64,000 bases of DNA from Algoriphagus pacificus (GTDB taxonomy: Bacteria > Bacteroidota > Bacteroidia > Cytophagales > Cyclobacteriaceae), in the NCBI RefSeq assembly GCF_017254845.1, contig NZ_JAFKCU010000001.1:1323048-1387047 (forward strand), read 5' to 3'. Each line of letters starts with the position of its first letter. Within the stretch, counting starts at the first letter, position 1. This document shows, one piece after another, positions 1 through 64,000 of the stretch. Under the pieces are notes generated by a model. That model had not been told where the DNA came from, searched no databases, and worked only from the letters and a program-made list of their open reading frames with translations. A program made the position numbers and the translations under genes.

Positions 1-144
1 GATCAGCGCACCAAGCGGGTGATTGTCATCTCCGCCATAGATAATTTATTAAAAGGAGCTGCCAGCCAGGCAGTTCATAATATGAACTTAATGTTTGATT
101 TGCCTGAATCTGAAGGCTTAACTCAAATCCCACTAAAACCTTAA
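1..144 (+). CDS. argC: N-acetyl-gamma-glutamyl-phosphate reductase, C-terminal end (partial)
   Basis: Only the last 47 codons are in the window; the start lies upstream. The reading frame opens at base 1 and ends with TAA at 144. It encodes the typical ArgC tail, an Asp-Asn-Leu-hydrophobic-Lys-Gly-Ala-Ala-x-Gln-Ala stretch followed by Asn-Met-Asn and a short polar end. ArgC is the NADPH-dependent reductase that makes N-acetylglutamate semialdehyde in cytoplasmic arginine synthesis. argJ starts 12 bases further on in the same direction, which supports an arginine operon. The call rests on this short tail plus the neighbour. Confidence 0.85.
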
Positions 145-156
145 CCAGAAGAAAAG

Positions 157-1368
157 ATGATTCAAAATATTACAAACGTAAGAGGCATTAAATGCTGGGG
201 AGCACATACTGGTGTGAAGTCCATGAAGCGGGATTTGGCGATTATTTATTCTGAAGTGCCAGCTGCTGCTGCAGGAACATTGACGCAAAATAAAGTGCGG
301 GCAGAACCAATCAAGATTACAGAAAGAAATCTGGAAAATAACCGCGCACAGGTTATTATCTGTAATGCCGGAAATGCCAATGCCTGTACAGGTGAGCAAG
401 GGAAAGAAGGTGCAGAAGCGATGGTAAGAACCACTGCCGAATTATTGAAGATCCCTGAGGAAGATGTAATTGTTGCTTCGACTGGAATTATTGGTTTGGA
501 GTTTCCAACCGAAGATGTGGTGGAAGGTCTGAAAGTCAACATTCCCAAGCTAAGTAATGAACTGAAAGCTGGGTCTTTTGTGGCAAATGCAATTTTGACT
601 ACTGATACATTTGCTAAAGAAGGCTTTGTGGATTTCGAGCATGAAGGTGCAGTTATCAATATGGGTGGAGTGGCAAAAGGATCAGGTATGATTCATCCCA
701 ATATGGCCACCATGTTAGCTTTCATCGTGACAGATTTCAACATTGATGAAAAGCTGCTTCAGGAAGCTGTCAGTTATTGCGTGGATCGTTCATTCAACAT
801 GATTACTGTGGATGGAGATACGTCCACGAATGATATGGTGGCTGTGATGGCAAATGGACTTGCCGGCAATCGAAAAGTAACCAGCAAAGATGATCCGGGA
901 TATGAGATTTTCTTGGAAAAACTTCTCGAGATTTTAACGCATCTGGCAAAATTGATTGTCTCAGATGGAGAAGGTGCTTCCAAATTCATTGAATACCGTG
1001 TCAGCAAAGCCAGAACAGAAGCTATCGCCAGAACAATAGTTCGTGCCATTTCTGATTCAACTTTGGTGAAAACTGCCATGTTTGGCCGTGATCCAAACTG
1101 GGGAAGAATCGTTGCCGCTGCTGGAAATGCCGGGGTGTCTTTTAATTACCGAAAAGTCAATTTGTACATCGGCGATCAAAAGCATTTGGTGCAGGTTCTT
1201 GACAAAGGAAATCCAGTGGAATTTGAAAAATCATATATGAAAAAATTACTTCGGGAATCCCATGTGAGAGTTCATATGGAGCTCAACACCGGAGAAGAAG
1301 AAGGAGTCGGTTGGGGATCTGATTTGACCACAGACTATGTGATGTTCAATTCAGTTTATACAACTTGA
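157..1368 (+). CDS. argJ: Bifunctional ornithine acetyltransferase / N-acetylglutamate synthase
   Basis: ArgJ moves the acetyl group from N-acetylornithine to glutamate, which makes the arginine pathway cyclic, and in many bacteria it also uses acetyl-CoA. The protein has 403 residues, the usual length. The autoprocessing site is visible as KGSGMIHPNMATML, with the predicted cleavage nucleophile Thr185 that becomes the N-terminus of the beta chain. The oxyanion-hole region (around residues 108-112, ASTGI) and the NAGNANACTG stretch at 70-79 are also typical. It follows argC by 12 bases and is probably cotranscribed with it. A strong hairpin terminator follows the stop. Whether it is bifunctional cannot be read from sequence alone. 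Confidence 0.96.
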   Translation: MIQNITNVRGIKCWGAHTGVKSMKRDLAIIYSEVPAAAAGTLTQNKVRAEPIKITERNLENNRAQVIICNAGNANACTGEQGKEGAEAMVRTTAELLKIPEEDVIVASTGIIGLEFPTEDVVEGLKVNIPKLSNELKAGSFVANAILTTDTFAKEGFVDFEHEGAVINMGGVAKGSGMIHPNMATMLAFIVTDFNIDEKLLQEAVSYCVDRSFNMITVDGDTSTNDMVAVMANGLAGNRKVTSKDDPGYEIFLEKLLEILTHLAKLIVSDGEGASKFIEYRVSKARTEAIARTIVRAISDSTLVKTAMFGRDPNWGRIVAAAGNAGVSFNYRKVNLYIGDQKHLVQVLDKGNPVEFEKSYMKKLLRESHVRVHMELNTGEEEGVGWGSDLTTDYVMFNSVYTT

Positions 1369-1387
1369 TCCATAGAATTTAAAAGTG

Positions 1388-1424
1388 AAAAAAGGCTTTC
1401 CAGATTATTGGAAAGCCTTTTTTC
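1388..1424. terminator. Bidirectional rho-independent terminator between argJ and the hydroxyproline operon
   Basis: An 11-bp stem AAAGGCTTTCC/GGAAAGCCTTT (1391-1401 and 1410-1420) with an 8-nt loop is flanked by A-rich and T-rich tracts. It can therefore stop argJ on the plus strand and the convergent oxidase gene on the minus strand. Confidence 0.9.
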
Positions 1425-1432
1425 TTGAATAA

Positions 1433-2680
1433 TTAGGAATATCTACCTACTTCAAATCCTTTTATCTCCATGTTGGGATCTTTCTGCTGATGAAGTTCGC
1501 TGATTATTTTACCAGATCCAGGGGCTAAGCTGACTCCCATCATGGAATGTCCTGAATTGACCAAGACATTGGAATAGCCTGGAGCAAATCCGATGTAAGG
1601 CAATCCATCTGGAGAGCAAGGCCTTAATCCTTTCCAGATTTGATTTTCTTCTGGAAACTTCGCTTCAAATTCAGGGTAGTATCGATTGATAGACTCAAAG
1701 ATTCCTTTTACTCGATTGATGTTTATTTTCTGGTTGGTGCCAGCAATTTCCATTGTCCCTCCAAAGCGGATATGATTTCCATAAGGACTAACCGCCACTT
1801 TCATTTCCGTCAAGATCGATGCCTGCTTTATTTCAGGCTTGTTTTCCTGAATAAAGGAATAGCCTTTACCTCCCATCATTGGAAGAGTGAATCCTAACAT
1901 TTTTGTCAGTTCGCCTGACCAAGAACCTCCGCAAAGAATAACTTTTTCAGCTTCTATTTTTCCTTTATCTGTCAAAACTGCTTTGACTGAATTTCCGGAT
2001 TTTTCGAATCCATGAACTTCCGTATTGGATAAAAATTTGACTCCCTTTTCCTGGAGGTAATCTTTCAAGAAGCCATATAATTTTCCGGGATCCAAATGTG
2101 CATCTCCTGGAAACATGACTGCACCTCTAGCTTTCACTTCCAGATTTGGTTCGATTTTGCTGATGTCTTCTGGACTGAGGATATCTGCTTCCAATCCATG
2201 TTTTCTTGCCAAATGCGCAAATTCCACCTCTTCTTTTTCAATGGCTTCGGTTTGATAGATCATCATCAAGCCTTTTTCTTGCAATGCAATCTTTGATTCT
2301 GGATGCTCGTTTCGAAACTCCTGATACAAAGCCTTGCTGAACAAGCTTAGATTTTTCAGATAGGGGATACTTCGTTCTACATGACTTGGATTGGCTGCTT
2401 TGAAAAACAGAAGACACCATTTCAATAATTTAGCATCAAGTCTCGGCTGAATGTAAAATGGGCTTTTGGAAGAAAACATCCACGAAATCCCCTTACTGAT
2501 CATACCCGGAGCAGCCAAGGGTATGATATGACTAGGCACGATCATACCGGCATTACCCGTGGAGCAGTTCTGCTGCATGTCTCCTTTGTCCAATACTTGA
2601 ACTTCAATTCCTTCTTTTTGAAGAAAATAGGCTGTGAAAAGTCCAACTATTCCGCCGCCGATGATAAGGGTTGGTTTCAT
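1433..2680 (-). CDS. FAD-dependent D-amino-acid dehydrogenase (probable D-hydroxyproline dehydrogenase)
   Basis: A DadA-like DAO-family oxidoreductase of 415 residues. The N-terminus carries the dinucleotide-binding fingerprint IIGGGIVGL (residues 6-14) followed by the acidic end of the second beta strand. The C-terminus has a GHSMMG-type segment usual for the DAO fold. It lies downstream of a hydroxyproline 2-epimerase gene, so the likely reaction is oxidation of cis-4-hydroxy-D-proline to 1-pyrroline-4-hydroxy-2-carboxylate, with electrons going to the membrane quinone pool. That substrate is inferred from context; a general D-amino acid or glycine oxidase activity would give the same motifs. 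It is the last gene of the operon. Confidence 0.85.
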   Translation of the reverse strand: MKPTLIIGGGIVGLFTAYFLQKEGIEVQVLDKGDMQQNCSTGNAGMIVPSHIIPLAAPGMISKGISWMFSSKSPFYIQPRLDAKLLKWCLLFFKAANPSHVERSIPYLKNLSLFSKALYQEFRNEHPESKIALQEKGLMMIYQTEAIEKEEVEFAHLARKHGLEADILSPEDISKIEPNLEVKARGAVMFPGDAHLDPGKLYGFLKDYLQEKGVKFLSNTEVHGFEKSGNSVKAVLTDKGKIEAEKVILCGGSWSGELTKMLGFTLPMMGGKGYSFIQENKPEIKQASILTEMKVAVSPYGNHIRFGGTMEIAGTNQKININRVKGIFESINRYYPEFEAKFPEENQIWKGLRPCSPDGLPYIGFAPGYSNVLVNSGHSMMGVSLAPGSGKIISELHQQKDPNMEIKGFEVGRYS

Positions 2681-2685
2681 ATTTT

Positions 2686-2760
2686 AGTACCAAGTACTAG
2701 GTACTAAGTACCAAGAAAAATCATTACGACTTTTTACTTGATACTTTGTACTTCGTACAA
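2686..2760. repeat. Intergenic GTAC-rich short-repeat tract
   Basis: The gap between two operon genes contains tandem, partly palindromic variants of AGTACCAAGTACTAGGTACT (2686 onward), then ACTTGATACTTTGTACTTCG near 2737-2756. The units share the core AAGTAC/GTACTT in both orientations and could fold into hairpins in the operon mRNA. I see no open reading frame or promoter in it. It looks like a degenerate dispersed repeat. Confidence 0.6.
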
Positions 2761-2761
2761 T

Positions 2762-3787
2762 TTATATTACTTGGAATCCATGGACATAAGGGTCGTCGTC
2801 ATCCAGGATAATGGTATTGTATCCATAGACTTTTGCCCATCCTTCAATGCTAGGAATGATAGCGGGCTTACCGCCTACCTCAGTTTCCTCTTCAATTCGA
2901 CCGATGAATTTTGAGCCAATAAAGCTTTCATGAATAAATTCTTCTCCGGGTTTCAAAAGTCCTTTGGCATACCATTGGGCCAATCTTGCAGAAGTTCCTG
3001 TTCCGCAAGGAGAACGATCGATTGCCTTGTCTCCATAGAATACAGCGTTTCTAGCTGTGCTAGTTGGGTCAATGGTTTTTCCTGTCCAGAGAATATGAGA
3101 AAGTCCTCGAATTTGTTCATGTTCAGGATGCACAAATTCGTATTGCTCGTTCATTTTCTTTCGAAGTGATCGAGCCATTGAAATCAATTGCTCAGCTTTG
3201 AAATGCTCCAATCCTGGGAAGTTTTCCTGTGGATCCACGATGCAATAAAAATTGCCTCCATAGGCCACATCCACCACTAATTTTCCTAGCTCATCCGATT
3301 CAATTTCCAGACTTTCCGCTGCCAAAAAGCTTTTAACGTTGGTTAGTTTGACGGACTTGACCTTTTTTCCTTCTTGTTTGTATTCTACCAAAACAAGTCC
3401 CGCAGGAGTTTCTAGCCTAAGTTTACCCGGAGTTTTGGGGTAAATCAATCCCTCTTCGATAGCTATCGTGACTGTGCCAATCGTGCCATGACCACACATG
3501 GGTAAGCAGCCACTGGTTTCGATAAATAGAACAGCTACATCATTGTCAGGATTATGTGGAGGGAAAAGCATGGAGCCAGACATCATATCATGTCCTCTTG
3601 GTTCAAACATCAATCCTGTGCGGATCCAATCCAGATTTTCTAGAAAATAGTGGCGCTTCTCCAGCATGTTATTCCCTTTCAAAAACGGAACTCCTCCTGA
3701 TACTACCCGTACAGGATTGCCACAAGTATGAGCATCAATACAAGAAAAGGTATGCCTTGTAGAGCCAGTTGTTTCTTTTTTAGACAT
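2762..3787 (-). CDS. 4-hydroxyproline 2-epimerase
   Basis: A proline racemase superfamily enzyme of 341 residues that interconverts trans-4-hydroxy-L-proline and cis-4-hydroxy-D-proline. Both catalytic cysteines are present: Cys98 in MCGHGTIG and Cys261 in SPCGTGTSARLA. Cys/Cys fits racemases and epimerases, whereas trans-3-hydroxyproline dehydratases have Ser in place of the first and Thr in place of the second. The surrounding operon (oxidase, deaminase, semialdehyde dehydrogenase) favours the hydroxyproline epimerase over proline racemase. A gap of about 80 bases with short repeats separates it from the oxidase gene. Confidence 0.93.
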   Translation of the reverse strand: MSKKETTGSTRHTFSCIDAHTCGNPVRVVSGGVPFLKGNNMLEKRHYFLENLDWIRTGLMFEPRGHDMMSGSMLFPPHNPDNDVAVLFIETSGCLPMCGHGTIGTVTIAIEEGLIYPKTPGKLRLETPAGLVLVEYKQEGKKVKSVKLTNVKSFLAAESLEIESDELGKLVVDVAYGGNFYCIVDPQENFPGLEHFKAEQLISMARSLRKKMNEQYEFVHPEHEQIRGLSHILWTGKTIDPTSTARNAVFYGDKAIDRSPCGTGTSARLAQWYAKGLLKPGEEFIHESFIGSKFIGRIEEETEVGGKPAIIPSIEGWAKVYGYNTIILDDDDPYVHGFQVI

Positions 3788-3819
3788 GAATTAATTGAGG
3801 GTCAGAAATGGACTCAATA

Positions 3820-5274
3820 TCAAATTTTATCCGAGGTGAATTTTCCATTCACCTGTCTTACGATTCCTAATGGATTTTCATTTTTCAATGCATCAGGCAA
3901 AAGCTCATGAGGCATATCCTGGAAAGCAATAGGTCTGGCAAATCGCTTGATAGCATGTGCTCCAACAGAGGTGCTTCGAGGATCTGTAGTGGAAGGGAAT
4001 GGTCCACCATGCTGCATGGCATAGCCTACTTCTACTCCTGTCGGTACTCCGGTAAATAGCAATCTCCCACATTTTTCTTCCAAAAGATTGATCAGTTCGC
4101 TTTGAGCTTTCAACTCGGATTTATCTGCCCACAGTGTAATTGTCAATTGTCCATGAAGCTTTTTGGCAACTTCCAGAAGTTCACTTTCATTTTCATAAAC
4201 CACCATCAAAGCGAAAGATCCAAAGACTTCCTGCTGAAAGAGATCATCAGAAATCCAGTCTGAAGCTTTTATTTCTGCCAAAGCAGGGCTCACATTGATC
4301 AGGTGAGATGCGTCTGGGACCTTTACCCATTTTAATTCTGATCTGGTTTTAAGATTATCAATAGCGGAGTAGTAAGATGAAGCAATTCCTTCATGTAGCA
4401 TTGGTCCTCCAGCAGCTGTAGCTAATGCCTCTGAAACTGCGTTTTCAAACCTATTTGCATATTCACTTGGCACGAAAATCAACCCTGGGTTGGTACAGAA
4501 CTGACCAGCTCCTAAGGTAAGTGAGCTCACATAGCTCTGAGCCAAAGGCACTAATTCATTGCTAAGTCGCTCTGGAAAAGTGAAAACCGGGTTTACAGAT
4601 CCCATTTCCGCATAGACAGGAATTGGTTCGTCTCGATCACTGGCAATATTAAACAGAGATTTTCCAGCCCCGTAAGATCCAGTAAAGGCCACAGCTTTTG
4701 CAAGAGGATGCTTGACAAGATCCTGACCCATTTTTACACCACCTTCCACATGAGTAAATACACCAGCAGGTAATCCTGATTTATTGACAGCCTGGGTAAT
4801 GCATTCTCCAACAAATTTGGAAGTATCTGGATGCGCAGGATGTCCTTTGTAAATCACCGGGCAACCTGCAGCCAGCGCAGAAATGGTATCTCCCCCAGCC
4901 GTAGAAAATGCCAAAGGAAAATTACTGGCTCCAAAAACCACCACAGGTCCAATTGGAATCAGCATGCGTCGAATATCGGATTTTGGAAGCGGAGTTCTAT
5001 TTGGATCAGCTGGATCGATTGTCGCCTCTAGCCAGCTTCCTTCTCTAACCTGCGAGGCAAAAAGTTTGATTTGACCGGTAGTTCTTCCAAGTTCGCCATT
5101 GATTCTTCCTTCAGGCAAATTGGATTCCCTTACGGCCATCAGTACAATAGCGCTTCTGTTTTCTTCTAATATTTCAGCAATCTTCTCGAGGAAGTCTGCT
5201 TTTTTACTATTGGAAAGGTTTTTATAAGATAGAAATGCTTCTTGTGCGGCTGAAAAGATCGTATCGAGGTTCAT
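3820..5274 (-). CDS. 2,5-dioxovalerate (alpha-ketoglutarate semialdehyde) dehydrogenase
   Basis: An aldehyde dehydrogenase of 484 residues. Visible catalytic residues are Asn118 (FGASNFP), Glu223 (YAEMGSVNP) and the nucleophile Cys260 (GAGQFCTNPGL). The AEMGSVNP and QFCTNPG signatures match the ketoglutarate semialdehyde dehydrogenase branch. It would oxidise 2-oxoglutarate semialdehyde, the product of the adjacent DapA-family deaminase, to 2-oxoglutarate with NAD(P)+, which closes the hydroxyproline pathway into the TCA cycle. It sits between the deaminase and epimerase genes on the same strand. Confidence 0.93.
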   Translation of the reverse strand: MNLDTIFSAAQEAFLSYKNLSNSKKADFLEKIAEILEENRSAIVLMAVRESNLPEGRINGELGRTTGQIKLFASQVREGSWLEATIDPADPNRTPLPKSDIRRMLIPIGPVVVFGASNFPLAFSTAGGDTISALAAGCPVIYKGHPAHPDTSKFVGECITQAVNKSGLPAGVFTHVEGGVKMGQDLVKHPLAKAVAFTGSYGAGKSLFNIASDRDEPIPVYAEMGSVNPVFTFPERLSNELVPLAQSYVSSLTLGAGQFCTNPGLIFVPSEYANRFENAVSEALATAAGGPMLHEGIASSYYSAIDNLKTRSELKWVKVPDASHLINVSPALAEIKASDWISDDLFQQEVFGSFALMVVYENESELLEVAKKLHGQLTITLWADKSELKAQSELINLLEEKCGRLLFTGVPTGVEVGYAMQHGGPFPSTTDPRSTSVGAHAIKRFARPIAFQDMPHELLPDALKNENPLGIVRQVNGKFTSDKI

Positions 5275-5392
5275 AAAATGAGTTTTGATAGGTTAAAAGA
5301 TAGGTTTATCAAGAATGGCAAATGCCAGGGCTTAAGTTACAATTTTTTGCTCCTTTGCCCTGACAATTTGAGAAGGTGTTTACAGATAGACT

Positions 5393-6283
5393 TTATAAAG
5401 CAGGTCTATTTGCAATTCCGTCTTTGATGATTTTCTCGATTCTCTCTCTTTCCTCTCCGATTAATGTCAATCTTGGAGCACGAACATGCTCTGAACCGAT
5501 CCCACAGTGAGTTTCGGCAAGTTTGATGTATTGAACCAATTTAGGGTGAATATCCAATTCCAATAGCGGTAAGAACCAACGGTAGATTTTTCTGGCTTCT
5601 TCGATTTTTCCTTCATTTACCAAATTGAAAATGGTCACTGTTTCTTTTGGGAAGGCACAAACCAAACCGGCAACCCATCCGACTGCGCCCATAAGCAATT
5701 CTTCCATTGCCAGTGTATCTACACCACAAAGCAGTTGGTATCTATCTCCAAATCGATTGATCATTCGGGTCACATTTGAAATGTCTCTAGTCGATTCTTT
5801 GATCGCCTGGATATTTTGGCATTCAGCCAATTCTGCAAACATTTCAATGGTTACCAAGGTTTTATAATCTACTGGATTGTTGTAGATCATGATCGGAAGA
5901 TCGGTGCTATTCGCTACAGTTTTGAAATAAGCCACTACTTCTCGAGCGTCTGCCGCGTATCTCATCGGAGGTAGCATCATCAAGCCAGAAGCTCCAAGTT
6001 CTTTGGCTTTTGCAGCCCAAAAAAGAGCATCTTTTGTAGCTCCTTCAGCGATATTTAAAATCACAGGCACTTTACCAGCCACATAGTCTACAGTTTCTTT
6101 TGTCAGCGTGATTTTCTCTTCTTGGCTGAGTACGGAACTTTCACCTAAGGTTCCCCCAAGGATGATTCCGTGTACACCCGCTTCGAGTTGGAAATCAATG
6201 TTTTTGAAAAATAAATCCATGTCTAAACTTCCATCAGCGTGGAATTTAGTCGTGACAGCAGGGAATACACCTTTCCAGTTCAT
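5393..6283 (-). CDS. DapA-family 1-pyrroline-4-hydroxy-2-carboxylate deaminase (probable)
   Basis: A 296-residue class I aldolase of the dihydrodipicolinate synthase/N-acetylneuraminate lyase family. The Schiff-base lysine is Lys162 (QAIKEST) and the partner tyrosine is Tyr134 (MIYNNP); the carboxylate-binding loop GGTLGESSVL lies at 43-52. In an operon with hydroxyproline epimerase, D-hydroxyproline oxidase and ketoglutarate semialdehyde dehydrogenase, the missing step is deamination of 1-pyrroline-4-hydroxy-2-carboxylate, which members of this family catalyse. It is the first gene of the minus-strand operon and is transcribed away from the AraC gene. The family is broad, so the substrate is assigned from context. 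Confidence 0.88.
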   Translation of the reverse strand: MNWKGVFPAVTTKFHADGSLDMDLFFKNIDFQLEAGVHGIILGGTLGESSVLSQEEKITLTKETVDYVAGKVPVILNIAEGATKDALFWAAKAKELGASGLMMLPPMRYAADAREVVAYFKTVANSTDLPIMIYNNPVDYKTLVTIEMFAELAECQNIQAIKESTRDISNVTRMINRFGDRYQLLCGVDTLAMEELLMGAVGWVAGLVCAFPKETVTIFNLVNEGKIEEARKIYRWFLPLLELDIHPKLVQYIKLAETHCGIGSEHVRAPRLTLIGEERERIEKIIKDGIANRPAL

Positions 6284-6417
6284 ATCGTTTTTTTTTATTC
6301 AAAATTAATGGCTTCACGTTGTTTGTTCGTATGCTGAATTAGTAAAAAGTGGTTCTATATTGATATTAAAATAGGTCAATTTGAAGAATTTGTAATAATT
6401 GAATATCATTACTGTCT

Positions 6418-7284
6418 ATGAGTAAAGTAATTTCATTCCAGATTCCGAAAGCAAGTAATACCTTTATCCAATACCAAGAGGACAGGGGAAAGTATTTTTA
6501 TAACAACCTTCACCAACACCCGCAGACTCAGCTTACGGTTATTATGGAAGGTAGAGGCCAGCTTTTGGTTGGTGATTATGTGGGAAGATTTGATGCTGGG
6601 GATGTTTTTTTGTTAGGTGAGAATGTGCCCCATGTCTTTAGGAGTGACGCTGAATACTTTGAGGAGGATAATGATCTGAAAATTGCAGGAAATACTGTGT
6701 TCTTTGATTTTCAGGCTTTCGGTACGGCCATAGATAAGGTGGAGGACTTCCGTGACTTGTTATTATTAAATGAGCAAATCAATGGATGTTTTAAAATCCA
6801 TGGAGATACGAAACAAGAGGTTTTCGACTTGTTGAATGGATTCAATGAATTAAAAGGCTTGGATAAGCTCCAGCGATCGATTCATATTTTATCCAAGTTG
6901 GATTTCAGTTCAGAAGATTTAGAAGCTTTGAATCTGATACCAGTTTCCAGATCAATGTCAGAAAAAGACGGGAAGCGAATGGATCAAGTCATGCGCTACA
7001 TTTTGGAAAATAGCCATAGAACGATCACCCTGGATGAAATTGCTGAAAGAGCTTATATGAGTAAGGAAGCTTTCTGTAGGTTTTTTAAGTTGAGAACACG
7101 CCGGACTTTCACCCAATACATGCAGCAGCTTCGAATCACAGAAGCCAAAAAGCTTTTGTTGGAATCTGATATGAGTATCGCGCAGATTTCTTATCAAGTG
7201 GGGTTTCAGACCTTATCTCATTTCAATAAGACTTTTAAAAGCATGACTAACCAAACTCCAAAATCCTGGAGGAAATTGAATTAA
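6418..7284 (+). CDS. AraC-family transcriptional regulator of the hydroxyproline operon
   Basis: A 288-residue regulator. The N-terminal half is a cupin-like ligand-binding domain (TQLTVIMEGRGQLLVGD, then FDAGDVFLLGENVPH). The C-terminal AraC DNA-binding domain spans about 183-285, with two helix-turn-helix units (TLDEIAERAYMSKEAFCRFF and MSIAQISYQVGFQTLSHFNK). It is transcribed divergently from the hydroxyproline genes across a 134-base AT-rich gap, so it probably activates that operon in response to hydroxyproline or an intermediate. The regulatory link is inferred from position only. Confidence 0.9.
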   Translation: MSKVISFQIPKASNTFIQYQEDRGKYFYNNLHQHPQTQLTVIMEGRGQLLVGDYVGRFDAGDVFLLGENVPHVFRSDAEYFEEDNDLKIAGNTVFFDFQAFGTAIDKVEDFRDLLLLNEQINGCFKIHGDTKQEVFDLLNGFNELKGLDKLQRSIHILSKLDFSSEDLEALNLIPVSRSMSEKDGKRMDQVMRYILENSHRTITLDEIAERAYMSKEAFCRFFKLRTRRTFTQYMQQLRITEAKKLLLESDMSIAQISYQVGFQTLSHFNKTFKSMTNQTPKSWRKLN

Positions 7285-7425
7285 TTGAAGATTTGGGGGT
7301 TTATTTTCCCCAGAATAGGCATGGATTCATCCAAGAAATAAGGTTGAGATGTGTAATTATTTTTAGATAGAACTGACTTGGAATAAATCATAAACAACTT
7401 TAAATCAATGATTTAAATAATATTT

Positions 7426-7456
7426 TTTGTAGCTGCTAGAGTGCGATTTTTATTTG
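7426..7456 (+). promoter_or_regulatory. Bacteroidota-type promoter for the outer membrane protein gene
   Basis: A -33 element TTTG (7426-7429) is followed after 19 bases by TTTATTTG (7449-7456), one mismatch from the TAnnTTTG -7 consensus. Transcription would begin near 7462, so the mRNA would start at the 5' base of the hairpin at 7463. Confidence 0.55.
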
Positions 7457-7462
7457 GGGCAC

Positions 7463-7494
7463 TTGGTTTGGATTCCTAGAGGAAAACAAACCAA
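7463..7494 (+). promoter_or_regulatory. 5'-UTR hairpin directly upstream of the start codon
   Basis: TTGGTTTG (7463-7470) pairs perfectly with CAAACCAA (7487-7494). Inside it, TTCC (7473-7476) pairs with GGAA (7481-7484) around a TAGA loop. Only two bases separate the stem from the ATG at 7497. A strong structure here could control translation or protect the 5' end of the mRNA. Confidence 0.6.
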
Positions 7495-7496
7495 CT

Positions 7497-8042
7497 ATGA
7501 AAAAATTAATTTTATCGCTGTCTTTGATCCTTGCCGGACTGGCAGTCAACGCACAGGAAGTTAGAGAAATTGACGAAATCAATGAAAACAATTCTTGGCT
7601 GAAAGTAGGGATTAATTTAGGTGCTCCTGTAGGAGATGTAGGAAACTACTCCTCTTTGGCGTTAGGTCTTGACGTGGCCGCTCAATTTATGCGAACCGAT
7701 AATTTCGGATTGGGTATCGCAACAGGTTATACCAAATACTTTGAGAAATCAGATGCACCTGCTTTTGATGGATTGAATGATGGATTTGGTGCCATTCCAT
7801 TGGGTGTCATGTTCAGATATTATCCACAACCTACTGGATTCTTTGTAGGAACAGATGTCGGTTATACCTTTTTGACTAGTGTGAATTCTGCCGAAGGTGG
7901 TGCCTATATCAGACCTCAGTTAGGTTACCATAATTACGATTGGAACATTTTCGGTTATTATAACCAAGTATTTAGGGCTGATCCATCTATCGACGTGCAA
8001 AGTGTCGGTGTGGCAGTGACGTACAATATTCGATTTAAATAA
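7497..8042 (+). CDS. Small outer membrane beta-barrel protein
   Basis: A 181-residue protein with a Sec signal peptide (MKKLILSLSLILAGLAVNA, cleavage expected after the Ala-rich end). Alternating aromatic/glycine strands follow and the protein ends in VAVTYNIRFK, a penultimate-strand pattern typical of Bacteroidota barrels. It probably forms an eight-stranded OmpA/OmpW-like barrel in the outer membrane; the function is unknown. A promoter-like pair of elements and a hairpin precede it, which suggests high or regulated expression. The next small membrane gene starts 23 bases downstream. Confidence 0.75.
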   Translation: MKKLILSLSLILAGLAVNAQEVREIDEINENNSWLKVGINLGAPVGDVGNYSSLALGLDVAAQFMRTDNFGLGIATGYTKYFEKSDAPAFDGLNDGFGAIPLGVMFRYYPQPTGFFVGTDVGYTFLTSVNSAEGGAYIRPQLGYHNYDWNIFGYYNQVFRADPSIDVQSVGVAVTYNIRFK

Positions 8043-8065
8043 TTTCACTAAAAACCATTTCAACC

Positions 8066-8284
8066 ATGAAAAATCAAGTAATTAAATACGCGCAAAACCT
8101 GTTCTTTTTCCTGTTAGCGATGACAGCAAGTCTAGCTACTTATGCGCAGGATAAAGGATTGAATATTGATGTAGAAATCGGAACAGAACCAGTTTGGTAC
8201 CAACAGACTTGGGTTTGGGTAGTAGGTGCGGCAGTGTTTGTTTTGCTGCTAGTTGCTTTGCTCAAGAACAATTCAAAAAAATAA
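8066..8284 (+). CDS. Small membrane protein of unknown function
   Basis: A 72-residue protein with an N-terminal hydrophobic segment ending in TYAQ (signal peptide or anchor, residues about 11-28). A short soluble stretch containing VWYQQTWVW follows, then a C-terminal transmembrane helix (VVGAAVFVLLLVALL) and a lysine-rich tail. The layout suggests an inner-membrane protein with a periplasmic segment. It lies just downstream of the small barrel gene and ahead of a terminator, so the two are probably cotranscribed. Confidence 0.7.
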   Translation: MKNQVIKYAQNLFFFLLAMTASLATYAQDKGLNIDVEIGTEPVWYQQTWVWVVGAAVFVLLLVALLKNNSKK

Positions 8285-8306
8285 GTTAGAGTTTAGTGCT
8301 TTCAAA

Positions 8307-8340
8307 GAAAAGGGACCTGTAATTTGTAGGTCCCTTTTTG
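8307..8340. terminator. Bidirectional terminator
   Basis: AGGGACCT (8311-8318) pairs with AGGTCCCT (8328-8335), flanked by A-rich and T-rich runs. It sits between the convergent small membrane gene and the peptidase/permease gene and can serve both. Confidence 0.85.
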
Positions 8341-8342
8341 TT

Positions 8343-11300
8343 TTATTGAATTTCAACTGAAATCGTATTGTCATCAGGCAATCGATCAATTAATTTATTG
8401 AGTGGGTCAATGCCCGCTTTAGCTGGAGTTCCTTTTACCCTGATGGTAAGGTCACTTTCGCCAGGTTTGATTTTGTATTTCTGAATGTAAAGTGGATTGA
8501 CACGATCCTTACCGTTCTCGTCCACATCATCAGCAGCAAAAACTCCAATATCAATGTAATCTCCATCGTAGGTGGCTGGAGTTTCCATCCCTGCTCCATC
8601 TGCGTAAAGCTTTTGAGAAGTGAATTTGATAGTCACATCGTATTCTTCCTCACCAACTTTTGTGGCAGTGACTTCTTGAGCTTTATTTTCGTAAAGCGTG
8701 ATTTTATTCCAAGTGTCGTCCAGATAATACATCAAACTATCAGGAGTTTTGGCGGCCAAATGGCGATAAAGATCAGAGCTTCCTGGGAAAGGCGGTGCTT
8801 CTCGCAATCCAAATTCCTGATTGAAATTATATAGCGCTGAATCCATCGCTTCTGCTCCAATCAAATCCCTTAATCCGTAAAGGATAAGACTTCCTTTATT
8901 ATACCACTGATAAGGACGATTACAATTGATGAAAACATTTTCTTTTTTGCCTTCACTGGATCTTCCACTTAAGTAATCATCCAGTTCGTCTTTTAAGAAT
9001 CGCTTCATGTTTTCTTTGCCATACTTCCGTTCAGAAAGAATCAAGGCCGAAAATTCTGCCAAAGCCTCAGAAGTCAAATTGGACCCTCGGGTATAATTCG
9101 GAGTGATCTGATGTCCCCACCACTGATGCGCCAATTCGTGAGCAGTCACATAATAGACATAATCAAAGCTGTTTGGATCAGAAAAATCAGCTACCCAACC
9201 AAAGCTCTCTGCGAAAGGAACCGTATTCGGAAAAGACTGGGCAAAGCCAGCATACCTAGGGAATTCCAGAATACGCATTTGTCTGAATTGGAAGTCTCCA
9301 TAGGTATCGGAGAAGTACTCTAAACCATCTTTGTAGGAGCTGACAAAACGATCGAGGTTGTATTCATGTCCTTTTTGGTAATAGATCTCGATGTTGACTT
9401 CTTTTCCTGAGCTCAAAGTTGCTTTGTCCCGTAGCACTTCATAATCAGCAGATAATACAGAGAAGAAAGCCTGAATAGGCGTGTCTTGCACATAATGGAA
9501 ATAGCGACGACCGCCCTCTTCCCATTCTTTTTGAAGATAGCCAGGAGCTATCGCAATTTGACTTGGAATGGTGCTGACAGTGGCTTCAAATTGAATCAAA
9601 TCTGCTTCATCTGCGAAAAGAAGCGTGTTTCTTCCATAGGGGTCATCATGTGGAGGTAGGTCTTCTGGTTTTTCAGGAAGCTCATATTCCCTCCTTTTTT
9701 CATCACTGTTCAATTCGTTCTGAGCAGAATAACCAATCTCTGGCATTCCTCCTGCGATGAAGCTTCCGTTATAAACCAATTCACGACCAAAGCCAGAGTT
9801 AGGGAAACCATCATTGATCACTTTACTTTTGATGACTAGGTCCAGAGTATCACCCGGCATCATTGTCTTAGGAAGAGCAGTGATTTTGTACCATTCACGA
9901 TCCGGTTTCTTTCCGAAAATCTGGAATTTTGCAGGCTCATAATCCAAAGGAAAACGATAGGCTAAAGGCTCACCTTGGTATAAAATCTCAAATTCAGTCA
10001 ATCCTGTGCTATTGAAATGCACCGAATCGATTGGCTCATTGGTTTTATTAACCATTTGTACCTCCGCTTCGAAATAGGCATCCCGCTCCATCGGAAATAA
10101 ATCTGCTTTAAGGTTTACTTTGGTCACTTTTGGCTGAGGGATGAATTCGTATTGCTTCAATTGCTTCTCGTAAGCTACTTGTCGTAATTCTCCCTCATCG
10201 CTGGTACGATAGCCATTTTCATAAACCAAGGAATTGAAAATATATGCCCCGGTTGCAATACCTATGAAAAGGAAGACATAAGCGACGATGCTGGTCTTTT
10301 GTGTCAATCGACCTTTGGCCTGCTGAATCGTATTTTTGAATGAATTTTCGGATCCTCTGCTATAGAAGATGCTAAAGAAAAGAATCAGAAACAGTCCGAT
10401 AGCCGTCCAATAAAGGTTAAACCAGAATAGAGGCTCTCCAAAATGTCCCAAACCATTCATATCACTCCAGCGATAGCCTGGCTTATAGGAGAAGAAGAAA
10501 AGGTTGAAATCGTATCCGGCAAAATCTCTAAAGATGATCATTACTACCCATATTCCGATCGCCACTGCATGGCCTGCAAACTTGTTATTCACAACCAAGT
10601 GCACTGCAAAAACCAGCATCACCATCTGTAAAAAATCCGGCAATGAGATCAGAAAACTGTCCACTAAATAGATTCCGATTTCATAATCAAAGTAGCCTTT
10701 CAGCGTCTGTATCAAGATTCCTACGATAATTGGAATGGTAGTCAACATCAAACATATAAAGGCCATCCCCGCAAACTTCGAAGCGATCACAGTTCCGTCT
10801 TTTACAGGGAAAGTATCATTAATTACCGAGTAGCCAGAGGACTTGTCTCTATGCAGTGTTTCTCCTGTGAAAAACACGATGATAATGAAAACGAACAGGT
10901 TGTAATCAAAAGTTTTATACTCCATCAAAAAGGAGGTGGAGGGGAAATTGGGAACGCTATAAAGCGTATTTCCTATCCAAAAGTCCAAAACCAAAAACAC
11001 TAAACCACCCAACAAAATCGATTTGAAATAGATGTCCTTGAAGATGTTTTGGAACTCGATTTTAGTCAGAGTTTTAAAACTGTTCCATTGATAGCTTCCA
11101 GAGAAATCTGCTTTTGAAAGCACTTTTTGAAGCATTGGAGTACTCGCTTCTTCTTTCTCGGCTTTGGATTTCTTCTGCTGGGTCTGGAAGAAATAGGTAA
11201 AACTAAATCGTGCATAAGCTGCCACAAAGAATACAATCCCAACACTGATCCATAGGAGACGGTTAATCAAAAGATTTCCGACTACAGGAAGAATAAAGTT

Positions 11301-11987
11301 ATTCTGCTCATAAGGAGTCAGGTATCGAGTTTGGAAATTGAAAGTATTGATCCCAAAAGGGTCCATAATTTCAACCAAATCCTTGTTTTCAATATCCTGG
11401 GCAAGAAAATTTGCCAAGAGATAAATGATAAATACAACGATACCTCCTGAGTAAATCGACTTGATATTTCTGGTGAAAACAATCAGCGCAAAAAACAACG
11501 CTCCAGCTAACCAAAGATTGGGAAGGGAAAGTGTCAACCAAGGATGTAAGTAATTGATCAGTTCATTTGGACCATAGCGTAAAGCATCTGTTCCAAAGAG
11601 AGGACCGAGCAGAGTTCCCAAATAAAATCCCACCAAACTTCCAAAAGAAATAAACATCAAGGTCACAAAAGAACCCCAAAATCTTCCCATGAAATAGGCG
11701 AATTTGGAAATCGGGTAACTGAAAAGAAAGGTTCCTGTTTTGTGTTCCAAATCTCTGTAGATGGGAACTCCCATGACTGCAGAGGCAATTAAAATTCCAA
11801 AAATTGAAATCAACAACTGAAGGTTTGCAATCACAATTGGGGCATTGTGATAGACCTTTTCCGAGGCAGGAGTGTTACCAAATCCCACCAATAACAAAGG
11901 CACGACCAGTAACATCAAGAAATAGATATAAGTCGCCGGACGACTGAATCTATATTTCAGTTCAAATATGAAAATATCTAAAAACAT
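8343..11987 (-). CDS. ABC transporter permease fused to an M1-family peptidase domain
   Basis: A 1214-residue fusion. The N-terminal half (about 1-580) is a double ABC-2 permease with roughly a dozen hydrophobic helices. The C-terminal half is a gluzincin peptidase with the zinc motif HELAHQWWGHQ near residue 945 and the third ligand in LTSEALAEF shortly after. The exopeptidase GxMEN motif expected about 30 residues before the zinc site is not present; that stretch reads NTVPFAESFGW. The ATPase gene lies 9 bases upstream on the same strand, so the pair makes one exporter with a probably periplasmic peptidase. The substrate is unknown. This fusion architecture recurs in Bacteroidota. Confidence 0.9.
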   Translation of the reverse strand: MFLDIFIFELKYRFSRPATYIYFLMLLVVPLLLVGFGNTPASEKVYHNAPIVIANLQLLISIFGILIASAVMGVPIYRDLEHKTGTFLFSYPISKFAYFMGRFWGSFVTLMFISFGSLVGFYLGTLLGPLFGTDALRYGPNELINYLHPWLTLSLPNLWLAGALFFALIVFTRNIKSIYSGGIVVFIIYLLANFLAQDIENKDLVEIMDPFGINTFNFQTRYLTPYEQNNFILPVVGNLLINRLLWISVGIVFFVAAYARFSFTYFFQTQQKKSKAEKEEASTPMLQKVLSKADFSGSYQWNSFKTLTKIEFQNIFKDIYFKSILLGGLVFLVLDFWIGNTLYSVPNFPSTSFLMEYKTFDYNLFVFIIIVFFTGETLHRDKSSGYSVINDTFPVKDGTVIASKFAGMAFICLMLTTIPIIVGILIQTLKGYFDYEIGIYLVDSFLISLPDFLQMVMLVFAVHLVVNNKFAGHAVAIGIWVVMIIFRDFAGYDFNLFFFSYKPGYRWSDMNGLGHFGEPLFWFNLYWTAIGLFLILFFSIFYSRGSENSFKNTIQQAKGRLTQKTSIVAYVFLFIGIATGAYIFNSLVYENGYRTSDEGELRQVAYEKQLKQYEFIPQPKVTKVNLKADLFPMERDAYFEAEVQMVNKTNEPIDSVHFNSTGLTEFEILYQGEPLAYRFPLDYEPAKFQIFGKKPDREWYKITALPKTMMPGDTLDLVIKSKVINDGFPNSGFGRELVYNGSFIAGGMPEIGYSAQNELNSDEKRREYELPEKPEDLPPHDDPYGRNTLLFADEADLIQFEATVSTIPSQIAIAPGYLQKEWEEGGRRYFHYVQDTPIQAFFSVLSADYEVLRDKATLSSGKEVNIEIYYQKGHEYNLDRFVSSYKDGLEYFSDTYGDFQFRQMRILEFPRYAGFAQSFPNTVPFAESFGWVADFSDPNSFDYVYYVTAHELAHQWWGHQITPNYTRGSNLTSEALAEFSALILSERKYGKENMKRFLKDELDDYLSGRSSEGKKENVFINCNRPYQWYNKGSLILYGLRDLIGAEAMDSALYNFNQEFGLREAPPFPGSSDLYRHLAAKTPDSLMYYLDDTWNKITLYENKAQEVTATKVGEEEYDVTIKFTSQKLYADGAGMETPATYDGDYIDIGVFAADDVDENGKDRVNPLYIQKYKIKPGESDLTIRVKGTPAKAGIDPLNKLIDRLPDDNTISVEIQ

Positions 11988-11996
11988 GTCCGGAAA

Positions 11997-12884
11997 TTAT
12001 ATCGTGATTGGATCAACTTTCTTTGAAATGTGACTGAAGTACACATCTTCCAAATCTGCCGGAACAGCTATAAAGCCATTTCCTGGATCTTCTTCACTTT
12101 CTATTCTCAAGCTTAATTTGCCTTCCAGCAGTTTGGTTGAAATCACTGAGTATTTCTCTCTATAATCTCCCAATTCAGCCTTTTCAACTGATTTTTTATA
12201 GATTTTGCCTTGTACAGAAGCAATTCCTTCTGCTGGTTTTCCTTGCATTAGCACCTCACCTTGGCAGATAATTGCCATGTTAGAGCAAAGTGTATTGACG
12301 TCTTCCACAATGTGAGTTGATAGGATGACGACGGTATTTTCTCCGATTTCAGAAAGCAGGTTATAAAATCTATTTCGTTCTGAAGGATCTAGTCCAGCTG
12401 TAGGTTCATCCACGATGATTAAAGAAGGACTTCCCACCAATGCCTGAGCAATTCCAAATCGCTGGCGCATCCCCCCAGAATATGTTCCTAATCCTTTTTT
12501 GCGGTGACTGTATAAGTTTACTTTCTGGAGTAGATTTTCTACTAAGGCCTTTCTTTCACCCTTATTGCCAATTCCCTTCATTTGCGCAATATGATCGAGC
12601 ATTACCTCGGCATTAATTCGTGGATAAAGTCCAAAGTCCTGAGGAAGATAGCCTAGTCGCTCTCGGACTTTTTGTTTTTCTGCCAGCACATCGATATCGT
12701 CCAGCATAATAGACCCCGAATCCGGATCCTGTAAAGTTGCAATAGTTCGCATAAGTGTTGATTTACCGGCTCCATTTGGTCCAAGTAAACCAAACATTCC
12801 TTGAGGAATGGTCAAAGTAATGTCATTCAAAGCCTTCACGCCATTCGCATAAGTCTTTGATAGGTTTTTGATGATTAATTCCAT
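11997..12884 (-). CDS. ABC transporter ATP-binding protein
   Basis: A 295-residue ATPase with Walker A GLLGPNGAGKSTL, the signature YSGGMRQRFGIAQAL and Walker B LIIVDEPTAGLDP followed by the switch histidine in LSTHIVED. It energises the permease/peptidase encoded 9 bases downstream. The start was placed at the ATG whose product begins MELIIKNLSKTYANG, which is where homology to ABC ATPases begins. An in-frame start 45 bases further upstream would only add a hydrophobic stretch unlike the family. Confidence 0.92.
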   Translation of the reverse strand: MELIIKNLSKTYANGVKALNDITLTIPQGMFGLLGPNGAGKSTLMRTIATLQDPDSGSIMLDDIDVLAEKQKVRERLGYLPQDFGLYPRINAEVMLDHIAQMKGIGNKGERKALVENLLQKVNLYSHRKKGLGTYSGGMRQRFGIAQALVGSPSLIIVDEPTAGLDPSERNRFYNLLSEIGENTVVILSTHIVEDVNTLCSNMAIICQGEVLMQGKPAEGIASVQGKIYKKSVEKAELGDYREKYSVISTKLLEGKLSLRIESEEDPGNGFIAVPADLEDVYFSHISKKVDPITI

Positions 12885-13110
12885 AAATACATAAGTGTGG
12901 TTAGTAGTGACAATTGAAAGAATAAGCAAAAAAATCAGTGTTTGGTGGTTTTGATTTAATACGCTTCTGAATATAATGAATTGTTTATAAATGACTTAGC
13001 AAAAAAGAGTAAAGTCTGTATACTTAATAGATGCCGGATTTACTCAATAGGTTGCAATCAAATGAGGAGGAATTCTTAAACTCAGGTATTAAACAAACCA
13101 AAATTGAAAG

Positions 13111-14364
13111 ATGGATATAAGGAAATGGACCATAGGTTTTATGTCCCCACTGCTTTTTTTATGCTTGCTTTTTTCTTGTCAAAAAGTCGATTTCAAAAAA
13201 GAATTAGGATCCTTGGAAGCTTTTTCAGAAATGGTTCAGGCAGGAGTAAAACCTATAGCTCTTAGCGAACCTATGAGCTCGAGCGAGTTAGATTTGTTTT
13301 TGCCTGAGGCTCAGCGATTGGCTGAGAAATACGAGATTGAGGTTTTTAGAGAAGCCTCGTTACTCGGAACCTATCTTTTTGATTCATCAGTAGTTGAAGG
13401 AAAGGAAGTTTTAATCCTATATAAAGGAAAAGCTTTGGATGCCTATCAACTTCTCAAGAATGAAGCAAGTGAGTTGGCTGCAAATGGGACTTATTCTGGC
13501 TCAAAAAAAGAAGCAATTTCGAGGGCTTTTGGAAGGTTGCTTGGATATCCAGAATCCCGAATCAATGATTTGCTTGCTCAAAATTCTGAGTTCAGAGATT
13601 TGGAAGACTTTGGAATTAAGGGACAGGAAGTGATCTGGTTTTATAAAGATCTGCCTTCAGCAAAAGTCTTTTATGGAAGTACTTTGGGTTTAAAAATGAT
13701 TTCTGAAAATGAAAATTCAGCTACTTTTCAAATCGCTGGAGATTCAAAACTGGTTTTGAAAAGTGTAGAAAAAAGTGGGTATTCAGGTAAGGAAGCCAAA
13801 TCTGTGGCTTTGGCACTTTTGACAGACAATCTAGAAGCATGGTATGCTCATCTCCAAAATGAAAAAGTAGAAATCAAATACACCTTAAAAGTTAAACCTG
13901 AGGGTGCTCACGACGGATTTGTCGCTGTCGATCCTGAAGGATATTTATTAGAATTTGAAATGTTTCGGATGCATCCAGAAAATGAAAGATTTATACCAGA
14001 GCTGAAAAGTTTGAAACCTCTAGAAACAAGTTTAGGGTCAGGCTTAGATTTTTACGCAAGTATCACTTGGTTGTATTACAAGGATATGCTGCCGATGGAG
14101 AATTTTATGACTCAGAATCTCGGATTAGAAATAGCAGCAGATCAAGGCTGGGCCAAAATCTATAAAGTTTCAGAAAACAGCTATTTGGGTTTAGTCGATG
14201 AAAAACGAGGAATGAATTCTTTCGCTGAAGAGAAACTAGTGGAGGTGAAGTTTGATTTAGAAAATCCGGATGGCTGGGAAGAATATTTGGTTAAAACCTC
14301 AAAGGACTCGACCCGAATCTCTGGAACATTTAAAGATTTGGGAGGCTATCTGTTTCGATTTTGA
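13111..14364 (+). CDS. Lipoprotein with glyoxalase/VOC-like domains
   Basis: A 417-residue protein beginning with a lipoprotein signal (hydrophobic run ending LLFSC, lipidation Cys at about 23). Two regions resemble vicinal-oxygen-chelate folds. Residues about 175-290 contain VIWFYKDLPSAKVFYGSTLG, and later a DGFVAVDPEGYLLEFE strand typical of glyoxalase modules. Residues about 315-415 repeat the pattern more weakly (ITWLYYKDMLPMENFM). The Glu in LLEFE could be a metal ligand. VOC proteins are normally cytoplasmic, so a lipid-anchored one is unusual. The substrate is unknown. The gene is monocistronic as far as can be seen, with 226 bases of AT-rich sequence upstream. Confidence 0.7.
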   Translation: MDIRKWTIGFMSPLLFLCLLFSCQKVDFKKELGSLEAFSEMVQAGVKPIALSEPMSSSELDLFLPEAQRLAEKYEIEVFREASLLGTYLFDSSVVEGKEVLILYKGKALDAYQLLKNEASELAANGTYSGSKKEAISRAFGRLLGYPESRINDLLAQNSEFRDLEDFGIKGQEVIWFYKDLPSAKVFYGSTLGLKMISENENSATFQIAGDSKLVLKSVEKSGYSGKEAKSVALALLTDNLEAWYAHLQNEKVEIKYTLKVKPEGAHDGFVAVDPEGYLLEFEMFRMHPENERFIPELKSLKPLETSLGSGLDFYASITWLYYKDMLPMENFMTQNLGLEIAADQGWAKIYKVSENSYLGLVDEKRGMNSFAEEKLVEVKFDLENPDGWEEYLVKTSKDSTRISGTFKDLGGYLFRF

Positions 14365-14537
14365 GCTTTTATTTAGCCTCTTTCTTTTTCTGAAAGTAGG
14401 AATCCTCTCCTCCATTGTTCCTCAACCATGGAAAATTATTCTCTTCTTAAAAACTGAAAATCTCTCGCTTATAAAAAAACTAAATAGATTCAGGTCAAAT
14501 CATTTAAATTAAACCATTCACTTAGCCACCATCAACC

Positions 14538-16220
14538 ATGAAAAAAACGCTGCTACTAATTTTATTTAGTATGGCTTTCCATTTTGTATCTGCCACTGAA
14601 TTGGTTCAGACGATTCAAACCTATCAGGCAGACTGGGGAGCTCTAAGAAGACTTTATACTAATAATCTTTCTCTGGAATATTTTGATAGAATACAGGAGT
14701 TCAATCAAGAATACTTATCGGATCTGCAGAAATTGAATTACGATGCTCTTTCTGAAGACGGGAAAATCGATTATGTGTTATTCAGGAATTTTTTGGAAAA
14801 GGAACTAGCTGAATTGAATTTGGAGCGAAGGGCTTTTGAAGAAATTTCATCTGTTGTGGCCTTTAGTGCACCTTTAGATGAATTTGTAGTGGGTAGAAGA
14901 AGAGCGAAAACACCAGATTCTCAGGCTTTGGCAGCAACTTGGAATGAGGTTGCTAAAAAAGTAGATGCCCAATTGAAAAATCTGTCTTCAACTCCAAAAT
15001 ATACCAGTTGGCAAAAAGCTGACTTGGCAGCTCAAGCTGTTGAAATGCTGGATCGAGTAGTAGGCGAGGCCTATAGTTATTATTTTGATTACGATCCAAT
15101 GTTTACTTGGTGGATGCCTGAGCCTTGGAAAAAACTAGACACAAGTTTAAAATCCTATGCCAAAGCTTTGCGGGAGCATTACACTAATTCTGTCAAAGAT
15201 GATGGGAGTGGAATTATCGGGAAGCCGATTGGGAGAGAGGCCTTGTTGAATCAATTGGCTTTTGAAATGATTGCTTATAGTCCGGAGGAGCTGATCGCGG
15301 AAGCAGAAAAGCAATTTTCTTGGTGCGAAAAAGAGATGCTAAAAGCTTCCAATGAATTGGGTTTTGGAGATGACTGGAAGGCTGCGTTGGAAATGGTCAA
15401 GGAAACGTATTTGCCTGCTGGCGAATGGCCTGCCGAGGTAATTCGATTGGCAGAAGAAGCAACCGAGTATGTCGAGAAGAATGATTTGATTACCGTTCCT
15501 CCAATGGCAAAAGAGACTTGGAGAACAACTATGATTTCTGCAGAGCGTCAATTGGTGAGTCCTTTTTTCTTGGGAGGAGAAACTATTCAGATTTCCTATC
15601 CGACTTCAGAAATGAGTCATGAAGATAAAATGATGAGTATGCGTGGAAACAACCCGCATTTCTCCAGAGCGACTGTTCAGCATGAATTGATTCCGGGTCA
15701 TCATTTGCAGCAGTTTATGAACCAGCGCAACATGACACATCGTCGGATGTTTGGAACACCTTTTTGGACAGAAGGATGGGCTTTGTATTGGGAGTTTATT
15801 CTGTGGGACAAAGGATTTCCGAGAGATGCCAAAGATAAAGTAGGGATGCTCTTCTGGAGAATGCATAGATGTGCGAGAATTATTTTCTCTTTGAATTACC
15901 ACCTGGAGAAAATGACTCCACAGGAATGCATCGATCTATTGGTGGATAAAGTGGGTCATGAGCCAGCAAATGCAGAAGCTGAAGTTAGAAGATCATTTGA
16001 AGGTCGATATGGTCCTTTGTACCAGATCGCTTATATGATCGGAGCTTTGGAGATTTATTCAATGCGAGATGAGGTAGTCAATTCAGGAAAAATGGGAGAG
16101 AAGGAATTTCATGATCTGATCATGAGCCAGAATGCCATGCCGATTGAGATCCTGAGAGCTAAGGTGACTGGAAATCCCCTTAAAAGAAACCATAAAGCAA
16201 GTTGGAAGTTTTTGGATTAA
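14538..16220 (+). CDS. DUF885-family secreted metallopeptidase
   Basis: A 560-residue protein with a signal peptide (KKTLLLILFSMAFHFVSA). The DUF885 hallmark is present at about residues 384-391 as QHELIPGHHLQQF, an inverted HExxxGHH zinc site, with a possible third ligand in FWTEGWALYWE about 30 residues later. Members are thought to be zinc peptidases or carboxypeptidases; the substrate cannot be inferred. It is secreted, probably periplasmic or lipid-free extracellular. The 170-base gap upstream contains no clear element. A terminator follows. Confidence 0.88.
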   Translation: MKKTLLLILFSMAFHFVSATELVQTIQTYQADWGALRRLYTNNLSLEYFDRIQEFNQEYLSDLQKLNYDALSEDGKIDYVLFRNFLEKELAELNLERRAFEEISSVVAFSAPLDEFVVGRRRAKTPDSQALAATWNEVAKKVDAQLKNLSSTPKYTSWQKADLAAQAVEMLDRVVGEAYSYYFDYDPMFTWWMPEPWKKLDTSLKSYAKALREHYTNSVKDDGSGIIGKPIGREALLNQLAFEMIAYSPEELIAEAEKQFSWCEKEMLKASNELGFGDDWKAALEMVKETYLPAGEWPAEVIRLAEEATEYVEKNDLITVPPMAKETWRTTMISAERQLVSPFFLGGETIQISYPTSEMSHEDKMMSMRGNNPHFSRATVQHELIPGHHLQQFMNQRNMTHRRMFGTPFWTEGWALYWEFILWDKGFPRDAKDKVGMLFWRMHRCARIIFSLNYHLEKMTPQECIDLLVDKVGHEPANAEAEVRRSFEGRYGPLYQIAYMIGALEIYSMRDEVVNSGKMGEKEFHDLIMSQNAMPIEILRAKVTGNPLKRNHKASWKFLD

Positions 16221-16240
16221 GTCACCTGAATTCATGAACA

Positions 16241-16272
16241 AAAAAAGGAAGCTCGTTTGAGCTTCCTTTTTT
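16241..16272. terminator. Bidirectional terminator
   Basis: AAGGAAGCTC (16245-16254) pairs with GAGCTTCCTT (16259-16268) around a GTTT loop, with A and T tracts on either side, between the convergent DUF885 gene and the Spy-like/plug gene. Confidence 0.88.
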
Positions 16273-16294
16273 GATTTAAACATCAACCTTACCA

Positions 16295-17095
16295 TTATTT
16301 TGGATCATTTTTAAGTTTGATGACAATTGCTCCGTTTTCAGCTTTTTTGCCGAATTTCTCGATGGCTTTTTCACCTTTTAATACCTCCATACTCTGGATA
16401 TCTTTGGGATCTATATTTTTAAAGTCTTTTACCTGTTTCATTCCATCTTTCGTATCGATGTAAAATAAAGGAGCCTCATCCTCATTTACTCCCGCTACAT
16501 AAACAGAAACATCTGGGCTAGAGCTACCCTTTCCTTGTGAAACTTTGTCGCTATCCCAAGTCACGGCATAACCTGGCTGACCTACTCTATATTTACTTGC
16601 AATTAAGCTGTTTGCAGCGTCACTTGTGGTTGCATACCCACGAACGCTCATTGATGAGCCTTGATCTCTCACAATAAAAAAACTATTCTTCTGAAGGATC
16701 TTTTGTTGCTCCTCGGTAAGCTCATTTTTTATTGCAACAAGATTATCCAATTGCATTTTCTTCAACTTATTTTCAAGATTCAGCACAACATCCATTTGCT
16801 TCTGAACAGCAGCTTGGTCAATCTTAGAAAGGTTGAGAAGGTTTTTCAGTTTTGTAGTGGCTTCATCAAGATCCCACTTTATCGTGCTGAATTCCCCTGC
16901 ATTTTTGCTGTAGGCTTTTTTAATGTTTGCTACCTGAGCATCCGTCAGATCAAGTTCTTCTCGCATATCCATGACCTTATCAGCTGAATAAAGATTCCTT
17001 TGAAATAAATCCTGACCTTGGCCAAATGTTGTAGCTACTTGTCCCTGAGCAATTCCTGCGCTGAGTACGAGGAAAAGAAATAGTACATGTTTCAT
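16295..17095 (-). CDS. Spy/CpxP-like periplasmic protein fused to a TonB-plug-like C-terminal motif
   Basis: A 266-residue secreted protein (signal peptide ending IAQGQ). Residues about 42-135 are helical with two LTxxQ-type motifs (LTDAQ, LTEEQ) and regular heptads, as in the Spy/CpxP/CnrX/ZraP stress-sensor family. Residues about 219-262 carry an IDPKDIQSMEVLKGEKAIEK segment and a following NGAIVIKLK strand. This is the same end-of-plug signature seen in SusC-type receptors, here without a barrel. The genes for an anti-sigma candidate and an ECF sigma factor lie immediately upstream, so it may be the periplasmic sensor of that module. This role is inferred from the analogous cnrXYH arrangement. 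Confidence 0.65.
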   Translation of the reverse strand: MKHVLFLFLVLSAGIAQGQVATTFGQGQDLFQRNLYSADKVMDMREELDLTDAQVANIKKAYSKNAGEFSTIKWDLDEATTKLKNLLNLSKIDQAAVQKQMDVVLNLENKLKKMQLDNLVAIKNELTEEQQKILQKNSFFIVRDQGSSMSVRGYATTSDAANSLIASKYRVGQPGYAVTWDSDKVSQGKGSSSPDVSVYVAGVNEDEAPLFYIDTKDGMKQVKDFKNIDPKDIQSMEVLKGEKAIEKFGKKAENGAIVIKLKNDPK

Positions 17096-17108
17096 AAAAT
17101 AAGTTGGT

Positions 17109-17420
17109 TTAGTAATCTGTCAATAAAGAGGCTGTTGGGGATTCCCAAACATCCAAATAGGCTTTTTCTTCGATGGTAAATTCCTGTTCATTGTTTTCCC
17201 CTTCCTGAAGTGTGATAATCAAAACTTCATTAGGAGCCTCAGGTAAGGGTTGAGGTTCATGCATGATCAAGCCCACTAAAGTCAAGGAGGCTGCTATTCC
17301 AGCAGGTATCCAAAGATTCATTCGCTTTGTTTTGTATTCAGGAAATGGAGGAATATGAAGTTCCTCGTCCTGTTTTTTCATCTGTTCAAAAAACCGTTCT
17401 AGCTGTTCGTTATTTTCCAT
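17109..17420 (-). CDS. Small single-pass membrane protein, candidate anti-sigma factor
   Basis: A 103-residue protein with a charged cytoplasmic N-terminus (about 1-30, EQLERFFEQMKKQDEELHIP). One transmembrane helix follows at about 33-48 (WIPAGIAASLTLVGLIM), then a short acidic periplasmic tail. It starts inside the end of the ECF sigma gene (11-base overlap), the usual arrangement for a cognate anti-sigma factor. No zinc-binding anti-sigma motif is present, and it resembles the small CnrY-type anti-sigma proteins only in layout. The 13-base gap to the Spy-like gene suggests one transcript of three genes. Confidence 0.65.
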   Translation of the reverse strand: MENNEQLERFFEQMKKQDEELHIPPFPEYKTKRMNLWIPAGIAASLTLVGLIMHEPQPLPEAPNEVLIITLQEGENNEQEFTIEEKAYLDVWESPTASLLTDY

Positions 17421-17904
17421 AATCTTCCTGGATTTGAACTTTTGTAATCAATTCTTTTAGTTTCTTCTTCCCGCGATCATAATGTGTTCTCGCAGTTCCT
17501 AGACCAATTTGCAGCACTTCTGCACTTTGCTCTATCGTCATTTGATGGTAAAAAACCATCAGAATCACTTCTTGCTGCATTTTTGGAAGGAGTTGGATGA
17601 TTGCTTGATAATCCGTTTGATCAATCTCTTCTTTGAAATCTTCTACTTCGTAGGATTCATCCAAGGAAATAACCTTGCCTTGTTTTCTGAATTGATCAAT
17701 TGCAGTGTATCGGATAATCGAAAAAAGCCAAGTCTTTGCTTTTTCTATGTCCTTCAACTTTGCATTCCCTTCCAAGATTTTCAAGTAAACCTGTTGCAGC
17801 ACATCTTTTGCCAGCTCATCATCAAATGCACAACATTGTCTTGCCCAGATATAGGCTTCCCGATGGTATGATTTGAGAATATGATCTAGCTGCTTGCGAT
17901 TCAT
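17410..17904 (-). CDS. ECF-type RNA polymerase sigma factor
   Basis: A 164-residue sigma-70 family protein. Region 2 is at about 10-75 (DDELAKDVLQQVYLKILE, then KAKTWLFSIIRYTAIDQFRK) and region 4 at about 100-155 with the helix-turn-helix MTIEQSAEVLQIGLGTARTH. It directs RNA polymerase to a small regulon, probably in response to an envelope signal relayed by the two downstream genes. Translation is likely coupled to the anti-sigma gene through their overlap. Confidence 0.92.
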   Translation of the reverse strand: MNRKQLDHILKSYHREAYIWARQCCAFDDELAKDVLQQVYLKILEGNAKLKDIEKAKTWLFSIIRYTAIDQFRKQGKVISLDESYEVEDFKEEIDQTDYQAIIQLLPKMQQEVILMVFYHQMTIEQSAEVLQIGLGTARTHYDRGKKKLKELITKVQIQEDYGK

Positions 17905-18005
17905 TTACATGGGTTAGTCGGAAAAGCAATAGTATATATGACAAGAAAGTTAAAAAATTTTTCGTGCCACAGCTTTAAGACTTATCCCTGAGCAGGATCT
18001 ATCGC

Positions 18006-18686
18006 TTATTGCTTTACAATCTTTGGGATTTTTGATTCCCGGATTCTGAATAGATAGGCAAGACTAAACTCCAGAGTAGTAAAGTTCATGTCAAAAATCC
18101 TTTCCTGAGATTCCGGATTGGTGAATTCGTATCCAAATCGAACCTCCCCGGCAATCGTACTTTTGCCAAAAAGTTTAGAAATTCCTGCGCCTGCAGAAAG
18201 TCCATACATGAGTTTTTTGGGATTATCGCCTGCTCCACCATAGGTAGGGATTTCCGGAGGAGAGCTTTCGGAAAATTCCCTAGTCACATCATTTGCACTC
18301 AGCAGATAACCAAGATGAGGCCCAAACTTTATTTGAAATCTTCCGGATCGACCCACGAAGAAACTTGCCAATACAGGTACTTTCAAATAATTGAGCTCTG
18401 TTTCATTGGTAGAAATAACCCCTTCTGTATCCGCTAAGGTTTGGGAAAAACCTGTTCCTAAATATTGAAAATTAACTTCTACACCAGCATTTTTTGCATT
18501 AAAGTGCTCAATCACCAATGCAAAGGTTGGATTAGATAACCCTTCTACAGAAATACTCCTGATATTCAAAGCAGGAATGTAGGAGAATGAAGATGTCGAA
18601 TATCCCCCTCTTATTCCAACACTGGTTTGAGCAGAAAGGCTTGCAGCACTAAGACAAAATAAGAAGGCAAGAAAGATTCTTTTCAT
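18006..18686 (-). CDS. PorT-family outer membrane beta-barrel protein
   Basis: A 226-residue protein with a signal peptide (MKRIFLAFLFCLSAASLSAQ) and a beta-barrel pattern typical of the Bacteroidota PorT-like family: SVGIRGGYSTSSF near the start, LKVPVLASFFVG in the middle and TLEFSLAYLFRI near the end. The last hydrophobic strand is followed by a basic tail. It lies 36 bases after the stop of a large MG2/plug protein gene on the same strand and could share its transcript. Its cargo or role is unknown. Confidence 0.8.
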   Translation of the reverse strand: MKRIFLAFLFCLSAASLSAQTSVGIRGGYSTSSFSYIPALNIRSISVEGLSNPTFALVIEHFNAKNAGVEVNFQYLGTGFSQTLADTEGVISTNETELNYLKVPVLASFFVGRSGRFQIKFGPHLGYLLSANDVTREFSESSPPEIPTYGGAGDNPKKLMYGLSAGAGISKLFGKSTIAGEVRFGYEFTNPESQERIFDMNFTTLEFSLAYLFRIRESKIPKIVKQ

Positions 18687-18722
18687 GCTCGAAATTAAAG
18701 AAATACTGTGACCTGCTGTCGA

Positions 18723-21485
18723 TTATTTGGAATTGATCGTGAAAGTTCCTGAAATAGCCTCTCCATTTATTCCCAATCCTTTCACCGAAACGGTCATCGG
18801 GCCAGCATTGTCATTGGTGTAAAAGGAAATAGTAACAGTTCCATTTTCATCTGTCACAAGGTACGGGTTCCAGTATAAAGTCTGTCTTTGGTCGATGATC
18901 GTTGGGTCATTTTCGGCTTCATAGTCTACTTGGAAAAATGAATTTGCCGGCGTAAAACCCTCAATAGTAAAGGAAGTTACGCCTTTGCCATTCATCAATG
19001 GGTTTTCAGCATTTGGATCATATTCTTTCAGATAAACAGCGATGACCCCATTTCTTCCTTGATCGCCAAGCATAGAAACAGTTCTACTGACAATTTCAAC
19101 CCGGTCAATATCCCTCACATTGATACTTCTCAAATTATCGGCTGCCGTAGTTGCGCCTGTTTGCGCCATTACGCCACCATTTACCATTACTAGAGGTTCC
19201 AAATTTCCTCCTACAGATGCACCCCCGCCTCTTAATCTAATCTGTTGCTGGCCGGATGCCCCTGCCAAAGTAACTCGCATGCCAGGAACATTTCCTGCAA
19301 GACTATTTACCAAGTCCACAGAATTACCTGTTCCCATGAGTTTTTCGCCTTCCACGATATAATTCGGCTTTCCATAAATCGCAGTCTTCCCTTCTTTTTC
19401 TTCTGGTTCCTCTTCTTCAGCTACTATTTCTTCTTCCTCTACGACTTGAGGTTTTATGGAGGTTGTTACTGTTTCAGTTTTTGGGAAATATGCATCAGCA
19501 GGTAAGGCTACCGGAGCTTTGTATCGATCGATTAATCTTGCCGAGCCTGATGGATTTCCTTTTTTGTCAGTCACCTGAAAAGCCAATTTCATAGGCCCGT
19601 AAAATTCCATATCCTCTAGCATAAATTTTCCGTCACGATCGGATTCCAAATCAATCATTCCCTCAAAATCATTTACAAAAGCAGTGACTTGAGCTGAGGT
19701 AGGTTTTCCTTTATCATCCGTGACAAAACCTTCCTGAGAAAGCGCTTTTTCTACTGGGTAAGAGAATCGATCCAGTCCAAGAGTAGCTGGGATTTCCTCC
19801 AACTTCAAAGCTGATTGAATGCTGTTTGTTTGTTCAATTGGTACGATTTGAGTTTGATCTAAAACAGCCACAGATAAGTTTGCGGACAATGCTGTCTGTT
19901 TTTCCGAGGTAGTTTTAATCGTAAGGGTTACTTTTTCCCTTTTGCCATATGCCTCCTTGTCAGATTTTACGGATGTTCCGATAGGATTAGAGAATTCAGA
20001 AGCCTCAAATTCAACTACCCTTTCAAAAGGGTTAAGAATGCTGATGGGCTGGACGAAATAGTGGTTTGGTCCGTAGTTTTTTTCCCAGGAGGTATAGGCT
20101 CTCAAGAAATACTTTTCCTGAGAAAGTGTGTCTGGAAAAACAAAGTTTCCAACAGCAACTCCATTTGTGATCGGCAGGGTTTTTTCCAAAATAAAATCCC
20201 TGTTCGTATTGATCAACTCCACATAAAGGACCCTGCTAAGTTCATCTCTTAAATAGGGATTTCCATAGTTGAAATATGCTTTTAAGAAAATATCATCTCC
20301 GGCATAATAATAGGGCTTGTCAGTGTGGAGGTAGACTTTTTCCTGAAAATTGGCAGCTGTTCTATCCATGTTTTGGAGCATAATGGCTTTCTCAGCATCA
20401 TAATCCAAAGGCAGGAGAGTGGAAATTCTCTTTCTGTCCATGTCTCCTGAGAATACCAGATCCTGAGGATTCATCACCATTCCATTTTCTTTGACACGAA
20501 CAGTATTTTTATTCACTTCCAACCAAGAAACAGGGTAGGGAGCGTCTTTGTAGGTATTGACTTGAGAATACCCTTTTTGGTAATGGATTTCAATCCTTCC
20601 TTTCATATTGATCAAATATTCCCCTGGCTTATCCGTAGGAGTAACCAGCTGATCCGGTTTGTATGGAATGACTGATTTTCCGATTTCATTTGCAAAAATA
20701 TCCGAGCGCATATTCATGGATGGAGAACCTCCCGGCTTGTCACCGTATAAGTAAAATCCTTCTTTTTCCTGTTCCCCAGTGATCATGGCTCGAAACATAT
20801 TCTGAGGAGATTTTCGATAGACTTCGGCTCTGTGATTCTCCCAAGTGGTTCGCTGGGCTTCTGACTCAGGTACCATTTCTTCAAACCTCGCCGCTCCTGC
20901 AATCCTATAATTGGTCGGAGAATCGAAGAAGTCCTGAAGGTTAAAGGTGATTTTGTATCCGAGGTAGTTGTTGGTGATTTCGATGGGAATATCTGCTGCA
21001 GCTCGAAAAGTGTTTTTTTCTTCGCTTTCCGGAAAGTCGATGACCCAAGGATTTTCGATGGTTGATTTACTGGCGATCTCATCGTTTCCAAGAAATAAGT
21101 TTTCAAACTTTCGAAGATCTCTTTCCCATGCTTTGTCTCTTGAGGATTTGATTTCTACATCGCTCAATTCCTGAGCAAATGGTTTCATATTCAAATTGAC
21201 AGTGGAAGTACCACCAGCATTCAGCGTGATTTTTTTTGTCTCAGCAATATATCCGATGAAGGAAAATCCGATTTCTAAAGGCCCAGGCTCCAAGTCAGAA
21301 AGTGTATACTTTCCATCCATATCTGTGACAGTAGCAATGGTCGTATTATTGACGAAAACATTGCAAAAAGGGAGCGTTTCTCCCGTTTCAGCATCTTTAA
21401 CAACTCCGGTAACCGTGCCGGTTTGTGCCAGCATCAAAAAATGAATGCTGATAAAAAGAATAAATGTTGATACAACTGATTTCAT
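18723..21485 (-). CDS. Large secreted protein with carboxypeptidase-regulatory, MG2 and TonB-plug domains (no barrel)
   Basis: A 920-residue protein with a signal peptide. In order it has a CarboxypepD-regulatory-like beta-sandwich (about 22-105), a DUF5686-like stretch (about 140-330), a macroglobulin MG2-like segment beginning KVYLHTDKPYYYAGDDIFLK, a Glu-rich linker (VVEEEEIVAEEEEPEEKEGK), and a SusC-type plug domain with RLRGGG and IDRVEIVSR. There is no 22-stranded barrel; a C-terminal beta module ends the protein. It probably works at the outer membrane, perhaps with a separate transporter. The start was set at the ATG encoding MKSVVSTFILF; the upstream in-frame TTG is less likely. A paralogue lies directly upstream. 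Confidence 0.8.
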   Translation of the reverse strand: MKSVVSTFILFISIHFLMLAQTGTVTGVVKDAETGETLPFCNVFVNNTTIATVTDMDGKYTLSDLEPGPLEIGFSFIGYIAETKKITLNAGGTSTVNLNMKPFAQELSDVEIKSSRDKAWERDLRKFENLFLGNDEIASKSTIENPWVIDFPESEEKNTFRAAADIPIEITNNYLGYKITFNLQDFFDSPTNYRIAGAARFEEMVPESEAQRTTWENHRAEVYRKSPQNMFRAMITGEQEKEGFYLYGDKPGGSPSMNMRSDIFANEIGKSVIPYKPDQLVTPTDKPGEYLINMKGRIEIHYQKGYSQVNTYKDAPYPVSWLEVNKNTVRVKENGMVMNPQDLVFSGDMDRKRISTLLPLDYDAEKAIMLQNMDRTAANFQEKVYLHTDKPYYYAGDDIFLKAYFNYGNPYLRDELSRVLYVELINTNRDFILEKTLPITNGVAVGNFVFPDTLSQEKYFLRAYTSWEKNYGPNHYFVQPISILNPFERVVEFEASEFSNPIGTSVKSDKEAYGKREKVTLTIKTTSEKQTALSANLSVAVLDQTQIVPIEQTNSIQSALKLEEIPATLGLDRFSYPVEKALSQEGFVTDDKGKPTSAQVTAFVNDFEGMIDLESDRDGKFMLEDMEFYGPMKLAFQVTDKKGNPSGSARLIDRYKAPVALPADAYFPKTETVTTSIKPQVVEEEEIVAEEEEPEEKEGKTAIYGKPNYIVEGEKLMGTGNSVDLVNSLAGNVPGMRVTLAGASGQQQIRLRGGGASVGGNLEPLVMVNGGVMAQTGATTAADNLRSINVRDIDRVEIVSRTVSMLGDQGRNGVIAVYLKEYDPNAENPLMNGKGVTSFTIEGFTPANSFFQVDYEAENDPTIIDQRQTLYWNPYLVTDENGTVTISFYTNDNAGPMTVSVKGLGINGEAISGTFTINSK

Positions 21486-21524
21486 AGGAATGCTGTGCAA
21501 GTTGGTTTTAGGTAATAAAAGTAG

Positions 21525-24179
21525 TTATTCCTGATTTATGACGAATCTCCCTTCAATCGGTTGCCCATCAGCAGAAATACCCTTGATTTCTACCCACATA
21601 GGGCCTCCAGTTTTTGAACTTTGAAATTGTACTTTTTGAGAAAGTTCTTCTGAATTGGTAATTATTTCAGGATTCCAATAGAGTGTTGGTCTAAGCCCCC
21701 TCAATAGAGAATTATTTTCTTGTTCATCCATTACATCTTCAAACTTTCTGAGGCTAGGATAACCAGAAAGGTAAAATGGAGTAAAGTCATTCATAATAGC
21801 GTCATTGGCTTTTTGAAGATCTAAACCAGTCTTCATGAAAATAGAAATAATCCCGTTCCTACCTCCTTCACCAAGTGCAGAAACGGTTCTTTTGATAACT
21901 TCCACCCGCTTTATGGCAAATACATTAATTCCTGCGATGATATCTGTTGCAGTTCGGCCACTAGGACTACCACCTCCAATGGTGGGTCCAGAAGAAGGGT
22001 TGATCGGAACACCATCGATCATTACTAAAGGTTCTCCACCATTTCTAAACCTGATAGAGGGAGGGTTTCCTGTGACGGACATTCCGGGGACCTGTCCAGA
22101 GAGAAGATAAAGAAACTGTGAGGTACTGCCGTTTAAAGGGAGTGTACTAGGATCAACTGAATTATCTGGATAGCCATAAATCATAGGACCTACCGGATCA
22201 TCTTTTTCTTCATCAAGTACAAATTCCTCTAATAAAATCTCTCCTTTTTCCATATTTGCCTGAATTTCTTGGGCTGTCAGGGCAGGAGCTTTCGAGGTTT
22301 CTAATTTTGGAAATTCAAATGAAGGTAAATCTCCATCGGATTGATAATCTTGGATTTTCAAGGAAATATTCCTGACTGGGAGCGCTTTTCTATCGCTAGC
22401 TTGGATCGCAATTTCGAAATCATTTTCGAAGCTGATATTGGGAATCTCGAAGGTTCCGTCATCATCAACTTTAAATTTTTCGATATTTTCTAAGCCGTTT
22501 ATTAGAGCCGTTATATTGCCTCGGATAGGTTCATCGTCTTCGTTTTTTATTTGCCCAATTAATGAATATCTATTTTCCAGGGGATACTTAAAATCTTCCA
22601 ATTTTGCATCATTTGGGACTGGATTCAAGGAAAAAGCCTCCGATATGGATTTATTATTTTCTAATGGAACAGCCTGATCGAGATCTAAAACACGGATTGC
22701 CAAGTCTGAAGCAACTGGTTTTCCATTCCCATCTTTTACCATGATGTTCAGATTAACTTGCTCGCCTGGGCTATAATTCTGCTTATCAGAAAAAATCGTC
22801 ACGCCATTTGAAAGTTGTTCTGGCATGGATGCCACTGGTTTTAAACTAGGATCATGGATCTGAATTGGTAGATAAGTTTCATTTCCATAATTGAGGCTCC
22901 AAGAAGTATAGGCTTTGACAATATATTTTTCCTGATCGAATTCGACAGGTAAATAAACCGACCCAATTGCTTTTCCGGCTTTGATCGGAAAAACCTGATG
23001 GTACTCCTGATATCCTGTGGTGTCCAAAATCTCCAAATGAAGAACTTTGCTGAGTTCCGGACCTAGCAATGGATTTGCATAGATCATATTTGCTTTGAAA
23101 AACATCGTCTCACCTCTGAGGTAATGGCTTCGGTCAGTTTGAAGAAAAACTTTCTCTTGAAGGACTTGGGCATTTTTTTCAATATTTGCCAGCTTAAGTG
23201 CTTTTTCGACATTATAATTCTTGGGAAGCTGATCCAATGGATGAATACTGCTAAAACCACCTTCCAAGATCAAATTATCCTCAAAAACAAGTGACCCCTC
23301 TGACCTTACAGCCAATTCATCTCCTTCATAGCTGATTGCACCTTTTCCCGGGATTTGAAAAGGCTTAGAGAAGGACAAAAGGTATTCTCCTGGGTAATTG
23401 CCAAAAGAAACTTTAATGTCTTCTTTGGATTCGGATTCGCTTATTTCCCCCGTTAGCATTTGTCTTAGCGAATATTCTGGAGAATTCAGGAATATTTTCT
23501 CCCGTTCGGATCTTCTAGCTTCAATCAGTTCTGGGATTTCATTGATTAAATCTAAAAATGCCACTACAACTTGATCTCTGGAAAATGGAGAAGCAAGGTT
23601 TTGAGGGGCAGTCAGATATAGTGTAAATAGAAAGCCCGTCTTATCATTTACAAAAATCAAATAGCCATCAGTTTCCACACTTAAGTCTTTCGAATTTTCG
23701 ATTTCAGAAAATATCAAAGTCTCAGGATTTAATAAGCGAATCTGCTCTGAGTACTTGCTTGAGGAAAGGAATGCGGATGTAAAATCCTCTACGAGTGATT
23801 CCCTTTTTTTATCCGAAAGCTTCATAGGGAAAGGTGTGACCTTTTGCTTAGGCTTGAGAGAAAACGAGTAGTCTTTGGAAGTTGTATTTTCAACTACAAT
23901 GGTTTGTTCAACAGACTCAAAACCCTCTCCAATTACCATAACCTCCCATCTTCCAACAGGTATATTGGGTATTGAGAATCTACCTAATGAATCTGAGAAA
24001 GTCTGAAAGGTAGAATTAGGAACAAAGACATGGATATCTTTCAATCCTTCACCTGAACTTTCATTTGTAATCCTACCGGAGAAATTGCGAGATTGTGCGT
24101 AGAGAACTTGGGATCCTGCCAGAAAAAGGAAGGTTAAAAAGAAGAATTGAACGAATAAAAAATGTTGTTTTTGAGACAT
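21525..24179 (-). CDS. Paralogous large secreted protein with MG2 and TonB-plug domains (no barrel)
   Basis: An 884-residue protein of the same architecture as the gene 39 bases downstream: signal peptide, carboxypeptidase-regulatory-like domain (about 32-110), middle region, MG2-like segment starting KVFLQTDRSHYLRGETMFFK, acidic linker, and a plug domain (VPGMSVTGNPPSIRFRNGG, later IKRVEVIKRTVSALG) without a barrel. Both end with a TLYWNPE/TLYWNPY module of about 60 residues. The two genes look like a tandem duplication that has diverged widely. The role is unknown; the plug suggests interaction with a TonB-type system or with SusC-like partners. Confidence 0.8.
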   Translation of the reverse strand: MSQKQHFLFVQFFFLTFLFLAGSQVLYAQSRNFSGRITNESSGEGLKDIHVFVPNSTFQTFSDSLGRFSIPNIPVGRWEVMVIGEGFESVEQTIVVENTTSKDYSFSLKPKQKVTPFPMKLSDKKRESLVEDFTSAFLSSSKYSEQIRLLNPETLIFSEIENSKDLSVETDGYLIFVNDKTGFLFTLYLTAPQNLASPFSRDQVVVAFLDLINEIPELIEARRSEREKIFLNSPEYSLRQMLTGEISESESKEDIKVSFGNYPGEYLLSFSKPFQIPGKGAISYEGDELAVRSEGSLVFEDNLILEGGFSSIHPLDQLPKNYNVEKALKLANIEKNAQVLQEKVFLQTDRSHYLRGETMFFKANMIYANPLLGPELSKVLHLEILDTTGYQEYHQVFPIKAGKAIGSVYLPVEFDQEKYIVKAYTSWSLNYGNETYLPIQIHDPSLKPVASMPEQLSNGVTIFSDKQNYSPGEQVNLNIMVKDGNGKPVASDLAIRVLDLDQAVPLENNKSISEAFSLNPVPNDAKLEDFKYPLENRYSLIGQIKNEDDEPIRGNITALINGLENIEKFKVDDDGTFEIPNISFENDFEIAIQASDRKALPVRNISLKIQDYQSDGDLPSFEFPKLETSKAPALTAQEIQANMEKGEILLEEFVLDEEKDDPVGPMIYGYPDNSVDPSTLPLNGSTSQFLYLLSGQVPGMSVTGNPPSIRFRNGGEPLVMIDGVPINPSSGPTIGGGSPSGRTATDIIAGINVFAIKRVEVIKRTVSALGEGGRNGIISIFMKTGLDLQKANDAIMNDFTPFYLSGYPSLRKFEDVMDEQENNSLLRGLRPTLYWNPEIITNSEELSQKVQFQSSKTGGPMWVEIKGISADGQPIEGRFVINQE

Positions 24180-24205
24180 TTGTAAGGATTAGAATCCCAA
24201 ATAAA

Positions 24206-24233
24206 TAAAAAAAGCTCCATATAGGAGCTTTTA
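24206..24233 (-). terminator. Terminator for the small charged-protein gene
   Basis: AAAGCTCC (24211-24218) pairs with GGAGCTTT (24224-24231) around a 5-base loop, flanked by an A-rich run on the plus strand that gives a U tract on the minus-strand transcript. It follows the stop of the 66-codon gene. Confidence 0.8.
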
Positions 24234-24259
24234 GTTTGTTAATATTTATTAGTAAAAGA

Positions 24260-24460
24260 TTATTTATCATCCTTTTCATTGAAGTCCAGATCATCTCTGT
24301 CCTTCAGCTTTTTATCTTCCACATTCTTATTTAGAAATTCATTGATTTTATCAATTGGGAAACTGGAAGAGATCTCACCAAAGGAATTGATGTTCATTTT
24401 GAAGCCTTTTAGGTCGTCATGAACTTTTGGATCGGAATCTTTCTTTTTTTTCTTTGCCAT
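24260..24460 (-). CDS. Small highly charged conserved-looking protein
   Basis: A 66-residue protein with a lysine-rich start (MAKKKKKDSD) and an acidic/lysine-rich end; its centre is MNINSFGEISSSFPIDKINE. There is no signal peptide or membrane segment. It starts 12 bases after the gltX stop on the same strand and has its own terminator, so it is probably expressed with gltX. I do not recognise a characterised family. Similar small proteins next to gltX are common in Cytophagales as far as I recall, but I cannot verify that here. Confidence 0.65.
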   Translation of the reverse strand: MAKKKKKDSDPKVHDDLKGFKMNINSFGEISSSFPIDKINEFLNKNVEDKKLKDRDDLDFNEKDDK

Positions 24461-24472
24461 GATAATTAGGGT

Positions 24473-26011
24473 TTAGGCGATCACTGGTAGCGTATCTAAC
24501 GCAAATTGGATACGGTTGGCCACTTCCTGAGGACCTAAAATAGCGAAAACTTCCATTAAATCCGGTCCCGCACCTGATCCAGTCACAGCTAACCTCACCG
24601 CTTGCATCACTTTACCAAGTTTTATTTCCTCCGCTTCGGCAGATGCTCCAAGCATGGTTTTGGCAGTTTCCGCATCAAATGTTCCTGAATATGCTTTTAG
24701 TGCACCTGCATAGTTACTCAAGACTTTGACTGCGTCGGCATTCCAACGCTTTTCAGCCACGGCCATATCAAACTCCTTTGGAGCTATAATCACACATTTA
24801 CTTTCATTCCAAAGGTCAGCTGCAAATGTGCATCTATCTTTTGTCAAATTGACAAGGGCTTCAGCTTTGTCAGCAGGAATTTCCATTCCTTCAGCCTTAG
24901 CTTCGGCTACCAGAAGTTTTACTAATTCCGCACTTGTTTTGGATCTTAAGTATTGCTCATTGTACCATTTTGCTTTGGCAATGTCAAATTTGGTTCCTGA
25001 TTTCCCGATTCTATCGATAGAAAACGCCTCTACCAATTCATCCAAAGAGAATAATTCTCTGTCATCTCCAGGATTCCATCCCAGGAATGCCAAGAAATTC
25101 AAGAATGCGTCTGGTAAATAACCTTGTTCACGGAATCCTGCTGCAGTTTCACCGGTTTCTTTGTTTTCCCAGTTTAAAGGGAATACTGGAAAGCCTAGCT
25201 TATCGCCATCTCGCTTCGAAAGTTTGCCGTTTCCGTCAGGCTTAAGCAGCAAAGGAAGATGTGCGAATTGCGGCATGGTGTCTTCCCAACCGAAGAATTT
25301 GTAAAGCAAAACATGCAAAGGAGCGGATGGCAACCATTCTTCTCCTCGGATCACATGGGTGATTCCCATCAAATGATCATCAACAATATTTGCTAAATGA
25401 TAAGTTGGCATGCCGTCAGACTTCATTAGCACTTTATCATCCAGTGTACTGGAATGAACCATAACCCAGCCACGAATCATGTCATTAAGACGAACTTCTT
25501 CTTTTCTTGGGATCTTCACACGGATCACATAAGGCTCTCCAGAAGCTAATCTAGCTTTCACTTCTTCCTCGGGAAGAGTCAAAGAGTTTTTCATCTGGGT
25601 TCTGGTGATGCTATTGTATTGAGGCTGTACCACTCTTGCAGCAGTCAATCTCTCCCGCATAGCTTCCAGCTCCTCAGAAGTATCAAAAGCATAATAAGCA
25701 TGGCCAGCTTCTACTAAATCAAGCGCATATTGCATGTAGCTTGATTTACGTTCCGATTGCCTGTAAGGTCCCACATCACCAGGTTTCCAAGGGCTTTCGT
25801 CAGCGGGGATGCCCAGCCAAGCCAGAGATTCCTGAATGTAATCCTCAGCACCAGGTACAAATCGGGTTTGGTCGGTATCTTCGATCCTTAATAGGAACTT
25901 ACCTCCCATTTTCTTTGCAAAAAGGTAATTGTAAAGGGCGGTTCTGACGCCTCCGATATGCAATGGCCCTGTTGGGGAAGGGGCAAATCTAACTCGAACT
26001 TCTTGACTCAT
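24473..26011 (-). CDS. gltX: Glutamyl-tRNA synthetase
   Basis: A class I aminoacyl-tRNA synthetase of 512 residues. The HIGH-type motif is PSPTGPLHIGG (residues 11-21) and the KMSKS-type motif is KLSKRDG near residue 260. The C-terminal helical domain binds the anticodon. It charges tRNA-Glu in the cytoplasm. A TATCTTTG -7 element lies about 59 bases upstream of the ATG on the minus strand. The protein is full length. Confidence 0.97.
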   Translation of the reverse strand: MSQEVRVRFAPSPTGPLHIGGVRTALYNYLFAKKMGGKFLLRIEDTDQTRFVPGAEDYIQESLAWLGIPADESPWKPGDVGPYRQSERKSSYMQYALDLVEAGHAYYAFDTSEELEAMRERLTAARVVQPQYNSITRTQMKNSLTLPEEEVKARLASGEPYVIRVKIPRKEEVRLNDMIRGWVMVHSSTLDDKVLMKSDGMPTYHLANIVDDHLMGITHVIRGEEWLPSAPLHVLLYKFFGWEDTMPQFAHLPLLLKPDGNGKLSKRDGDKLGFPVFPLNWENKETGETAAGFREQGYLPDAFLNFLAFLGWNPGDDRELFSLDELVEAFSIDRIGKSGTKFDIAKAKWYNEQYLRSKTSAELVKLLVAEAKAEGMEIPADKAEALVNLTKDRCTFAADLWNESKCVIIAPKEFDMAVAEKRWNADAVKVLSNYAGALKAYSGTFDAETAKTMLGASAEAEEIKLGKVMQAVRLAVTGSGAGPDLMEVFAILGPQEVANRIQFALDTLPVIA

Positions 26012-26069
26012 GCTTTGCTTTTTATGCTTACTGAAGTTACCTTCAGAATATTTTTAATGAAATAGGCTG

Positions 26070-26077
26070 CAAAGATA
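26070..26077 (-). promoter_or_regulatory. -7 promoter element of gltX
   Basis: On the minus strand this reads TATCTTTG, a full match to the Bacteroidota TAnnTTTG consensus followed by C. It implies a leader of about 50 bases before the gltX ATG. No clear -33 TTTG is visible. Confidence 0.6.
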
Positions 26078-26139
26078 GGGAATAGAATGCTTTCAGAAAT
26101 TCTGAGCAGGATAAACTTCGATTTCTTCCGGTTTCGGAA

Positions 26140-26430
26140 TTACTCTTTTCGGATGACTCGACCTAGATAACCTAAGATAAAGAAGCCAATCAGTGATAAA
26201 ATCCCAGGGATAGCAAAGAAGAACATATGCCAATTTTTAGAGTTTTCCTCAGGACTGTAGTCAAGGAAGAAAAAATGGAAGGAAAGATTCCAATCTATCA
26301 TCAATTCTAGGTAGGCTAAATAAACCATATAGCCCGAAAGACAAATCAAAATCACGGAAAAGACCTGAAAGATTCGGATTGTAACTGAGGCTAAGTTTTT
26401 TGCAGGATCTATGGCGCTAAAAGAATTCAT
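26140..26430 (-). CDS. Small integral membrane protein, unknown function
   Basis: A 96-residue protein with two hydrophobic helices, about 18-40 (IRIFQVFSVILICLSGYMV) and about 66-90 (MFFFAIPGILSLIGFFILGY), separated by an aromatic loop. A basic C-terminal tail (RVIRKE) suggests both ends are cytoplasmic. I recognise no family. It lies alone between gltX and a ThuA-domain gene, with no clear promoter. Confidence 0.6.
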   Translation of the reverse strand: MNSFSAIDPAKNLASVTIRIFQVFSVILICLSGYMVYLAYLELMIDWNLSFHFFFLDYSPEENSKNWHMFFFAIPGILSLIGFFILGYLGRVIRKE

Positions 26431-26502
26431 CTTGAAAAGTTTGTTAAAGCTAGTTGGTAAGATTCAGGATTTCAATGGCTTCCTTCTTAAAACGAGTTAA
26501 AA

Positions 26503-27309
26503 TTATTTTTGATGCAAAAGCCATTTGATTGCATTTAAAACGACCTGATCTTGGTATTTATTACCAAAGGTATTCGAAAGAGTTTTATTCGTTCCTCCGT
26601 CGTAGTCCATGTCATTATGCCCCATATTGAAATAAACCATCCGATAATTTCGATTTGACCAGATGACAGGATAGTAGCCTTCATGCCAGATTTCATGTTT
26701 TTTAGGCCCGGTTCCTAAAGGAAAACTACTCGGGTCAATGGAAGCCAAAATTTCAATGGCAGAATTGTCCCGAAGATCATGCTCCCATTTATACCATTCA
26801 TTTGGAGAGGATGAAAAGGTATTAGGGATTCCTTTAAAAATAGGATTAGAGGGAGCTTCTACTTTTAAAATGGCAGATGTCGGTCTCCAGGTATTGCTGG
26901 AATATTGACCCGAACCCAGGAATTCCTCATGGTACCAGTCCCAATCTTGAGGATAATCTGAAGGAGTCAAGGCAAAAGCTGAAAAATGAAAGCCTATCCA
27001 AGCGCCTCCATTCTTCATATAAGATTCAAATGCCTGGCGCTGATTTTCATTTTCAGGTCTTGTATCTAAAAAGATAACGAGGTCTGTGCGTTTTAATTCT
27101 TCCGAATTCAAACGTTTCCAATCTTGTGTAGCCTCAAAGACAAACCCATTTTCTTTAGCTTGTTTTTCAAACCAAGGCAATGCTTCCCCTACAAATGAAA
27201 TATGGGCTAGATCGTTTTTGGCAGTGTAGAGAATCAAAATTTTAGACTGCTGGGCTTGGGAAACAATCGAAGCGAGTGTTAGAATAAAAAGAGAAATGTA
27301 AAATTTCAT
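26503..27309 (-). CDS. Secreted ThuA-domain protein
   Basis: A 268-residue protein with a signal peptide (MKFYISLFILTLASIVSQAQ) and a ThuA/trehalose-utilisation domain of the glutamine amidotransferase-like fold. Visible features are SKILILYTAKNDLAHISFVG at the start, NGGAWIGFHFSAF in the middle and VIWSNRNYRMVYFNMGHN near the end. There is no catalytic Cys at the nucleophile elbow, as is normal for ThuA. These proteins are linked to carbohydrate metabolism, and biochemical data on relatives point to 3-keto-sugar chemistry; the substrate here is unknown. Confidence 0.85.
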   Translation of the reverse strand: MKFYISLFILTLASIVSQAQQSKILILYTAKNDLAHISFVGEALPWFEKQAKENGFVFEATQDWKRLNSEELKRTDLVIFLDTRPENENQRQAFESYMKNGGAWIGFHFSAFALTPSDYPQDWDWYHEEFLGSGQYSSNTWRPTSAILKVEAPSNPIFKGIPNTFSSSPNEWYKWEHDLRDNSAIEILASIDPSSFPLGTGPKKHEIWHEGYYPVIWSNRNYRMVYFNMGHNDMDYDGGTNKTLSNTFGNKYQDQVVLNAIKWLLHQK

Positions 27310-27395
27310 TGATAGAAATGGGATGTGAATGCCGGAAATTGAATTTAGCTGAATTCGGTTAAAGTTTTTTGTTTAGTTTTTTATAAGTTTAGTTT

Positions 27396-28601
27396 ATGGA
27401 CAGGAAACTCTATTTCACTTTTTTACTCCTCACATCCTTGATAGCTGCATGTGATTCCTCAAAAGATAAAAGTGCATTGCAGAAAGGCGACCCAGAGAAT
27501 GGTGAATCAGAAAGGCTTCAAATTGTACCTGTGGATTTGGATGCAGCCAGAGAAGCTAAATTGTCAGAATATTTCTCTGAAATCAAGTATACACTTTTGG
27601 ATTATACAGATGAAGAGCCGGTTGTATTTGCTTATAACATGGATTTTACGGAAGATAAGATCTATGTGGAAAGTCGGGAAACAGCAAAGGTTTTTGTGTT
27701 TGACAAGAACGGAAAAGTTTTATCCATTCTAGGGAAAAATGGGGATGGGCCTGGTGAATTTCGCATCATAGATGATATTTCTGTATCTGGAGATACCGTA
27801 CGAGTTGAGGTTGGATATGCAAATAAATATGTATTGTTGAATGAACAGGGGGATGTTTTAGGGGAAGGGAAACCAGATTACCGGGGAGTGAATTATGAAG
27901 ATGCTCGATTTAGCCTGCACTACATTCAAGAAGGAGAAAATGAAGAACGCTGGACTTATTTAAGAAAAGATAAGGCAACCAATGAAGTCCAAGGGTATTT
28001 GCCGGTTAGAGAAGGTTTTGATCAATTCTATAGTTTTGGTGAATTGAACGGTTTCTTAAAAGACCCAAACACTGGAGAGATTTATTTTGCAGAGCATTAT
28101 GATTATTTGGTCCAGAATTTTGATTCAGATGGTTATTTGAAAAAGACTATTCGTTTTGATTTTGGAAAAAACAATTGGGACTTGAGGAGCCGATTAGAAT
28201 TAACAAATAAAGGGGTAGAACAGCAGGACTTTTTAGCAGAGAATCAAGTGGTGCGATCTATTGTGGATTTTTACCCCTTTGAAGATTTATTTTATCTGTC
28301 ATTTGGGATGCAACAGAAAAGCTACTGGGTTTTTATGGATAAGAGTTTCGAATCTTTGGATGTGATCAATGACTGGGAAAATGATCTGGATCAGATGAAA
28401 TTAAATTATTGGTCTTGGGCAAAAGCTGAAGATGAAATCATTTACCAAAAAAGTTCCATTGGCTTTTTTAATGATTACAAAGCAGCATTCAATGGAAAAT
28501 CTGTCGTATCAAAACCAGGTGATGTGCATCATTTTTTTGAGGAAAACAGGGAAAAGCTACAGGAAGAAAAAATTGTTTTGATTTCGTTAAAGTTGAAATA
28601 G
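27396..28601 (+). CDS. 6-bladed beta-propeller lipoprotein
   Basis: A 401-residue protein. The lipobox LIAAC places the lipidated Cys at about 19. The body has repeated beta-propeller units such as KVFVFDKNGKVLSILGKNGD followed by GPGEFRIIDDISV, characteristic of the 6-bladed beta-propeller (BF2222-like) lipoproteins abundant in Bacteroidota. It is probably exposed at the outer membrane as a binding protein. The gene is monocistronic with a terminator 48 bases after the stop. The ligand is unknown. Confidence 0.8.
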   Translation: MDRKLYFTFLLLTSLIAACDSSKDKSALQKGDPENGESERLQIVPVDLDAAREAKLSEYFSEIKYTLLDYTDEEPVVFAYNMDFTEDKIYVESRETAKVFVFDKNGKVLSILGKNGDGPGEFRIIDDISVSGDTVRVEVGYANKYVLLNEQGDVLGEGKPDYRGVNYEDARFSLHYIQEGENEERWTYLRKDKATNEVQGYLPVREGFDQFYSFGELNGFLKDPNTGEIYFAEHYDYLVQNFDSDGYLKKTIRFDFGKNNWDLRSRLELTNKGVEQQDFLAENQVVRSIVDFYPFEDLFYLSFGMQQKSYWVFMDKSFESLDVINDWENDLDQMKLNYWSWAKAEDEIIYQKSSIGFFNDYKAAFNGKSVVSKPGDVHHFFEENREKLQEEKIVLISLKLK

Positions 28602-28646
28602 GAACGAATTGATTATGATTAATCGAAATTCAGACCTTTAGGAATC

Positions 28647-28679
28647 AAAAAAAGGAACCCATTGCTAGGTTCCTTTTTA
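28647..28679. terminator. Bidirectional terminator before rplS
   Basis: AAAGGAACC (28651-28659) pairs with GGTTCCTTT (28668-28676) around an 8-base loop with A/T tracts. It lies between the convergent propeller lipoprotein gene and the ribosomal operon and can stop both. Confidence 0.88.
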
Positions 28680-28697
28680 TTGAAAGAGCAATTGCTC

Positions 28698-29063
28698 TTA
28701 GTGCTTCACTCTGATTTTCTCCTTGATACGTGCAGCTTTACCCTGACGTCCTCTCAAGTAGAATAGACGAGCTCTTCTCACTCTACCTTGTCTCACTAGG
28801 TCGATTTGCTCGATCGCAGGAGAGATGATAGGGAAAATACGCTCTACACCAATACCATTAGAAATCTTTCTTACTGTGAAAGTTTCACCGTTGGTATTTG
28901 GGTTTTTACGTTGGATCACAGTTCCTTGGAACTGCTGGATACGCTCTTTGTTACCTTCTTTGATACGTACGTGTACGTTGATTGTATCACCAGCTTTGAA
29001 AGTAGGGAACTTAGCTCTAACCTCGCTGTATTCTGCTTCTACTATTTTAATTAGTTCGCTCAT
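28698..29063 (-). CDS. rplS: 50S ribosomal protein L19
   Basis: A 121-residue ribosomal protein with the L19 signatures [30 protein letters not shown] and [17 protein letters not shown], plus the basic end [21 protein letters not shown]19 sits at the 30S-50S interface. It is the last gene of the rpsP-rimM-trmD-rplS operon and ends just before a terminator. Confidence 0.98.
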
Positions 29064-29114
29064 AGCTTTATCTTTTTATGCTTTCGCTTTATGCCATCTC
29101 TGTGGCTTATTTAA

Positions 29115-29831
29115 TTACTTCTTGTTCGATGTTCCATCGCTTTCCCCAAATTCCTGATTGCGGAGCAGATCAGGTCTTCTTTCTTGGGTTCGGCGAACCG
29201 ACGCCTCGAATCTCCATTCATTTATCTTGGCTTCATGCCCAGAGAGCAATACATCCGGAACTTTCATTCCTTCGAATTCGGCAGGCCTGGTATAAACCGG
29301 CGGTGCCAATAAGCCATCTTGGAAAGAATCTGTCAAAGCAGAAGTTTCGTCATTTAGCACTCCCGGAATCAGTCGAATAACAGCATCGGCTACTACCGCT
29401 GCGGCTAATTCTCCTCCGGAAAGAACAAAATCACCAATACTGATTTCTTTGGTAATGTACCGCTTTCGCACCCGCTCATCTACACCTTTGTAATGACCGC
29501 ATAGGATCAAAAGGTTTTGCTGAAGCGAAAGTGCATTGGCCATGGATTGGTCAAAAGTAGCTCCATCAGGTGTCATGTAGATGATTTCATCGTACGTACG
29601 TTCCTGCTGTAAGGCTTCAATGCATCGAGCGATAGGCTCGATCATCATGACCATTCCGGCACCACCACCAAAAGCGTAATCATCCACTTGCTTTTGTTTG
29701 CCCACTGAATAATCTCTCAAGTTGATCACCCGGATGCTGGCTAATCCTTTTTCTTCCGCTCTTTTCAGAATGGAATGTGCAAAGGGACTATCCAACAATC
29801 CCGGAACCACTGTGACAATGTCAATGTGCAT
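29115..29831 (-). CDS. trmD: tRNA (guanine37-N1)-methyltransferase
   Basis: A 238-residue SPOUT methyltransferase that makes m1G37 in tRNAs and prevents +1 frameshifting. Visible TrmD features are the N-terminal [20 protein letters not shown], the FGGGAGMVM loop, and the trefoil-knot segments [15 protein letters not shown] and [15 protein letters not shown]. It lies 3 bases from rimM and is part of the classic ribosomal operon. Confidence 0.98.
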
Positions 29832-29834
29832 CGG

Positions 29835-30365
29835 TCAGTCTTCCAGATAAATTTCAAGTAAACCTTCGGGTAATTGGCAGAAAACTTTTTTTGCTGCCTT
29901 GTCCACCTGTTGGATAATGCCGTCTTGAATTGGTATCAAAACTTCTTTACCCTGATGTGTCACCCCTAGGAGATCCTGTGTTTCCAGATCGTAAACAATC
30001 TGAACAGTTCCGATCAAACCTTTGGTCTCGTCAAAGACCTCAAATCCGATCAACTCGTGAAAGTAATACTGGTCATCTTCCAACTCTGGTAGCTCTGTCA
30101 GAGGAAGATAAACTTCCGTTCCAACGAGTGATTCTACCTGATCGAGCGTATTATAATCCTCAAATTTGGCCAAGGCTTTATTTCCAGGTTGGAGTACAAA
30201 GTGCTCCAGGAAAAACGGCACCAGCCGGGATTTTTGCTCGAGGAAGAGGTGCTTTAGATCATCATAATCTTCTGGATAGTCTACATCCAGCACCACGACC
30301 ACTTCTCCACGAAGTCCATGAACCTTGGCTACATAGCCTAATTGAAAGCATTGCTCCTTGTTCAT
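29835..30365 (-). CDS. rimM: Ribosome maturation factor RimM
   Basis: A 176-residue 16S rRNA processing factor that binds S19 during 30S head assembly. The N-terminal RimM domain (GYVAKVHGLRGEVVV) and the C-terminal PRC barrel (YYFHELIGFEVF, later VLIPIQDGIIQQVD) are both visible. It sits 15 bases from rpsP and 3 from trmD. Confidence 0.97.
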   Translation of the reverse strand: MNKEQCFQLGYVAKVHGLRGEVVVVLDVDYPEDYDDLKHLFLEQKSRLVPFFLEHFVLQPGNKALAKFEDYNTLDQVESLVGTEVYLPLTELPELEDDQYYFHELIGFEVFDETKGLIGTVQIVYDLETQDLLGVTHQGKEVLIPIQDGIIQQVDKAAKKVFCQLPEGLLEIYLED

Positions 30366-30380
30366 GGGGAGTTTTTTTTA

Positions 30381-30950
30381 TTAAGCTTGTGCTTCGTCGC
30401 CTTCTGCGGAAGCTTCTGGAGCTGATTCTTCGCTAGCTTCTTCAGCTGCAGGATTGTTTGCTGCTTCAGCCGCTGCTAAAAGAGCTTTCTGCTCTTCTTC
30501 TCTTGCTTTGATAGCATCCAATCTTGCTTGGTTCTTAGCTGCTTCAGCATCCAAAGCTTTCTGACGAGCGTCAGCTTTTGCTTTAGAGATGGATTCAGTT
30601 TTACCAGCGATTTTCGCGTCTTTCTCATTCAACCACGCATCGAACTTAGCATCTGCTTGTTCTTGAGTGATTGCACCTTTCAATACACCAATTTGAAGGT
30701 GTTTTTTCAGCATGATACCTCTGTAAGAAAGCATAGCTTTTACAGTATCTGTTGGCTGAGCTCCATTCAACAACCATTTAAGAGCGCGCTCATTGTTGAT
30801 GTTAATAGAAGCAGGATTCGTGTTAGGGTTATAAACCCCGATTTTTTCGATGAAGCGTCCATCACGTGGAGCTCTTGCATCAGCTACAACCACGTCGTAG
30901 ATAGCCATTTTCTTTCTACCTCTTCGTGCTAATCTGATTTTTACTGACAT
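30381..30950 (-). CDS. rpsP: 30S ribosomal protein S16 with long C-terminal extension
   Basis: S16 core residues 1-85 begin [20 protein letters not shown] and contain [14 protein letters not shown] and [15 protein letters not shown]. About 100 further residues form an Ala/Glu/Lys-rich, coiled-coil-like tail ending in acidic [17 protein letters not shown]. The usual S16 is 80-90 residues; tails of this kind are typical of Bacteroidota. The start was placed at the ATG encoding MSVKIRL rather than at an in-frame ATG 84 bases upstream that would precede the promoter element. It is the first gene of the operon. Confidence 0.95.
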
Positions 30951-30972
30951 AAATTTGTTGTATTTAGTGAGT

Positions 30973-30991
30973 GGATGGAACCCGTCCATCC
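30973..30991 (-). promoter_or_regulatory. Hairpin in the rpsP leader
   Basis: GGATGGA (30973-30979) and TCCATCC (30985-30991) form a perfect 7-bp stem with a 5-base loop in the short leader between the -7 element and the S16 start codon. A leader structure ahead of a ribosomal operon is a candidate for autogenous control. That is inference. Confidence 0.5.
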
Positions 30992-31004
30992 TAATTTTGG
31001 AGTG

Positions 31005-31012
31005 CAAAGATA
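31005..31012 (-). promoter_or_regulatory. -7 promoter element of the rpsP operon
   Basis: Reads TATCTTTG on the minus strand, a full TAnnTTTG match. Transcription would start close to 30998, giving a leader of about 45-50 bases that includes the hairpin at 30973-30991. Confidence 0.6.
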
Positions 31013-31179
31013 GTGTAAATCCTTGTAATGCCATAAGTTGGCTAAAGAATATTTGCCTAAAAACAGGCTTTTCTTTTATCTTGCAGCCCTGATAGTGATG
31101 GCTTTAACCCACTTCAGGCTTTAATCGTTCATTGGGAAGTTTAAAGCTTGGTTATTTGCCAGTAGAATATGGCCCCGTA

Positions 31180-31199
31180 CCTGCCTGCCGGTAGGCAGG
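31180..31199. repeat. Palindromic insert 1 in the tRNA copy
   Basis: CCTGCCTGCCGGTAGGCAGG, self-complementary over its whole length apart from one G-T pair. It separates the acceptor strand plus bases 8-9 from the D stem. Confidence 0.85.
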
Positions 31200-31211
31200 G
31201 TTCAACGGATA

Positions 31212-31231
31212 TCTACCTGTCGGTAGACAGG
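31212..31231. repeat. Palindromic insert 2 in the tRNA copy
   Basis: TCTACCTGTCGGTAGACAGG, a diverged member of the same family that can still form CCTGTC/GACAGG or TCTACC/GGTAGA stems. It lies between the D loop and the 3' strand of the D stem. Confidence 0.8.
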
Positions 31232-31264
31232 GAACAGCGTTTCCTAAACGCTAGATCTAGGTTC

Positions 31265-31284
31265 CCTGCCTGCCGGCAGGCAGG
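31265..31284. repeat. Palindromic insert 3 in the tRNA copy
   Basis: CCTGCCTGCCGGCAGGCAGG, a perfect 20-base palindrome placed between the C and G of the TTCGATT T loop. Confidence 0.88.
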
Positions 31285-31319
31285 GATTCCTAGCGGGACT
31301 CTTCACTAATTAATAAGAC

Positions 31320-31562
31320 ATGGATCATTTTTTTGTATATGCCTTAAAAAGTTTGAAAGACGGTAGGATATATGTTGGGTTTACAGAAGACTTGGAAAGA
31401 AGGATAAAAGAGCATAATTCTGGTAAGACTAGCTCTACCAAAGCTTGGGTCCCTTGGGAATTATGGTATTCTGAAAAAGTTTCAACTCGAATAGAAGCAA
31501 GAAATAGAGAAAAGTATTTGAAATCTGGCATTGGAAAAGAATATTTGAAGTCTTTAAAATAA
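31320..31562 (+). CDS. GIY-YIG domain endonuclease, single-domain
   Basis: An 80-residue protein made of one GIY-YIG nuclease fold (UvrC/YhbQ type). The motif elements are VYALKSLKDGRIYVGFT (the second half of the motif is YVG), Arg in DLERRIKEHNSG, and a Glu-containing helix ending in LKSGIGKEYLKSLK. It has no separate DNA-binding domain. It begins 18 bases after the interrupted tRNA copy and its stop is only 3 bases before G1 of the intact tRNA-Arg, so it and the tRNA may share a transcript. The function is unknown; repeat mobilisation or a housekeeping DNA-processing role are both possible. Confidence 0.85.
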   Translation: MDHFFVYALKSLKDGRIYVGFTEDLERRIKEHNSGKTSSTKAWVPWELWYSEKVSTRIEARNREKYLKSGIGKEYLKSLK

Positions 31563-31565
31563 AAC

Positions 31566-31637
31566 GGCCCCGTAGTTCAACGGATAGAACAAGCGTTTCC
31601 TAAACGCTAGATCTAGGTTCGATTCCTAGCGGGGCTA
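31566..31637 (+). tRNA. tRNA-Arg (anticodon CCU)
   Basis: A 72-base cloverleaf: 7-bp acceptor (GGCCCCG with CGGGGCT, one G-T pair), D stem GTTC/GAAC, anticodon stem AGCGT/ACGCT with loop TTCCTAA (anticodon CCT), a 4-base variable loop, and T stem CTAGG/CCTAG with loop TTCGATT, then discriminator A. CCA is not encoded. A T run follows at once. It reads AGG codons. Confidence 0.95.
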
Positions 31638-31709
31638 CTTTTTTGAAATTTGTTTTGAGATAATCAGACTGAAAACCATTAAATTAAAAGCAGTTTGAAC
31701 CCAAAATAA

Positions 31710-32735
31710 ATGTCTGAAAAAAGAAGACTCACCCTGAAGGATATTGCCAAAGAGTTGGGAATATCTGTTTCCACCGCATCAAGAGCTTTAAATTCCTATC
31801 CTGGCATCGCTGATGAGACCATCAAATTGGTGAAGGATTTTGCTGAAAAACACAATTATGTGCCTAATACCATGGCCGTGAATTTCAGGAAAAACAAGAC
31901 CATGACTTTGGGAATAATTGTCCCAGAGCTGATCCACTACTTTTTTTCTTCCGTCATCAGTGGAGCCATCCAAACAGCCAAAAAACATGGATATAGTGTT
32001 TTTGTCAGTCAGACTGATGAAAAGGTTTCTGATGAAATCATTGCCTGCCGTACCCTTTTATCCTCGGGGATCGATGGTTTATTGATCTCAATTTCCAATG
32101 AAACGATAGAAGGAGAGCATATACGGGAGTTTTTGGAAGAAGGTAAACCTGTGGTCCAGTTTGACAAAGTTTCCGATTACCTCGAAACTCCAAAAGTTAT
32201 TGTGGATGATTTTCAGGGGGCATTCCGAGCAGTCGAGCATTTGATCAAACAGGGCTACAAAAAAATAGCCCATATCGGTGGATGGGCAGATGTAAAAAAC
32301 TCCATCGAAAGGAAAAGAGGCTATGAAGCGGCTTTAGATCATTTTGGCTTTAAAGTGAACAAAGATTATCTCTTTCAATGCAAAGATATCAGTGAGCAAG
32401 AAGGCTATGATTTTACCAAAAAGCTGATGGAACTTCCTGAGCCACCTGATGCTATTTTTTGTATTACAGATATTGTTGCGATGGGTGCGATTAAATTTTT
32501 AAAAGAAAAGAAAATAGCTATCCCTGATAAAATCGGAATTGTAGGTTTCAGTAACTGGCAGTTGGCAGGATTGGTCTCTCCCTCTTTGAGCTCAGTGGAC
32601 CAGCATGCTTATCAAATGGGTGTAAAATCTGCTGAGATTTTGATCAATATTCTTAAAGGAGAAGGTGTATGCATGGATGAAACCCACTTACTCGAAACAG
32701 AGCTAGTGGTCCGTGAATCTTCCTCTCATGGCTAA
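31710..32735 (+). CDS. LacI-family transcriptional regulator
   Basis: A 341-residue repressor with the N-terminal helix-turn-helix TLKDIAKELGISVSTASRAL (about 8-27) followed by the hinge. The periplasmic-binding-protein-like effector domain (MTLGIIVPELIHYFFSSVIS onward) contains a VGFSNWQLAGLVSPSLSSVD segment. It is convergent with the amylosucrase-like gene, which is the last gene of the following minus-strand cluster, and probably controls it. A candidate operator is at 36375-36390. The sequence AACCCAAAATA lies 2 bases before its ATG. Confidence 0.93.
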   Translation: MSEKRRLTLKDIAKELGISVSTASRALNSYPGIADETIKLVKDFAEKHNYVPNTMAVNFRKNKTMTLGIIVPELIHYFFSSVISGAIQTAKKHGYSVFVSQTDEKVSDEIIACRTLLSSGIDGLLISISNETIEGEHIREFLEEGKPVVQFDKVSDYLETPKVIVDDFQGAFRAVEHLIKQGYKKIAHIGGWADVKNSIERKRGYEAALDHFGFKVNKDYLFQCKDISEQEGYDFTKKLMELPEPPDAIFCITDIVAMGAIKFLKEKKIAIPDKIGIVGFSNWQLAGLVSPSLSSVDQHAYQMGVKSAEILINILKGEGVCMDETHLLETELVVRESSSHG

Positions 32736-32753
32736 ATTCCAACTAGAAGGTTA

Positions 32754-34706
32754 CTATTTGATTGGTTCAAAGAGGAAAAAGGAATATGGCTCCAAGATCA
32801 GATATTCATGATCCATTCCAATTTCAAATTCCTTCCCACTCCAATGATCAAATAGTTTTGAAGGAACTGGCTTGGTTTCTTTGAAAGCATACCAGGTCAG
32901 AAATGTAGTTTCTGCGCTAAAATTGAATATCCCATATAATTTTTGATCGCCATATTGGCGCAGGAATCCTGCTACATGAATGTTATGTGGAGGTAGCCAT
33001 ACCAGGTTTTTGTGATCCGCTACCACAGCCAAGCTTTTCCGAAGGGAGATCAATTTCTTAGTCCCTTCAAAAATTTCATTTTCTACACTGCCTGCTACTT
33101 TCCTGTTCTCATTTCTCTCCCAATCAATAATCGGTCGGTGCATCCATCGATTATCATAGCTTTTGCCAGGATCCTTTAAATAAGAATAGTCATTGGTATA
33201 GCCAATTTCATCTCCATAAAACAAGATTGGAAGTCCACCGATGAAAAAGGAATGGGCTTGCATCATCAATATTTTCTGAATGGATTGTTTGATGCTGAAG
33301 TCACTCTGTTCTTCCAGCGCTTTTTCCAGTCCACAAAGAGAGGCTAAAGATCCACTGATTCTTGCATCTCCTGTTTTGGGATTGGAAGAAAATAGGGCAC
33401 CTTTTGAAGGACTATGTGCTTGGATTCCCGTGAAGTAATTTTTCAAAAACTTCCGATGCTCATAGGGGTTTTTACCAGCCTGCTCAATCATGTAATCATC
33501 ATAACCTAACCCGATATCATCGTGGCATCGGGTATAAGTAATCCATGTAGTACCAGCCGGCTTTTTAAGTATTTCATGCTGAGCTGCAAGCATGACTTTG
33601 GTTTGGCCCGAAGCAAGCATGTCCCATTGAAGCGCCATTTGGGTAGCGTTGTATGCAAAGTCGCATTCTTGGGCCACATAATCTCCTGTTCCGAAATACT
33701 TGATGATTTCCTTTGGGGCAACAATAGCCTCTCCCAAAAGAGCCATCCCAGGAGTAGCTACCGAAACACATTGTTTGATTAGCCTGAGTAGGGCATGAGC
33801 CTGAGGTAAGTTTTGCGAGCTTGTTCCTGTTTGTTTCCAGATAAAAGCCGGTGCATCAATCCGTAGGACATCTACACCCAGATTTCCATAAAACAGAATA
33901 TTATCCAGCATGGCACGAAATACCTTCGGATTCATATAGTTCAGATCCCACTGATAGTTATGGAAAACAGTCATGACCCATTTATTGCATTCTGGGACGT
34001 AGGTAAAATTACCTGGGGAGCTTTCTGGAAATATTTCAGGCATGGACACATCATACTGGTTTGGAATCCAGCGATCGTCGTACATGTAAAAATAATTCTG
34101 AAACTCAGGATCCCCTTGTTTGGCTTTTTCAGCCCATTCGTGTCGATGGGAAGTATGATTCAGAACTATATCCAGCATCAAATACATTCTTTTTTTTTGC
34201 ATGGATTTTCGCAGTGCAATCAATTCCTCTAGCGTACCATAGCGTTCATCGACTTTCCGGAAATTTGAAACAGCATATCCTCCATCACTTTCTCCTTCAG
34301 GGCTTTCAAACAAAGGCATCAGATGAAGGAAATTCACTCCTAACTCCTCAAAATACCCTAATTTCGATTTCATGTTTTTCAGTTTTCCTGAAAATCTATC
34401 TACATACAAACTCATCCCAACCAGCTCATTGCTCAGAAACCAGTCTCCTTTTATTTCTTTTTGGGCATCCCTTTTCTTTAAGTCACTTTCTCTGGCAGAA
34501 TTAGCTTGAGCCAAAGAGAGAATTAATTTTCCAAAACTCTCTTGAGCCTCGGCGGAAGTACCATAGATTTCTGAAAAAAGCTCCTTGATCTTGTCTATGG
34601 CATTAGAAAGCCTAAAGAAAAACGCGGGATCTTCTTTCTGGGAAAAACCATTTTTGGATAATATATCAACAGCAAAAGAGTAGGCGGGTTGATCCATTGT
34701 AAGCAT
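32754..34706 (-). CDS. Amylosucrase-like GH13 glycoside hydrolase
   Basis: A 650-residue alpha-amylase family enzyme, the length of GH13_4 amylosucrases. The helical N-terminal domain is followed by the (beta/alpha)8 barrel with LMLDIVLNHTSHRHEWA (region I), VDVLRIDAPAFIWK (nucleophile Asp near 283), ALLGEAIVAPKE (acid/base Glu near 323) and YTRCHDDIGLGYDDY (third Asp near 395). The HDDIG form of region IV fits amylosucrase and sucrose hydrolase rather than amylase. There is no signal peptide, so it acts in the cytoplasm on sugar brought in by the adjacent MFS transporter. Sucrose is the likely but unproven substrate. Confidence 0.85.
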   Translation of the reverse strand: MLTMDQPAYSFAVDILSKNGFSQKEDPAFFFRLSNAIDKIKELFSEIYGTSAEAQESFGKLILSLAQANSARESDLKKRDAQKEIKGDWFLSNELVGMSLYVDRFSGKLKNMKSKLGYFEELGVNFLHLMPLFESPEGESDGGYAVSNFRKVDERYGTLEELIALRKSMQKKRMYLMLDIVLNHTSHRHEWAEKAKQGDPEFQNYFYMYDDRWIPNQYDVSMPEIFPESSPGNFTYVPECNKWVMTVFHNYQWDLNYMNPKVFRAMLDNILFYGNLGVDVLRIDAPAFIWKQTGTSSQNLPQAHALLRLIKQCVSVATPGMALLGEAIVAPKEIIKYFGTGDYVAQECDFAYNATQMALQWDMLASGQTKVMLAAQHEILKKPAGTTWITYTRCHDDIGLGYDDYMIEQAGKNPYEHRKFLKNYFTGIQAHSPSKGALFSSNPKTGDARISGSLASLCGLEKALEEQSDFSIKQSIQKILMMQAHSFFIGGLPILFYGDEIGYTNDYSYLKDPGKSYDNRWMHRPIIDWERNENRKVAGSVENEIFEGTKKLISLRKSLAVVADHKNLVWLPPHNIHVAGFLRQYGDQKLYGIFNFSAETTFLTWYAFKETKPVPSKLFDHWSGKEFEIGMDHEYLILEPYSFFLFEPIK

Positions 34707-34724
34707 GCGGAAATGAAATTTACT

Positions 34725-36206
34725 TTAATGTCCGATTGGGCCAGGGTTGGGGCCTTCGGTGATATTTTTGTTTTCGTTGATTCTAAGGACTGCCAAAGCT
34801 CCAATCAGCAATAAAATTCCTGCGAAAGAAATGGCTGTTCCAGGGTCATTATTCAGAAATGTTTTGGAAATAAATCCGAAACTTAAAGTTTGAAGGATCA
34901 TGGGAATTACGATCATCATGTTGATGATTCCCATATAAACACCGTAGCGTTCTTTTGGTATTTCATTGACCACCAAAAGGTAGGGCACTCCCATCATACT
35001 TGCCCAAGCAATGCCAAATCCGGTCATCGGAGCAAATAACAAATACTTGTTTTCAATATGAGGAAAAACAAGCAAGCCTAAACCTGCCATAATCAGACAG
35101 ATAAAATGTACTTTCTTCGGGCCAAATTTGGTAGCCATTCTTGCCAGGAAGAAGGCGGATAGGAACGTGACTACGTTATACCAGCCATTAACAAGTCCAG
35201 TCCAACCCACGGCTTCCTCATATAAGGTCTTATTTTGATTAGGTGTCGTTTCCCAAACTGATTGGGCGATACTTTTCGCAGCATTTTGCCAATAGCAAAA
35301 CAAGGCATACCACTGAAAGAGATAGACTAGAGCGAGTTTCCACATTACCGATGGCATCTGGGTCAATGCTTCGATGATTTCAAGATTTTGGGCAAAAACC
35401 ACTTTGATGGTCGGATGATTTTCTGCCCAATGAATTGTTCTACGAATGATTTTACGATCAAATAAAGCTGGGATGACCAAAATAAATAAGACCAAATAAG
35501 CGAAAAGGGTAGTGATAATAGAGAGGAAAAACTGAATAGCAGGATGTGGCATCCCCTTATTCCGTTCTTTTAAAATCACAAGTTCCTCTTCGGATGGAGG
35601 ATATTCAGGTGTTTTGGAAATACTCCACATGACCGAGCCGATTGAGCAAACAGTTCCTAAAAAGAAGGATGCATAGACCCAAAGAGGCAATGAGCCAGCC
35701 ACGCCTGGAATGTATTTTTGGAAAACAAATAAAGAGACATTAGCCAGAGTAATACCTAATCCAGTAAAGAAACTTTGAGTCAAAAATCCCTTGCTATACT
35801 GTTCATCTGGAAGTACATCAGCAATCAAAGCCCGATAAGGCTCCATTGCCGTATTATTTGCAGCATCTAAAACCCAAAGTAAACCTGCCGCCATCCAAAG
35901 TGAACTACTGAAAGGATAGAAAAAAAGACAGATACTGCACATCAAAGCGCCAATGAAAAAGAAGGGCTTTCTTCTTCCAAATCGTGGACTCCAAGTGCTA
36001 TCACTGAGCGCTCCAATGATCGGCTGAATAAGCAAACCTGTCATCGGACCGGCTAGATTCAAGATAGGGATCTCATCTGGAGCAGCCCCCAACATATCAT
36101 AGATAGGATTGACGGCACTTTGTTGCAACCCGAAACTATATTGGATCCCAAAAAAGCCAACATTCATGTTGATTATTTGGGATAAGGAGAGCTGAGGCTT
36201 TCTCAT
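34725..36206 (-). CDS. MFS sugar transporter (SLC45/sucrose-symporter type)
   Basis: A 493-residue major facilitator protein with about 12 transmembrane helices. The N-terminal IQYSFGLQQSAVNPIYDML, the loop SDSTWSPRFGRRKPFFFIGA between helices 2 and 3, and a large central loop are typical of the GPH/SLC45 sucrose and maltose symporters. It lies 18 bases upstream of the amylosucrase-like gene, which supports import of a glucoside followed by cytoplasmic cleavage. Two tandem copies of TATTTTGGGTT (36212-36222 and 36226-36236) lie just before its start codon, and a LacI-type operator candidate lies about 170 bases upstream. Confidence 0.88.
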   Translation of the reverse strand: MRKPQLSLSQIINMNVGFFGIQYSFGLQQSAVNPIYDMLGAAPDEIPILNLAGPMTGLLIQPIIGALSDSTWSPRFGRRKPFFFIGALMCSICLFFYPFSSSLWMAAGLLWVLDAANNTAMEPYRALIADVLPDEQYSKGFLTQSFFTGLGITLANVSLFVFQKYIPGVAGSLPLWVYASFFLGTVCSIGSVMWSISKTPEYPPSEEELVILKERNKGMPHPAIQFFLSIITTLFAYLVLFILVIPALFDRKIIRRTIHWAENHPTIKVVFAQNLEIIEALTQMPSVMWKLALVYLFQWYALFCYWQNAAKSIAQSVWETTPNQNKTLYEEAVGWTGLVNGWYNVVTFLSAFFLARMATKFGPKKVHFICLIMAGLGLLVFPHIENKYLLFAPMTGFGIAWASMMGVPYLLVVNEIPKERYGVYMGIINMMIVIPMILQTLSFGFISKTFLNNDPGTAISFAGILLLIGALAVLRINENKNITEGPNPGPIGH

Positions 36207-36211
36207 GCGAT

Positions 36212-36236
36212 TATTTTGGGTTCAGTATTTTGGGTT
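36212..36236 (-). promoter_or_regulatory. Tandem AACCCAAAATA motif
   Basis: Two direct copies of AACCCAAAATA on the minus strand (36226-36236 and 36212-36222), separated by three bases, end 5 bases before the MFS ATG. The same 11-mer occurs directly upstream of the LacI gene and of the KGPDC-like gene. Confidence 0.5.
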
Positions 36237-36374
36237 GTGATCAAAGGTTTTGTGCTAAAACCTATTAAATCGGCAATTAAAATACGGAATAAACCCTTCA
36301 ATCAAAGCCGGTTGGGTTGGGGTCTTAACTCTTGAAAATGATGTTTCAGAGGTCAAATCGCCGAATTTGATATA

Positions 36375-36390
36375 TTTCAAACGGTTGAAA
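36375..36390. promoter_or_regulatory. Candidate LacI-family operator
   Basis: TTTCAAACGGTTGAAA is an inverted repeat with six matching bases on each side and a central CG, the usual form of a LacI-family operator. It lies upstream of the MFS/amylosucrase pair and near a LacI gene. No second copy was found upstream of the other cluster genes. Confidence 0.5.
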
Positions 36391-36505
36391 TGATGAAAAA
36401 TAGAAGGGGAAAATTCATGAGAAATTTTTAATTTTTTTTTAAAATTGGTGTGAATCATCCAAGAACTGACCGTCAATCACATTTTCTGTCGGCAAATCTA
36501 TTTTT

Positions 36506-38419
36506 CTACTCTCCCGTTAACCTCACTTTAATTTTTGTTTTATCTCCTTTAATAGTCCAGGCAGGAATTCGGATTTCAATCCTCTTTAGTCCTTCAATTT
36601 GCCTATCAAGCTGAAGGGGAGCCGGATCAAGGGATACAATTGAAACCGTAATTTTAGGGTGAGAAAGATTCTGAAGGTGAAGCATTTTACCATCTTGCTT
36701 CAAAATTGCGCCGCTTTCAGTTATTTCTACAGCGGCTAAAGTCATCATCTGCCAAGTGATGAGTTGGGTGTTTTCTGAAAGCTCAATTTCATCCTCAATG
36801 GTTATAGAAGTTGGGCTGTCTTTTGTGAATTTTCTTTGTGCTGATTTTACTTGCCCTTCCAGCGTTTTGCTGAGGTTGAAGGTAGCTTGAGGTTGGTCGC
36901 CATCTGTAAAAGAGAGAAGTGATGATTGACCTTCCGTTCTGTGGAGGGAGTCATTGACAGTCAAAGTGCTGTGTCCGAAGTTGTTTTTGGTCAACAAAGT
37001 CCAACGCTCACTACTTTGAGACCGATTCCATAGATCGAAACCGGTCTTTTCCAACTCATTGTAATCTTGATTTCCAGGATCAATTGACCAACGAACCCCA
37101 TTCAATTCAAATACAAAGGAACCGGCATCCATGTTTCCATGATTTACCATCCCACGACCACCTTTACCTCCAAAATAAAAATTTTGGGGATCGTTTTCAC
37201 CTCCTGTAAAAATCACGATTGGGTTAGAACCTTCCCCTTTCCAGGCAGTAGGAATCCCTGCTCCGCCTTTTTCTTCATATTGTGAAAGCCAGGCCATCGA
37301 AGCTCCGGCCAAACGACCAAGTTTCCTCATTTGATCCGAAGAAATAAGGAACCGTTCTTTTTCAAAATAATGAGGATTTCCGGATTTTGCTGCAAACCAG
37401 GCTAAAGTAAAATCTCCAGCTTCGCTCCGCTGATCCCCGCAATCTGCGAAATTATAATACCATCCTGAGGGAGCATTTGCCAAAGTTCGGAAAACAGCAC
37501 TTTCCTTGAATGCCGGGAATTCCCAATGCCCGAAGTCTGTACCAAAAGAACTTTCCAACATAGCTGCTGTGATCACAGAAAAGCTGGTTCCATAGGCCCA
37601 ATAAGTGGATCCTTCGGGGTAAACTCCATCTGGGCCGTATTCCACCAATGAATGAGGTAAGCCTTCCAAAGCCCGACTGATAGTTTTTGAGGCTAGGGAA
37701 GGATTATCTTCCGCGATGGCAATGGATGCAGCGATCATGCCTCCATTGCAGACCTGATTCCAGTTATTTGTGCCATAGGCCCACCAAGGAGATTCGCCAT
37801 TTTCCGGCCAACTTGGAAGGATTGCTTTTTCAATCAATGATTTTTTAGCTAGTTCTTGTGTGGTTTTTGGTAAGTCACCAGCTGTCCAATCAAGAGCAAA
37901 AGCTACCGCAGTTGCCATTTCAGCCACATCTAAGAAATGGCTTGGGTTCCAATCTGAAAAACTACAAATTGCAAGGACTTCATCATTGATCCTGGTTAAA
38001 ACTTTAGGGTCCTTTTCCATTAGATAAACAACCCCCAGCATATTGATCCGATAAAGCATTTCTCTGGAAACACCCAAAAGCCTTCTTCCCTCCATCACTC
38101 TTTCCAAAAGTGGCTCTTCAAAAATAGATTCTGCATTCATTTGAATGCTTGCATACATGTTTTGCAAAACTGGATCTGTTTTGATTTTCTTTTTCAGATC
38201 CTTCAAAATTGGCTGGTCGAAAACCAACCTTGGAGAGGATTTTCTCAGATTCTTTTGGAGGTAAGAAACCGACATGGGATTGTCAAGTTTTGGGATTTCT
38301 TCCTCTTGTGCCAAAGCTGGAAAAAGAGCCAGAATAAAAATAAGTGATAGAATCAATCTGAGTTTTGCAAGCATGGGTTTCAGGGTTTTAATAATCAATC
38401 TTAGAGGTGATTTTTCCAT
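36506..38419 (-). CDS. Secreted heparinase II/III-family protein (polysaccharide lyase-like)
   Basis: A 637-residue protein with an N-terminal secretion signal; an alternative ATG at 38374 gives a more usual signal peptide (MLAKLRLILSLIFILALFPA). The alpha/alpha-toroid domain spans about 80-390, including TNNWNQVCNGGMIAASIAI and the region EYGPDGVYPEGSTYWAYGTS. A heparinase II/III-like beta-sheet domain follows, with GGRGMVNHGNMDAGSFVFEL and RWSIDPGNQDYNELE. The Asn-His-Gly and Tyr-rich segments are as expected for uronate lyases. It is probably periplasmic and degrades a uronate-containing glycan; the substrate is unknown. It starts 4 bases after the SMP-30 stop. Confidence 0.82.
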   Translation of the reverse strand: MEKSPLRLIIKTLKPMLAKLRLILSLIFILALFPALAQEEEIPKLDNPMSVSYLQKNLRKSSPRLVFDQPILKDLKKKIKTDPVLQNMYASIQMNAESIFEEPLLERVMEGRRLLGVSREMLYRINMLGVVYLMEKDPKVLTRINDEVLAICSFSDWNPSHFLDVAEMATAVAFALDWTAGDLPKTTQELAKKSLIEKAILPSWPENGESPWWAYGTNNWNQVCNGGMIAASIAIAEDNPSLASKTISRALEGLPHSLVEYGPDGVYPEGSTYWAYGTSFSVITAAMLESSFGTDFGHWEFPAFKESAVFRTLANAPSGWYYNFADCGDQRSEAGDFTLAWFAAKSGNPHYFEKERFLISSDQMRKLGRLAGASMAWLSQYEEKGGAGIPTAWKGEGSNPIVIFTGGENDPQNFYFGGKGGRGMVNHGNMDAGSFVFELNGVRWSIDPGNQDYNELEKTGFDLWNRSQSSERWTLLTKNNFGHSTLTVNDSLHRTEGQSSLLSFTDGDQPQATFNLSKTLEGQVKSAQRKFTKDSPTSITIEDEIELSENTQLITWQMMTLAAVEITESGAILKQDGKMLHLQNLSHPKITVSIVSLDPAPLQLDRQIEGLKRIEIRIPAWTIKGDKTKIKVRLTGE

Positions 38420-38423
38420 TTTT

Positions 38424-39302
38424 TTAGATACTTGCTTTTTTTGCTAAAAAGCCTTTGGTAGTAGTTTTCACCAAAAAGACATCACCACTTAGTGGGTATT
38501 CCTTGAGTTGAGTTTCACTTAGATTTTCTTGGGCAGTTGTGATCAAAAGCGTATCAAGATTTTCTCCACCAAAGCAACAGGAAGTGATATGAGGAACAGG
38601 TAGATCTATTTTATCTAGCAACTCACCGTTTTTTGGATTCCATCGATATACACACGAACCCCCATAATGAGCAACCCAAAGCATGCCTTTTTGGTCGATA
38701 CACATGCCGTCAGGAAATCCCAACTCCTCCTGTATCTCAACAGCAACCCTATCAAATTCTATTTCACCAGTTTCGAGATGAAAGTGAAATGCTTTGATTT
38801 GACGTGTTGGGGTATCGATGAAGTAAAAAGTCTGATTGTCTTCTGTCCAGGCCATTCCATTGGAAATAGTCAGATTGGATAGTTTCTTTTTTGGTTCTAA
38901 ATCCTTATCGATACAATAAAGCGAACCTGCTCCCTCTGTGAATTTGGTACTCAAAGTTCCTATCCAAATTCGCCCTTTTGGATCTACTTTTCCATCATTG
39001 AAGCGATGTAATTGATATTCTGACTCTACTTCGCATAGCCAGGATAGTTCTTCAGTTTCTAAATCAAACTTTGCAATCTTTCGATCTAAACCTAAGATTA
39101 AACTTCCGTCTTCTGATTCTAATACTACTGCCAAATAATGTGGGAAACTTCGTTTTTTCGTTTCCCTGGTCTTGAGATGATGTTCGAATAGTTTTCCATT
39201 TTCAATATCCACCCAGAAGAAACTTTGTCTTCCTGCATGCCAATAAGGCCCTTCGCCTAGGAAGCATTGAGATGGGATGGAGGTGTAGTTGTAGGTATTC
39301 AA
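38424..39302 (-). CDS. SMP-30/gluconolactonase/LRE-family protein (sugar lactonase)
   Basis: A 292-residue six-bladed propeller. Metal-site residues are visible: Glu in FLGEGPYWHAG, Asn in TISNGMAWTEDN and Asp in ELGFPDGMCIDQKGMLWVA. It would hydrolyse a sugar lactone such as one formed by the dehydrogenases encoded upstream. The start codon appears to be TTG (39302), since no in-frame ATG precedes the family's conserved first strand. The frame stays open for a short way upstream, so the exact start is uncertain. The 117-base gap before it contains a dispersed repeat. Confidence 0.85.
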   Translation of the reverse strand: MNTYNYTSIPSQCFLGEGPYWHAGRQSFFWVDIENGKLFEHHLKTRETKKRSFPHYLAVVLESEDGSLILGLDRKIAKFDLETEELSWLCEVESEYQLHRFNDGKVDPKGRIWIGTLSTKFTEGAGSLYCIDKDLEPKKKLSNLTISNGMAWTEDNQTFYFIDTPTRQIKAFHFHLETGEIEFDRVAVEIQEELGFPDGMCIDQKGMLWVAHYGGSCVYRWNPKNGELLDKIDLPVPHITSCCFGGENLDTLLITTAQENLSETQLKEYPLSGDVFLVKTTTKGFLAKKASI

Positions 39303-39334
39303 GGTTGTTGAGTTTAATGTTTTATAAACCTTCG

Positions 39335-39370
39335 TGGAGATTTCTCAGTCGTTTTTCTTTCGAAATGACA
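39335..39370. repeat. Degenerate dispersed repeat ending in GAAATGACA
   Basis: The sequence has GGAGATTTCTC, about 15 pyrimidine-rich bases, then CGAAATGACA. A diverged copy (AGATATTTCTC ... TGAAATGACA) occurs at 59126-59160. Both are in intergenic gaps. It is followed here by AT-rich sequence with GTATTTCGTATTTC. Confidence 0.55.
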
Positions 39371-39419
39371 CCTCAAAGGTTACTATTGAGGACGTATTTC
39401 GTATTTCTCAATTCGTAAA

Positions 39420-40307
39420 TCATAGGTGCCAATACTGGGCTATTTTCTTTTTCAAAAATGCCACAGATCGCTGTAGTTGATCCATGCCATCGACCCCATC
39501 TTCTATGCTGATCCAGTTGTCAAACCCCACTCTTTTCAATTCAGTGAAAATGGCATCGTAATCATTCATTCCTTGTCCGATTTCTCCATGGCTTAATCGC
39601 TTTGCATAACCTACTGCTCCTCCTTCTTCTTTTCGTAGATCTTCAATAGTTCCATATTTCAAAAACCGATCGCTGGCATGCATGGTGACAACTTGCTCCG
39701 AAACCTCATATAATAAATCCAGCGGATCTTCGCCTGCCAAAAAGGCATTACTTGGATCGTAGTTCACCCCGAAATTCGGATGCTTAATACTATTGACCAA
39801 CTTGGTGAAAAGTTCTCTTTTCTGCGCAAACTCGGGATAATCCCAAAAGTCATCTTTATAGTGATTCTCCAAAATTAGGGTGATTCCAAGTGATTTGGCA
39901 TAAGGTAGACAGGCTTGGATTGACTCAGAAGCATATTTTATTCCCTCATCTTCCGTGAGCTCAGGACGATATTGTCCAGAAAGTACGCGGCAGTATTTCC
40001 CTCCGAGTTCATCCGTCATCTCTATCCAACGCTTCTGTTTTTGAATTTCTTTGTCCCGAAAAGCTTTGTTTGGATGAGTGAAATCCGGGGAACAACACAT
40101 CATAGGAATGACCATTCCTTTGTCTTCCACCATTCTTCGTAAGAGGCGCCAGTTTTCTTCCTTCTCCATTTCCAGAAAACCTGCATACCATTCCAATCCA
40201 TCGATTCCCAGCCTGGAACCAAGTTCTATCCACTCCGATAATTTCATGCTTCCATCCTTGCAAAGTGCATTCATAAAGGCTTTGGGAAAGGCTGCTATTT
40301 TGGGCAT
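39420..40307 (-). CDS. Sugar phosphate isomerase/epimerase-like TIM barrel protein
   Basis: A 295-residue xylose-isomerase-like TIM barrel (AP endonuclease 2 superfamily). Candidate metal ligands are Glu in LILENHYKDDFWDYPE, Asp in FGVNYDPSNAF, His in VTMHASDRF and Glu in WISIEDGVDGM. There is no signal peptide. It lies within a minus-strand operon with two dehydrogenases and a lactonase, so it probably isomerises or epimerises an oxidised sugar or keto acid. The substrate is unknown. Confidence 0.82.
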   Translation of the reverse strand: MPKIAAFPKAFMNALCKDGSMKLSEWIELGSRLGIDGLEWYAGFLEMEKEENWRLLRRMVEDKGMVIPMMCCSPDFTHPNKAFRDKEIQKQKRWIEMTDELGGKYCRVLSGQYRPELTEDEGIKYASESIQACLPYAKSLGITLILENHYKDDFWDYPEFAQKRELFTKLVNSIKHPNFGVNYDPSNAFLAGEDPLDLLYEVSEQVVTMHASDRFLKYGTIEDLRKEEGGAVGYAKRLSHGEIGQGMNDYDAIFTELKRVGFDNWISIEDGVDGMDQLQRSVAFLKKKIAQYWHL

Positions 40308-40324
40308 TTCAGCTAAGGTTAAAT

Positions 40325-41122
40325 TTATTTATGAGGAATAGTTGTTGCGTCCTTTGGGATGTTTCTTCCGATCATCGGGAATTGCTCCAAATCAACTACC
40401 TGGCCACTGATCGGTCCGCTTTCATCCGATAGCCAATAAATACATGCCACTGCGATTTCTTCAGGCCAGATAATTCTTCCAGCTGGAGCGTACATTTTGG
40501 ATAATTCCTTGTACCATGTGTCCGAAAGTCCATGTTCCTTTTTTCGCTCAATTTCCTTTTCGGTAAGCACCCATCCTGGATTTATCTGATTGACCCGCAC
40601 GCCATTTTCCCGGAAAAGAGAATCTCCCAAATTCCTGGTCATAGTCATTAGTGCGCCCTTAGTAATGCTGTATGTCAATAAATTGTGCTCACCACTCCAT
40701 GCATTGATCGAACCGATATTCAAGACTGCTCCATGACTTTCAATCAAATGAGGCAAAGCGGATTTGATAAGGAACAATGGGGCATAGGTATTTACCTCCA
40801 TTAGTTTGTTTAAAAAGGCTTTGTCAGTAGTGTGAATATCTGATGCAGCAACTATAGCGGCATTATTGACAACGCTGTCAAGTCTTCCCCAAGTTGAAAT
40901 GGCTAGGTCAACTAGTCTTTGTCCAGCTCCTTCATTGGAGAGATCTTCAATGTGCAGTTTTGCGTTTTTAGCTCCTAATTCGGATACAACCTGAGCACCT
41001 AAATTTTCTTCTAGCCCGTGGATAATAACTTTTGCACCTTCAGCTACAACTTTCTTTGCAATGGCTTTTCCAATGCCCATGGTGCTTCCGGTGACGATGA
41101 TGACTTTTCCTTCGAGTCTCAT
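40325..41122 (-). CDS. Short-chain dehydrogenase/reductase
   Basis: A 265-residue classical SDR. The cofactor motif VTGSTMGIGKAIA is at about 10-22, NNAAIVAAS is present, and the catalytic Ser (VLNIGSIN), Tyr and Lys (LTYSITKGAL) are intact. The substrate is likely a sugar or sugar acid, judging from the neighbouring genes. It is 1 base from the alcohol dehydrogenase gene and 17 bases from the TIM-barrel gene, so all three share a transcript. Confidence 0.9.
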   Translation of the reverse strand: MRLEGKVIIVTGSTMGIGKAIAKKVVAEGAKVIIHGLEENLGAQVVSELGAKNAKLHIEDLSNEGAGQRLVDLAISTWGRLDSVVNNAAIVAASDIHTTDKAFLNKLMEVNTYAPLFLIKSALPHLIESHGAVLNIGSINAWSGEHNLLTYSITKGALMTMTRNLGDSLFRENGVRVNQINPGWVLTEKEIERKKEHGLSDTWYKELSKMYAPAGRIIWPEEIAVACIYWLSDESGPISGQVVDLEQFPMIGRNIPKDATTIPHK

Positions 41123-41123
41123 A

Positions 41124-42158
41124 TTAAACAGGTTTTAAAACAGATTTGACTACTTGACCATGATGCATTTTCTCAAAAGCTTCTCTCCACTCGGTGATCG
41201 GCCAAACCCCTCCAATTATTGGTTTTACATCTAAAGCTCCACTTGCAAGCAGTGCGATGACTCGCTCCCAAATTGGCCAGTTATGACTAAAGCTTCCCTG
41301 GAGTCTGACATTTTTTTGGATGATGGGATCCAATGAATAATTACAAGGTTGAGGCCCCCAACCAACTTTGGTAATTTGTCCATTTGGCCGTACTAGCTGC
41401 ATGGCTATTTTTAAAGTTTCACTGACGCCAGCAGCATCGATGACCAAATCAGCTCCCATTCCATCTCTCTTTCTGGCCCAGTTTTCTGCATCTCCGATAA
41501 TCGTATCGCAACCATATTTTTTGGCAATTTCCAATCTGCCTTTGTCCACTTCCAAACCTATAATAGCCACTTCTGCTCCGCAAAGTTTGGCTACAGCTGC
41601 GCAAAGAATTCCTATCGTACCTGGCCCAATCACAACCACACGATCACCGGGTTTGATGGAGGAATTTCCCGCCACTGCATTATATGCCACACAACAGGGT
41701 TCAGTTAAACATGCTTCTTCAAAAGAAAGGGTTTCGGGAACATGGTGGAGGCATCTTGCAGGAACTTTTACAAAACGTGTCATGGCTCCATTTACTCCAT
41801 ATCCAAAGCCTTTTCTTGTTGGATCCAAATTGTACAAACCTATTTTACTCATTGGATTCAGCTTGTCAATGACAGCTGCAGTTTCACTGACCACTCGATC
41901 ACCTGTTTTCCAACCGGAGACTTTTGATCCAACAGCTGCTATTTTTCCTCCAAATTCATGTCCCAGGACTACAGGGTAATTTACTGGCCAGCTATGGTCA
42001 GAGGTCCATTGATGAAGGTCACTTCCGCATACTCCGACATTTTCCACCTCTAATAAGACATCTTCTTCACCTAATTCTGGGATGGGGATTTCTCGGATTT
42101 CAACCGAATATTTTTGCTCTGCAAAATTGACTACAGCTGCATTTTTGGTACTTGACAT
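41124..42158 (-). CDS. Zinc-type medium-chain alcohol/sugar dehydrogenase
   Basis: A 344-residue MDR enzyme. Catalytic zinc ligands are visible in GVCGSDLHQW (Cys and, downstream, His/Glu in GHEFGG) and in LTEPCCVAYNAV. The Rossmann motif is VVVIGPGTIGILCAAVAKLC with the acidic residue two strands later. The four cysteines of the structural zinc lobe expected between about 105 and 130 are absent; that stretch contains no Cys. It probably oxidises a polyol or sugar, as in sorbitol, threonine or L-gulonate dehydrogenases. It is 3 bases from the KGPDC-like gene. Confidence 0.87.
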   Translation of the reverse strand: MSSTKNAAVVNFAEQKYSVEIREIPIPELGEEDVLLEVENVGVCGSDLHQWTSDHSWPVNYPVVLGHEFGGKIAAVGSKVSGWKTGDRVVSETAAVIDKLNPMSKIGLYNLDPTRKGFGYGVNGAMTRFVKVPARCLHHVPETLSFEEACLTEPCCVAYNAVAGNSSIKPGDRVVVIGPGTIGILCAAVAKLCGAEVAIIGLEVDKGRLEIAKKYGCDTIIGDAENWARKRDGMGADLVIDAAGVSETLKIAMQLVRPNGQITKVGWGPQPCNYSLDPIIQKNVRLQGSFSHNWPIWERVIALLASGALDVKPIIGGVWPITEWREAFEKMHHGQVVKSVLKPV

Positions 42159-42161
42159 AGG

Positions 42162-42869
42162 TTAGGGTCTTTTGGGTAAAACGGTTTCTTGTTTATGGAT
42201 TGCCTCGCAAATCAGTCGAAGTGAGCTTTCTAGATCTCCACTTGCTGTTTTGAATGAATCAGCATCGATAGTTAAGGGAGCTCCAAGGACTACTAGCGGG
42301 GCACCGTATTGGGGACATTGGATTGCTTGTTCAAGCGAAAGTCCACCCACAGCCTGAACAGGAATATTCACAGCCTCAACTACTTCCCGGAGTTGATCTA
42401 AAGGACTTGGCATTCTTTTACCAGAGGCAGCAATCCCTCTTCGTTCATCATATCCAATGTGATGAATCACATAATCGCATCCCAGATCTTCTAAAAATTT
42501 TGCGCCATCGACCATGTTTTCGCAGACCATGTTATCTCCCATAACCTTCGCGCCAAAATCTTTTCCTGCCTGCACCACACATTTGATGGTTTCTGCGTGA
42601 GCCCTCGCCATGACAACCACATGAGTGGCACCTGCTTTAGCCATCATTTCTGCTTCCAAATAGCCTCCATCCATGGTTTTCAGATCTGCGACCAAAGGAA
42701 CTCCAGGAAATGCCTCTCTTAATTTTCTGACACCGTGGAGACCTTCTGCCAAAATCAAAGGTGTGCCAGCTTCTATCCAATCTACGCCTGCTCTGATAGC
42801 CAGAGCTGCGGTTTCCAAGGCTTCATCGATGTTTGTAAGATCCAAAGAGATCTGTACAATAGGTTTCAT
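42162..42869 (-). CDS. HPS/KGPDC-family decarboxylase or aldolase (OMPDC superfamily)
   Basis: A 235-residue TIM barrel of the orotidine-monophosphate decarboxylase superfamily with the signature ADLKTMDGG (DxKxxD near residues 61-66) and a strand ILAEGLHGVRKLRE before it. Known relatives are 3-hexulose-6-phosphate synthase and 3-keto-L-gulonate-6-phosphate decarboxylase, both acting on phosphorylated sugars. No sugar kinase is in the cluster, so either a kinase is elsewhere or the substrate differs. It is the first gene of the minus-strand group, with TATTTTGGGTT (42871-42881) directly before its ATG. Confidence 0.82.
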   Translation of the reverse strand: MKPIVQISLDLTNIDEALETAALAIRAGVDWIEAGTPLILAEGLHGVRKLREAFPGVPLVADLKTMDGGYLEAEMMAKAGATHVVVMARAHAETIKCVVQAGKDFGAKVMGDNMVCENMVDGAKFLEDLGCDYVIHHIGYDERRGIAASGKRMPSPLDQLREVVEAVNIPVQAVGGLSLEQAIQCPQYGAPLVVLGAPLTIDADSFKTASGDLESSLRLICEAIHKQETVLPKRP

Positions 42870-42870
42870 A

Positions 42871-42881
42871 TATTTTGGGTT
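42871..42881 (-). promoter_or_regulatory. AACCCAAAATA motif before the KGPDC-like gene
   Basis: An 11-mer identical to the ones before the LacI and MFS genes. It ends one base before the start codon, so it overlaps the place where ribosomes bind. Confidence 0.45.
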
Positions 42882-42990
42882 TTGGAAAAAAAAGTAAACC
42901 TTAATATAAGCCTTTTTTAAAACCTAACTTCCTGCTTCTACCATTATAGGAAGGGTAAGAGCTATCTTTTTAAAAAATAGAATTGGGCAC

Positions 42991-43027
42991 AAAAGAAAAA
43001 ACCTCAGACAAAAGATCCTGAGGTTTC
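42991..43027 (-). terminator. Terminator of the PEGA gene
   Basis: A stem AAACCTCAG/CTGAGGTTT (42998-43006 and 43018-43026) with an A-rich plus-strand side at 42991-43000 gives a U-rich tail on the minus transcript. Confidence 0.85.
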
Positions 43028-43044
43028 AATATTGTTTTGATTTG

Positions 43045-44382
43045 TTATTGCTGAAGTCTTGCCTGAACTTCCTCAATCAAACCTTCATATTTTTTAAGGA
43101 TTCTAGCCCAGTCTTCAAATTTCTCATCATCTTTTACAGTGACTTGGTTTTGACCATCGAGATAGGCTTCCTGGCTGATCAATTTAATTGCATAAGCCAA
43201 TTGGTCAGAATTTCCTCCGCTGCTAACAATCACCCTAGTTCTGATAACTGAAGATTGGAAATTTTGAACTTGCCAAGAAGTAGTCAAATAGCCCGTATTA
43301 AAATCAACGGTTTCCAATATGTCAAAATATCTCGTAATGATAGAGCTCAAGATTCTCCAAGCTTCTTCTGGAGTATGAACTGAGTTGACAGGAACTGTAA
43401 TTCTCACATTTGCCAAATCCGAAGAAACAGAGGAAGTGTAAGCTTCATCCACAGTCATTTCAATATAATCGGTAATTGGTGGCTCCTGCATATTTGCCTG
43501 ATTGTAATAGTTCTTTACATAGCGAACAAATCCATCCTTTTTCACTCGGATTTCCACGTTTCCATTTTTAGGAACTTTCAAATCATAGCTACCTGTACCT
43601 ACTGTTTTTCCACCAATCTCAATGATCGCATCATTAGGGTTTGTGGTGATTTTGACCAAACGATCTTCCAATTGAGCTTTTTCTCTTACTGGAGGCTCTG
43701 GGTCAGTTTCGGGCTTGTTACAAAAAACTTTGGTGTATTCTACATAGCCATCCTTGTTGACAGTAACTGTTACGCAGTCGTTCAAAGGAATTTTAATATC
43801 CTGATTTCCTCTTCCAACGCCAACGCCATTGGCAGTAACAGTTCCATCTGCTGGAATTACTTCCAAACGAACCTGTCTGTCTTTCAATTCAAAATAATCC
43901 TTCGCTGGAGGAGTTTCTCTATCAGGAGAATTATAGTAGCTTTTGGTAATTGGTGCAAAGCCTGGCTTTTTGATCTCTACCGTATGGAAACGGTCTTTTT
44001 GAATGATCAGGTAGATAGCTTTTGTTCCTATCATACGGCCATCCACAAAAATCTCTGCGTCGTAAGGCTCTGCTGTAATCTCAACTCTTCTGGCATCCAA
44101 AGCAACATATTGCTCTTTGTCCCACTTCAAGTCTCTGTTGAATTCCTTGATAACAGGTTCATAGCCAGGTTTTGTAATCTTGATTCGATTACGACTGTCT
44201 TTCTCTAACTTGTATTCAATCGCTCCAGTTCCTAGCTCCTGTTTATCAGAATCATCGTAATCATTTAGCAAGATGAATTTTGCATCTGAGTGATTAGCAG
44301 TGATTTGAAGTTTTTGTGAGAAAGAAAGGGAAGCTGAAAAAAAGAAAATTAAGGCAAGGGTGAGTAAATTTTTGAACTTCAT
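43045..44382 (-). CDS. Secreted PEGA-domain repeat protein
   Basis: A 445-residue protein with a signal peptide (LLTLALIFFFSASLSFS). It carries four PEGA-type repeats, recognised by strands such as EPYDAEIFVDGRMIGTKAIY, NPNDAIIEIGGKTVGTGSYD and the following KKPGFAPITKSYYNSPD or KKDGFVRYVKNYYNQA. The C-terminus is a DUF4136-like or other beta domain with SVIRTRVIVSSGGN. PEGA domains bind other proteins or the cell surface; the role is unknown. It has its own terminator. Confidence 0.8.
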   Translation of the reverse strand: MKFKNLLTLALIFFFSASLSFSQKLQITANHSDAKFILLNDYDDSDKQELGTGAIEYKLEKDSRNRIKITKPGYEPVIKEFNRDLKWDKEQYVALDARRVEITAEPYDAEIFVDGRMIGTKAIYLIIQKDRFHTVEIKKPGFAPITKSYYNSPDRETPPAKDYFELKDRQVRLEVIPADGTVTANGVGVGRGNQDIKIPLNDCVTVTVNKDGYVEYTKVFCNKPETDPEPPVREKAQLEDRLVKITTNPNDAIIEIGGKTVGTGSYDLKVPKNGNVEIRVKKDGFVRYVKNYYNQANMQEPPITDYIEMTVDEAYTSSVSSDLANVRITVPVNSVHTPEEAWRILSSIITRYFDILETVDFNTGYLTTSWQVQNFQSSVIRTRVIVSSGGNSDQLAYAIKLISQEAYLDGQNQVTVKDDEKFEDWARILKKYEGLIEEVQARLQQ

Positions 44383-44475
44383 AAATCGGTGGTTTGCGTT
44401 TAGCTTTCGCTAAATAATTCAATTAGAATTATTTATGCAAAACAAAACCACAGGAATTGTCCAATTTTTCCCCAA

Positions 44476-45546
44476 TTAAGACCATGCTTTTTTCAAGAAG
44501 CTCAACCAATTTCCATGCATGACTTTCTCCACGTCTTGGTCAGAATAACCTCTTTGTCTCAGTAAATCAGGGACTTTGCTCAGATCTGCAATGCTGTCTA
44601 AATCATAAGGAGCCTGCTCTTTTCCGAAGGCCCCATCCAAATCCGAGCCAATTCCGATGTGGTTTGCATTTCCTGCAACCTGACAAATGTGATCCATGTG
44701 ATCCAAAACGGTATTCAAAGTTACTTCGCGCTCCTTTGGGGTAGATTTTCCTCTTTCCCAACCTGGACTTAGCATCCATGCATCCATAGCACCTCCGATG
44801 ACAGCTCCTCTATCCACTAAAGCCTTGATCATCTCGTCAGAGAATTGTCGATTGTGATCAACTAGCGCTCTACAATTGTTATGGCTGGCCCAAACCGGTC
44901 CTTGAAAAATCTCCAAAGCATCCCAAAAAGCTAAATCGCACAAATGAGTGGTATCCAGAATAATTCCTAATTCATCCATTTTGCGAAGAAGATCCTTTCC
45001 CATTTCATTGAGAGGAGCGGAAGCATCTGTGCCATGTGCATATCTTCCTGGTCCATAATGTGCTGGTCCCAAAGCTCTCAAGCCTGATTCATATGCTTTT
45101 TCCAGATAAGCCAGATGAACAATAGAATCCGCACCTTCAAGCGAAAGAATAAATCCAACAGGCTTGTTGGCATTGTTTTCCTGATTTTCCCAAAGAGCTA
45201 GATGCGCATTCAATTCCGATAGATTCCTGATCTGAGTCATTTCTCCTTGCTCTACCATGGCTTGATACCAAGCAAGTTGTCCTTGGGTTTGAGCCCAAGC
45301 CTGTGCAGGAGAATGCCAACCTGGAAGAGGATTATCTGGTGCGACATATCTACCGATTTGAGTTGCAACCACCAATCCAATATTGCCTTTTCTAAGATCG
45401 GGAAGAGATACTATCGCATTTCCTCTGTCTGGTTTATCCATCATGCCAACTTCTCTGGCATTGATTTCGGTAGCAGGACGAGTGAGATCACGGTTCCACT
45501 CAAGAGCATTCATGCTCAGATCTAAATGGGCATCTATTGTTAGCAT
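44476..45546 (-). CDS. Membrane dipeptidase family (M19) metal-dependent hydrolase
   Basis: A 356-residue M19 amidohydrolase-fold enzyme that cleaves dipeptides, often with a D-residue. Zinc ligands are recognisable: IDAHLDL (His-x-Asp near 5-7), bridging Glu in FILSLEGADS, His in LDTTHLCD and His in VWASHNNCRAL. The late Asp is in GIGSDLDGAFG. It is 3 bases after the rsmI-like gene on the same strand. There is no signal peptide, so it is probably cytoplasmic despite the family name. Confidence 0.93.
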   Translation of the reverse strand: MLTIDAHLDLSMNALEWNRDLTRPATEINAREVGMMDKPDRGNAIVSLPDLRKGNIGLVVATQIGRYVAPDNPLPGWHSPAQAWAQTQGQLAWYQAMVEQGEMTQIRNLSELNAHLALWENQENNANKPVGFILSLEGADSIVHLAYLEKAYESGLRALGPAHYGPGRYAHGTDASAPLNEMGKDLLRKMDELGIILDTTHLCDLAFWDALEIFQGPVWASHNNCRALVDHNRQFSDEMIKALVDRGAVIGGAMDAWMLSPGWERGKSTPKEREVTLNTVLDHMDHICQVAGNANHIGIGSDLDGAFGKEQAPYDLDSIADLSKVPDLLRQRGYSDQDVEKVMHGNWLSFLKKAWS

Positions 45547-45549
45547 TTA

Positions 45550-46260
45550 TTAAAAGCTTTGGAGTACAAAAACAGTTGGGATTTTATGAAGATCAAGTGG
45601 CAGTTTTTTCCACTCAGCAATAGTTTTGGTTAAAATCAATTCATCGGAACCAGTGATGTTTTTGGCAACACAAAGTTTTGTGTTGGCAGAAAGCGTTCGC
45701 AATGCATCTTCAAAAAGTTGATTATTTCGAAAAGGAGTTTCCATAAAAATCTGGGCTCTCTTTTCCCGCAAAGATTCAGCTTCAAGGTTTTTCAAGGCAG
45801 CGGCTCTTTCTTTTCTATCGATCGGTAAGTAACCATGAAAGGCAAAAGATTGACCCGAAAACCCTGATCCCATCAAGGCTAAAAACATGGAACTAGGACC
45901 TGAAAGCGGCACTACCTGAATTCCTTTGACATGGGCATGAGCTACCGCCAAAGCCCCTGGATCAGCAATTCCTGGACATCCAGCCTCTGAAATAATCCCC
46001 ATATCTGCTCCATTGAGAAGTGGTTGCATGAGTCGATTGATTGTTTCGGGCTTGGTGCTTTTATCTAAAATCTCCATGTGGATTTCTTCAATATTGACAC
46101 CTAGCTTGAGGCTGCTGATATACCTGCGGGCAGTTCTCAGATTTTCTACCAAATAGACCTTGGTATGTTTCACCACCTCTCTGACTTGAGGACTGATTAC
46201 GGTGTTTGCAGTGTTTTCTGCCAGGACATTTGGGATCAGAAAAAGCTTTCCTTTAGGCAT
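45550..46260 (-). CDS. RsmI-like tetrapyrrole-methylase-fold SAM methyltransferase
   Basis: A 236-residue protein of the RsmI family (2'-O-methylation of C1402 in 16S rRNA). Visible motifs are VYLVENLRTARRYI, the SAM loop GIISEAGCPGIADPGALAV and VVPLSGPSSMFLALMGSGFSG. It is shorter than E. coli RsmI (286) because the N-terminal first motif and the C-terminus are reduced. This short form is common in Bacteroidota. The exact target base is inferred. Confidence 0.85.
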   Translation of the reverse strand: MPKGKLFLIPNVLAENTANTVISPQVREVVKHTKVYLVENLRTARRYISSLKLGVNIEEIHMEILDKSTKPETINRLMQPLLNGADMGIISEAGCPGIADPGALAVAHAHVKGIQVVPLSGPSSMFLALMGSGFSGQSFAFHGYLPIDRKERAAALKNLEAESLREKRAQIFMETPFRNNQLFEDALRTLSANTKLCVAKNITGSDELILTKTIAEWKKLPLDLHKIPTVFVLQSF

Positions 46261-46348
46261 GGGGAATTTGAATCGTTGGAAGGAGATTCGAATTTAATAT
46301 TTAAAAGCCAAATTCATTATCTTATACGATCAACCACCCCTTAGTTTT

Positions 46349-47686
46349 ATGAAACACATTAAAATAGCTTTTATTCTTCTGGCTATGCTCCAGACTTTTT
46401 CTGCTTATTCACAAAGCATGAAAGCACTCGTAGGCGGAACACTGATAGATGGTTTTGGGGGAGTGCCTATCCGAAACTCAGTGATATTAATTGAAAATGA
46501 CAAGATTGTTGCAGTAGGTCAGCAAGGAAGTTTGGAAGTGCCTGCTGGTGCCGAAGTTATTTCCACCGAAGGGATGTCTGTGATGCCTGGGCTTTGGGAT
46601 ATGCACGTGCATCTGATGATCAACGGGCATAGTGATTATACACATTGGGATAGTACTTACATCGATATTTTGGATCCTGTGATAATGCCTGCCTCAGCAC
46701 ATCAATTGTTAATGGCAGGAGTGACCAGCGCCAGAGATTTAGGAGCTCCTTTAGAAGCAAGTATCAATGTTCGCGATAGAATAAATCGAGGTGAGATTCC
46801 CGGACCGACAATCTATGTTTCCGGGCCTTTTATACAGAAGGCTCCATACCCTAACACAGAAGCTTTCCGCTGGGGAGTGAATGGAGTGGCAGATGCAAAA
46901 GCCAAAGTAAAAAAACTAGCTGATGCCGGTGTAGATGTCATTAAATTGATTGATCAAGATCAGATGACTTTGGAAGAAGCACAGGCGGTTGTGGATGAGG
47001 CGCATAAATATGGCTTGCCAGTTGTGGGGCACTCACATCGTCCAGAGGAAATCAGAATGGGATTGAAAATAGGAGTGGATTGTTTCGAACACACAGGATT
47101 GTCATCTGCTCCGGAATACCCTGAAGATATCATGCTGATGATTCAGGAGAGAGCTGCCCAAATGAACAAAGGACCTTTGTTTTGGACGCCGACTGTTGAA
47201 GGACTATATAATTATGAATCTGTCAGGGATAATCCAGAAAAGTTGGATGATCCTTCCTGGCATTTGGATTTACCGGATTCAATAATTGCAGATATCAAAG
47301 CCTCATTAAAATATCCCGGCCGAATGTCTTATTTCCAATTGACACCTGTGAGAAAGCCTACTTTGGAGCGAAAATTCAATCAGTTGAAACAGAGCGGCGT
47401 GGTGATGTTGATCGGGACAGACAGCGGGATTCCGATGAAATTTCACAGTCAAAGTACCTGGAATGAATTGGATGTTTGGGTAAATGAATTTGGCTATGAT
47501 CCAATGCTTGCCATCAAAGCAGCTACCTATTGGCCGTCTGTTGCCATGGGAGTTTCGGATAAAGTGGGAACGATCTCAGAGGGTAAAAAAGCTGATATTA
47601 TCGCAGTGAGGGGTGATGTCTTGAGACATATCAGTTTATTGCAGGATGTGGATATGGTGATAAAAAATGGAAAACGTGTGAAATAG
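46349..47686 (+). CDS. Secreted amidohydrolase-family protein
   Basis: A 445-residue imidazolonepropionase/dihydroorotase-like amidohydrolase with a signal peptide (KIAFILLAMLQTFSAYSQ). Metal ligands are visible: His-x-His in LWDMHVHLMI, a candidate Lys in VDVIKLIDQDQ, His in PVVGHSHRPE and CFEHTGLSS, and Asp in MLIGTDSGIPM. The beta-sandwich subdomain at the C-terminus has GTISEGKKADIIAV. It is exported, probably a periplasmic peptidase-like or aryldialkylphosphatase-like hydrolase. The substrate is unknown. The start is the ATG with the signal peptide. Confidence 0.88.
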   Translation: MKHIKIAFILLAMLQTFSAYSQSMKALVGGTLIDGFGGVPIRNSVILIENDKIVAVGQQGSLEVPAGAEVISTEGMSVMPGLWDMHVHLMINGHSDYTHWDSTYIDILDPVIMPASAHQLLMAGVTSARDLGAPLEASINVRDRINRGEIPGPTIYVSGPFIQKAPYPNTEAFRWGVNGVADAKAKVKKLADAGVDVIKLIDQDQMTLEEAQAVVDEAHKYGLPVVGHSHRPEEIRMGLKIGVDCFEHTGLSSAPEYPEDIMLMIQERAAQMNKGPLFWTPTVEGLYNYESVRDNPEKLDDPSWHLDLPDSIIADIKASLKYPGRMSYFQLTPVRKPTLERKFNQLKQSGVVMLIGTDSGIPMKFHSQSTWNELDVWVNEFGYDPMLAIKAATYWPSVAMGVSDKVGTISEGKKADIIAVRGDVLRHISLLQDVDMVIKNGKRVK

Positions 47687-47696
47687 ATAGAACTGA

Positions 47697-47733
47697 AAAG
47701 GGAGCTGTTTTTTAAAACAGCTCCCTTTTTTTA
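47697..47733. terminator. Bidirectional terminator between amidohydrolase and hydrolase genes
   Basis: A nearly perfect inverted repeat of about 15 bp, AAAGGGAGCTGTTTT with AAAACAGCTCCCTTT, with only a two-base loop and T/A tracts. It lies between convergent genes. Confidence 0.9.
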
Positions 47734-48489
47734 ATTCAAAAACTTCAAAACTTCTTCAATCACCGACTCCGGTTGTTCTGCATGCAGCCAATGACCTGCG
47801 TTGGAAATAAACTCCACTTCATATTTAGGGAAAAATTCCTCCATATCGGATAAGTCAGATTGCTGGATGTAATCGGAGTTTTCCCCAGCTAAAAACAGAG
47901 TTGGACCATCATAGAGCTCTCCTTCTTCCAGCGCTTTTCCAACTTCTTCAATGTTTTTAGTAATAACAGGCAAGTTGATCTTCCAGACAAAACCTTGAGA
48001 ATCTCTACTTAGACTTTTTAGTAAAAACTGTCTGACTCCCAGTTCAGGGATATATTCAGATAAAATGTCATCCGCTTCTTTCCTTGATTTGATAGCTTTC
48101 AAGTCAATTGCGTTGAGTCCGGTCAGGATTTTTTGATGATGGATTGGATAGTATCTAGGAGCAATATCAGCAACAATCAGTTTTTCCACTCGATCAGAAT
48201 ATTTGACTGCGAAATTCATGGCTGTTTTTCCACCCATGGAATGACCCATCAAATACACCATATCCAAACCTTCATCGTCCAGTAATTCCTTTAAATCTTC
48301 AACCATGACCTCGTAATTCCATTCGTCTGAATGAGGGGAATCTCCATGGTTTCGCTGATCGACTAGGTAAAGAGTAAATGATTTTTCCAGTTCTCTGGCA
48401 ATACTAAACCAATTGTCCAATGAGCCAAAAAGACCATGAAGGATTACTAATGGCTTACCGGCACCTAATTTTTTGAAGTTTAATTTCAT
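47731..48489 (-). CDS. Alpha/beta-fold hydrolase (YbfF-like esterase)
   Basis: A 252-residue alpha/beta hydrolase. The oxyanion region is LVILHGLFGSLDNWFSIAR, the nucleophile Ser is in MGHSMGGKTAMNFA, and the catalytic His is near the end in SNAGHWLHAEQPE. The nearest characterised type is YbfF acyl-CoA esterase, but the family is broad. The start was placed at the ATG giving MKLNFKKLG; an in-frame ATG 51 bases upstream lies inside an intergenic repeat. A four-helix-bundle gene islet separates it from pdxJ upstream. Confidence 0.88.
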   Translation of the reverse strand: MKLNFKKLGAGKPLVILHGLFGSLDNWFSIARELEKSFTLYLVDQRNHGDSPHSDEWNYEVMVEDLKELLDDEGLDMVYLMGHSMGGKTAMNFAVKYSDRVEKLIVADIAPRYYPIHHQKILTGLNAIDLKAIKSRKEADDILSEYIPELGVRQFLLKSLSRDSQGFVWKINLPVITKNIEEVGKALEEGELYDGPTLFLAGENSDYIQQSDLSDMEEFFPKYEVEFISNAGHWLHAEQPESVIEEVLKFLN

Positions 48490-48502
48490 TTGTTTAATTA
48501 TT

Positions 48503-48535
48503 GTCAACAGACCGCGGACTACAGACCACCGCGCG
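48503..48535. repeat. Left repeat of the four-helix-bundle gene islet
   Basis: The sequence GTCAACAGACCGCGGACTAC followed by AGACCACCGCG. CGCGG and CCGCG can pair, and the unit GTCAACAG recurs on the other side of the gene at 48961. It looks like part of a mobile short-repeat family. Confidence 0.55.
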
Positions 48536-48556
48536 TACATTACATTGGTTTTAGAA

Positions 48557-48907
48557 TTAAATTGAATTTTTGAGAGCTTGAATTTTTTTGATTAACTCAT
48601 CATATGAATTATAAAGTCTGGAGAAATCTTCTTCCGAAATTATTTTCCTCTTCTTCCCTAAGAATAAGCAGCTAACGACTTCAATTCCGGACCTAATAGA
48701 ATATCCTAAGAACTTTTTAAATTCTGGATTGGACTGTCCTGTAGAGCCTTCAGCAATATTCAATGCCACTGAATCGGCAGCACGTTGGATTTGAGTGGAA
48801 AGAACAAATTTCTCTTCAGGTGGAAAAGTTTTAATTAAGACGCTTATTTCCGTACTCAGATCAATTGCCAAATTCCAAACTCTTAAATCTTCGAATTTAA
48901 ATGCCAT
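48557..48907 (-). CDS. Four-helix-bundle protein (S23/IVS family)
   Basis: A 116-residue all-helical protein of the family first found in 23S rRNA intervening sequences (TIGR02436 type) and related to the Avd accessory protein of diversity-generating retroelements. Recognisable segments are MAFKFEDLRVWNLAIDLSTE, LSTQIQRAADSVALNIAEGS and GYSIRSGIEVVSCLFLG. No reverse transcriptase or template repeat is nearby, so a role in a retroelement is not supported here. It is flanked by short GTCAAC-type repeats and lies between pdxJ and an esterase gene. The function is unknown. Confidence 0.88.
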   Translation of the reverse strand: MAFKFEDLRVWNLAIDLSTEISVLIKTFPPEEKFVLSTQIQRAADSVALNIAEGSTGQSNPEFKKFLGYSIRSGIEVVSCLFLGKKRKIISEEDFSRLYNSYDELIKKIQALKNSI

Positions 48908-48944
48908 AGGTTAAAAATTAAACGTCATTTATTGAATATAAAGG

Positions 48945-48973
48945 CGGTTGACTGTCGTCTGTCAACAGTTGAC
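48945..48973. repeat. Right repeat of the four-helix-bundle gene islet
   Basis: The sequence GTTGACTGTCGTCTGTCAAC followed by AGTTGAC; GTCAAC and GTTGAC occur in both orientations, so stems can form. It shares GTCAACAG with the left repeat. Its end abuts the stop codon of pdxJ. Confidence 0.6.
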
Positions 48974-49689
48974 TAAATTTCCAACTGCCTTCTATACATC
49001 TGGATGGTATTTTCCAGACCGTAATAAAGCGCATCACAAACGAGCGCATGGCCAATTGAAACTTCATCAAGGTAAGGGATGGATTTTTTCAAAAAGGCAA
49101 GATTATGCAAGTCTAAATCATGTCCGGCATTGATGCCCAAGCCGAGCACTTTTGCAATTTCAGCTACTTCTACATAAGGTTTGACTGCTTTTTCTCTGTC
49201 CTGATGATAGCCAACTGCATAGGGTTCGGTATATAATTCTACTCTGTCTGTCCCAGTCAGTTTAGCAGGTTCAAAGTATCTGATTTCAGGATCGATGAAA
49301 ATTGAAACCCGGATTCCGGACTCATGTAGCTCTGCGACAATATCTTTGAGCATTCCTTGATTGGAGATAGTATCCCAACCGGAATTGGAGGTAATGGCAT
49401 TTGGTGGGTCAGGAACCAGCGTTGCTTGAGCTGGTTTAACAGCTTTAACCAAGTCCATGAATCTACGATCTGGATATCCTTCAATATTGAATTCAGTAGT
49501 GACCACAGCAGCCAAATCAAAAACATCCTGATGGCGAATGTGTCTTTCATCTGGCCTTGGATGAACGGTAATTCCTTCAGCACCAAATCGTTCTGCATCC
49601 AGTGCAACTTTGACAACATCAGGATTATTGGCCCCTCTGGCATTCCGAAGGGTGGCAATCTTGTTAATATTTACGCTTAGTTTAGTCAT
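48973..49689 (-). CDS. pdxJ: Pyridoxine 5'-phosphate synthase
   Basis: A 238-residue TIM barrel that condenses 1-deoxyxylulose 5-phosphate with 3-amino-2-oxopropyl phosphate in vitamin B6 synthesis. Signatures are [35 protein letters not shown] and [18 protein letters not shown] (phosphate-binding). It is full length. It is divergent from yqeY and shares the promoter region with it. Confidence 0.97.
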
Positions 49690-49706
49690 TTACAGGTCGA
49701 AAAGGG

Positions 49707-49714
49707 TATTTTTG
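49707..49714 (+). promoter_or_regulatory. -7 promoter element of the yqeY-cvpA-pabA operon
   Basis: TATTTTTG matches TAnnTTTG exactly. It lies 35 bases upstream of the yqeY ATG. It implies a short leader in the pdxJ/yqeY divergent region. Confidence 0.55.
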
Positions 49715-49748
49715 TCTGAATTTTACCAATAACACAAACTTAGGGCTT

Positions 49749-50201
49749 ATGAGTTTAAAGCAGAAAGTAGATAGCGAAATAAAATCAGCAATGATTGCTA
49801 AAGATAAGGATAGATTGAGAGCTTTAAGAGCAGTTAAATCTTTGATTCTCTTGGAAGAAACCAAAGGAGGCGCTGCTGGAGAACTGTCAGAAGATGAAGA
49901 AATGAAGATTTTGACAAAGGCTGCAAAACAGAGAAAGGATTCTGCAGATATCTATCAACAGCAAAACAGAGAAGATCTTTATGCAGTAGAAATGGCTGAA
50001 CTTGAAATCATCCAGGAGTTTCTTCCAAAAGCACTTAGTGAAGAAGAATTGACTCAGGCAATCAAAGAAATCATCGCACAAACTGGAGCTTCAGGACCAA
50101 AGGATATGGGTAAAGTGATGGGAGTTGCCAGTAAGCAGCTAGCCGGAAAAGCGGATGGAAAAGCAATTGCGGATAAAGTAAAATCTTTATTGAATAGCTA
50201 A
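49749..50201 (+). CDS. yqeY: GatB/YqeY-domain protein
   Basis: A 150-residue YqeY protein, the free-standing form of the tail domain of GatB. Residues such as RLRALRAVKSLILLEETKGG and SGPKDMGKVMGVASKQLAGK are typical. The molecular function is unclear; it may bind tRNA or assist amidotransferase-like reactions. It is the first gene of a plus-strand trio, with cvpA starting 1 base after its stop. Confidence 0.92.
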   Translation: MSLKQKVDSEIKSAMIAKDKDRLRALRAVKSLILLEETKGGAAGELSEDEEMKILTKAAKQRKDSADIYQQQNREDLYAVEMAELEIIQEFLPKALSEEELTQAIKEIIAQTGASGPKDMGKVMGVASKQLAGKADGKAIADKVKSLLNS

Positions 50202-50202
50202 G

Positions 50203-50748
50203 TTGAGTACCGTAGACATTATATTACTTGCTGTCTTGTGCCTTGGAGGCTATGAAGGATATAGACAAGGATTTCTTCTAGGAATCCTTGGCCTTTTTGG
50301 TTTTGTAGTGGCCATAATTCTTGGGATTTACTTGATGGATCCAATGACGGATTGGCTCAAGCACAATGTCACAGAATTTAATCTTGGCTATCCAATTTTT
50401 GGCTTTTTAGTGATTTTTTTGATTACCCTGTTTTTGATCAGGATTTTGGGCTGGATTTTAAAACAAGCCATGGATTTGGTTTTGTTAGGTCCTTTGGATT
50501 CAATTGCAGGCGTATTTCTAGGAGTTGTAAAGGCCGCTTTTTTCATCAGTTTGTTCTTTTGGCAAGCCTCGCTGTTCAAATTGGATTTGCCAAAACAATG
50601 GACAGCGGATTCTGAATATTTAGGCTACATAGAGCCAGTTGCTCCTGCCATTGTAGATTTTCTAGAGCCCTTTTTCCCTAAAATGGAAGAGAGTCTTGAG
50701 AAGTTGGATAAGATAGTAGATGAGATTCTGAATGATTCTGCTGATTGA
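50203..50748 (+). CDS. cvpA: CvpA-family inner membrane protein
   Basis: A 181-residue protein with four hydrophobic helices (about 2-18, 24-48, 60-84, 97-118), as in CvpA. The GGYEGYRQGFLLGIL motif between helices 1 and 2 and the periplasmic loop after helix 2 match the family. The start is TTG at 50203, 1 base after yqeY; no ATG fits. The 17-base overlap with pabA suggests coupled translation. CvpA is linked to envelope homeostasis; a role here is unproven. Confidence 0.85.
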   Translation: MSTVDIILLAVLCLGGYEGYRQGFLLGILGLFGFVVAIILGIYLMDPMTDWLKHNVTEFNLGYPIFGFLVIFLITLFLIRILGWILKQAMDLVLLGPLDSIAGVFLGVVKAAFFISLFFWQASLFKLDLPKQWTADSEYLGYIEPVAPAIVDFLEPFFPKMEESLEKLDKIVDEILNDSAD

Positions 50749-51298
50749 TAATTTTGATTCATTCAGTCACATGCTTGCTGATCTGATTCGTCAGACTGGA
50801 GCTACTTTAAAAATCCTCCGGAATGATGTCGAATTAGAATCACTTGAGCAATTTGAATTCTCCGGATTAATATTATCTCCTGGGCCGGGTATTCCCTCGA
50901 AAGCGGGTAACTTGAATAAGATCCTGGAAGCATATTATGATAAAGTGCCCATACTTGGCGTCTGTTTGGGTCATCAAGCAATTGGAGAATTCTTTGGGGC
51001 AAAACTGATTAAAAATAACTTTCCTGTCCACGGGAAAGTCCATCAGGTGAAGAAATGCTCTCTCCATTTTTATACTGAAGGAATCCCAGACACCTTTCAG
51101 GTGACTCGATATCATTCTCTTCAGCTAGAAAATATTCCTGAAAGTCTGCAGGTGATTCTTGAAACAGACAAGAAGGAAGTCATGGGAATTGCTCACAGGG
51201 AGCTGCCAATTTTAGGAATTCAATATCACCCCGAGGCTTATTTGACAGAGTATGGTCTAACCTTGATAAAAAATTGGCTGAAAAAGGTTTCTAATTAA
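50732..51298 (+). CDS. Anthranilate/aminodeoxychorismate synthase glutamine amidotransferase subunit
   Basis: A 188-residue class I glutamine amidotransferase. It starts MILLIDNFDSF; the nucleophile Cys78 is in GVCLGHQAIGEFFGA, and the catalytic His166 and Glu168 are in QYHPEAYLTEYG (the usual form is HPES). It supplies ammonia to a PabB or TrpE partner for folate or tryptophan synthesis; no partner gene is in the window, so pabA and trpG cannot be told apart. It overlaps cvpA by 17 bases. Confidence 0.92.
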   Translation: MILLIDNFDSFSHMLADLIRQTGATLKILRNDVELESLEQFEFSGLILSPGPGIPSKAGNLNKILEAYYDKVPILGVCLGHQAIGEFFGAKLIKNNFPVHGKVHQVKKCSLHFYTEGIPDTFQVTRYHSLQLENIPESLQVILETDKKEVMGIAHRELPILGIQYHPEAYLTEYGLTLIKNWLKKVSN

Positions 51299-51300
51299 TT

Positions 51301-51954
51301 TTATCTCAAATCGATTACCTCTACTCCAGCGTGTTGTTTTGTGTCAAAAACAAAATGCGTATCTGGAATATTCGGGTCTGGTTTTAGGTTTTTGAAAGCA
51401 TAAGAAAAAGAACCTCCTTGACCGTCAAACATCTCCCATCCCAAAAGGTCCTTTGTGTTTTTATCGATCATAAGCTTTACTTTCTGAAACGGAGCATTGG
51501 ATTTTTGAGCATCTAATTCCACCACGTTGGCTTGTTTACCTTGGAAGGTTTTATCCGCCAAAAGCTTGTAGTTAAATCCAGTCTCGTACATTTTATAAAT
51601 GTTAGATGGAGTCAATTCTCCTTCCATTTGAGAAACATCATTGATTGTAACTTCCTTGTATGTTGGAGTTTCTATAAAGGTCCAAACGGTTTTACCATCA
51701 TTGAAAATTTCTTGATCTGGAAGCTTGAGTCTGTATTGGTTTCCCTTCACGGCAATTTCACCGCTTTGGCGATCACTTGCACCAGCTTCGTCTGCATAGG
51801 TATAATCAAAGCTGGCTGTGAAACCTTTCATGCTTTGATACTTTTGGCTCATGCCATCCAATACAACTTTTGCTTTGGGATCTTTTTGGGCAGCGACATC
51901 AAAAACGATGCATACTGCTAGGAATATGCTAAATACTAGGGCTAGTTTTTTCAT
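51301..51954 (-). CDS. LolA-like outer membrane lipoprotein carrier
   Basis: A 217-residue periplasmic protein with a signal peptide (LALVFSIFLAVCIVFDVAAQ) and a LolA/LolB half-barrel. Typical segments are GMSQKYQSMKGFTASFDYTY, DGKTVWTFIETPTYKEVTIN and FQKVKLMIDKNTKDLLGWEM. It would shuttle lipoproteins from the inner to the outer membrane. It follows ftsK by 35 bases on the same strand, a pairing common in Bacteroidota. It is convergent with the amidotransferase gene, with only a few bases between the stop codons. Confidence 0.9.
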   Translation of the reverse strand: MKKLALVFSIFLAVCIVFDVAAQKDPKAKVVLDGMSQKYQSMKGFTASFDYTYADEAGASDRQSGEIAVKGNQYRLKLPDQEIFNDGKTVWTFIETPTYKEVTINDVSQMEGELTPSNIYKMYETGFNYKLLADKTFQGKQANVVELDAQKSNAPFQKVKLMIDKNTKDLLGWEMFDGQGGSFSYAFKNLKPDPNIPDTHFVFDTKQHAGVEVIDLR

Positions 51955-51989
51955 GTAAATCAGGCTGTAGGAACTCTATAAAACAGCTT

Positions 51990-54494
51990 TTACAAACTAT
52001 TCAATAACCGTTCCAAACTAGCTTCGTCTTGAATCAAGACTTCTCTGGCTTTGGAGCCTTCAAATGCTCCCACGACTCCAGCTGCTTCCAGTTGATCAAT
52101 TATTCTACCTGCGCGATTGTAACCTAATTTCAGTTTACGCTGAATCAAGGAAGTACTCCCTTGCTGATGCATGACAATAAGCTTTGCAGCATCGTCAAAA
52201 AGTGGGTCCCGATCGGATAAATCTACATTTCCCACAGAGCCATCTCCCTCTTCTCCTTCAAATTCAGGCAAGAGATAAGCGTCTGAATATCCTTTTTGCT
52301 CGCCGATCCAATCACAGATAGAATCAACTTCTGGTGTATCTAGGAATGCGCATTGGATACGGATCACTTCAGAACCTTGGGATAAAAGCATGTCACCCAT
52401 ACCGATCAATTGATCGGCGCCACCAGCATCCAAAATGGTTCTACTGTCGATTTTAGAGGTTACTCTAAAAGATAATCTAGCAGGGAAATTGGCCTTGATA
52501 ATACCCGTAATGACATTAACAGAAGGTCGCTGCGTAGCAACCACCAAGTGAATCCCAATTGCTCGGGCAAGTTGCGCAAGTCTGGCAATAGGAGCTTCGA
52601 TCTCTTTTCCAGCAGTCATCATCAAATCCGCCAATTCGTCAATAACAAGCACGATATAAGGCATGTAATGATGTCCTTTTTCAGGATTCAGTTTTCTGCT
52701 GATGAATTTTGCATTGTACTCTTTTAGATTTCTCGCTCCTGCATCTTTAAGCAGGTTGTAGCGATTGTCCATTTCGATACATAGGGAATTCAAAGTATAA
52801 ATTACCTTTTTTGTATCTGTAATAATTGCTTCTTCGGCTCCTGGTAGCTTGGCTAGGAAGTGGCGTTCTATTTTATTGAAAAGTGTCAATTCCACTTTTT
52901 TAGGATCCACCAAAACAAACTTCAATTGAGAAGGGTGTTTTTTGTAAATCAAGGAGGCGAGGATCATATTCAAGCCAACCGATTTCCCTTGTCCCGTAGC
53001 ACCTGCCATAAGAAGGTGAGGCATTTTTGCCAAATCTGCTACGAATACCTCATTGGAAATTGTCTTTCCCAAAGCAATCGGAAGATCTTTATCAGATCGC
53101 ATGAATTTCTCTGTGCCCAAAACTGCCCTTGCCGGAACGAGTTCTCGGTTTTTATTAGGAACCTCGATACCAATGGTTCCTTTTCCAGGAATAGGGGCAA
53201 TGATACGGATACCTAGAGCAGCTAAACTCAAAGCGATATCATCTTCCAAATTCTTGATTTTGGAGATTTTCACTCCTGGTTCAGGTACGATTTCATAAAG
53301 TGTTACTGTCGGCCCAATGGTAGCTTTGATCTCCTGAATTCCGATTTTGAAGTTTTCAAGAGTCTCAACAATCTTGTTTTTATTGTCCTCTAATTCCTGA
53401 CGGGAAACGGTGACTTTCTGAACATCATACTCGTTCAATAGATCCAGCGTCGGATATTTATATCTAGGTAAATCTAGGGTTGGATCAAAAGGATCTAGGT
53501 TTTCAACTTCCGAAGCAGTCTTTTCTTCTCCCACAGCTTTGGTTACCGAGAAATTCTTATCCTCCGCAGAACTTGGCTTTTCAACTATTTCATCCAGTAA
53601 GTTGACTTGATTGACATGGAATAAGTCATCCTCAATGTCTTCATCCGAAGTGGAAGAAACAGGTTCATCAACCAGATCCACATCCTCATTTTTGATGATC
53701 CAATCGCTACCATCATCTTCAAATTCTTCTTCCTCATCTTCTTCTGAAATAGCCTCTATTCCTGTGGTTTTTTCAAATGGGTTTTTGGAAGAAACAGAGG
53801 ATTCCTGCAAATCATCAAGCATGTCATCACTGCTATCAGCTTTCGAAGTGAACCACTCCAACTTATCTATGTCAAAGAAGAAAATCACAAAAATCAGCAA
53901 AGCCGCTCCAATCAGGATAAAGGTGCCCCAGCTAAGGAAATCTGCTGAAAGTTTGGCTAGCTCATACCCAAATCCACCCGATAAGAAGCTCCAATAGGAA
54001 TAACCTTCTACTAAGATCACAATGTATCCAGTGAGTAGCCCAAGCCAGAAAGTGAAGAATAGGGCAAATGTGGTATATCGGGTCAGGGAGATCAGAGATA
54101 CTTTAAAGCTCCATTTAAAACCTAAAATGAAAAGGAAAGGAGGGAAAAGGAAAGCTGCAATTCCAAACCAGCGGTAAATCATCCAATGGGCAGCTTGTGC
54201 TCCAAGATACCCTAGCCAATTTCCAGCATTTCTTGCCGTTTCACGAATTTCTTCATCTCCAGGGGTATTCATGACCAGACTTTGGTCAGCTGGTCCATTA
54301 AGTAAATAGCTGATAAATGCGATGAAAAGGAATATCCCCACAGACATCAACAGAATGCCAAGGGTTAAAACCAACTTGGAGCTTTTGATTTTGCCAAAAG
54401 AAAACCCAGGGCCTTTTGGTTTTGAGGCAGGTTTCTTTTTTGCAGTTTCTCCTTTCTTTCTAAAAGTGTTGGTCCTTGGTGAATTGGTGGCCAT
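51990..54494 (-). CDS. ftsK: DNA translocase FtsK/SpoIIIE
   Basis: An 834-residue chromosome translocase. Four N-terminal transmembrane helices (about 40-200) are followed by an acidic linker (about 240-350). The motor domain has Walker A LLMAGATGQGKSVGLN near residue 500 and Walker B IVLVIDELADLMM. The C-terminal gamma winged-helix domain ends LIQRKLKLGYNRAGRIIDQL. It pumps DNA at the septum and activates XerCD recombination; a Xer gene lies nearby. Confidence 0.96.
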   Translation of the reverse strand: MATNSPRTNTFRKKGETAKKKPASKPKGPGFSFGKIKSSKLVLTLGILLMSVGIFLFIAFISYLLNGPADQSLVMNTPGDEEIRETARNAGNWLGYLGAQAAHWMIYRWFGIAAFLFPPFLFILGFKWSFKVSLISLTRYTTFALFFTFWLGLLTGYIVILVEGYSYWSFLSGGFGYELAKLSADFLSWGTFILIGAALLIFVIFFFDIDKLEWFTSKADSSDDMLDDLQESSVSSKNPFEKTTGIEAISEEDEEEEFEDDGSDWIIKNEDVDLVDEPVSSTSDEDIEDDLFHVNQVNLLDEIVEKPSSAEDKNFSVTKAVGEEKTASEVENLDPFDPTLDLPRYKYPTLDLLNEYDVQKVTVSRQELEDNKNKIVETLENFKIGIQEIKATIGPTVTLYEIVPEPGVKISKIKNLEDDIALSLAALGIRIIAPIPGKGTIGIEVPNKNRELVPARAVLGTEKFMRSDKDLPIALGKTISNEVFVADLAKMPHLLMAGATGQGKSVGLNMILASLIYKKHPSQLKFVLVDPKKVELTLFNKIERHFLAKLPGAEEAIITDTKKVIYTLNSLCIEMDNRYNLLKDAGARNLKEYNAKFISRKLNPEKGHHYMPYIVLVIDELADLMMTAGKEIEAPIARLAQLARAIGIHLVVATQRPSVNVITGIIKANFPARLSFRVTSKIDSRTILDAGGADQLIGMGDMLLSQGSEVIRIQCAFLDTPEVDSICDWIGEQKGYSDAYLLPEFEGEEGDGSVGNVDLSDRDPLFDDAAKLIVMHQQGSTSLIQRKLKLGYNRAGRIIDQLEAAGVVGAFEGSKAREVLIQDEASLERLLNSL

Positions 54495-54547
54495 GTATTC
54501 CTTTAAATCCGATTTTAAGATAAGATGATTGGATTGAGATTGGTAAT

Positions 54548-55588
54548 TTATCGAGAAAAATACGCCAATAATCCTTTCTTGATCTTTTTGATCAACCCAG
54601 GTCCCTCATAAATCATGCCCGAGTAAACCTGAACGAGGCTCGCACCAGCTTCCAGCTTCTCAATGGCATCTGCTGCGGAGAAAATACCGCCCACACCAAT
54701 GATGGGAAATGCTTTATTTGATTTTTGAGAAAGGTATCGGATCACTTCTGTACTTCTTTTTGCCAGAACTTTTCCGGAAACGCCACCAGCTCCGATTGCT
54801 TCCACTTGTGAAGAATCAGTGCTCAATTGCGAACGGTCGATGGTCGTATTGGTCGCTATTACTCCATCAATTTTTGTTTCCAAAACGATTTCCACAATAT
54901 CATCCAATTGCCCATCCGTCAGATCTGGAGCAATTTTCAATAGGATTGGTTTTGGCTTTTCTTTAAGGTCATTTGCGTTTTTTACAGCCTGAAGCAATTG
55001 CTTCAAAGGTTCTTTCTCCTGTAAGTCTCGAAGGTTAGGAGTATTCGGCGAACTCACATTCACCACAAAATAATCCACGTAAGGATGAAGTGCTTCCAGG
55101 CAAATCAAATAATCGTCAACCGCGTTTTCATTGGGAGTGACTTTGTTTTTGCCTATGTTGCCACCGACGATCACATCAGATTTTCTCTTTTTCAATCGCT
55201 CCACTGCATTCAAAACTCCACCGTTATTGAATCCCATACGATTGATCAAGGCTTCGTCTTGAGGAAGTCTAAACAGGCGAGGAAGTTGATTTCCATCCTG
55301 CGGCTTTGGTGTCAAAGTTCCGATTTCAATAAACCCAAAACCCAACATTGCCATTTCATCAATCAGTTTGGCATCCTTGTCAAAGCCAGCTGCTAATCCC
55401 ACCGGATTTTTGAATTTCAATCCAAAAACTTCTCGTTCCAAAAGCGGATCATCCAATTTAAAAGTTGACTTTACAATCGACTTTGCAATTGGGAGGTTGA
55501 ATGTCAGTTTGGTGAGGTCGAAGGTGAAATGGTGAGCATCTTCAGGATTTTTAAGGAAGAAGAGCGGTTTCAGGAGGGATTTATACAC
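54548..55588 (-). CDS. pyrD: Dihydroorotate dehydrogenase (class 2, quinone)
   Basis: A 346-residue membrane-associated flavoenzyme of pyrimidine synthesis. Signatures are [39 protein letters not shown], the catalytic-Ser region [16 protein letters not shown] and [21 protein letters not shown] chose the GTG at 55588, giving [20 protein letters not shown], because the longer frame would start with TTG inside a TAACTTTG promoter element. Homologues start at this MYK. Confidence 0.93.
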
Positions 55589-55612
55589 GGCTTGGGGGTT
55601 CTTTTCAAAGCA

Positions 55613-55620
55613 CAAAGTTA
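55613..55620 (-). promoter_or_regulatory. -7 promoter element of pyrD
   Basis: Reads TAACTTTG on the minus strand, an exact match to the -7 consensus. It places the transcription start near 55606, a short leader before the GTG start. Confidence 0.55.
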
Positions 55621-55694
55621 ATCATTGACAGCTTGGAAAATAACAAAAAATCAGATTCTGCTAGATCGGAGATCAATGAGGTCTTACCCTATCC

Positions 55695-56336
55695 TTAGCA
55701 ACCACAATCCTTCACCATAAAACTAACTCCCTTATTGGTTGCTTTTCGAATCGCCTGGCTTACCGTACCAAAATTCCAATAATTTTCGCCCCCATCTTTA
55801 TCAGGAATTCCCCACGCATTGATCTCTGTGACGATGGCATTGTCAGAGACGATATTTCCTGAAGCTGTTTCTATCAATGCTACTCGGAGTGTAGCCGAAA
55901 TATCCTGATCTGGCGCTGGAGGATTCATTTCATAAACTTCCTGCGCAGTTCTGTAATCCCAACCATCAGAATCTACGGTTTCTCCAAGTGTAATTCCCAA
56001 AAAATAAGGATAACCTAAATCGGAATTGACTTTTGCACGTTGTACTGGATCATTGAGGTCTTTGATTCCTGATGAAAGCAATTCATAGTCCATCCGATCA
56101 TACAATTCCACTTTTGTAAACCCTTGATCTCTTAACATGGTCAAGATCTGGCTTTCCAATTGATTTTGCTCTCCAGGTGAAAGTCTGCTAAAACCAGGGT
56201 CCCAACCAAGAGGCAAAAGCAATACTCCTTCAGATTTACTCAGGCAAATATGGCATTTGAAGCGGGTATAAACTTGTGTGGAAGTGCAGGAAAAAACTAG
56301 AAAACTGATTGCGAAAAAGGAAATAAGCCTCCTCAT
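55695..56336 (-). CDS. Cys-containing lipoprotein of unknown function
   Basis: A 213-residue lipoprotein. The lipobox LVFSC places the lipidated Cys at 17. A CxxC pair (FKCHICLSKS, 28 and 31) lies near the N-terminus and a CxC pair at the very end (KDCGC, 211 and 213). The body has alpha/beta character with QILTMLRDQGFTKVELY, TLGETVDSDGWDYRTAQE and RVALIETASGNIVSD, resembling lipoproteins of the TolB/GNA1162-type fold. The four cysteines might bind a metal or form disulfides. I do not recognise a specific family. Confidence 0.65.
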   Translation of the reverse strand: MRRLISFFAISFLVFSCTSTQVYTRFKCHICLSKSEGVLLLPLGWDPGFSRLSPGEQNQLESQILTMLRDQGFTKVELYDRMDYELLSSGIKDLNDPVQRAKVNSDLGYPYFLGITLGETVDSDGWDYRTAQEVYEMNPPAPDQDISATLRVALIETASGNIVSDNAIVTEINAWGIPDKDGGENYWNFGTVSQAIRKATNKGVSFMVKDCGC

Positions 56337-56409
56337 TGATTAATTATTAAGTTGAAATGTCACGAAAATATTCTTTATACTTTTTACTTCATAGTTTAGA
56401 ATTAAAAAT

Positions 56410-57315
56410 TTATTTCCTCGGATGAAAATCTGTCAAAACCTGCCTTAGGTAATCCCGGTCTAGGTGCGTATAAATTTCTGTTGTTGTGATGCTTTCATGA
56501 CCAAGCATTTCCTGAACAGCACGAAGATCCGCGCCTCCTTCGATCAGATGCGTTGCAAAGGAATGTCTGAAAGTATGCGGACTGATGTTTTTCTCTATTC
56601 CTGCCTGCTCAGCGGTTTTCTTGATGATCAGAAAAATCATCACACGGGTTAATTTCTTTCCTCGTCTGTTTAAGAACACATATTCCTCATGTCCCTTGGC
56701 AATTGCTTGATGCACCCTGACTTCATTTTTATAGATGTTAAGGTATTTCAAAGCATCTTTTCCTATTGGAACCAATCTTTCTTTATTGCCTTTTCCCACA
56801 ACTTTCAGGAAACCCACATCCTCAAAAACTTGCCCTTTTTTAAGTTCGATCAACTCGGATACCCGTAAACCGGAGCTATAAAGCATTTCCAGCATTGCTC
56901 GGTTGCGATGTCCTTCAGGCTCCCCAAGTGGAATGGCTTCCAGAAGTTGGACAATTTCTTCATAACTCAAGGTATCTGGAAGCTTCCTACCAAGTTTTGG
57001 TGCTTCCAAAAGCTGAGCTGGATCTTCGGAAATTTTATCCTCATACATCAAAAAACGATAAAATGCCTTGATTCCTGAAATGATTCTCGCTTGGGTATAA
57101 TCCGATATTTCCAGTTGGGCGAGCTCAGTCACAAATTTCCGAAGATGCTCCAATTCAAAAGCCAAAGGGCTAGTTTCAGGAAAGTTCTTTACTGCGTACC
57201 CAGCCAATTTTTCTACATCCCGCGTGTAAGCTTCGATGGAGTTTTCACTCAGTGAGCGTTCCAATTTCAGATAATGGCGAAATTGCTTGATGTGATTTTC
57301 CCAGGTTTTAATCAT
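56410..57315 (-). CDS. Xer-type tyrosine recombinase
   Basis: A 301-residue site-specific recombinase. The N-terminal SAM-like core-binding domain (NHIKQFRHYLKLERSLSENS) is followed by the catalytic domain with Arg in SSGLRVSELIEL, Lys in VVGKGNKERLVPI, His-x-x-Arg in HTFRHSFATHL, His in LGHESITTTE and the nucleophile Tyr in TEIYTHLDRDYL. It resolves chromosome dimers with FtsK, encoded 2 kb away. The start was set at MIKTWENHIK; a longer reading would begin with TTG. Confidence 0.93.
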   Translation of the reverse strand: MIKTWENHIKQFRHYLKLERSLSENSIEAYTRDVEKLAGYAVKNFPETSPLAFELEHLRKFVTELAQLEISDYTQARIISGIKAFYRFLMYEDKISEDPAQLLEAPKLGRKLPDTLSYEEIVQLLEAIPLGEPEGHRNRAMLEMLYSSGLRVSELIELKKGQVFEDVGFLKVVGKGNKERLVPIGKDALKYLNIYKNEVRVHQAIAKGHEEYVFLNRRGKKLTRVMIFLIIKKTAEQAGIEKNISPHTFRHSFATHLIEGGADLRAVQEMLGHESITTTEIYTHLDRDYLRQVLTDFHPRK

Positions 57316-57536
57316 CGGAAGATTTAAAAATGAAAATATTGGGAAATTAGGTGCTAAAGTTGGAAGGTTCAAATGTGGAAAGGTTTTAACTTTCCAATCA
57401 GAAACCGATTACCTTTGTGGCGTCTTCATCAAACCGAATTTTGTTTTGAAATCGAGCATGACTCAAGAATCAAACACTGTGATGATTATTATCTATGTGA
57501 GATTCCATGTGACAAATAAAAATCAATAATAAACAC

Positions 57537-57950
57537 ATGAAAATATTGATCATTAACGGGCCAAATTTAAACCTTCTTGGAAAAAGAGAGCCTGAAGTCT
57601 ATGGAAGTACCTCTTTTGAGGAATTTTTTGAAAGTTTAAAAAAGACTTTCCCTGAAGTGGAGTTGGAATATTTTCAAAGCAATGTGGAAGGTGAATTGAT
57701 CAATAAAATCCATGAAGGCGGATTTTCCTATGATGCTATTTTGCTGAATGCCGGTGGCTATACCCATACCTCTGTTGCGATTTCAGATGCCATAGCAGGA
57801 GTGACCACCCCAACTTTGGAAGTTCACATTTCCAATATTTATAAACGCGAAGAATTCCGTCATAAGAGCATCATTTCCAAATCATGCGTGGGAATGATTT
57901 CAGGCTTAGGCTTGAAAGGCTACGAATTGGGAATCAGATATTTTCTTTAA
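57537..57950 (+). CDS. aroQ: 3-dehydroquinate dehydratase, type II
   Basis: A 137-residue type II enzyme of the shikimate pathway. It starts ILIINGPNLNLLGKREPEVY, with Tyr in EVYGS as the base and ILLNAGGYTHTSVAISDAI later; the conserved end has VEVHISN-type residues (EVHISNIYKREEFRH). It is well separated (more than 200 bases) from the divergent recombinase gene, with a TACCTTTG element at 57410-57417 upstream. An aminotransferase gene follows after 11 bases. Confidence 0.96.
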   Translation: MKILIINGPNLNLLGKREPEVYGSTSFEEFFESLKKTFPEVELEYFQSNVEGELINKIHEGGFSYDAILLNAGGYTHTSVAISDAIAGVTTPTLEVHISNIYKREEFRHKSIISKSCVGMISGLGLKGYELGIRYFL

Positions 57951-57961
57951 ACCTCAGACCT

Positions 57962-59017
57962 ATGTTAACTTTTGCCCCAGGGCCATCAAAAGTATATGAT
58001 GCCCTCCCCAAATACCTTCAAGATGCTTACGAAGCAGGTATTTTGAGTGCAAACCATCGGAGCAATGCTTTCATGCATCTGTATCAGGAGACTGAAACAT
58101 TGATGCGGGAAAAGCTACATATGCCCGATGATTACAAATTGCTATTTACTTCCAGTGCGACAGAAAATTGGGAAATCATCACCCAATCAATCGTAGAACG
58201 AGCAAGTTATCATGTTTATTCTGGGTCTTTTGGCAAGAAATGGATCGGCTTTGCAAAGCACATCAATCCTGCAACGGATGGTTTGAAAATCGAAGCAAAT
58301 CAGGCAATCGATGTGGCAAGTCTGGAAATCGGCGAAGGATTTGATTTGATCGCTTTGACACAGAATGAGACTGCAAATGCCACTCAAATTCCGATGTCTG
58401 TTATTGAAGCCATCAAGGAAAAATATCCTGAAAAAATGATTGCGGTGGATACTACTTCATCCATGGCTGGAATAGAGTTCGATTTTACGCTAGCGGATAT
58501 TTGGTATGCTTCGGTGCAAAAGTGTTTTGGATTGCCAGCGGGCTTAGGGATTTTGATTGTTTCACCTAAAGCCATCGAAAAATGTGAATCAAAAGGAGAA
58601 AGCGGGCGATACAATAGCTTGAGTTTTATCCTTGAAAATGCTGCTGGTTATCAAACGCATTATACCCCAAATGTGCTTGGGATTTATTTGTTGAATCGTG
58701 TCCTGAAAGACCTGCCTGAGATTCAGCATATCGATGCGAACCTTCGAGAGAGAATGCAAAAGCTGGAAAATGCAGTTGCACAAACGAAATCACTTCGTAT
58801 GCTTGTTGATAATGCCGAGACCAGAAGTACAACAGTATTGGCGGTAACCGGGCCGGAAGATTTGATCACTTCGGTAAAGAAGGATGCTGAAAAAGAAGGA
58901 ATGCAATTGGGTTCAGGTTACGGTCCTCATAAGCCAACCAGCTTCCGAATCGCTAATTTCCCAGCAATCACGAATGCTGAAATGGATAAGTTGATTTCAT
59001 TTTTATCGAGATTTTGA
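57962..59017 (+). CDS. Class V aminotransferase, probable phosphoserine aminotransferase
   Basis: A 351-residue PLP enzyme. It starts LTFAPGPSKVYDALPKYLQD; the Schiff-base Lys is in YASVQKCFGLPAGLGI, preceded by the Asp of VDTTSSMAGIEFDF. SerC-like and alanine-glyoxylate-aminotransferase-like members share these motifs. It would make phosphoserine from 3-phosphohydroxypyruvate in serine synthesis. The start was placed at the ATG 11 bases after aroQ rather than at an ATG inside aroQ. A terminator follows. Confidence 0.83.
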   Translation: MLTFAPGPSKVYDALPKYLQDAYEAGILSANHRSNAFMHLYQETETLMREKLHMPDDYKLLFTSSATENWEIITQSIVERASYHVYSGSFGKKWIGFAKHINPATDGLKIEANQAIDVASLEIGEGFDLIALTQNETANATQIPMSVIEAIKEKYPEKMIAVDTTSSMAGIEFDFTLADIWYASVQKCFGLPAGLGILIVSPKAIEKCESKGESGRYNSLSFILENAAGYQTHYTPNVLGIYLLNRVLKDLPEIQHIDANLRERMQKLENAVAQTKSLRMLVDNAETRSTTVLAVTGPEDLITSVKKDAEKEGMQLGSGYGPHKPTSFRIANFPAITNAEMDKLISFLSRF

Positions 59018-59023
59018 AAGGAC

Positions 59024-59062
59024 GACCTTTGGGGTTTTAATAACCCCGAAGGTCTTTTTTTA
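59024..59062 (+). terminator. Rho-independent terminator after the aminotransferase gene
   Basis: GACCTT-T-GGGGTT pairs with AACCCC-G-AAGGTC around a short loop (TTAAT), followed by a run of T. Confidence 0.88.
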
Positions 59063-59125
59063 ATTTCTTCCACACTCTTTTTTTTCATTTCCAACGAAGA
59101 GAAATCTTAGGAGCTTTTTGATATT

Positions 59126-59160
59126 AGATATTTCTCCTCCTTTCAGTCATTGAAATGACA
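59126..59160. repeat. Degenerate dispersed repeat ending in GAAATGACA
   Basis: AGATATTTCTCCTCC, then pyrimidine-rich bases, then TGAAATGACA. It resembles the copy at 39335-39370 (AGATTTCTC ... CGAAATGACA). It lies in the aminotransferase/marC gap. Confidence 0.5.
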
Positions 59161-59226
59161 AGCAGTTCTCAATTTCTTAATTCCGAAATCATATCTCCGC
59201 GTTCATAAATTTCCTACTTTCGCGGC

Positions 59227-59817
59227 ATGTTTGATTTGAAAGAGATTTTGTCCGTTTCCTTGATCTTGTTTTCAGTGATTGATATTCTCGGATCGATTCC
59301 GATTATCGTCAATCTTCGGAAGAAAGTCGGCCATATTGAATCCGAAAAAGCGACTTTGGCAGCAGGGATTTTAATGATCTTGTTTTTGTTTGCAGGCAAG
59401 TCTGTTCTTTCCTTGTTTGGAATCGGCGTGGAGGATTTTGCGATTGCCGGAGCCCTGATCATTTTTGCCATCGGAGCGGAAATGATTTTGGGAATCGAGC
59501 TTTTCAAACCAGATCCAGATGCTTCAGAGGGAGCTTCTATCGTCCCCATTGCTTTTCCTTTGATCGCTGGAGCAGGAACTCTTACCACTATTCTTACTAT
59601 TAAAGCTGAATTTGCCCAAATCAACATCGCCATTGGCATTCTCTTGAATTTGATTTTTGTTTATGCTGTCCTGAAAAGCACGAGTTGGCTGGAAAGAAAG
59701 CTAGGAAAGACAGGTTTGGATGTCCTAAGAAGGATTTTTGGGATTATTTTGCTTTCAATCGCAGTAAAGATTTTCAAAACAAATGCATTCCCAATCGGAG
59801 TAGATTCCGGAGTTTAA
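59227..59817 (+). CDS. MarC-family integral membrane protein
   Basis: A 196-residue protein with about six transmembrane helices (SVSLILFSVIDILGSIPIIV, ATLAAGILMILFLFAG, IAGALIIFAIGAEMILGIEL and others). The family motif PIAFPLIAGAGTLTTIL matches the conserved P-LAGPGA-T of MarC/UPF0056. The function is unknown in spite of the historical name. It is transcribed toward rnhA, 36 bases away. TACTTTCG, close to a -7 element, lies just ahead of the start. Confidence 0.88.
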   Translation: MFDLKEILSVSLILFSVIDILGSIPIIVNLRKKVGHIESEKATLAAGILMILFLFAGKSVLSLFGIGVEDFAIAGALIIFAIGAEMILGIELFKPDPDASEGASIVPIAFPLIAGAGTLTTILTIKAEFAQINIAIGILLNLIFVYAVLKSTSWLERKLGKTGLDVLRRIFGIILLSIAVKIFKTNAFPIGVDSGV

Positions 59818-59853
59818 AACTCTTCTCTTGATCATTTTCCTTTTCTTTGTACC

Positions 59854-60321
59854 ATGATTACCATTTACACGGATGGCGCTGCCAAAGGCAATCCAGGGCC
59901 AGGAGGCTATGGAGCTGTCCTACTTTTCAATAACAAAGGAGAATTACTTCGAAAAGAGCTTTCTGAAGGTTTTCGATTGACCACCAATAATCGCATGGAG
60001 CTTCTTGCCGTAATCAGAGCGCTTCAAGCTTTGAAAGTTACAGGGATACCTGTTCAGATTTATTCTGACAGCAAATATGTGGTAGATGCGATCGAAAAAG
60101 GATGGCTTTGGGGCTGGCAGAAGAAAGGCTTCAAAGACAAAAAAAATCCTGATCTCTGGTTGCGATATATTCCCCTTCACCTGAAATACAAGCCCAAGTT
60201 TATTTGGGTAAAAAGCCATGCCGGCAATCCAGAAAATGAGCGCTGTGATCAATTGGCTGTAGCCGCTGCAGAAGGGTATAATTTACCGGCAGACGCAGGG
60301 TATGAAGAAAGCCAGAAATAA
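59854..60321 (+). CDS. rnhA: Ribonuclease HI
   Basis: A 155-residue RNase H that removes RNA from RNA-DNA hybrids. Catalytic residues are visible: Asp in YTDGAAKGNPGPGGYG, Glu in NNRMELLAVIRAL, Asp in YSDSKYVVDAIEKG and Asp in NERCDQLAVAA. It lacks an N-terminal hybrid-binding domain. It is full length. Confidence 0.97.
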   Translation: MITIYTDGAAKGNPGPGGYGAVLLFNNKGELLRKELSEGFRLTTNNRMELLAVIRALQALKVTGIPVQIYSDSKYVVDAIEKGWLWGWQKKGFKDKKNPDLWLRYIPLHLKYKPKFIWVKSHAGNPENERCDQLAVAAAEGYNLPADAGYEESQK

Positions 60322-60374
60322 AGTATGAAAGCAAAAGTGAGAAAGCTGAAATTTTAAATTTCTCACTTCTAACT

Positions 60375-61496
60375 TTATAATTTGTCCATTGATTGCAGTG
60401 GAATATCTGCTCGGTTGACTTCTATAAGAGATTTATAATCTGATTTTGGGTATTGCCAGCCATCTTCACCCAATTCATAAAGCAAAGGTGATAAGTTTTG
60501 CACAGCCGCTTTGCAACCTTGGACGATTGCTCCCAATTTCCCTGTTTGCTTGGAAAGTACTGCTTCGTTTTCGATCTCGAAAGGACCTGAAAATTTCTTT
60601 TCTTTGAGCACATTGACAAAGGCTCTCCAATCCATCGAATCACCTAATCCGAATCCCGGCAATGTAGCTTCGTAATGATGTCGGTCCCAAGGATTTTTGC
60701 TGGAAGTAATTCCTAATTTTTCAGCCCATTCAGCACGAACCTCCTGCATTGGATACATATTCCCCCAGAAAGGATCTGGGTTATTTCTAGTGGATTTCAC
60801 ATGGATCCTTTTCAGACGATTCATATCTGTATTTTGAATTACAGAAACAGGATCTGTATGCTGCCAAACATCGTGTGAAGGATCATAAATCTCTCCATGA
60901 TTGGATTCAGGAACTAACTCATACATGATTTTCCTAGCTGCCAATACCCCTGTGAGATTATTGAAGGTGCCGAAATGACCTGAACTTCTCCAACCTTCCA
61001 TGGGACAGTTTTCATAGAGAACTGTCACTCCAAGGCTATTGGCGTAACGGATAATGGGGCCAAAAACCTTTTGATATTCGAGTAAATTCTTTTCAAATCC
61101 ACCTTCCTGATTTCCCAATTCATGGTTGTACCCGACAAATGTCCCAACTTTCACATCGTTTTCATCCCCGCCTAGTAAATAGGCCATTCGGATCAGGCGA
61201 AGTAAGTGGTTTTGATTTTTGATTCGCTGGGCTGGATCTCCACCAATCAGATTTTCGAACGCTCCAATCGAAAGTCTTAGAGCTGCATTATTGAATTTTT
61301 CTATCAAATACTTTGCTTCCTCAGGGCCAAAATTTTCATAATCCAAATGCGTGGCAACAAAATCGTCCCGGGTTCCATCTTTTCTGAAAACACAAAGGTC
61401 AAGACCTTGAACTCCGATTTCAGTAGCTTTTTCGATGGTTTGGTCCAGGTTGAGTTGGTCAAAGGCGGATGTCATGATCCAAATCGGATTTGCCAT
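60375..61496 (-). CDS. Sugar phosphate isomerase/epimerase-like TIM barrel protein
   Basis: A 373-residue xylose-isomerase-like barrel. Candidate metal ligands include Glu in VLYENCPMEGW, Asp in GEIYDPSHDVW, His in KRIHVKSTRNN and Glu in GPFEIENEAVL. There is no signal peptide. It is longer than the related protein at 39420-40307, and the two share only the fold. The substrate is unknown. Upstream lies the repeat-rich islet with the second GIY-YIG gene. Confidence 0.8.
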   Translation of the reverse strand: MANPIWIMTSAFDQLNLDQTIEKATEIGVQGLDLCVFRKDGTRDDFVATHLDYENFGPEEAKYLIEKFNNAALRLSIGAFENLIGGDPAQRIKNQNHLLRLIRMAYLLGGDENDVKVGTFVGYNHELGNQEGGFEKNLLEYQKVFGPIIRYANSLGVTVLYENCPMEGWRSSGHFGTFNNLTGVLAARKIMYELVPESNHGEIYDPSHDVWQHTDPVSVIQNTDMNRLKRIHVKSTRNNPDPFWGNMYPMQEVRAEWAEKLGITSSKNPWDRHHYEATLPGFGLGDSMDWRAFVNVLKEKKFSGPFEIENEAVLSKQTGKLGAIVQGCKAAVQNLSPLLYELGEDGWQYPKSDYKSLIEVNRADIPLQSMDKL

Positions 61497-61590
61497 GGTT
61501 TTTGGTTTTATGAAGGAAAAGTAAAATAAATTTTGATTTAGAAAGTTAAAGTCGAATTCTTAAAAAAGGAATTTTAAATAAGATTTAACG

Positions 61591-61617
61591 TGTCAGACCG
61601 AGCGGAGTCGAGGTCTT
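61591..61617 (-). repeat. GAGCGGAGTCGAG-type repeat, inverted copy 1
   Basis: TGTCAGACCGAGCGGAGTCG followed by AGGTCTT. It is the reverse-complement orientation of the CTTCGACTCCGCTCAGCCTG unit found at 62284-62303. Confidence 0.75.
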
Positions 61618-61638
61618 CTAAATTATCATTATTTTGGG

Positions 61639-61795
61639 TTTCGACCATCAGACTATCGGTAGCCATGCGCTCAGCCTGACAAAACTTGAAATAGAATTAA
61701 AGGGCTTCGATATACGCGACTTTCGTCGCTCCAGTGTTCAACCTGACAAATATTTAATCTTGACAATTCTGATATTTTATATCTAAAATCAGTGA
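61639..61795 (+). repeat. Left imperfect direct repeat flanking the GIY-YIG gene
   Basis: Two consecutive variant units (TCGAC or TCGAT ... CTGACAAA) with extra bases in the central part of each. It includes an exact 42-base match, 61669-61710, to 62250-62291, and a diverged continuation (CCTGACAAATATTTAATCTT versus CCTGACAAATCTTTAATCCT). Confidence 0.75.
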
Positions 61796-61799
61796 ACTA

Positions 61800-61830
61800 T
61801 GTCAGTCCGAGCGGAGTCGAGGACTTTTCC
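61800..61830 (-). repeat. GAGCGGAGTCGAG-type repeat, inverted copy 2
   Basis: TGTCAGTCCGAGCGGAGTCG followed by AGGACTT, one to two bases different from copy 1. It lies 76 bases upstream of the GIY-YIG start. Confidence 0.75.
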
Positions 61831-61905
61831 TGAATATTTGAATTATTATAAATTAAGTTCTTAATTTATAATTGTTTAGTTCTTTTTCATTTATATAGAA
61901 TTCTC

Positions 61906-62226
61906 TTGGAAAGATTTTTTGTTTACATATTAAAATGTGCTGATTCATCTTATTATACGGGAGTTACAAATAATATAGATAGAAGATTTGCAGAGCATCA
62001 AGATGGGATTGATTTTTTAAGCTACACATATAATCGAAGGCCTCTCGAATTAGTTTTTCTGCAAGATTTTCAACAGATAAATGAAGCAATTGCCTTTGAA
62101 AAACAACTCAAAAAATGGAGTAGAGCTAAAAAAGAGGCTTTAATTAGAGGGAATTGGGAGCAATTGAAGGATCTGTCGAAATGTAATAATGAGACGAGTC
62201 ATTTGAATTTTAGAAAAGATAAATGA
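61906..62226 (+). CDS. GIY-YIG domain endonuclease, single-domain (second copy in window)
   Basis: A 106-residue GIY-YIG protein. Motif: FVYILKCADSSYYTGVTNNI (YTG as the second half), Arg in DRRFAEHQ, and a conserved EKQLKKWSRAKKEALIRG helix with Glu. It starts with TTG at 61906; no ATG fits upstream. The protein is of the YhbQ/UPF0213 type and differs clearly from the 80-residue one at 31320. Imperfect direct repeats lie on both sides. Confidence 0.85.
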   Translation: MERFFVYILKCADSSYYTGVTNNIDRRFAEHQDGIDFLSYTYNRRPLELVFLQDFQQINEAIAFEKQLKKWSRAKKEALIRGNWEQLKDLSKCNNETSHLNFRKDK

Positions 62227-62231
62227 ATGGG

Positions 62232-62357
62232 ACAAAGGGCTTCGACTTCGCTCAGCCTGACAAAACTTGAAATAGAATTAAAGGGCTTCGACTCCGCTCA
62301 GCCTGACAAATCTTTAATCCTGCAAATCGGATATCTTATATCATATATCCTAAATCA
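62232..62357 (+). repeat. Right imperfect direct repeat flanking the GIY-YIG gene
   Basis: Two consecutive units, AGGGCTTCGACTTCGCTCAG and AGGGCTTCGACTCCGCTCAG, each followed by CCTGACAAA. It includes the exact 42-base match to the left repeat and its diverged tail. It begins 5 bases after the GIY-YIG stop. Confidence 0.75.
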
Positions 62358-62654
62358 CGAATACCTTCTTCGGATCTCTACTTTCAGTTTTTGCCTTTCC
62401 CAAAGAGCCTTTGCAAGGTCGGGAGCAACACGATCCGGTTCTGACTCATTTAGAATTTTTTTCAGCTTTTCCTCCCCCAGATCCACCCGATAGCAAATTT
62501 GTAGCAATCTTTCAAAATCCCTGTCCAATAAGTGACTGATAGCTTTGCTGAGTACAGCTATGGCTTTTTCCTCATCAAAATCAGTCTGGATCGCAGTGAG
62601 CTGAAAATCCTTGTCCAAAAGATTGAATGTTTCTAAAAGTAATTCCTGTGCCAT
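62355..62654 (-). CDS. Small hypothetical protein
   Basis: A 99-residue soluble protein rich in charged helices (LLETFNLLDKDFQLTAIQTD, SKAISHLLDRDFERLLQICY, KLKKILNESEPDRVAPDLAK). There is no signal peptide or membrane helix. It starts 36 bases downstream of the DUF5606 gene's stop, with a terminator between. Helical repeats suggest a protein-binding role, but no family is recognised. Confidence 0.7.
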   Translation of the reverse strand: MAQELLLETFNLLDKDFQLTAIQTDFDEEKAIAVLSKAISHLLDRDFERLLQICYRVDLGEEKLKKILNESEPDRVAPDLAKALWERQKLKVEIRRRYS

Positions 62655-62660
62655 GGTATC

Positions 62661-62686
62661 AAAAAAGCCCCGATAAATCGAGGCTG
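62661..62686 (-). terminator. Terminator of the DUF5606 gene
   Basis: AGCC/GGCT and CGAT/ATCG segments form a stem with a short AA loop and a mismatch, with the A run at 62661-62666 giving U's on the minus transcript. Confidence 0.65.
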
Positions 62687-62690
62687 TTTA

Positions 62691-63113
62691 TTAATCTTCT
62701 TTTTGTTCTTCGCTTGATTCTTCTAGCGTTTCTGGAGCTTGAGTTCTGATGATCTTATACCAAGAGATCAATTTTTTGATGTCAGAGGTATACACTCGTG
62801 ATTCATCTACCTCCGGTAAAACATGCTTCATAAATGCTCTTAGTTCAGTGTCGTCCGGATTGGCATCCAAACCCAAATCACCTTGGAATTCAGCTTCTAT
62901 TTTTTTCATGATCGCTTCCAAAGGTTCAGCACCTTCTTCGGTCATGGTGTAAATAGAGATATCGCTCAAGATGGAAACACGCTGAGACATTCCAGCTACC
63001 AATTTTGCTTTTTTAGCATCCATGCTTTCTAGGATTACTCCTGATCTGGATGGTTTTAAAACTTTATATAATCCCGGTTTACCGGCTACTGTTGCGATGT
63101 CTTTGAAATTCAT
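62691..63113 (-). CDS. DUF5606-domain protein
   Basis: A 140-residue protein. The N-terminal part (about 1-50, FKDIATVAGKPGLYKVLKPS, then GVILESMDAKKAKLVAGMSQ) is a small beta domain; the rest is acidic and helical with a Glu-rich tail. DUF5606 is restricted largely to Bacteroidota and has no known function. Its -7 element TATATTTG lies 22 bases upstream. Confidence 0.88.
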   Translation of the reverse strand: MNFKDIATVAGKPGLYKVLKPSRSGVILESMDAKKAKLVAGMSQRVSILSDISIYTMTEEGAEPLEAIMKKIEAEFQGDLGLDANPDDTELRAFMKHVLPEVDESRVYTSDIKKLISWYKIIRTQAPETLEESSEEQKED

Positions 63114-63134
63114 TGGTTTTTATTTTTCAGGCTG

Positions 63135-63142
63135 CAAATATA
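63135..63142 (-). promoter_or_regulatory. -7 promoter element of the DUF5606 gene
   Basis: Reads TATATTTG on the minus strand, followed by C; exact consensus. It is placed 22 bases before the ATG. Confidence 0.6.
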
Positions 63143-63152
63143 GGATTATCGA

Positions 63153-63764
63153 TTAAATGATTTCCCCTCTTTCGTATTCTTGTACCAGTTCTTCAATAAA
63201 TGCCGTCAATTCATCTTTTCCAAGTCCGCTTTCGGCAGAAGTCACAAAATAATCCGGGATCTCTTCAAAAATCTCCTCTGTCTTTTTCAGGAATTTCCGG
63301 ATGTTCTGATCAGTTTTGGTCTTGGATTGCTTATCTGCTTTTGTGAAGACCAAAGCTGCAGGAACGCCCTCAGTTCCACACCAAAGCAAAAACTCCAGAT
63401 CAATTTTCTGTGGCTCCAAGCGGCTGTCAATCAAGACAAATACTCCGCAAAGATTCTCTCTTTTAGTTAGGTAGGTGCTGATCATACTTTCCCAGCCCTG
63501 CTTAACTTTCACATTGACTTTAGCAAATCCATACCCGGGTAAATCCACCAAATACCATCGATCATTGATGATGAAATGGTTGATCAACTGGGTTTTTCCA
63601 GGCTTCTGGGAAGTCTTTGCCAAGTCGCTTTTGCCTGTGATTCGATTGATCAGTGAACTTTTACCCACATTGGATCTTCCGATAAATGCGATCTCTGCTC
63701 GATCGGGTTTTGGGCAATTTCCAGGGTTGGAATTACTGATGACAAATTGTGCTTTCTGAATCAT
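63153..63764 (-). CDS. engB: Ribosome biogenesis GTP-binding protein EngB (YihA/YsxC)
   Basis: A 203-residue GTPase with G1 GRSNVGKSSLINRI, G3 DLPGYGFAKV, G4 FTKADKQSK (TKAD) and a final TSAESGLG (G5). It helps assemble the 50S subunit. Its -7 element TATTTTTG is 18 bases upstream on the minus strand. It is divergent from ubiE. Confidence 0.97.
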   Translation of the reverse strand: MIQKAQFVISNSNPGNCPKPDRAEIAFIGRSNVGKSSLINRITGKSDLAKTSQKPGKTQLINHFIINDRWYLVDLPGYGFAKVNVKVKQGWESMISTYLTKRENLCGVFVLIDSRLEPQKIDLEFLLWCGTEGVPAALVFTKADKQSKTKTDQNIRKFLKKTEEIFEEIPDYFVTSAESGLGKDELTAFIEELVQEYERGEII

Positions 63765-63781
63765 GAAACTGGATTTGAATG

Positions 63782-63789
63782 CAAAAATA
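63782..63789 (-). promoter_or_regulatory. -7 promoter element of engB
   Basis: Reads TATTTTTG on the minus strand followed by CA; exact consensus. The mRNA leader would be only about a dozen bases long. Confidence 0.6.
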
Positions 63790-63837
63790 GGAATTATACT
63801 TTAGGAATGACTTTCTCTAATCTGACAACAATTTTCC

Positions 63838-63860
63838 AATACTCAGGTTTCTTGAGTATT
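63838..63860. promoter_or_regulatory. Hairpin in the engB/ubiE divergent region
   Basis: AATACTCA (63838-63845) and TGAGTATT (63853-63860) form a perfect 8-bp stem with a 7-base loop, 26 bases before the ubiE start. It may be a leader structure or a protein-binding palindrome. Confidence 0.4.
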
Positions 63861-63886
63861 ATTGCGCCTTCAAAGAACGATTCGTG

Positions 63887-64000
63887 ATGTCTGTAGTACC
63901 TTACAAAGATAAGCAAGACCCTAAAAAAGCTCAGGTTGCTGAGATGTTTAACAATATTTCCGGCAAGTATGACTTGCTCAACCACGTGCTTAGCATGGGG
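63887..64000 (+). CDS. ubiE: Demethylmenaquinone methyltransferase, N-terminus (partial)
   Basis: The first 38 codons: [10 protein letters not shown], then [20 protein letters not shown], the UbiE N-terminal signature (FxxIxxxYDxxNxxxSxG). The gene continues past the window end. It makes menaquinone, the main quinone in this group. The start is the ATG at 63887. Confidence 0.92.

Follow-up and report, generated by a model that had tools for sequence, protein, structure and literature searches.

A palindrome-broken tRNA-Arg copy in Algoriphagus pacificus is one part of a widespread module of tRNA, GIY-YIG nuclease gene and interrupted tRNA copy

How does a bacterial chromosome come to hold a tRNA copy that is broken by three separate palindromes, each at a loop or junction of the tRNA, and what might such palindromes do there? 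The locus in question lies in a stretch of 64,000 nucleotides of the Algoriphagus pacificus assembly GCF_017254845.1 (contig NZ_JAFKCU010000001.1, positions 1,323,048 to 1,387,047), hereafter the window. The original prediction saw in the three inserts a mobile palindrome family that tolerates or targets structured RNA, and made no mention of a GIY-YIG nuclease ORF located between the broken copy and an intact tRNA-Arg(CCU). With this ORF considered, the hairpin-bearing copy is one part of a larger and widespread module, which consists of an intact tRNA, a GIY-YIG gene and a hairpin-broken tRNA copy, and which has the appearance of a mobile element that is specific to a tRNA and leaves that tRNA intact while using it. 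The features of the window locus are as follows:

31171..31301, plus strand: broken tRNA-Arg(CCU) copy, tRNA positions 1-71, split by three hairpins (spliced alignment to the intact tRNA)
31180..31199, plus strand: hairpin 1, a 20-nt palindrome one mismatch from perfect, after tRNA position 9, at the end of the acceptor/D-stem linker and before the D stem
31212..31231, plus strand: hairpin 2, a diverged relative of the palindrome, after tRNA position 21, at the border of the D loop and the 3' D stem
31265..31284, plus strand: hairpin 3, a perfect 20-nt palindrome, after tRNA position 55, within the T loop
31320..31562, plus strand: GIY-YIG nuclease ORF of 80 aa (PF01541), on the same strand as both tRNA copies and between them
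31566..31638, plus strand: intact tRNA-Arg(CCU) (ARAGORN; Rfam, 67.2 bits)

A check of the sequence and the spliced alignment agree with the original prediction on the places of the three inserts, on their palindromic nature, on their positions at loops or junctions of the tRNA and on the G that follows each of them; in the wider survey described below, the next base is G for 70 of the 115 distinct inserts. The 20-mer, with up to 3 mismatches allowed, occurs twice in the window, against a shuffle mean of 0.00, and the 5.28-Mb genome contains 16 such sites; as the shuffles held no 20-mer, a chance origin of the palindromes was rejected. Neither ARAGORN nor Rfam yielded a match to the broken copy, and in the window locus both call the intact tRNA only. 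The predicted RNA fold of the broken copy (z -7.1) pairs palindrome 1 with palindrome 3 and is not tRNA-like in shape. A self-splicing intron or another known structured RNA was rejected as well, given that Rfam reports tRNA only in the window and 16 module loci and that the neighboring tRNA is intact.

Within the genus, the module is present at some alleles and absent at others, as is expected of a homing gene. Of the 23 tRNA-Arg(CCU) loci, 19 contain an intact tRNA and no GIY-YIG match, and 4 (G019, G023, G028, and G029) have one, with the upstream flank of the module being common to many of the loci. Over 73 nt, the intact tRNA of the window has the same sequence as that of a G001 locus, which is without a GIY-YIG match. 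In G019 and G023, an intact tRNA is accompanied by GIY-YIG sequence, which is interrupted in G019, and by a tRNA copy that bears a hairpin in the D loop. At the syntenic place (L058), G029 retains a remnant that has decayed and whose hairpin, after tRNA position 9, is degenerate. Beyond the genus, G051, which belongs to another family, carries a hairpin at tRNA position 21 as the window does (L057/L073), and this position is also occupied in L076 and L086, among others. Since the G029 remnant has the position 9 hairpin and G051 the position 21 hairpin, an assembly error, which the original prediction had named as a possible refutation, is unlikely and was rejected. The other refutation it had named, a stable and vertically inherited feature across distant relatives, is borne out only insofar as related modules occur in and beyond the genus; their distribution is patchy, with 19 of the 23 same-genus sites empty. 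In G028, both tRNA-Arg(CCU) matches are hairpin-broken (L056/L047, G028:C11:397.7-398.2 kb, the isotype of L056 being assigned by hand), and an intact tRNA-Arg(CCU) was not found in this 100%-complete genome of 60 contigs; the tRNA may have been lost, be dispensable, have been missed in a gap or be produced despite the insert.

The genome of the window holds seven GIY-YIG matches. Two of these, in C23 near 652 kb, come after tRNA-Met and one, in C50, after tRNA-Lys; a further one, in C23 at 624 kb (L017), lies among tRNA-Thr-like copies that were identified by eye and where ARAGORN calls no tRNA. More palindrome-holding tRNA copies surround these tRNA-Met, tRNA-Lys and tRNA-Thr-like loci. Two matches, L021 and L022, have no tRNA nearby: L021, the second GIY-YIG ORF of the window (61909-62112, plus strand), lies between copies of another dispersed repeat, and L022 (G000:C49:95974-96177) is located amid GTCATTGCGAG-type dispersed repeats rather than tRNAs. 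The setting of L022 suggests that small GIY-YIG genes may adjoin repeats other than tRNAs. Repeats of the same type, with variants of the palindrome family embedded in them, are also found at L010-L015 (G000:C38:103-112 kb).

A scan with five GIY-YIG proteins as queries uncovered at least 541 relatives. Among the best 80 of these, 70 have a tRNA within 400 nt, and in a second set, drawn among the matches listed, 82 of the 123 ORFs do, all 82 on the strand of the tRNA, with 41 ORFs lacking a tRNA within that distance; neither set is a random sample. Two tRNAs on the minus strand, at L054 and L063, adjoin ORFs of that same strand. The count of 82 in 123 drops six loci that were fetched twice (L167, L176, L180, L183, L191, and L196) and becomes 93 of 136 with repeated loci counted. 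The copy alignment and the 194-protein tree described below also omit L178, which is not a repeat, and L168, with inserts identical to those of L074, is probably one species counted twice. The arrangement of an intact tRNA, a co-oriented GIY-YIG gene and a truncated hairpin-bearing copy recurs in Bacteroidota, lineages of Patescibacteria, Omnitrophota, Ignavibacteriota, and Chlorobiota. The search of related genomes for the 20-mer and for tRNA sites, which had been proposed as a check, gave a positive answer: tRNA copies at 15 loci contain the exact 20-mer as an insert, these loci including some from Bacteroidota, several Patescibacteria lineages, Omnitrophota, and Chlorobiota. On viral contigs, we found 5 relatives of the window protein, with an ARAGORN tRNA in two of those loci, and the plasmid search returned 5 records only; these match portions of the query at its intact-tRNA end.

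The window protein belongs to the GIY-YIG superfamily (PF01541, 59.5 bits versus a cutoff of 22.6). Across 163-165 rows, the active-site columns Tyr7, Tyr18, Gly20, Arg28, His32, and Glu64 are invariant (1.00), and the 53 usable pairs, among which tandem copies are frequent, give a median dN/dS of 0.15. The invariant active site and the low median dN/dS thus point to a working enzyme under selection. In the 194-protein tree, which like the other trees rests on about 80 columns and has many open forks, tRNA isotype requires 38 changes (149 rows), compared to 96.8 in shuffled data (minimum 87), and host phylum 26 changes (67 rows), compared to 29.7 (minimum 27), which is a weak signal. With one ORF per locus, isotype again requires 38 changes (91.4 shuffled), and the best 80 of at least 541 relatives alone give 19 versus 37.9 for isotype and 23 versus 25.7 for phylum. 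The protein hence follows its target rather than its host, as a homing gene should, with isotype followed strongly and phylum weakly. The hairpins take part in this pattern: the nuclease tree is followed by the hairpin-bearing arm (19 changes versus 34.4 shuffled) and by the hairpin type (14 versus 37.2, and 3 versus 9.3 within tRNA-Arg modules).

That hairpin type tracks the nuclease tree might also be expected if the small GIY-YIG protein were structure-specific for a hairpin or cruciform, with hairpin and nuclease moving as a pair in the manner of REPs and their transposase. The nearest solved structures to the window protein would fit such an enzyme: these are the UPF0213 proteins BH0048 (1zg2) and EF2693 (1ywl), the nearest relatives by sequence (E 2.6e-6 and 4e-6), together with an SLX1 homolog. 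The window protein, furthermore, has no separate DNA-binding domain, and among 198 Bacteroidota genomes, all 15 with the exact 20-mer fall within the 122 that have the nuclease family among the matches listed (P = 5e-4). Nevertheless, a purely structure-specific enzyme would not need the strong agreement of the nuclease tree with isotype, and many hairpin sequences serve, so that we regard this pairing as very improbable.

The survey of tRNA copies covered 171 loci with 207 ORFs, in which 171 extra copies were aligned in 122 loci. Of the 83 copies located 5' of the ORF, 73 start within tRNA positions 1-3, and of the 88 located on its 3' side, 69 extend to the tRNA end; it is the eroded end of the broken copies that faces the ORF. 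Three to eight GIY-YIG matches stand in a row at eight loci. The tandem arrays L197, L198, L199, and L200 hold three to eight ORFs at a spacing of about 320-370 nt, and in L198, L199, and L200 a partial tRNA copy is found between the ORFs. Of 118 extra copies compared with same-anticodon tRNAs of other loci, 104 are nearest to their own intact tRNA, 11 are ties and 3 are exceptions. Given this closeness, unbroken repeats would be prone to deletion, and the hairpins could act as a recombination barrier, splitting the direct tRNA repeats around the ORF so that recombination between them does not lose the module; indeed, the inserts chop the homology into short pieces. However, any insert would serve this end, which leaves the preference for loops and the hairpin structure unexplained, and the tandem arrays indicate that recombination still goes on. 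We thus consider a barrier of this kind quite improbable.

The placement of the hairpins is far from uniform. Of the 115 distinct inserts of at least 15 nt, 104 fit a loop or junction, compared to 75.5 expected (P = 3e-10 on the assumption of independence). With a single insert retained for each combination of isotype and position, a safer test because related modules are not independent, 51 of 59 do so, compared to 38.8 expected (P = 2e-4). The expectation that insertion into tRNA copies is frequent is thereby supported, with hairpins recurring at loops and junctions above uniform placement. For 84 of the 115 inserts, no more than 5 of 100 shuffles, which preserve base composition only, are more stable than the insert itself. 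Perfect stems of at least 6, counted by script, are present in 81 of the 134 broken copies, compared to 42 of the 134 intact tRNAs and 33 of the 321 control windows. Among the 142 copies with at least 30 aligned positions, 44 have no insert of at least 15 nt, and in many of those a hairpin, judged by eye, replaces a loop. The tRNA-Ser modules often bear two adjacent hairpins. Hairpins of unrelated sequence occupy the same loops in other modules, and since their sequences differ in this way, the conserved trait is a hairpin in a tRNA arm and not one particular sequence.

Rickettsia palindromic elements are short dispersed hairpin sequences, some of which lie inside RNA genes. If the second tRNA copy were dead DNA, dispersed repeats akin to these elements, to REPs or to MITEs could accumulate in it passively, with nothing removing them. 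A broken tRNA copy should be nearly neutral, several inserts share one copy in the window and in L136, and the 20-mer is found outside tRNA copies too, in intergenic DNA and in other dispersed repeats. Yet passive accumulation would not account for the loop enrichment of the hairpins, for the unrelated hairpin sequences in the same loops or for the agreement of hairpin type with the nuclease tree, which extends to the tRNA-Arg modules taken by themselves; the dispersed 20-mers, moreover, show no preference for loops, and altogether this explanation seems unlikely. That the 20-mer prefers hairpin loops in general was rejected, with a flanking stem of at least 5 at 2 of 41 distinct sites, compared to 3.2% of 2000 random places; the 41 sites include those in tRNA copies, and one of the 2 stem-flanked sites is the T loop of the window itself. 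As for one palindrome family at many unrelated sites, the hallmark of elements of the Rickettsia palindromic or REP type, the 20-mer is dispersed, yet hairpins of other sequence fill the same role. Of the original prediction of a mobile palindrome family targeting structured RNA, the recurrence at loops of tRNA copies is supported and a purely free palindrome family is not, the usual partner of the hairpins being a GIY-YIG gene. Mitochondrial double-hairpin and repetitive hairpin-forming elements are likewise described in PMC2800124 as short and genome-dispersed, with some inside RNA genes; the modules differ from these and from the Rickettsia elements in having several hairpin families at one kind of place, an adjoining nuclease gene and a duplicated tRNA.

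The hairpins might instead act in RNA, the hairpin-bearing tRNA part being kept either to tune the nuclease mRNA, as its leader or trailer, or to block the processing or charging of a second tRNA-like part. Their location in loops is in line with such a role, and so is the covariation of the 22-nt-type double hairpins (11 sequences), for which 94.3% of cells are paired, compared to 80.2% in shuffled data, with covariation of 0.309 versus 0.055 (0 of 500 shuffles for both). Hairpins near the ribosome site are reported to regulate several T4 homing genes (PMC2988022). Covariation would, however, be kept equally if a DNA hairpin mattered, and we regard an RNA role as rather unlikely. A leader role as a general rule was rejected, since 88 of the 171 extra copies are downstream of the ORF (83 are upstream).

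Free-standing GIY-YIG homing genes among tRNAs are already known from phages. SegB of phages T4 and T6, whose gene is located among tRNA genes, is such an endonuclease (PMC13096335, PMC2988022). PMC13096335 reports that SegB cuts inside tRNA genes in vitro, that its favored motif RAWTSGAAC is found at 23 of 83 mapped sites and aids cleavage without being required, and that tandem amplification of tRNA plus segB depends on the nuclease. The modules resemble this system in the GIY-YIG gene among tRNA genes, in GIY-YIG arrays comparable to the tandem amplification, and in the T-loop motif: 19 of 29 T-loop hairpins, hairpin 3 of the window among them, split GTTC|SAWTY at the same point, a sequence that reads as the SegB motif on the opposite strand. 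This motif closely resembles the general T-loop sequence of tRNAs, being carried by 104 of 117 intact tRNAs, and therefore the match to it is weak when taken alone. The T loop as the only target was rejected as a general rule: 28 of the 73 copies spanning the T arm keep the motif, and hence no single arm is the target, and nucleases of other clades must target other arms. The modules also differ from SegB. SegB is a phage gene, whereas viral contigs contain few relatives of the window protein; no favored isotype is reported for it in PMC13096335, whereas the module nuclease tree follows isotype; it is unlike the 80-aa window protein, which is without a separate DNA-binding domain; and hairpin-broken tRNA copies are absent from its account in the consulted sections of PMC13096335 and PMC2988022. 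A search of the open-licence literature, by title and abstract start, gave among the papers listed none on chromosomal GIY-YIG/tRNA modules with hairpin-broken copies.

The likeness to SegB and the 19 of 29 T-loop hairpins at one point of one motif, together with the recurrent architecture, the co-orientation of ORF and tRNA, the isotype-following nuclease tree, the loop placement of the hairpins, selection on the protein and the empty sites of the genus, favor the reading of the window as one copy of a chromosomal, tRNA-isotype-specific homing module with an intact tRNA and a disarmed copy, to which we assign a probability of roughly 50%. In this homing module, a free-standing GIY-YIG endonuclease gene would use one tRNA gene as its site, lying between two same-strand copies of that tRNA, of which the second would be truncated toward the ORF and have one or more arms split by hairpins; as the first stays intact, the host would retain its tRNA. 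The nuclease would cut an empty tRNA gene in an arm loop, and a donor copy would serve to repair the break, the two halves of the tRNA providing homology. Within the broken copy, the hairpin would destroy the cut site, and perhaps also split the direct repeat and prevent tRNA folding; in the window, the hairpins would correspond to three interruptions of the tRNA-Arg(CCU) copy, at 9|10, 21|22, and 55|56. At the donor allele, the broken copy is interrupted and the adjoining intact copy is unchanged, and any target located entirely within the tRNA should therefore still be present in the latter. Homing thus requires the assumption that the target reaches into the flank or that expression is low, and it counts against homing that destruction of a target needs no hairpins, that the window protein is small, that 44 of the 142 longer copies have no insert of at least 15 nt, and that 41 of the 123 ORFs of the second set have no tRNA within 400 nt.

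A broader reading, which we put forward tentatively and consider possible rather than probable, is that the modules form an undescribed, multi-phylum class of chromosomal tRNA-gene parasites, in which each small GIY-YIG lineage is matched to one isotype, homes into its gene, lets the host survive by keeping one tRNA intact, and renders its own copy immune through hairpins in the cleaved arm. The hairpins would then be a convergent or co-mobilized immunity device, their positions showing the cut site of each nuclease, as the homing module also predicts. Mobile DNA often lands in tRNA genes, which are highly conserved. If this broader reading holds, the modules would be a class of their own. They would explain the palindrome-ridden tRNA copies beside small GIY-YIG genes, and their isotype-following chromosomal nucleases across phyla would be a reservoir of tRNA-gene-specific endonucleases. 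The modules would also be a natural experiment in how a parasite can use an essential gene without killing its host.
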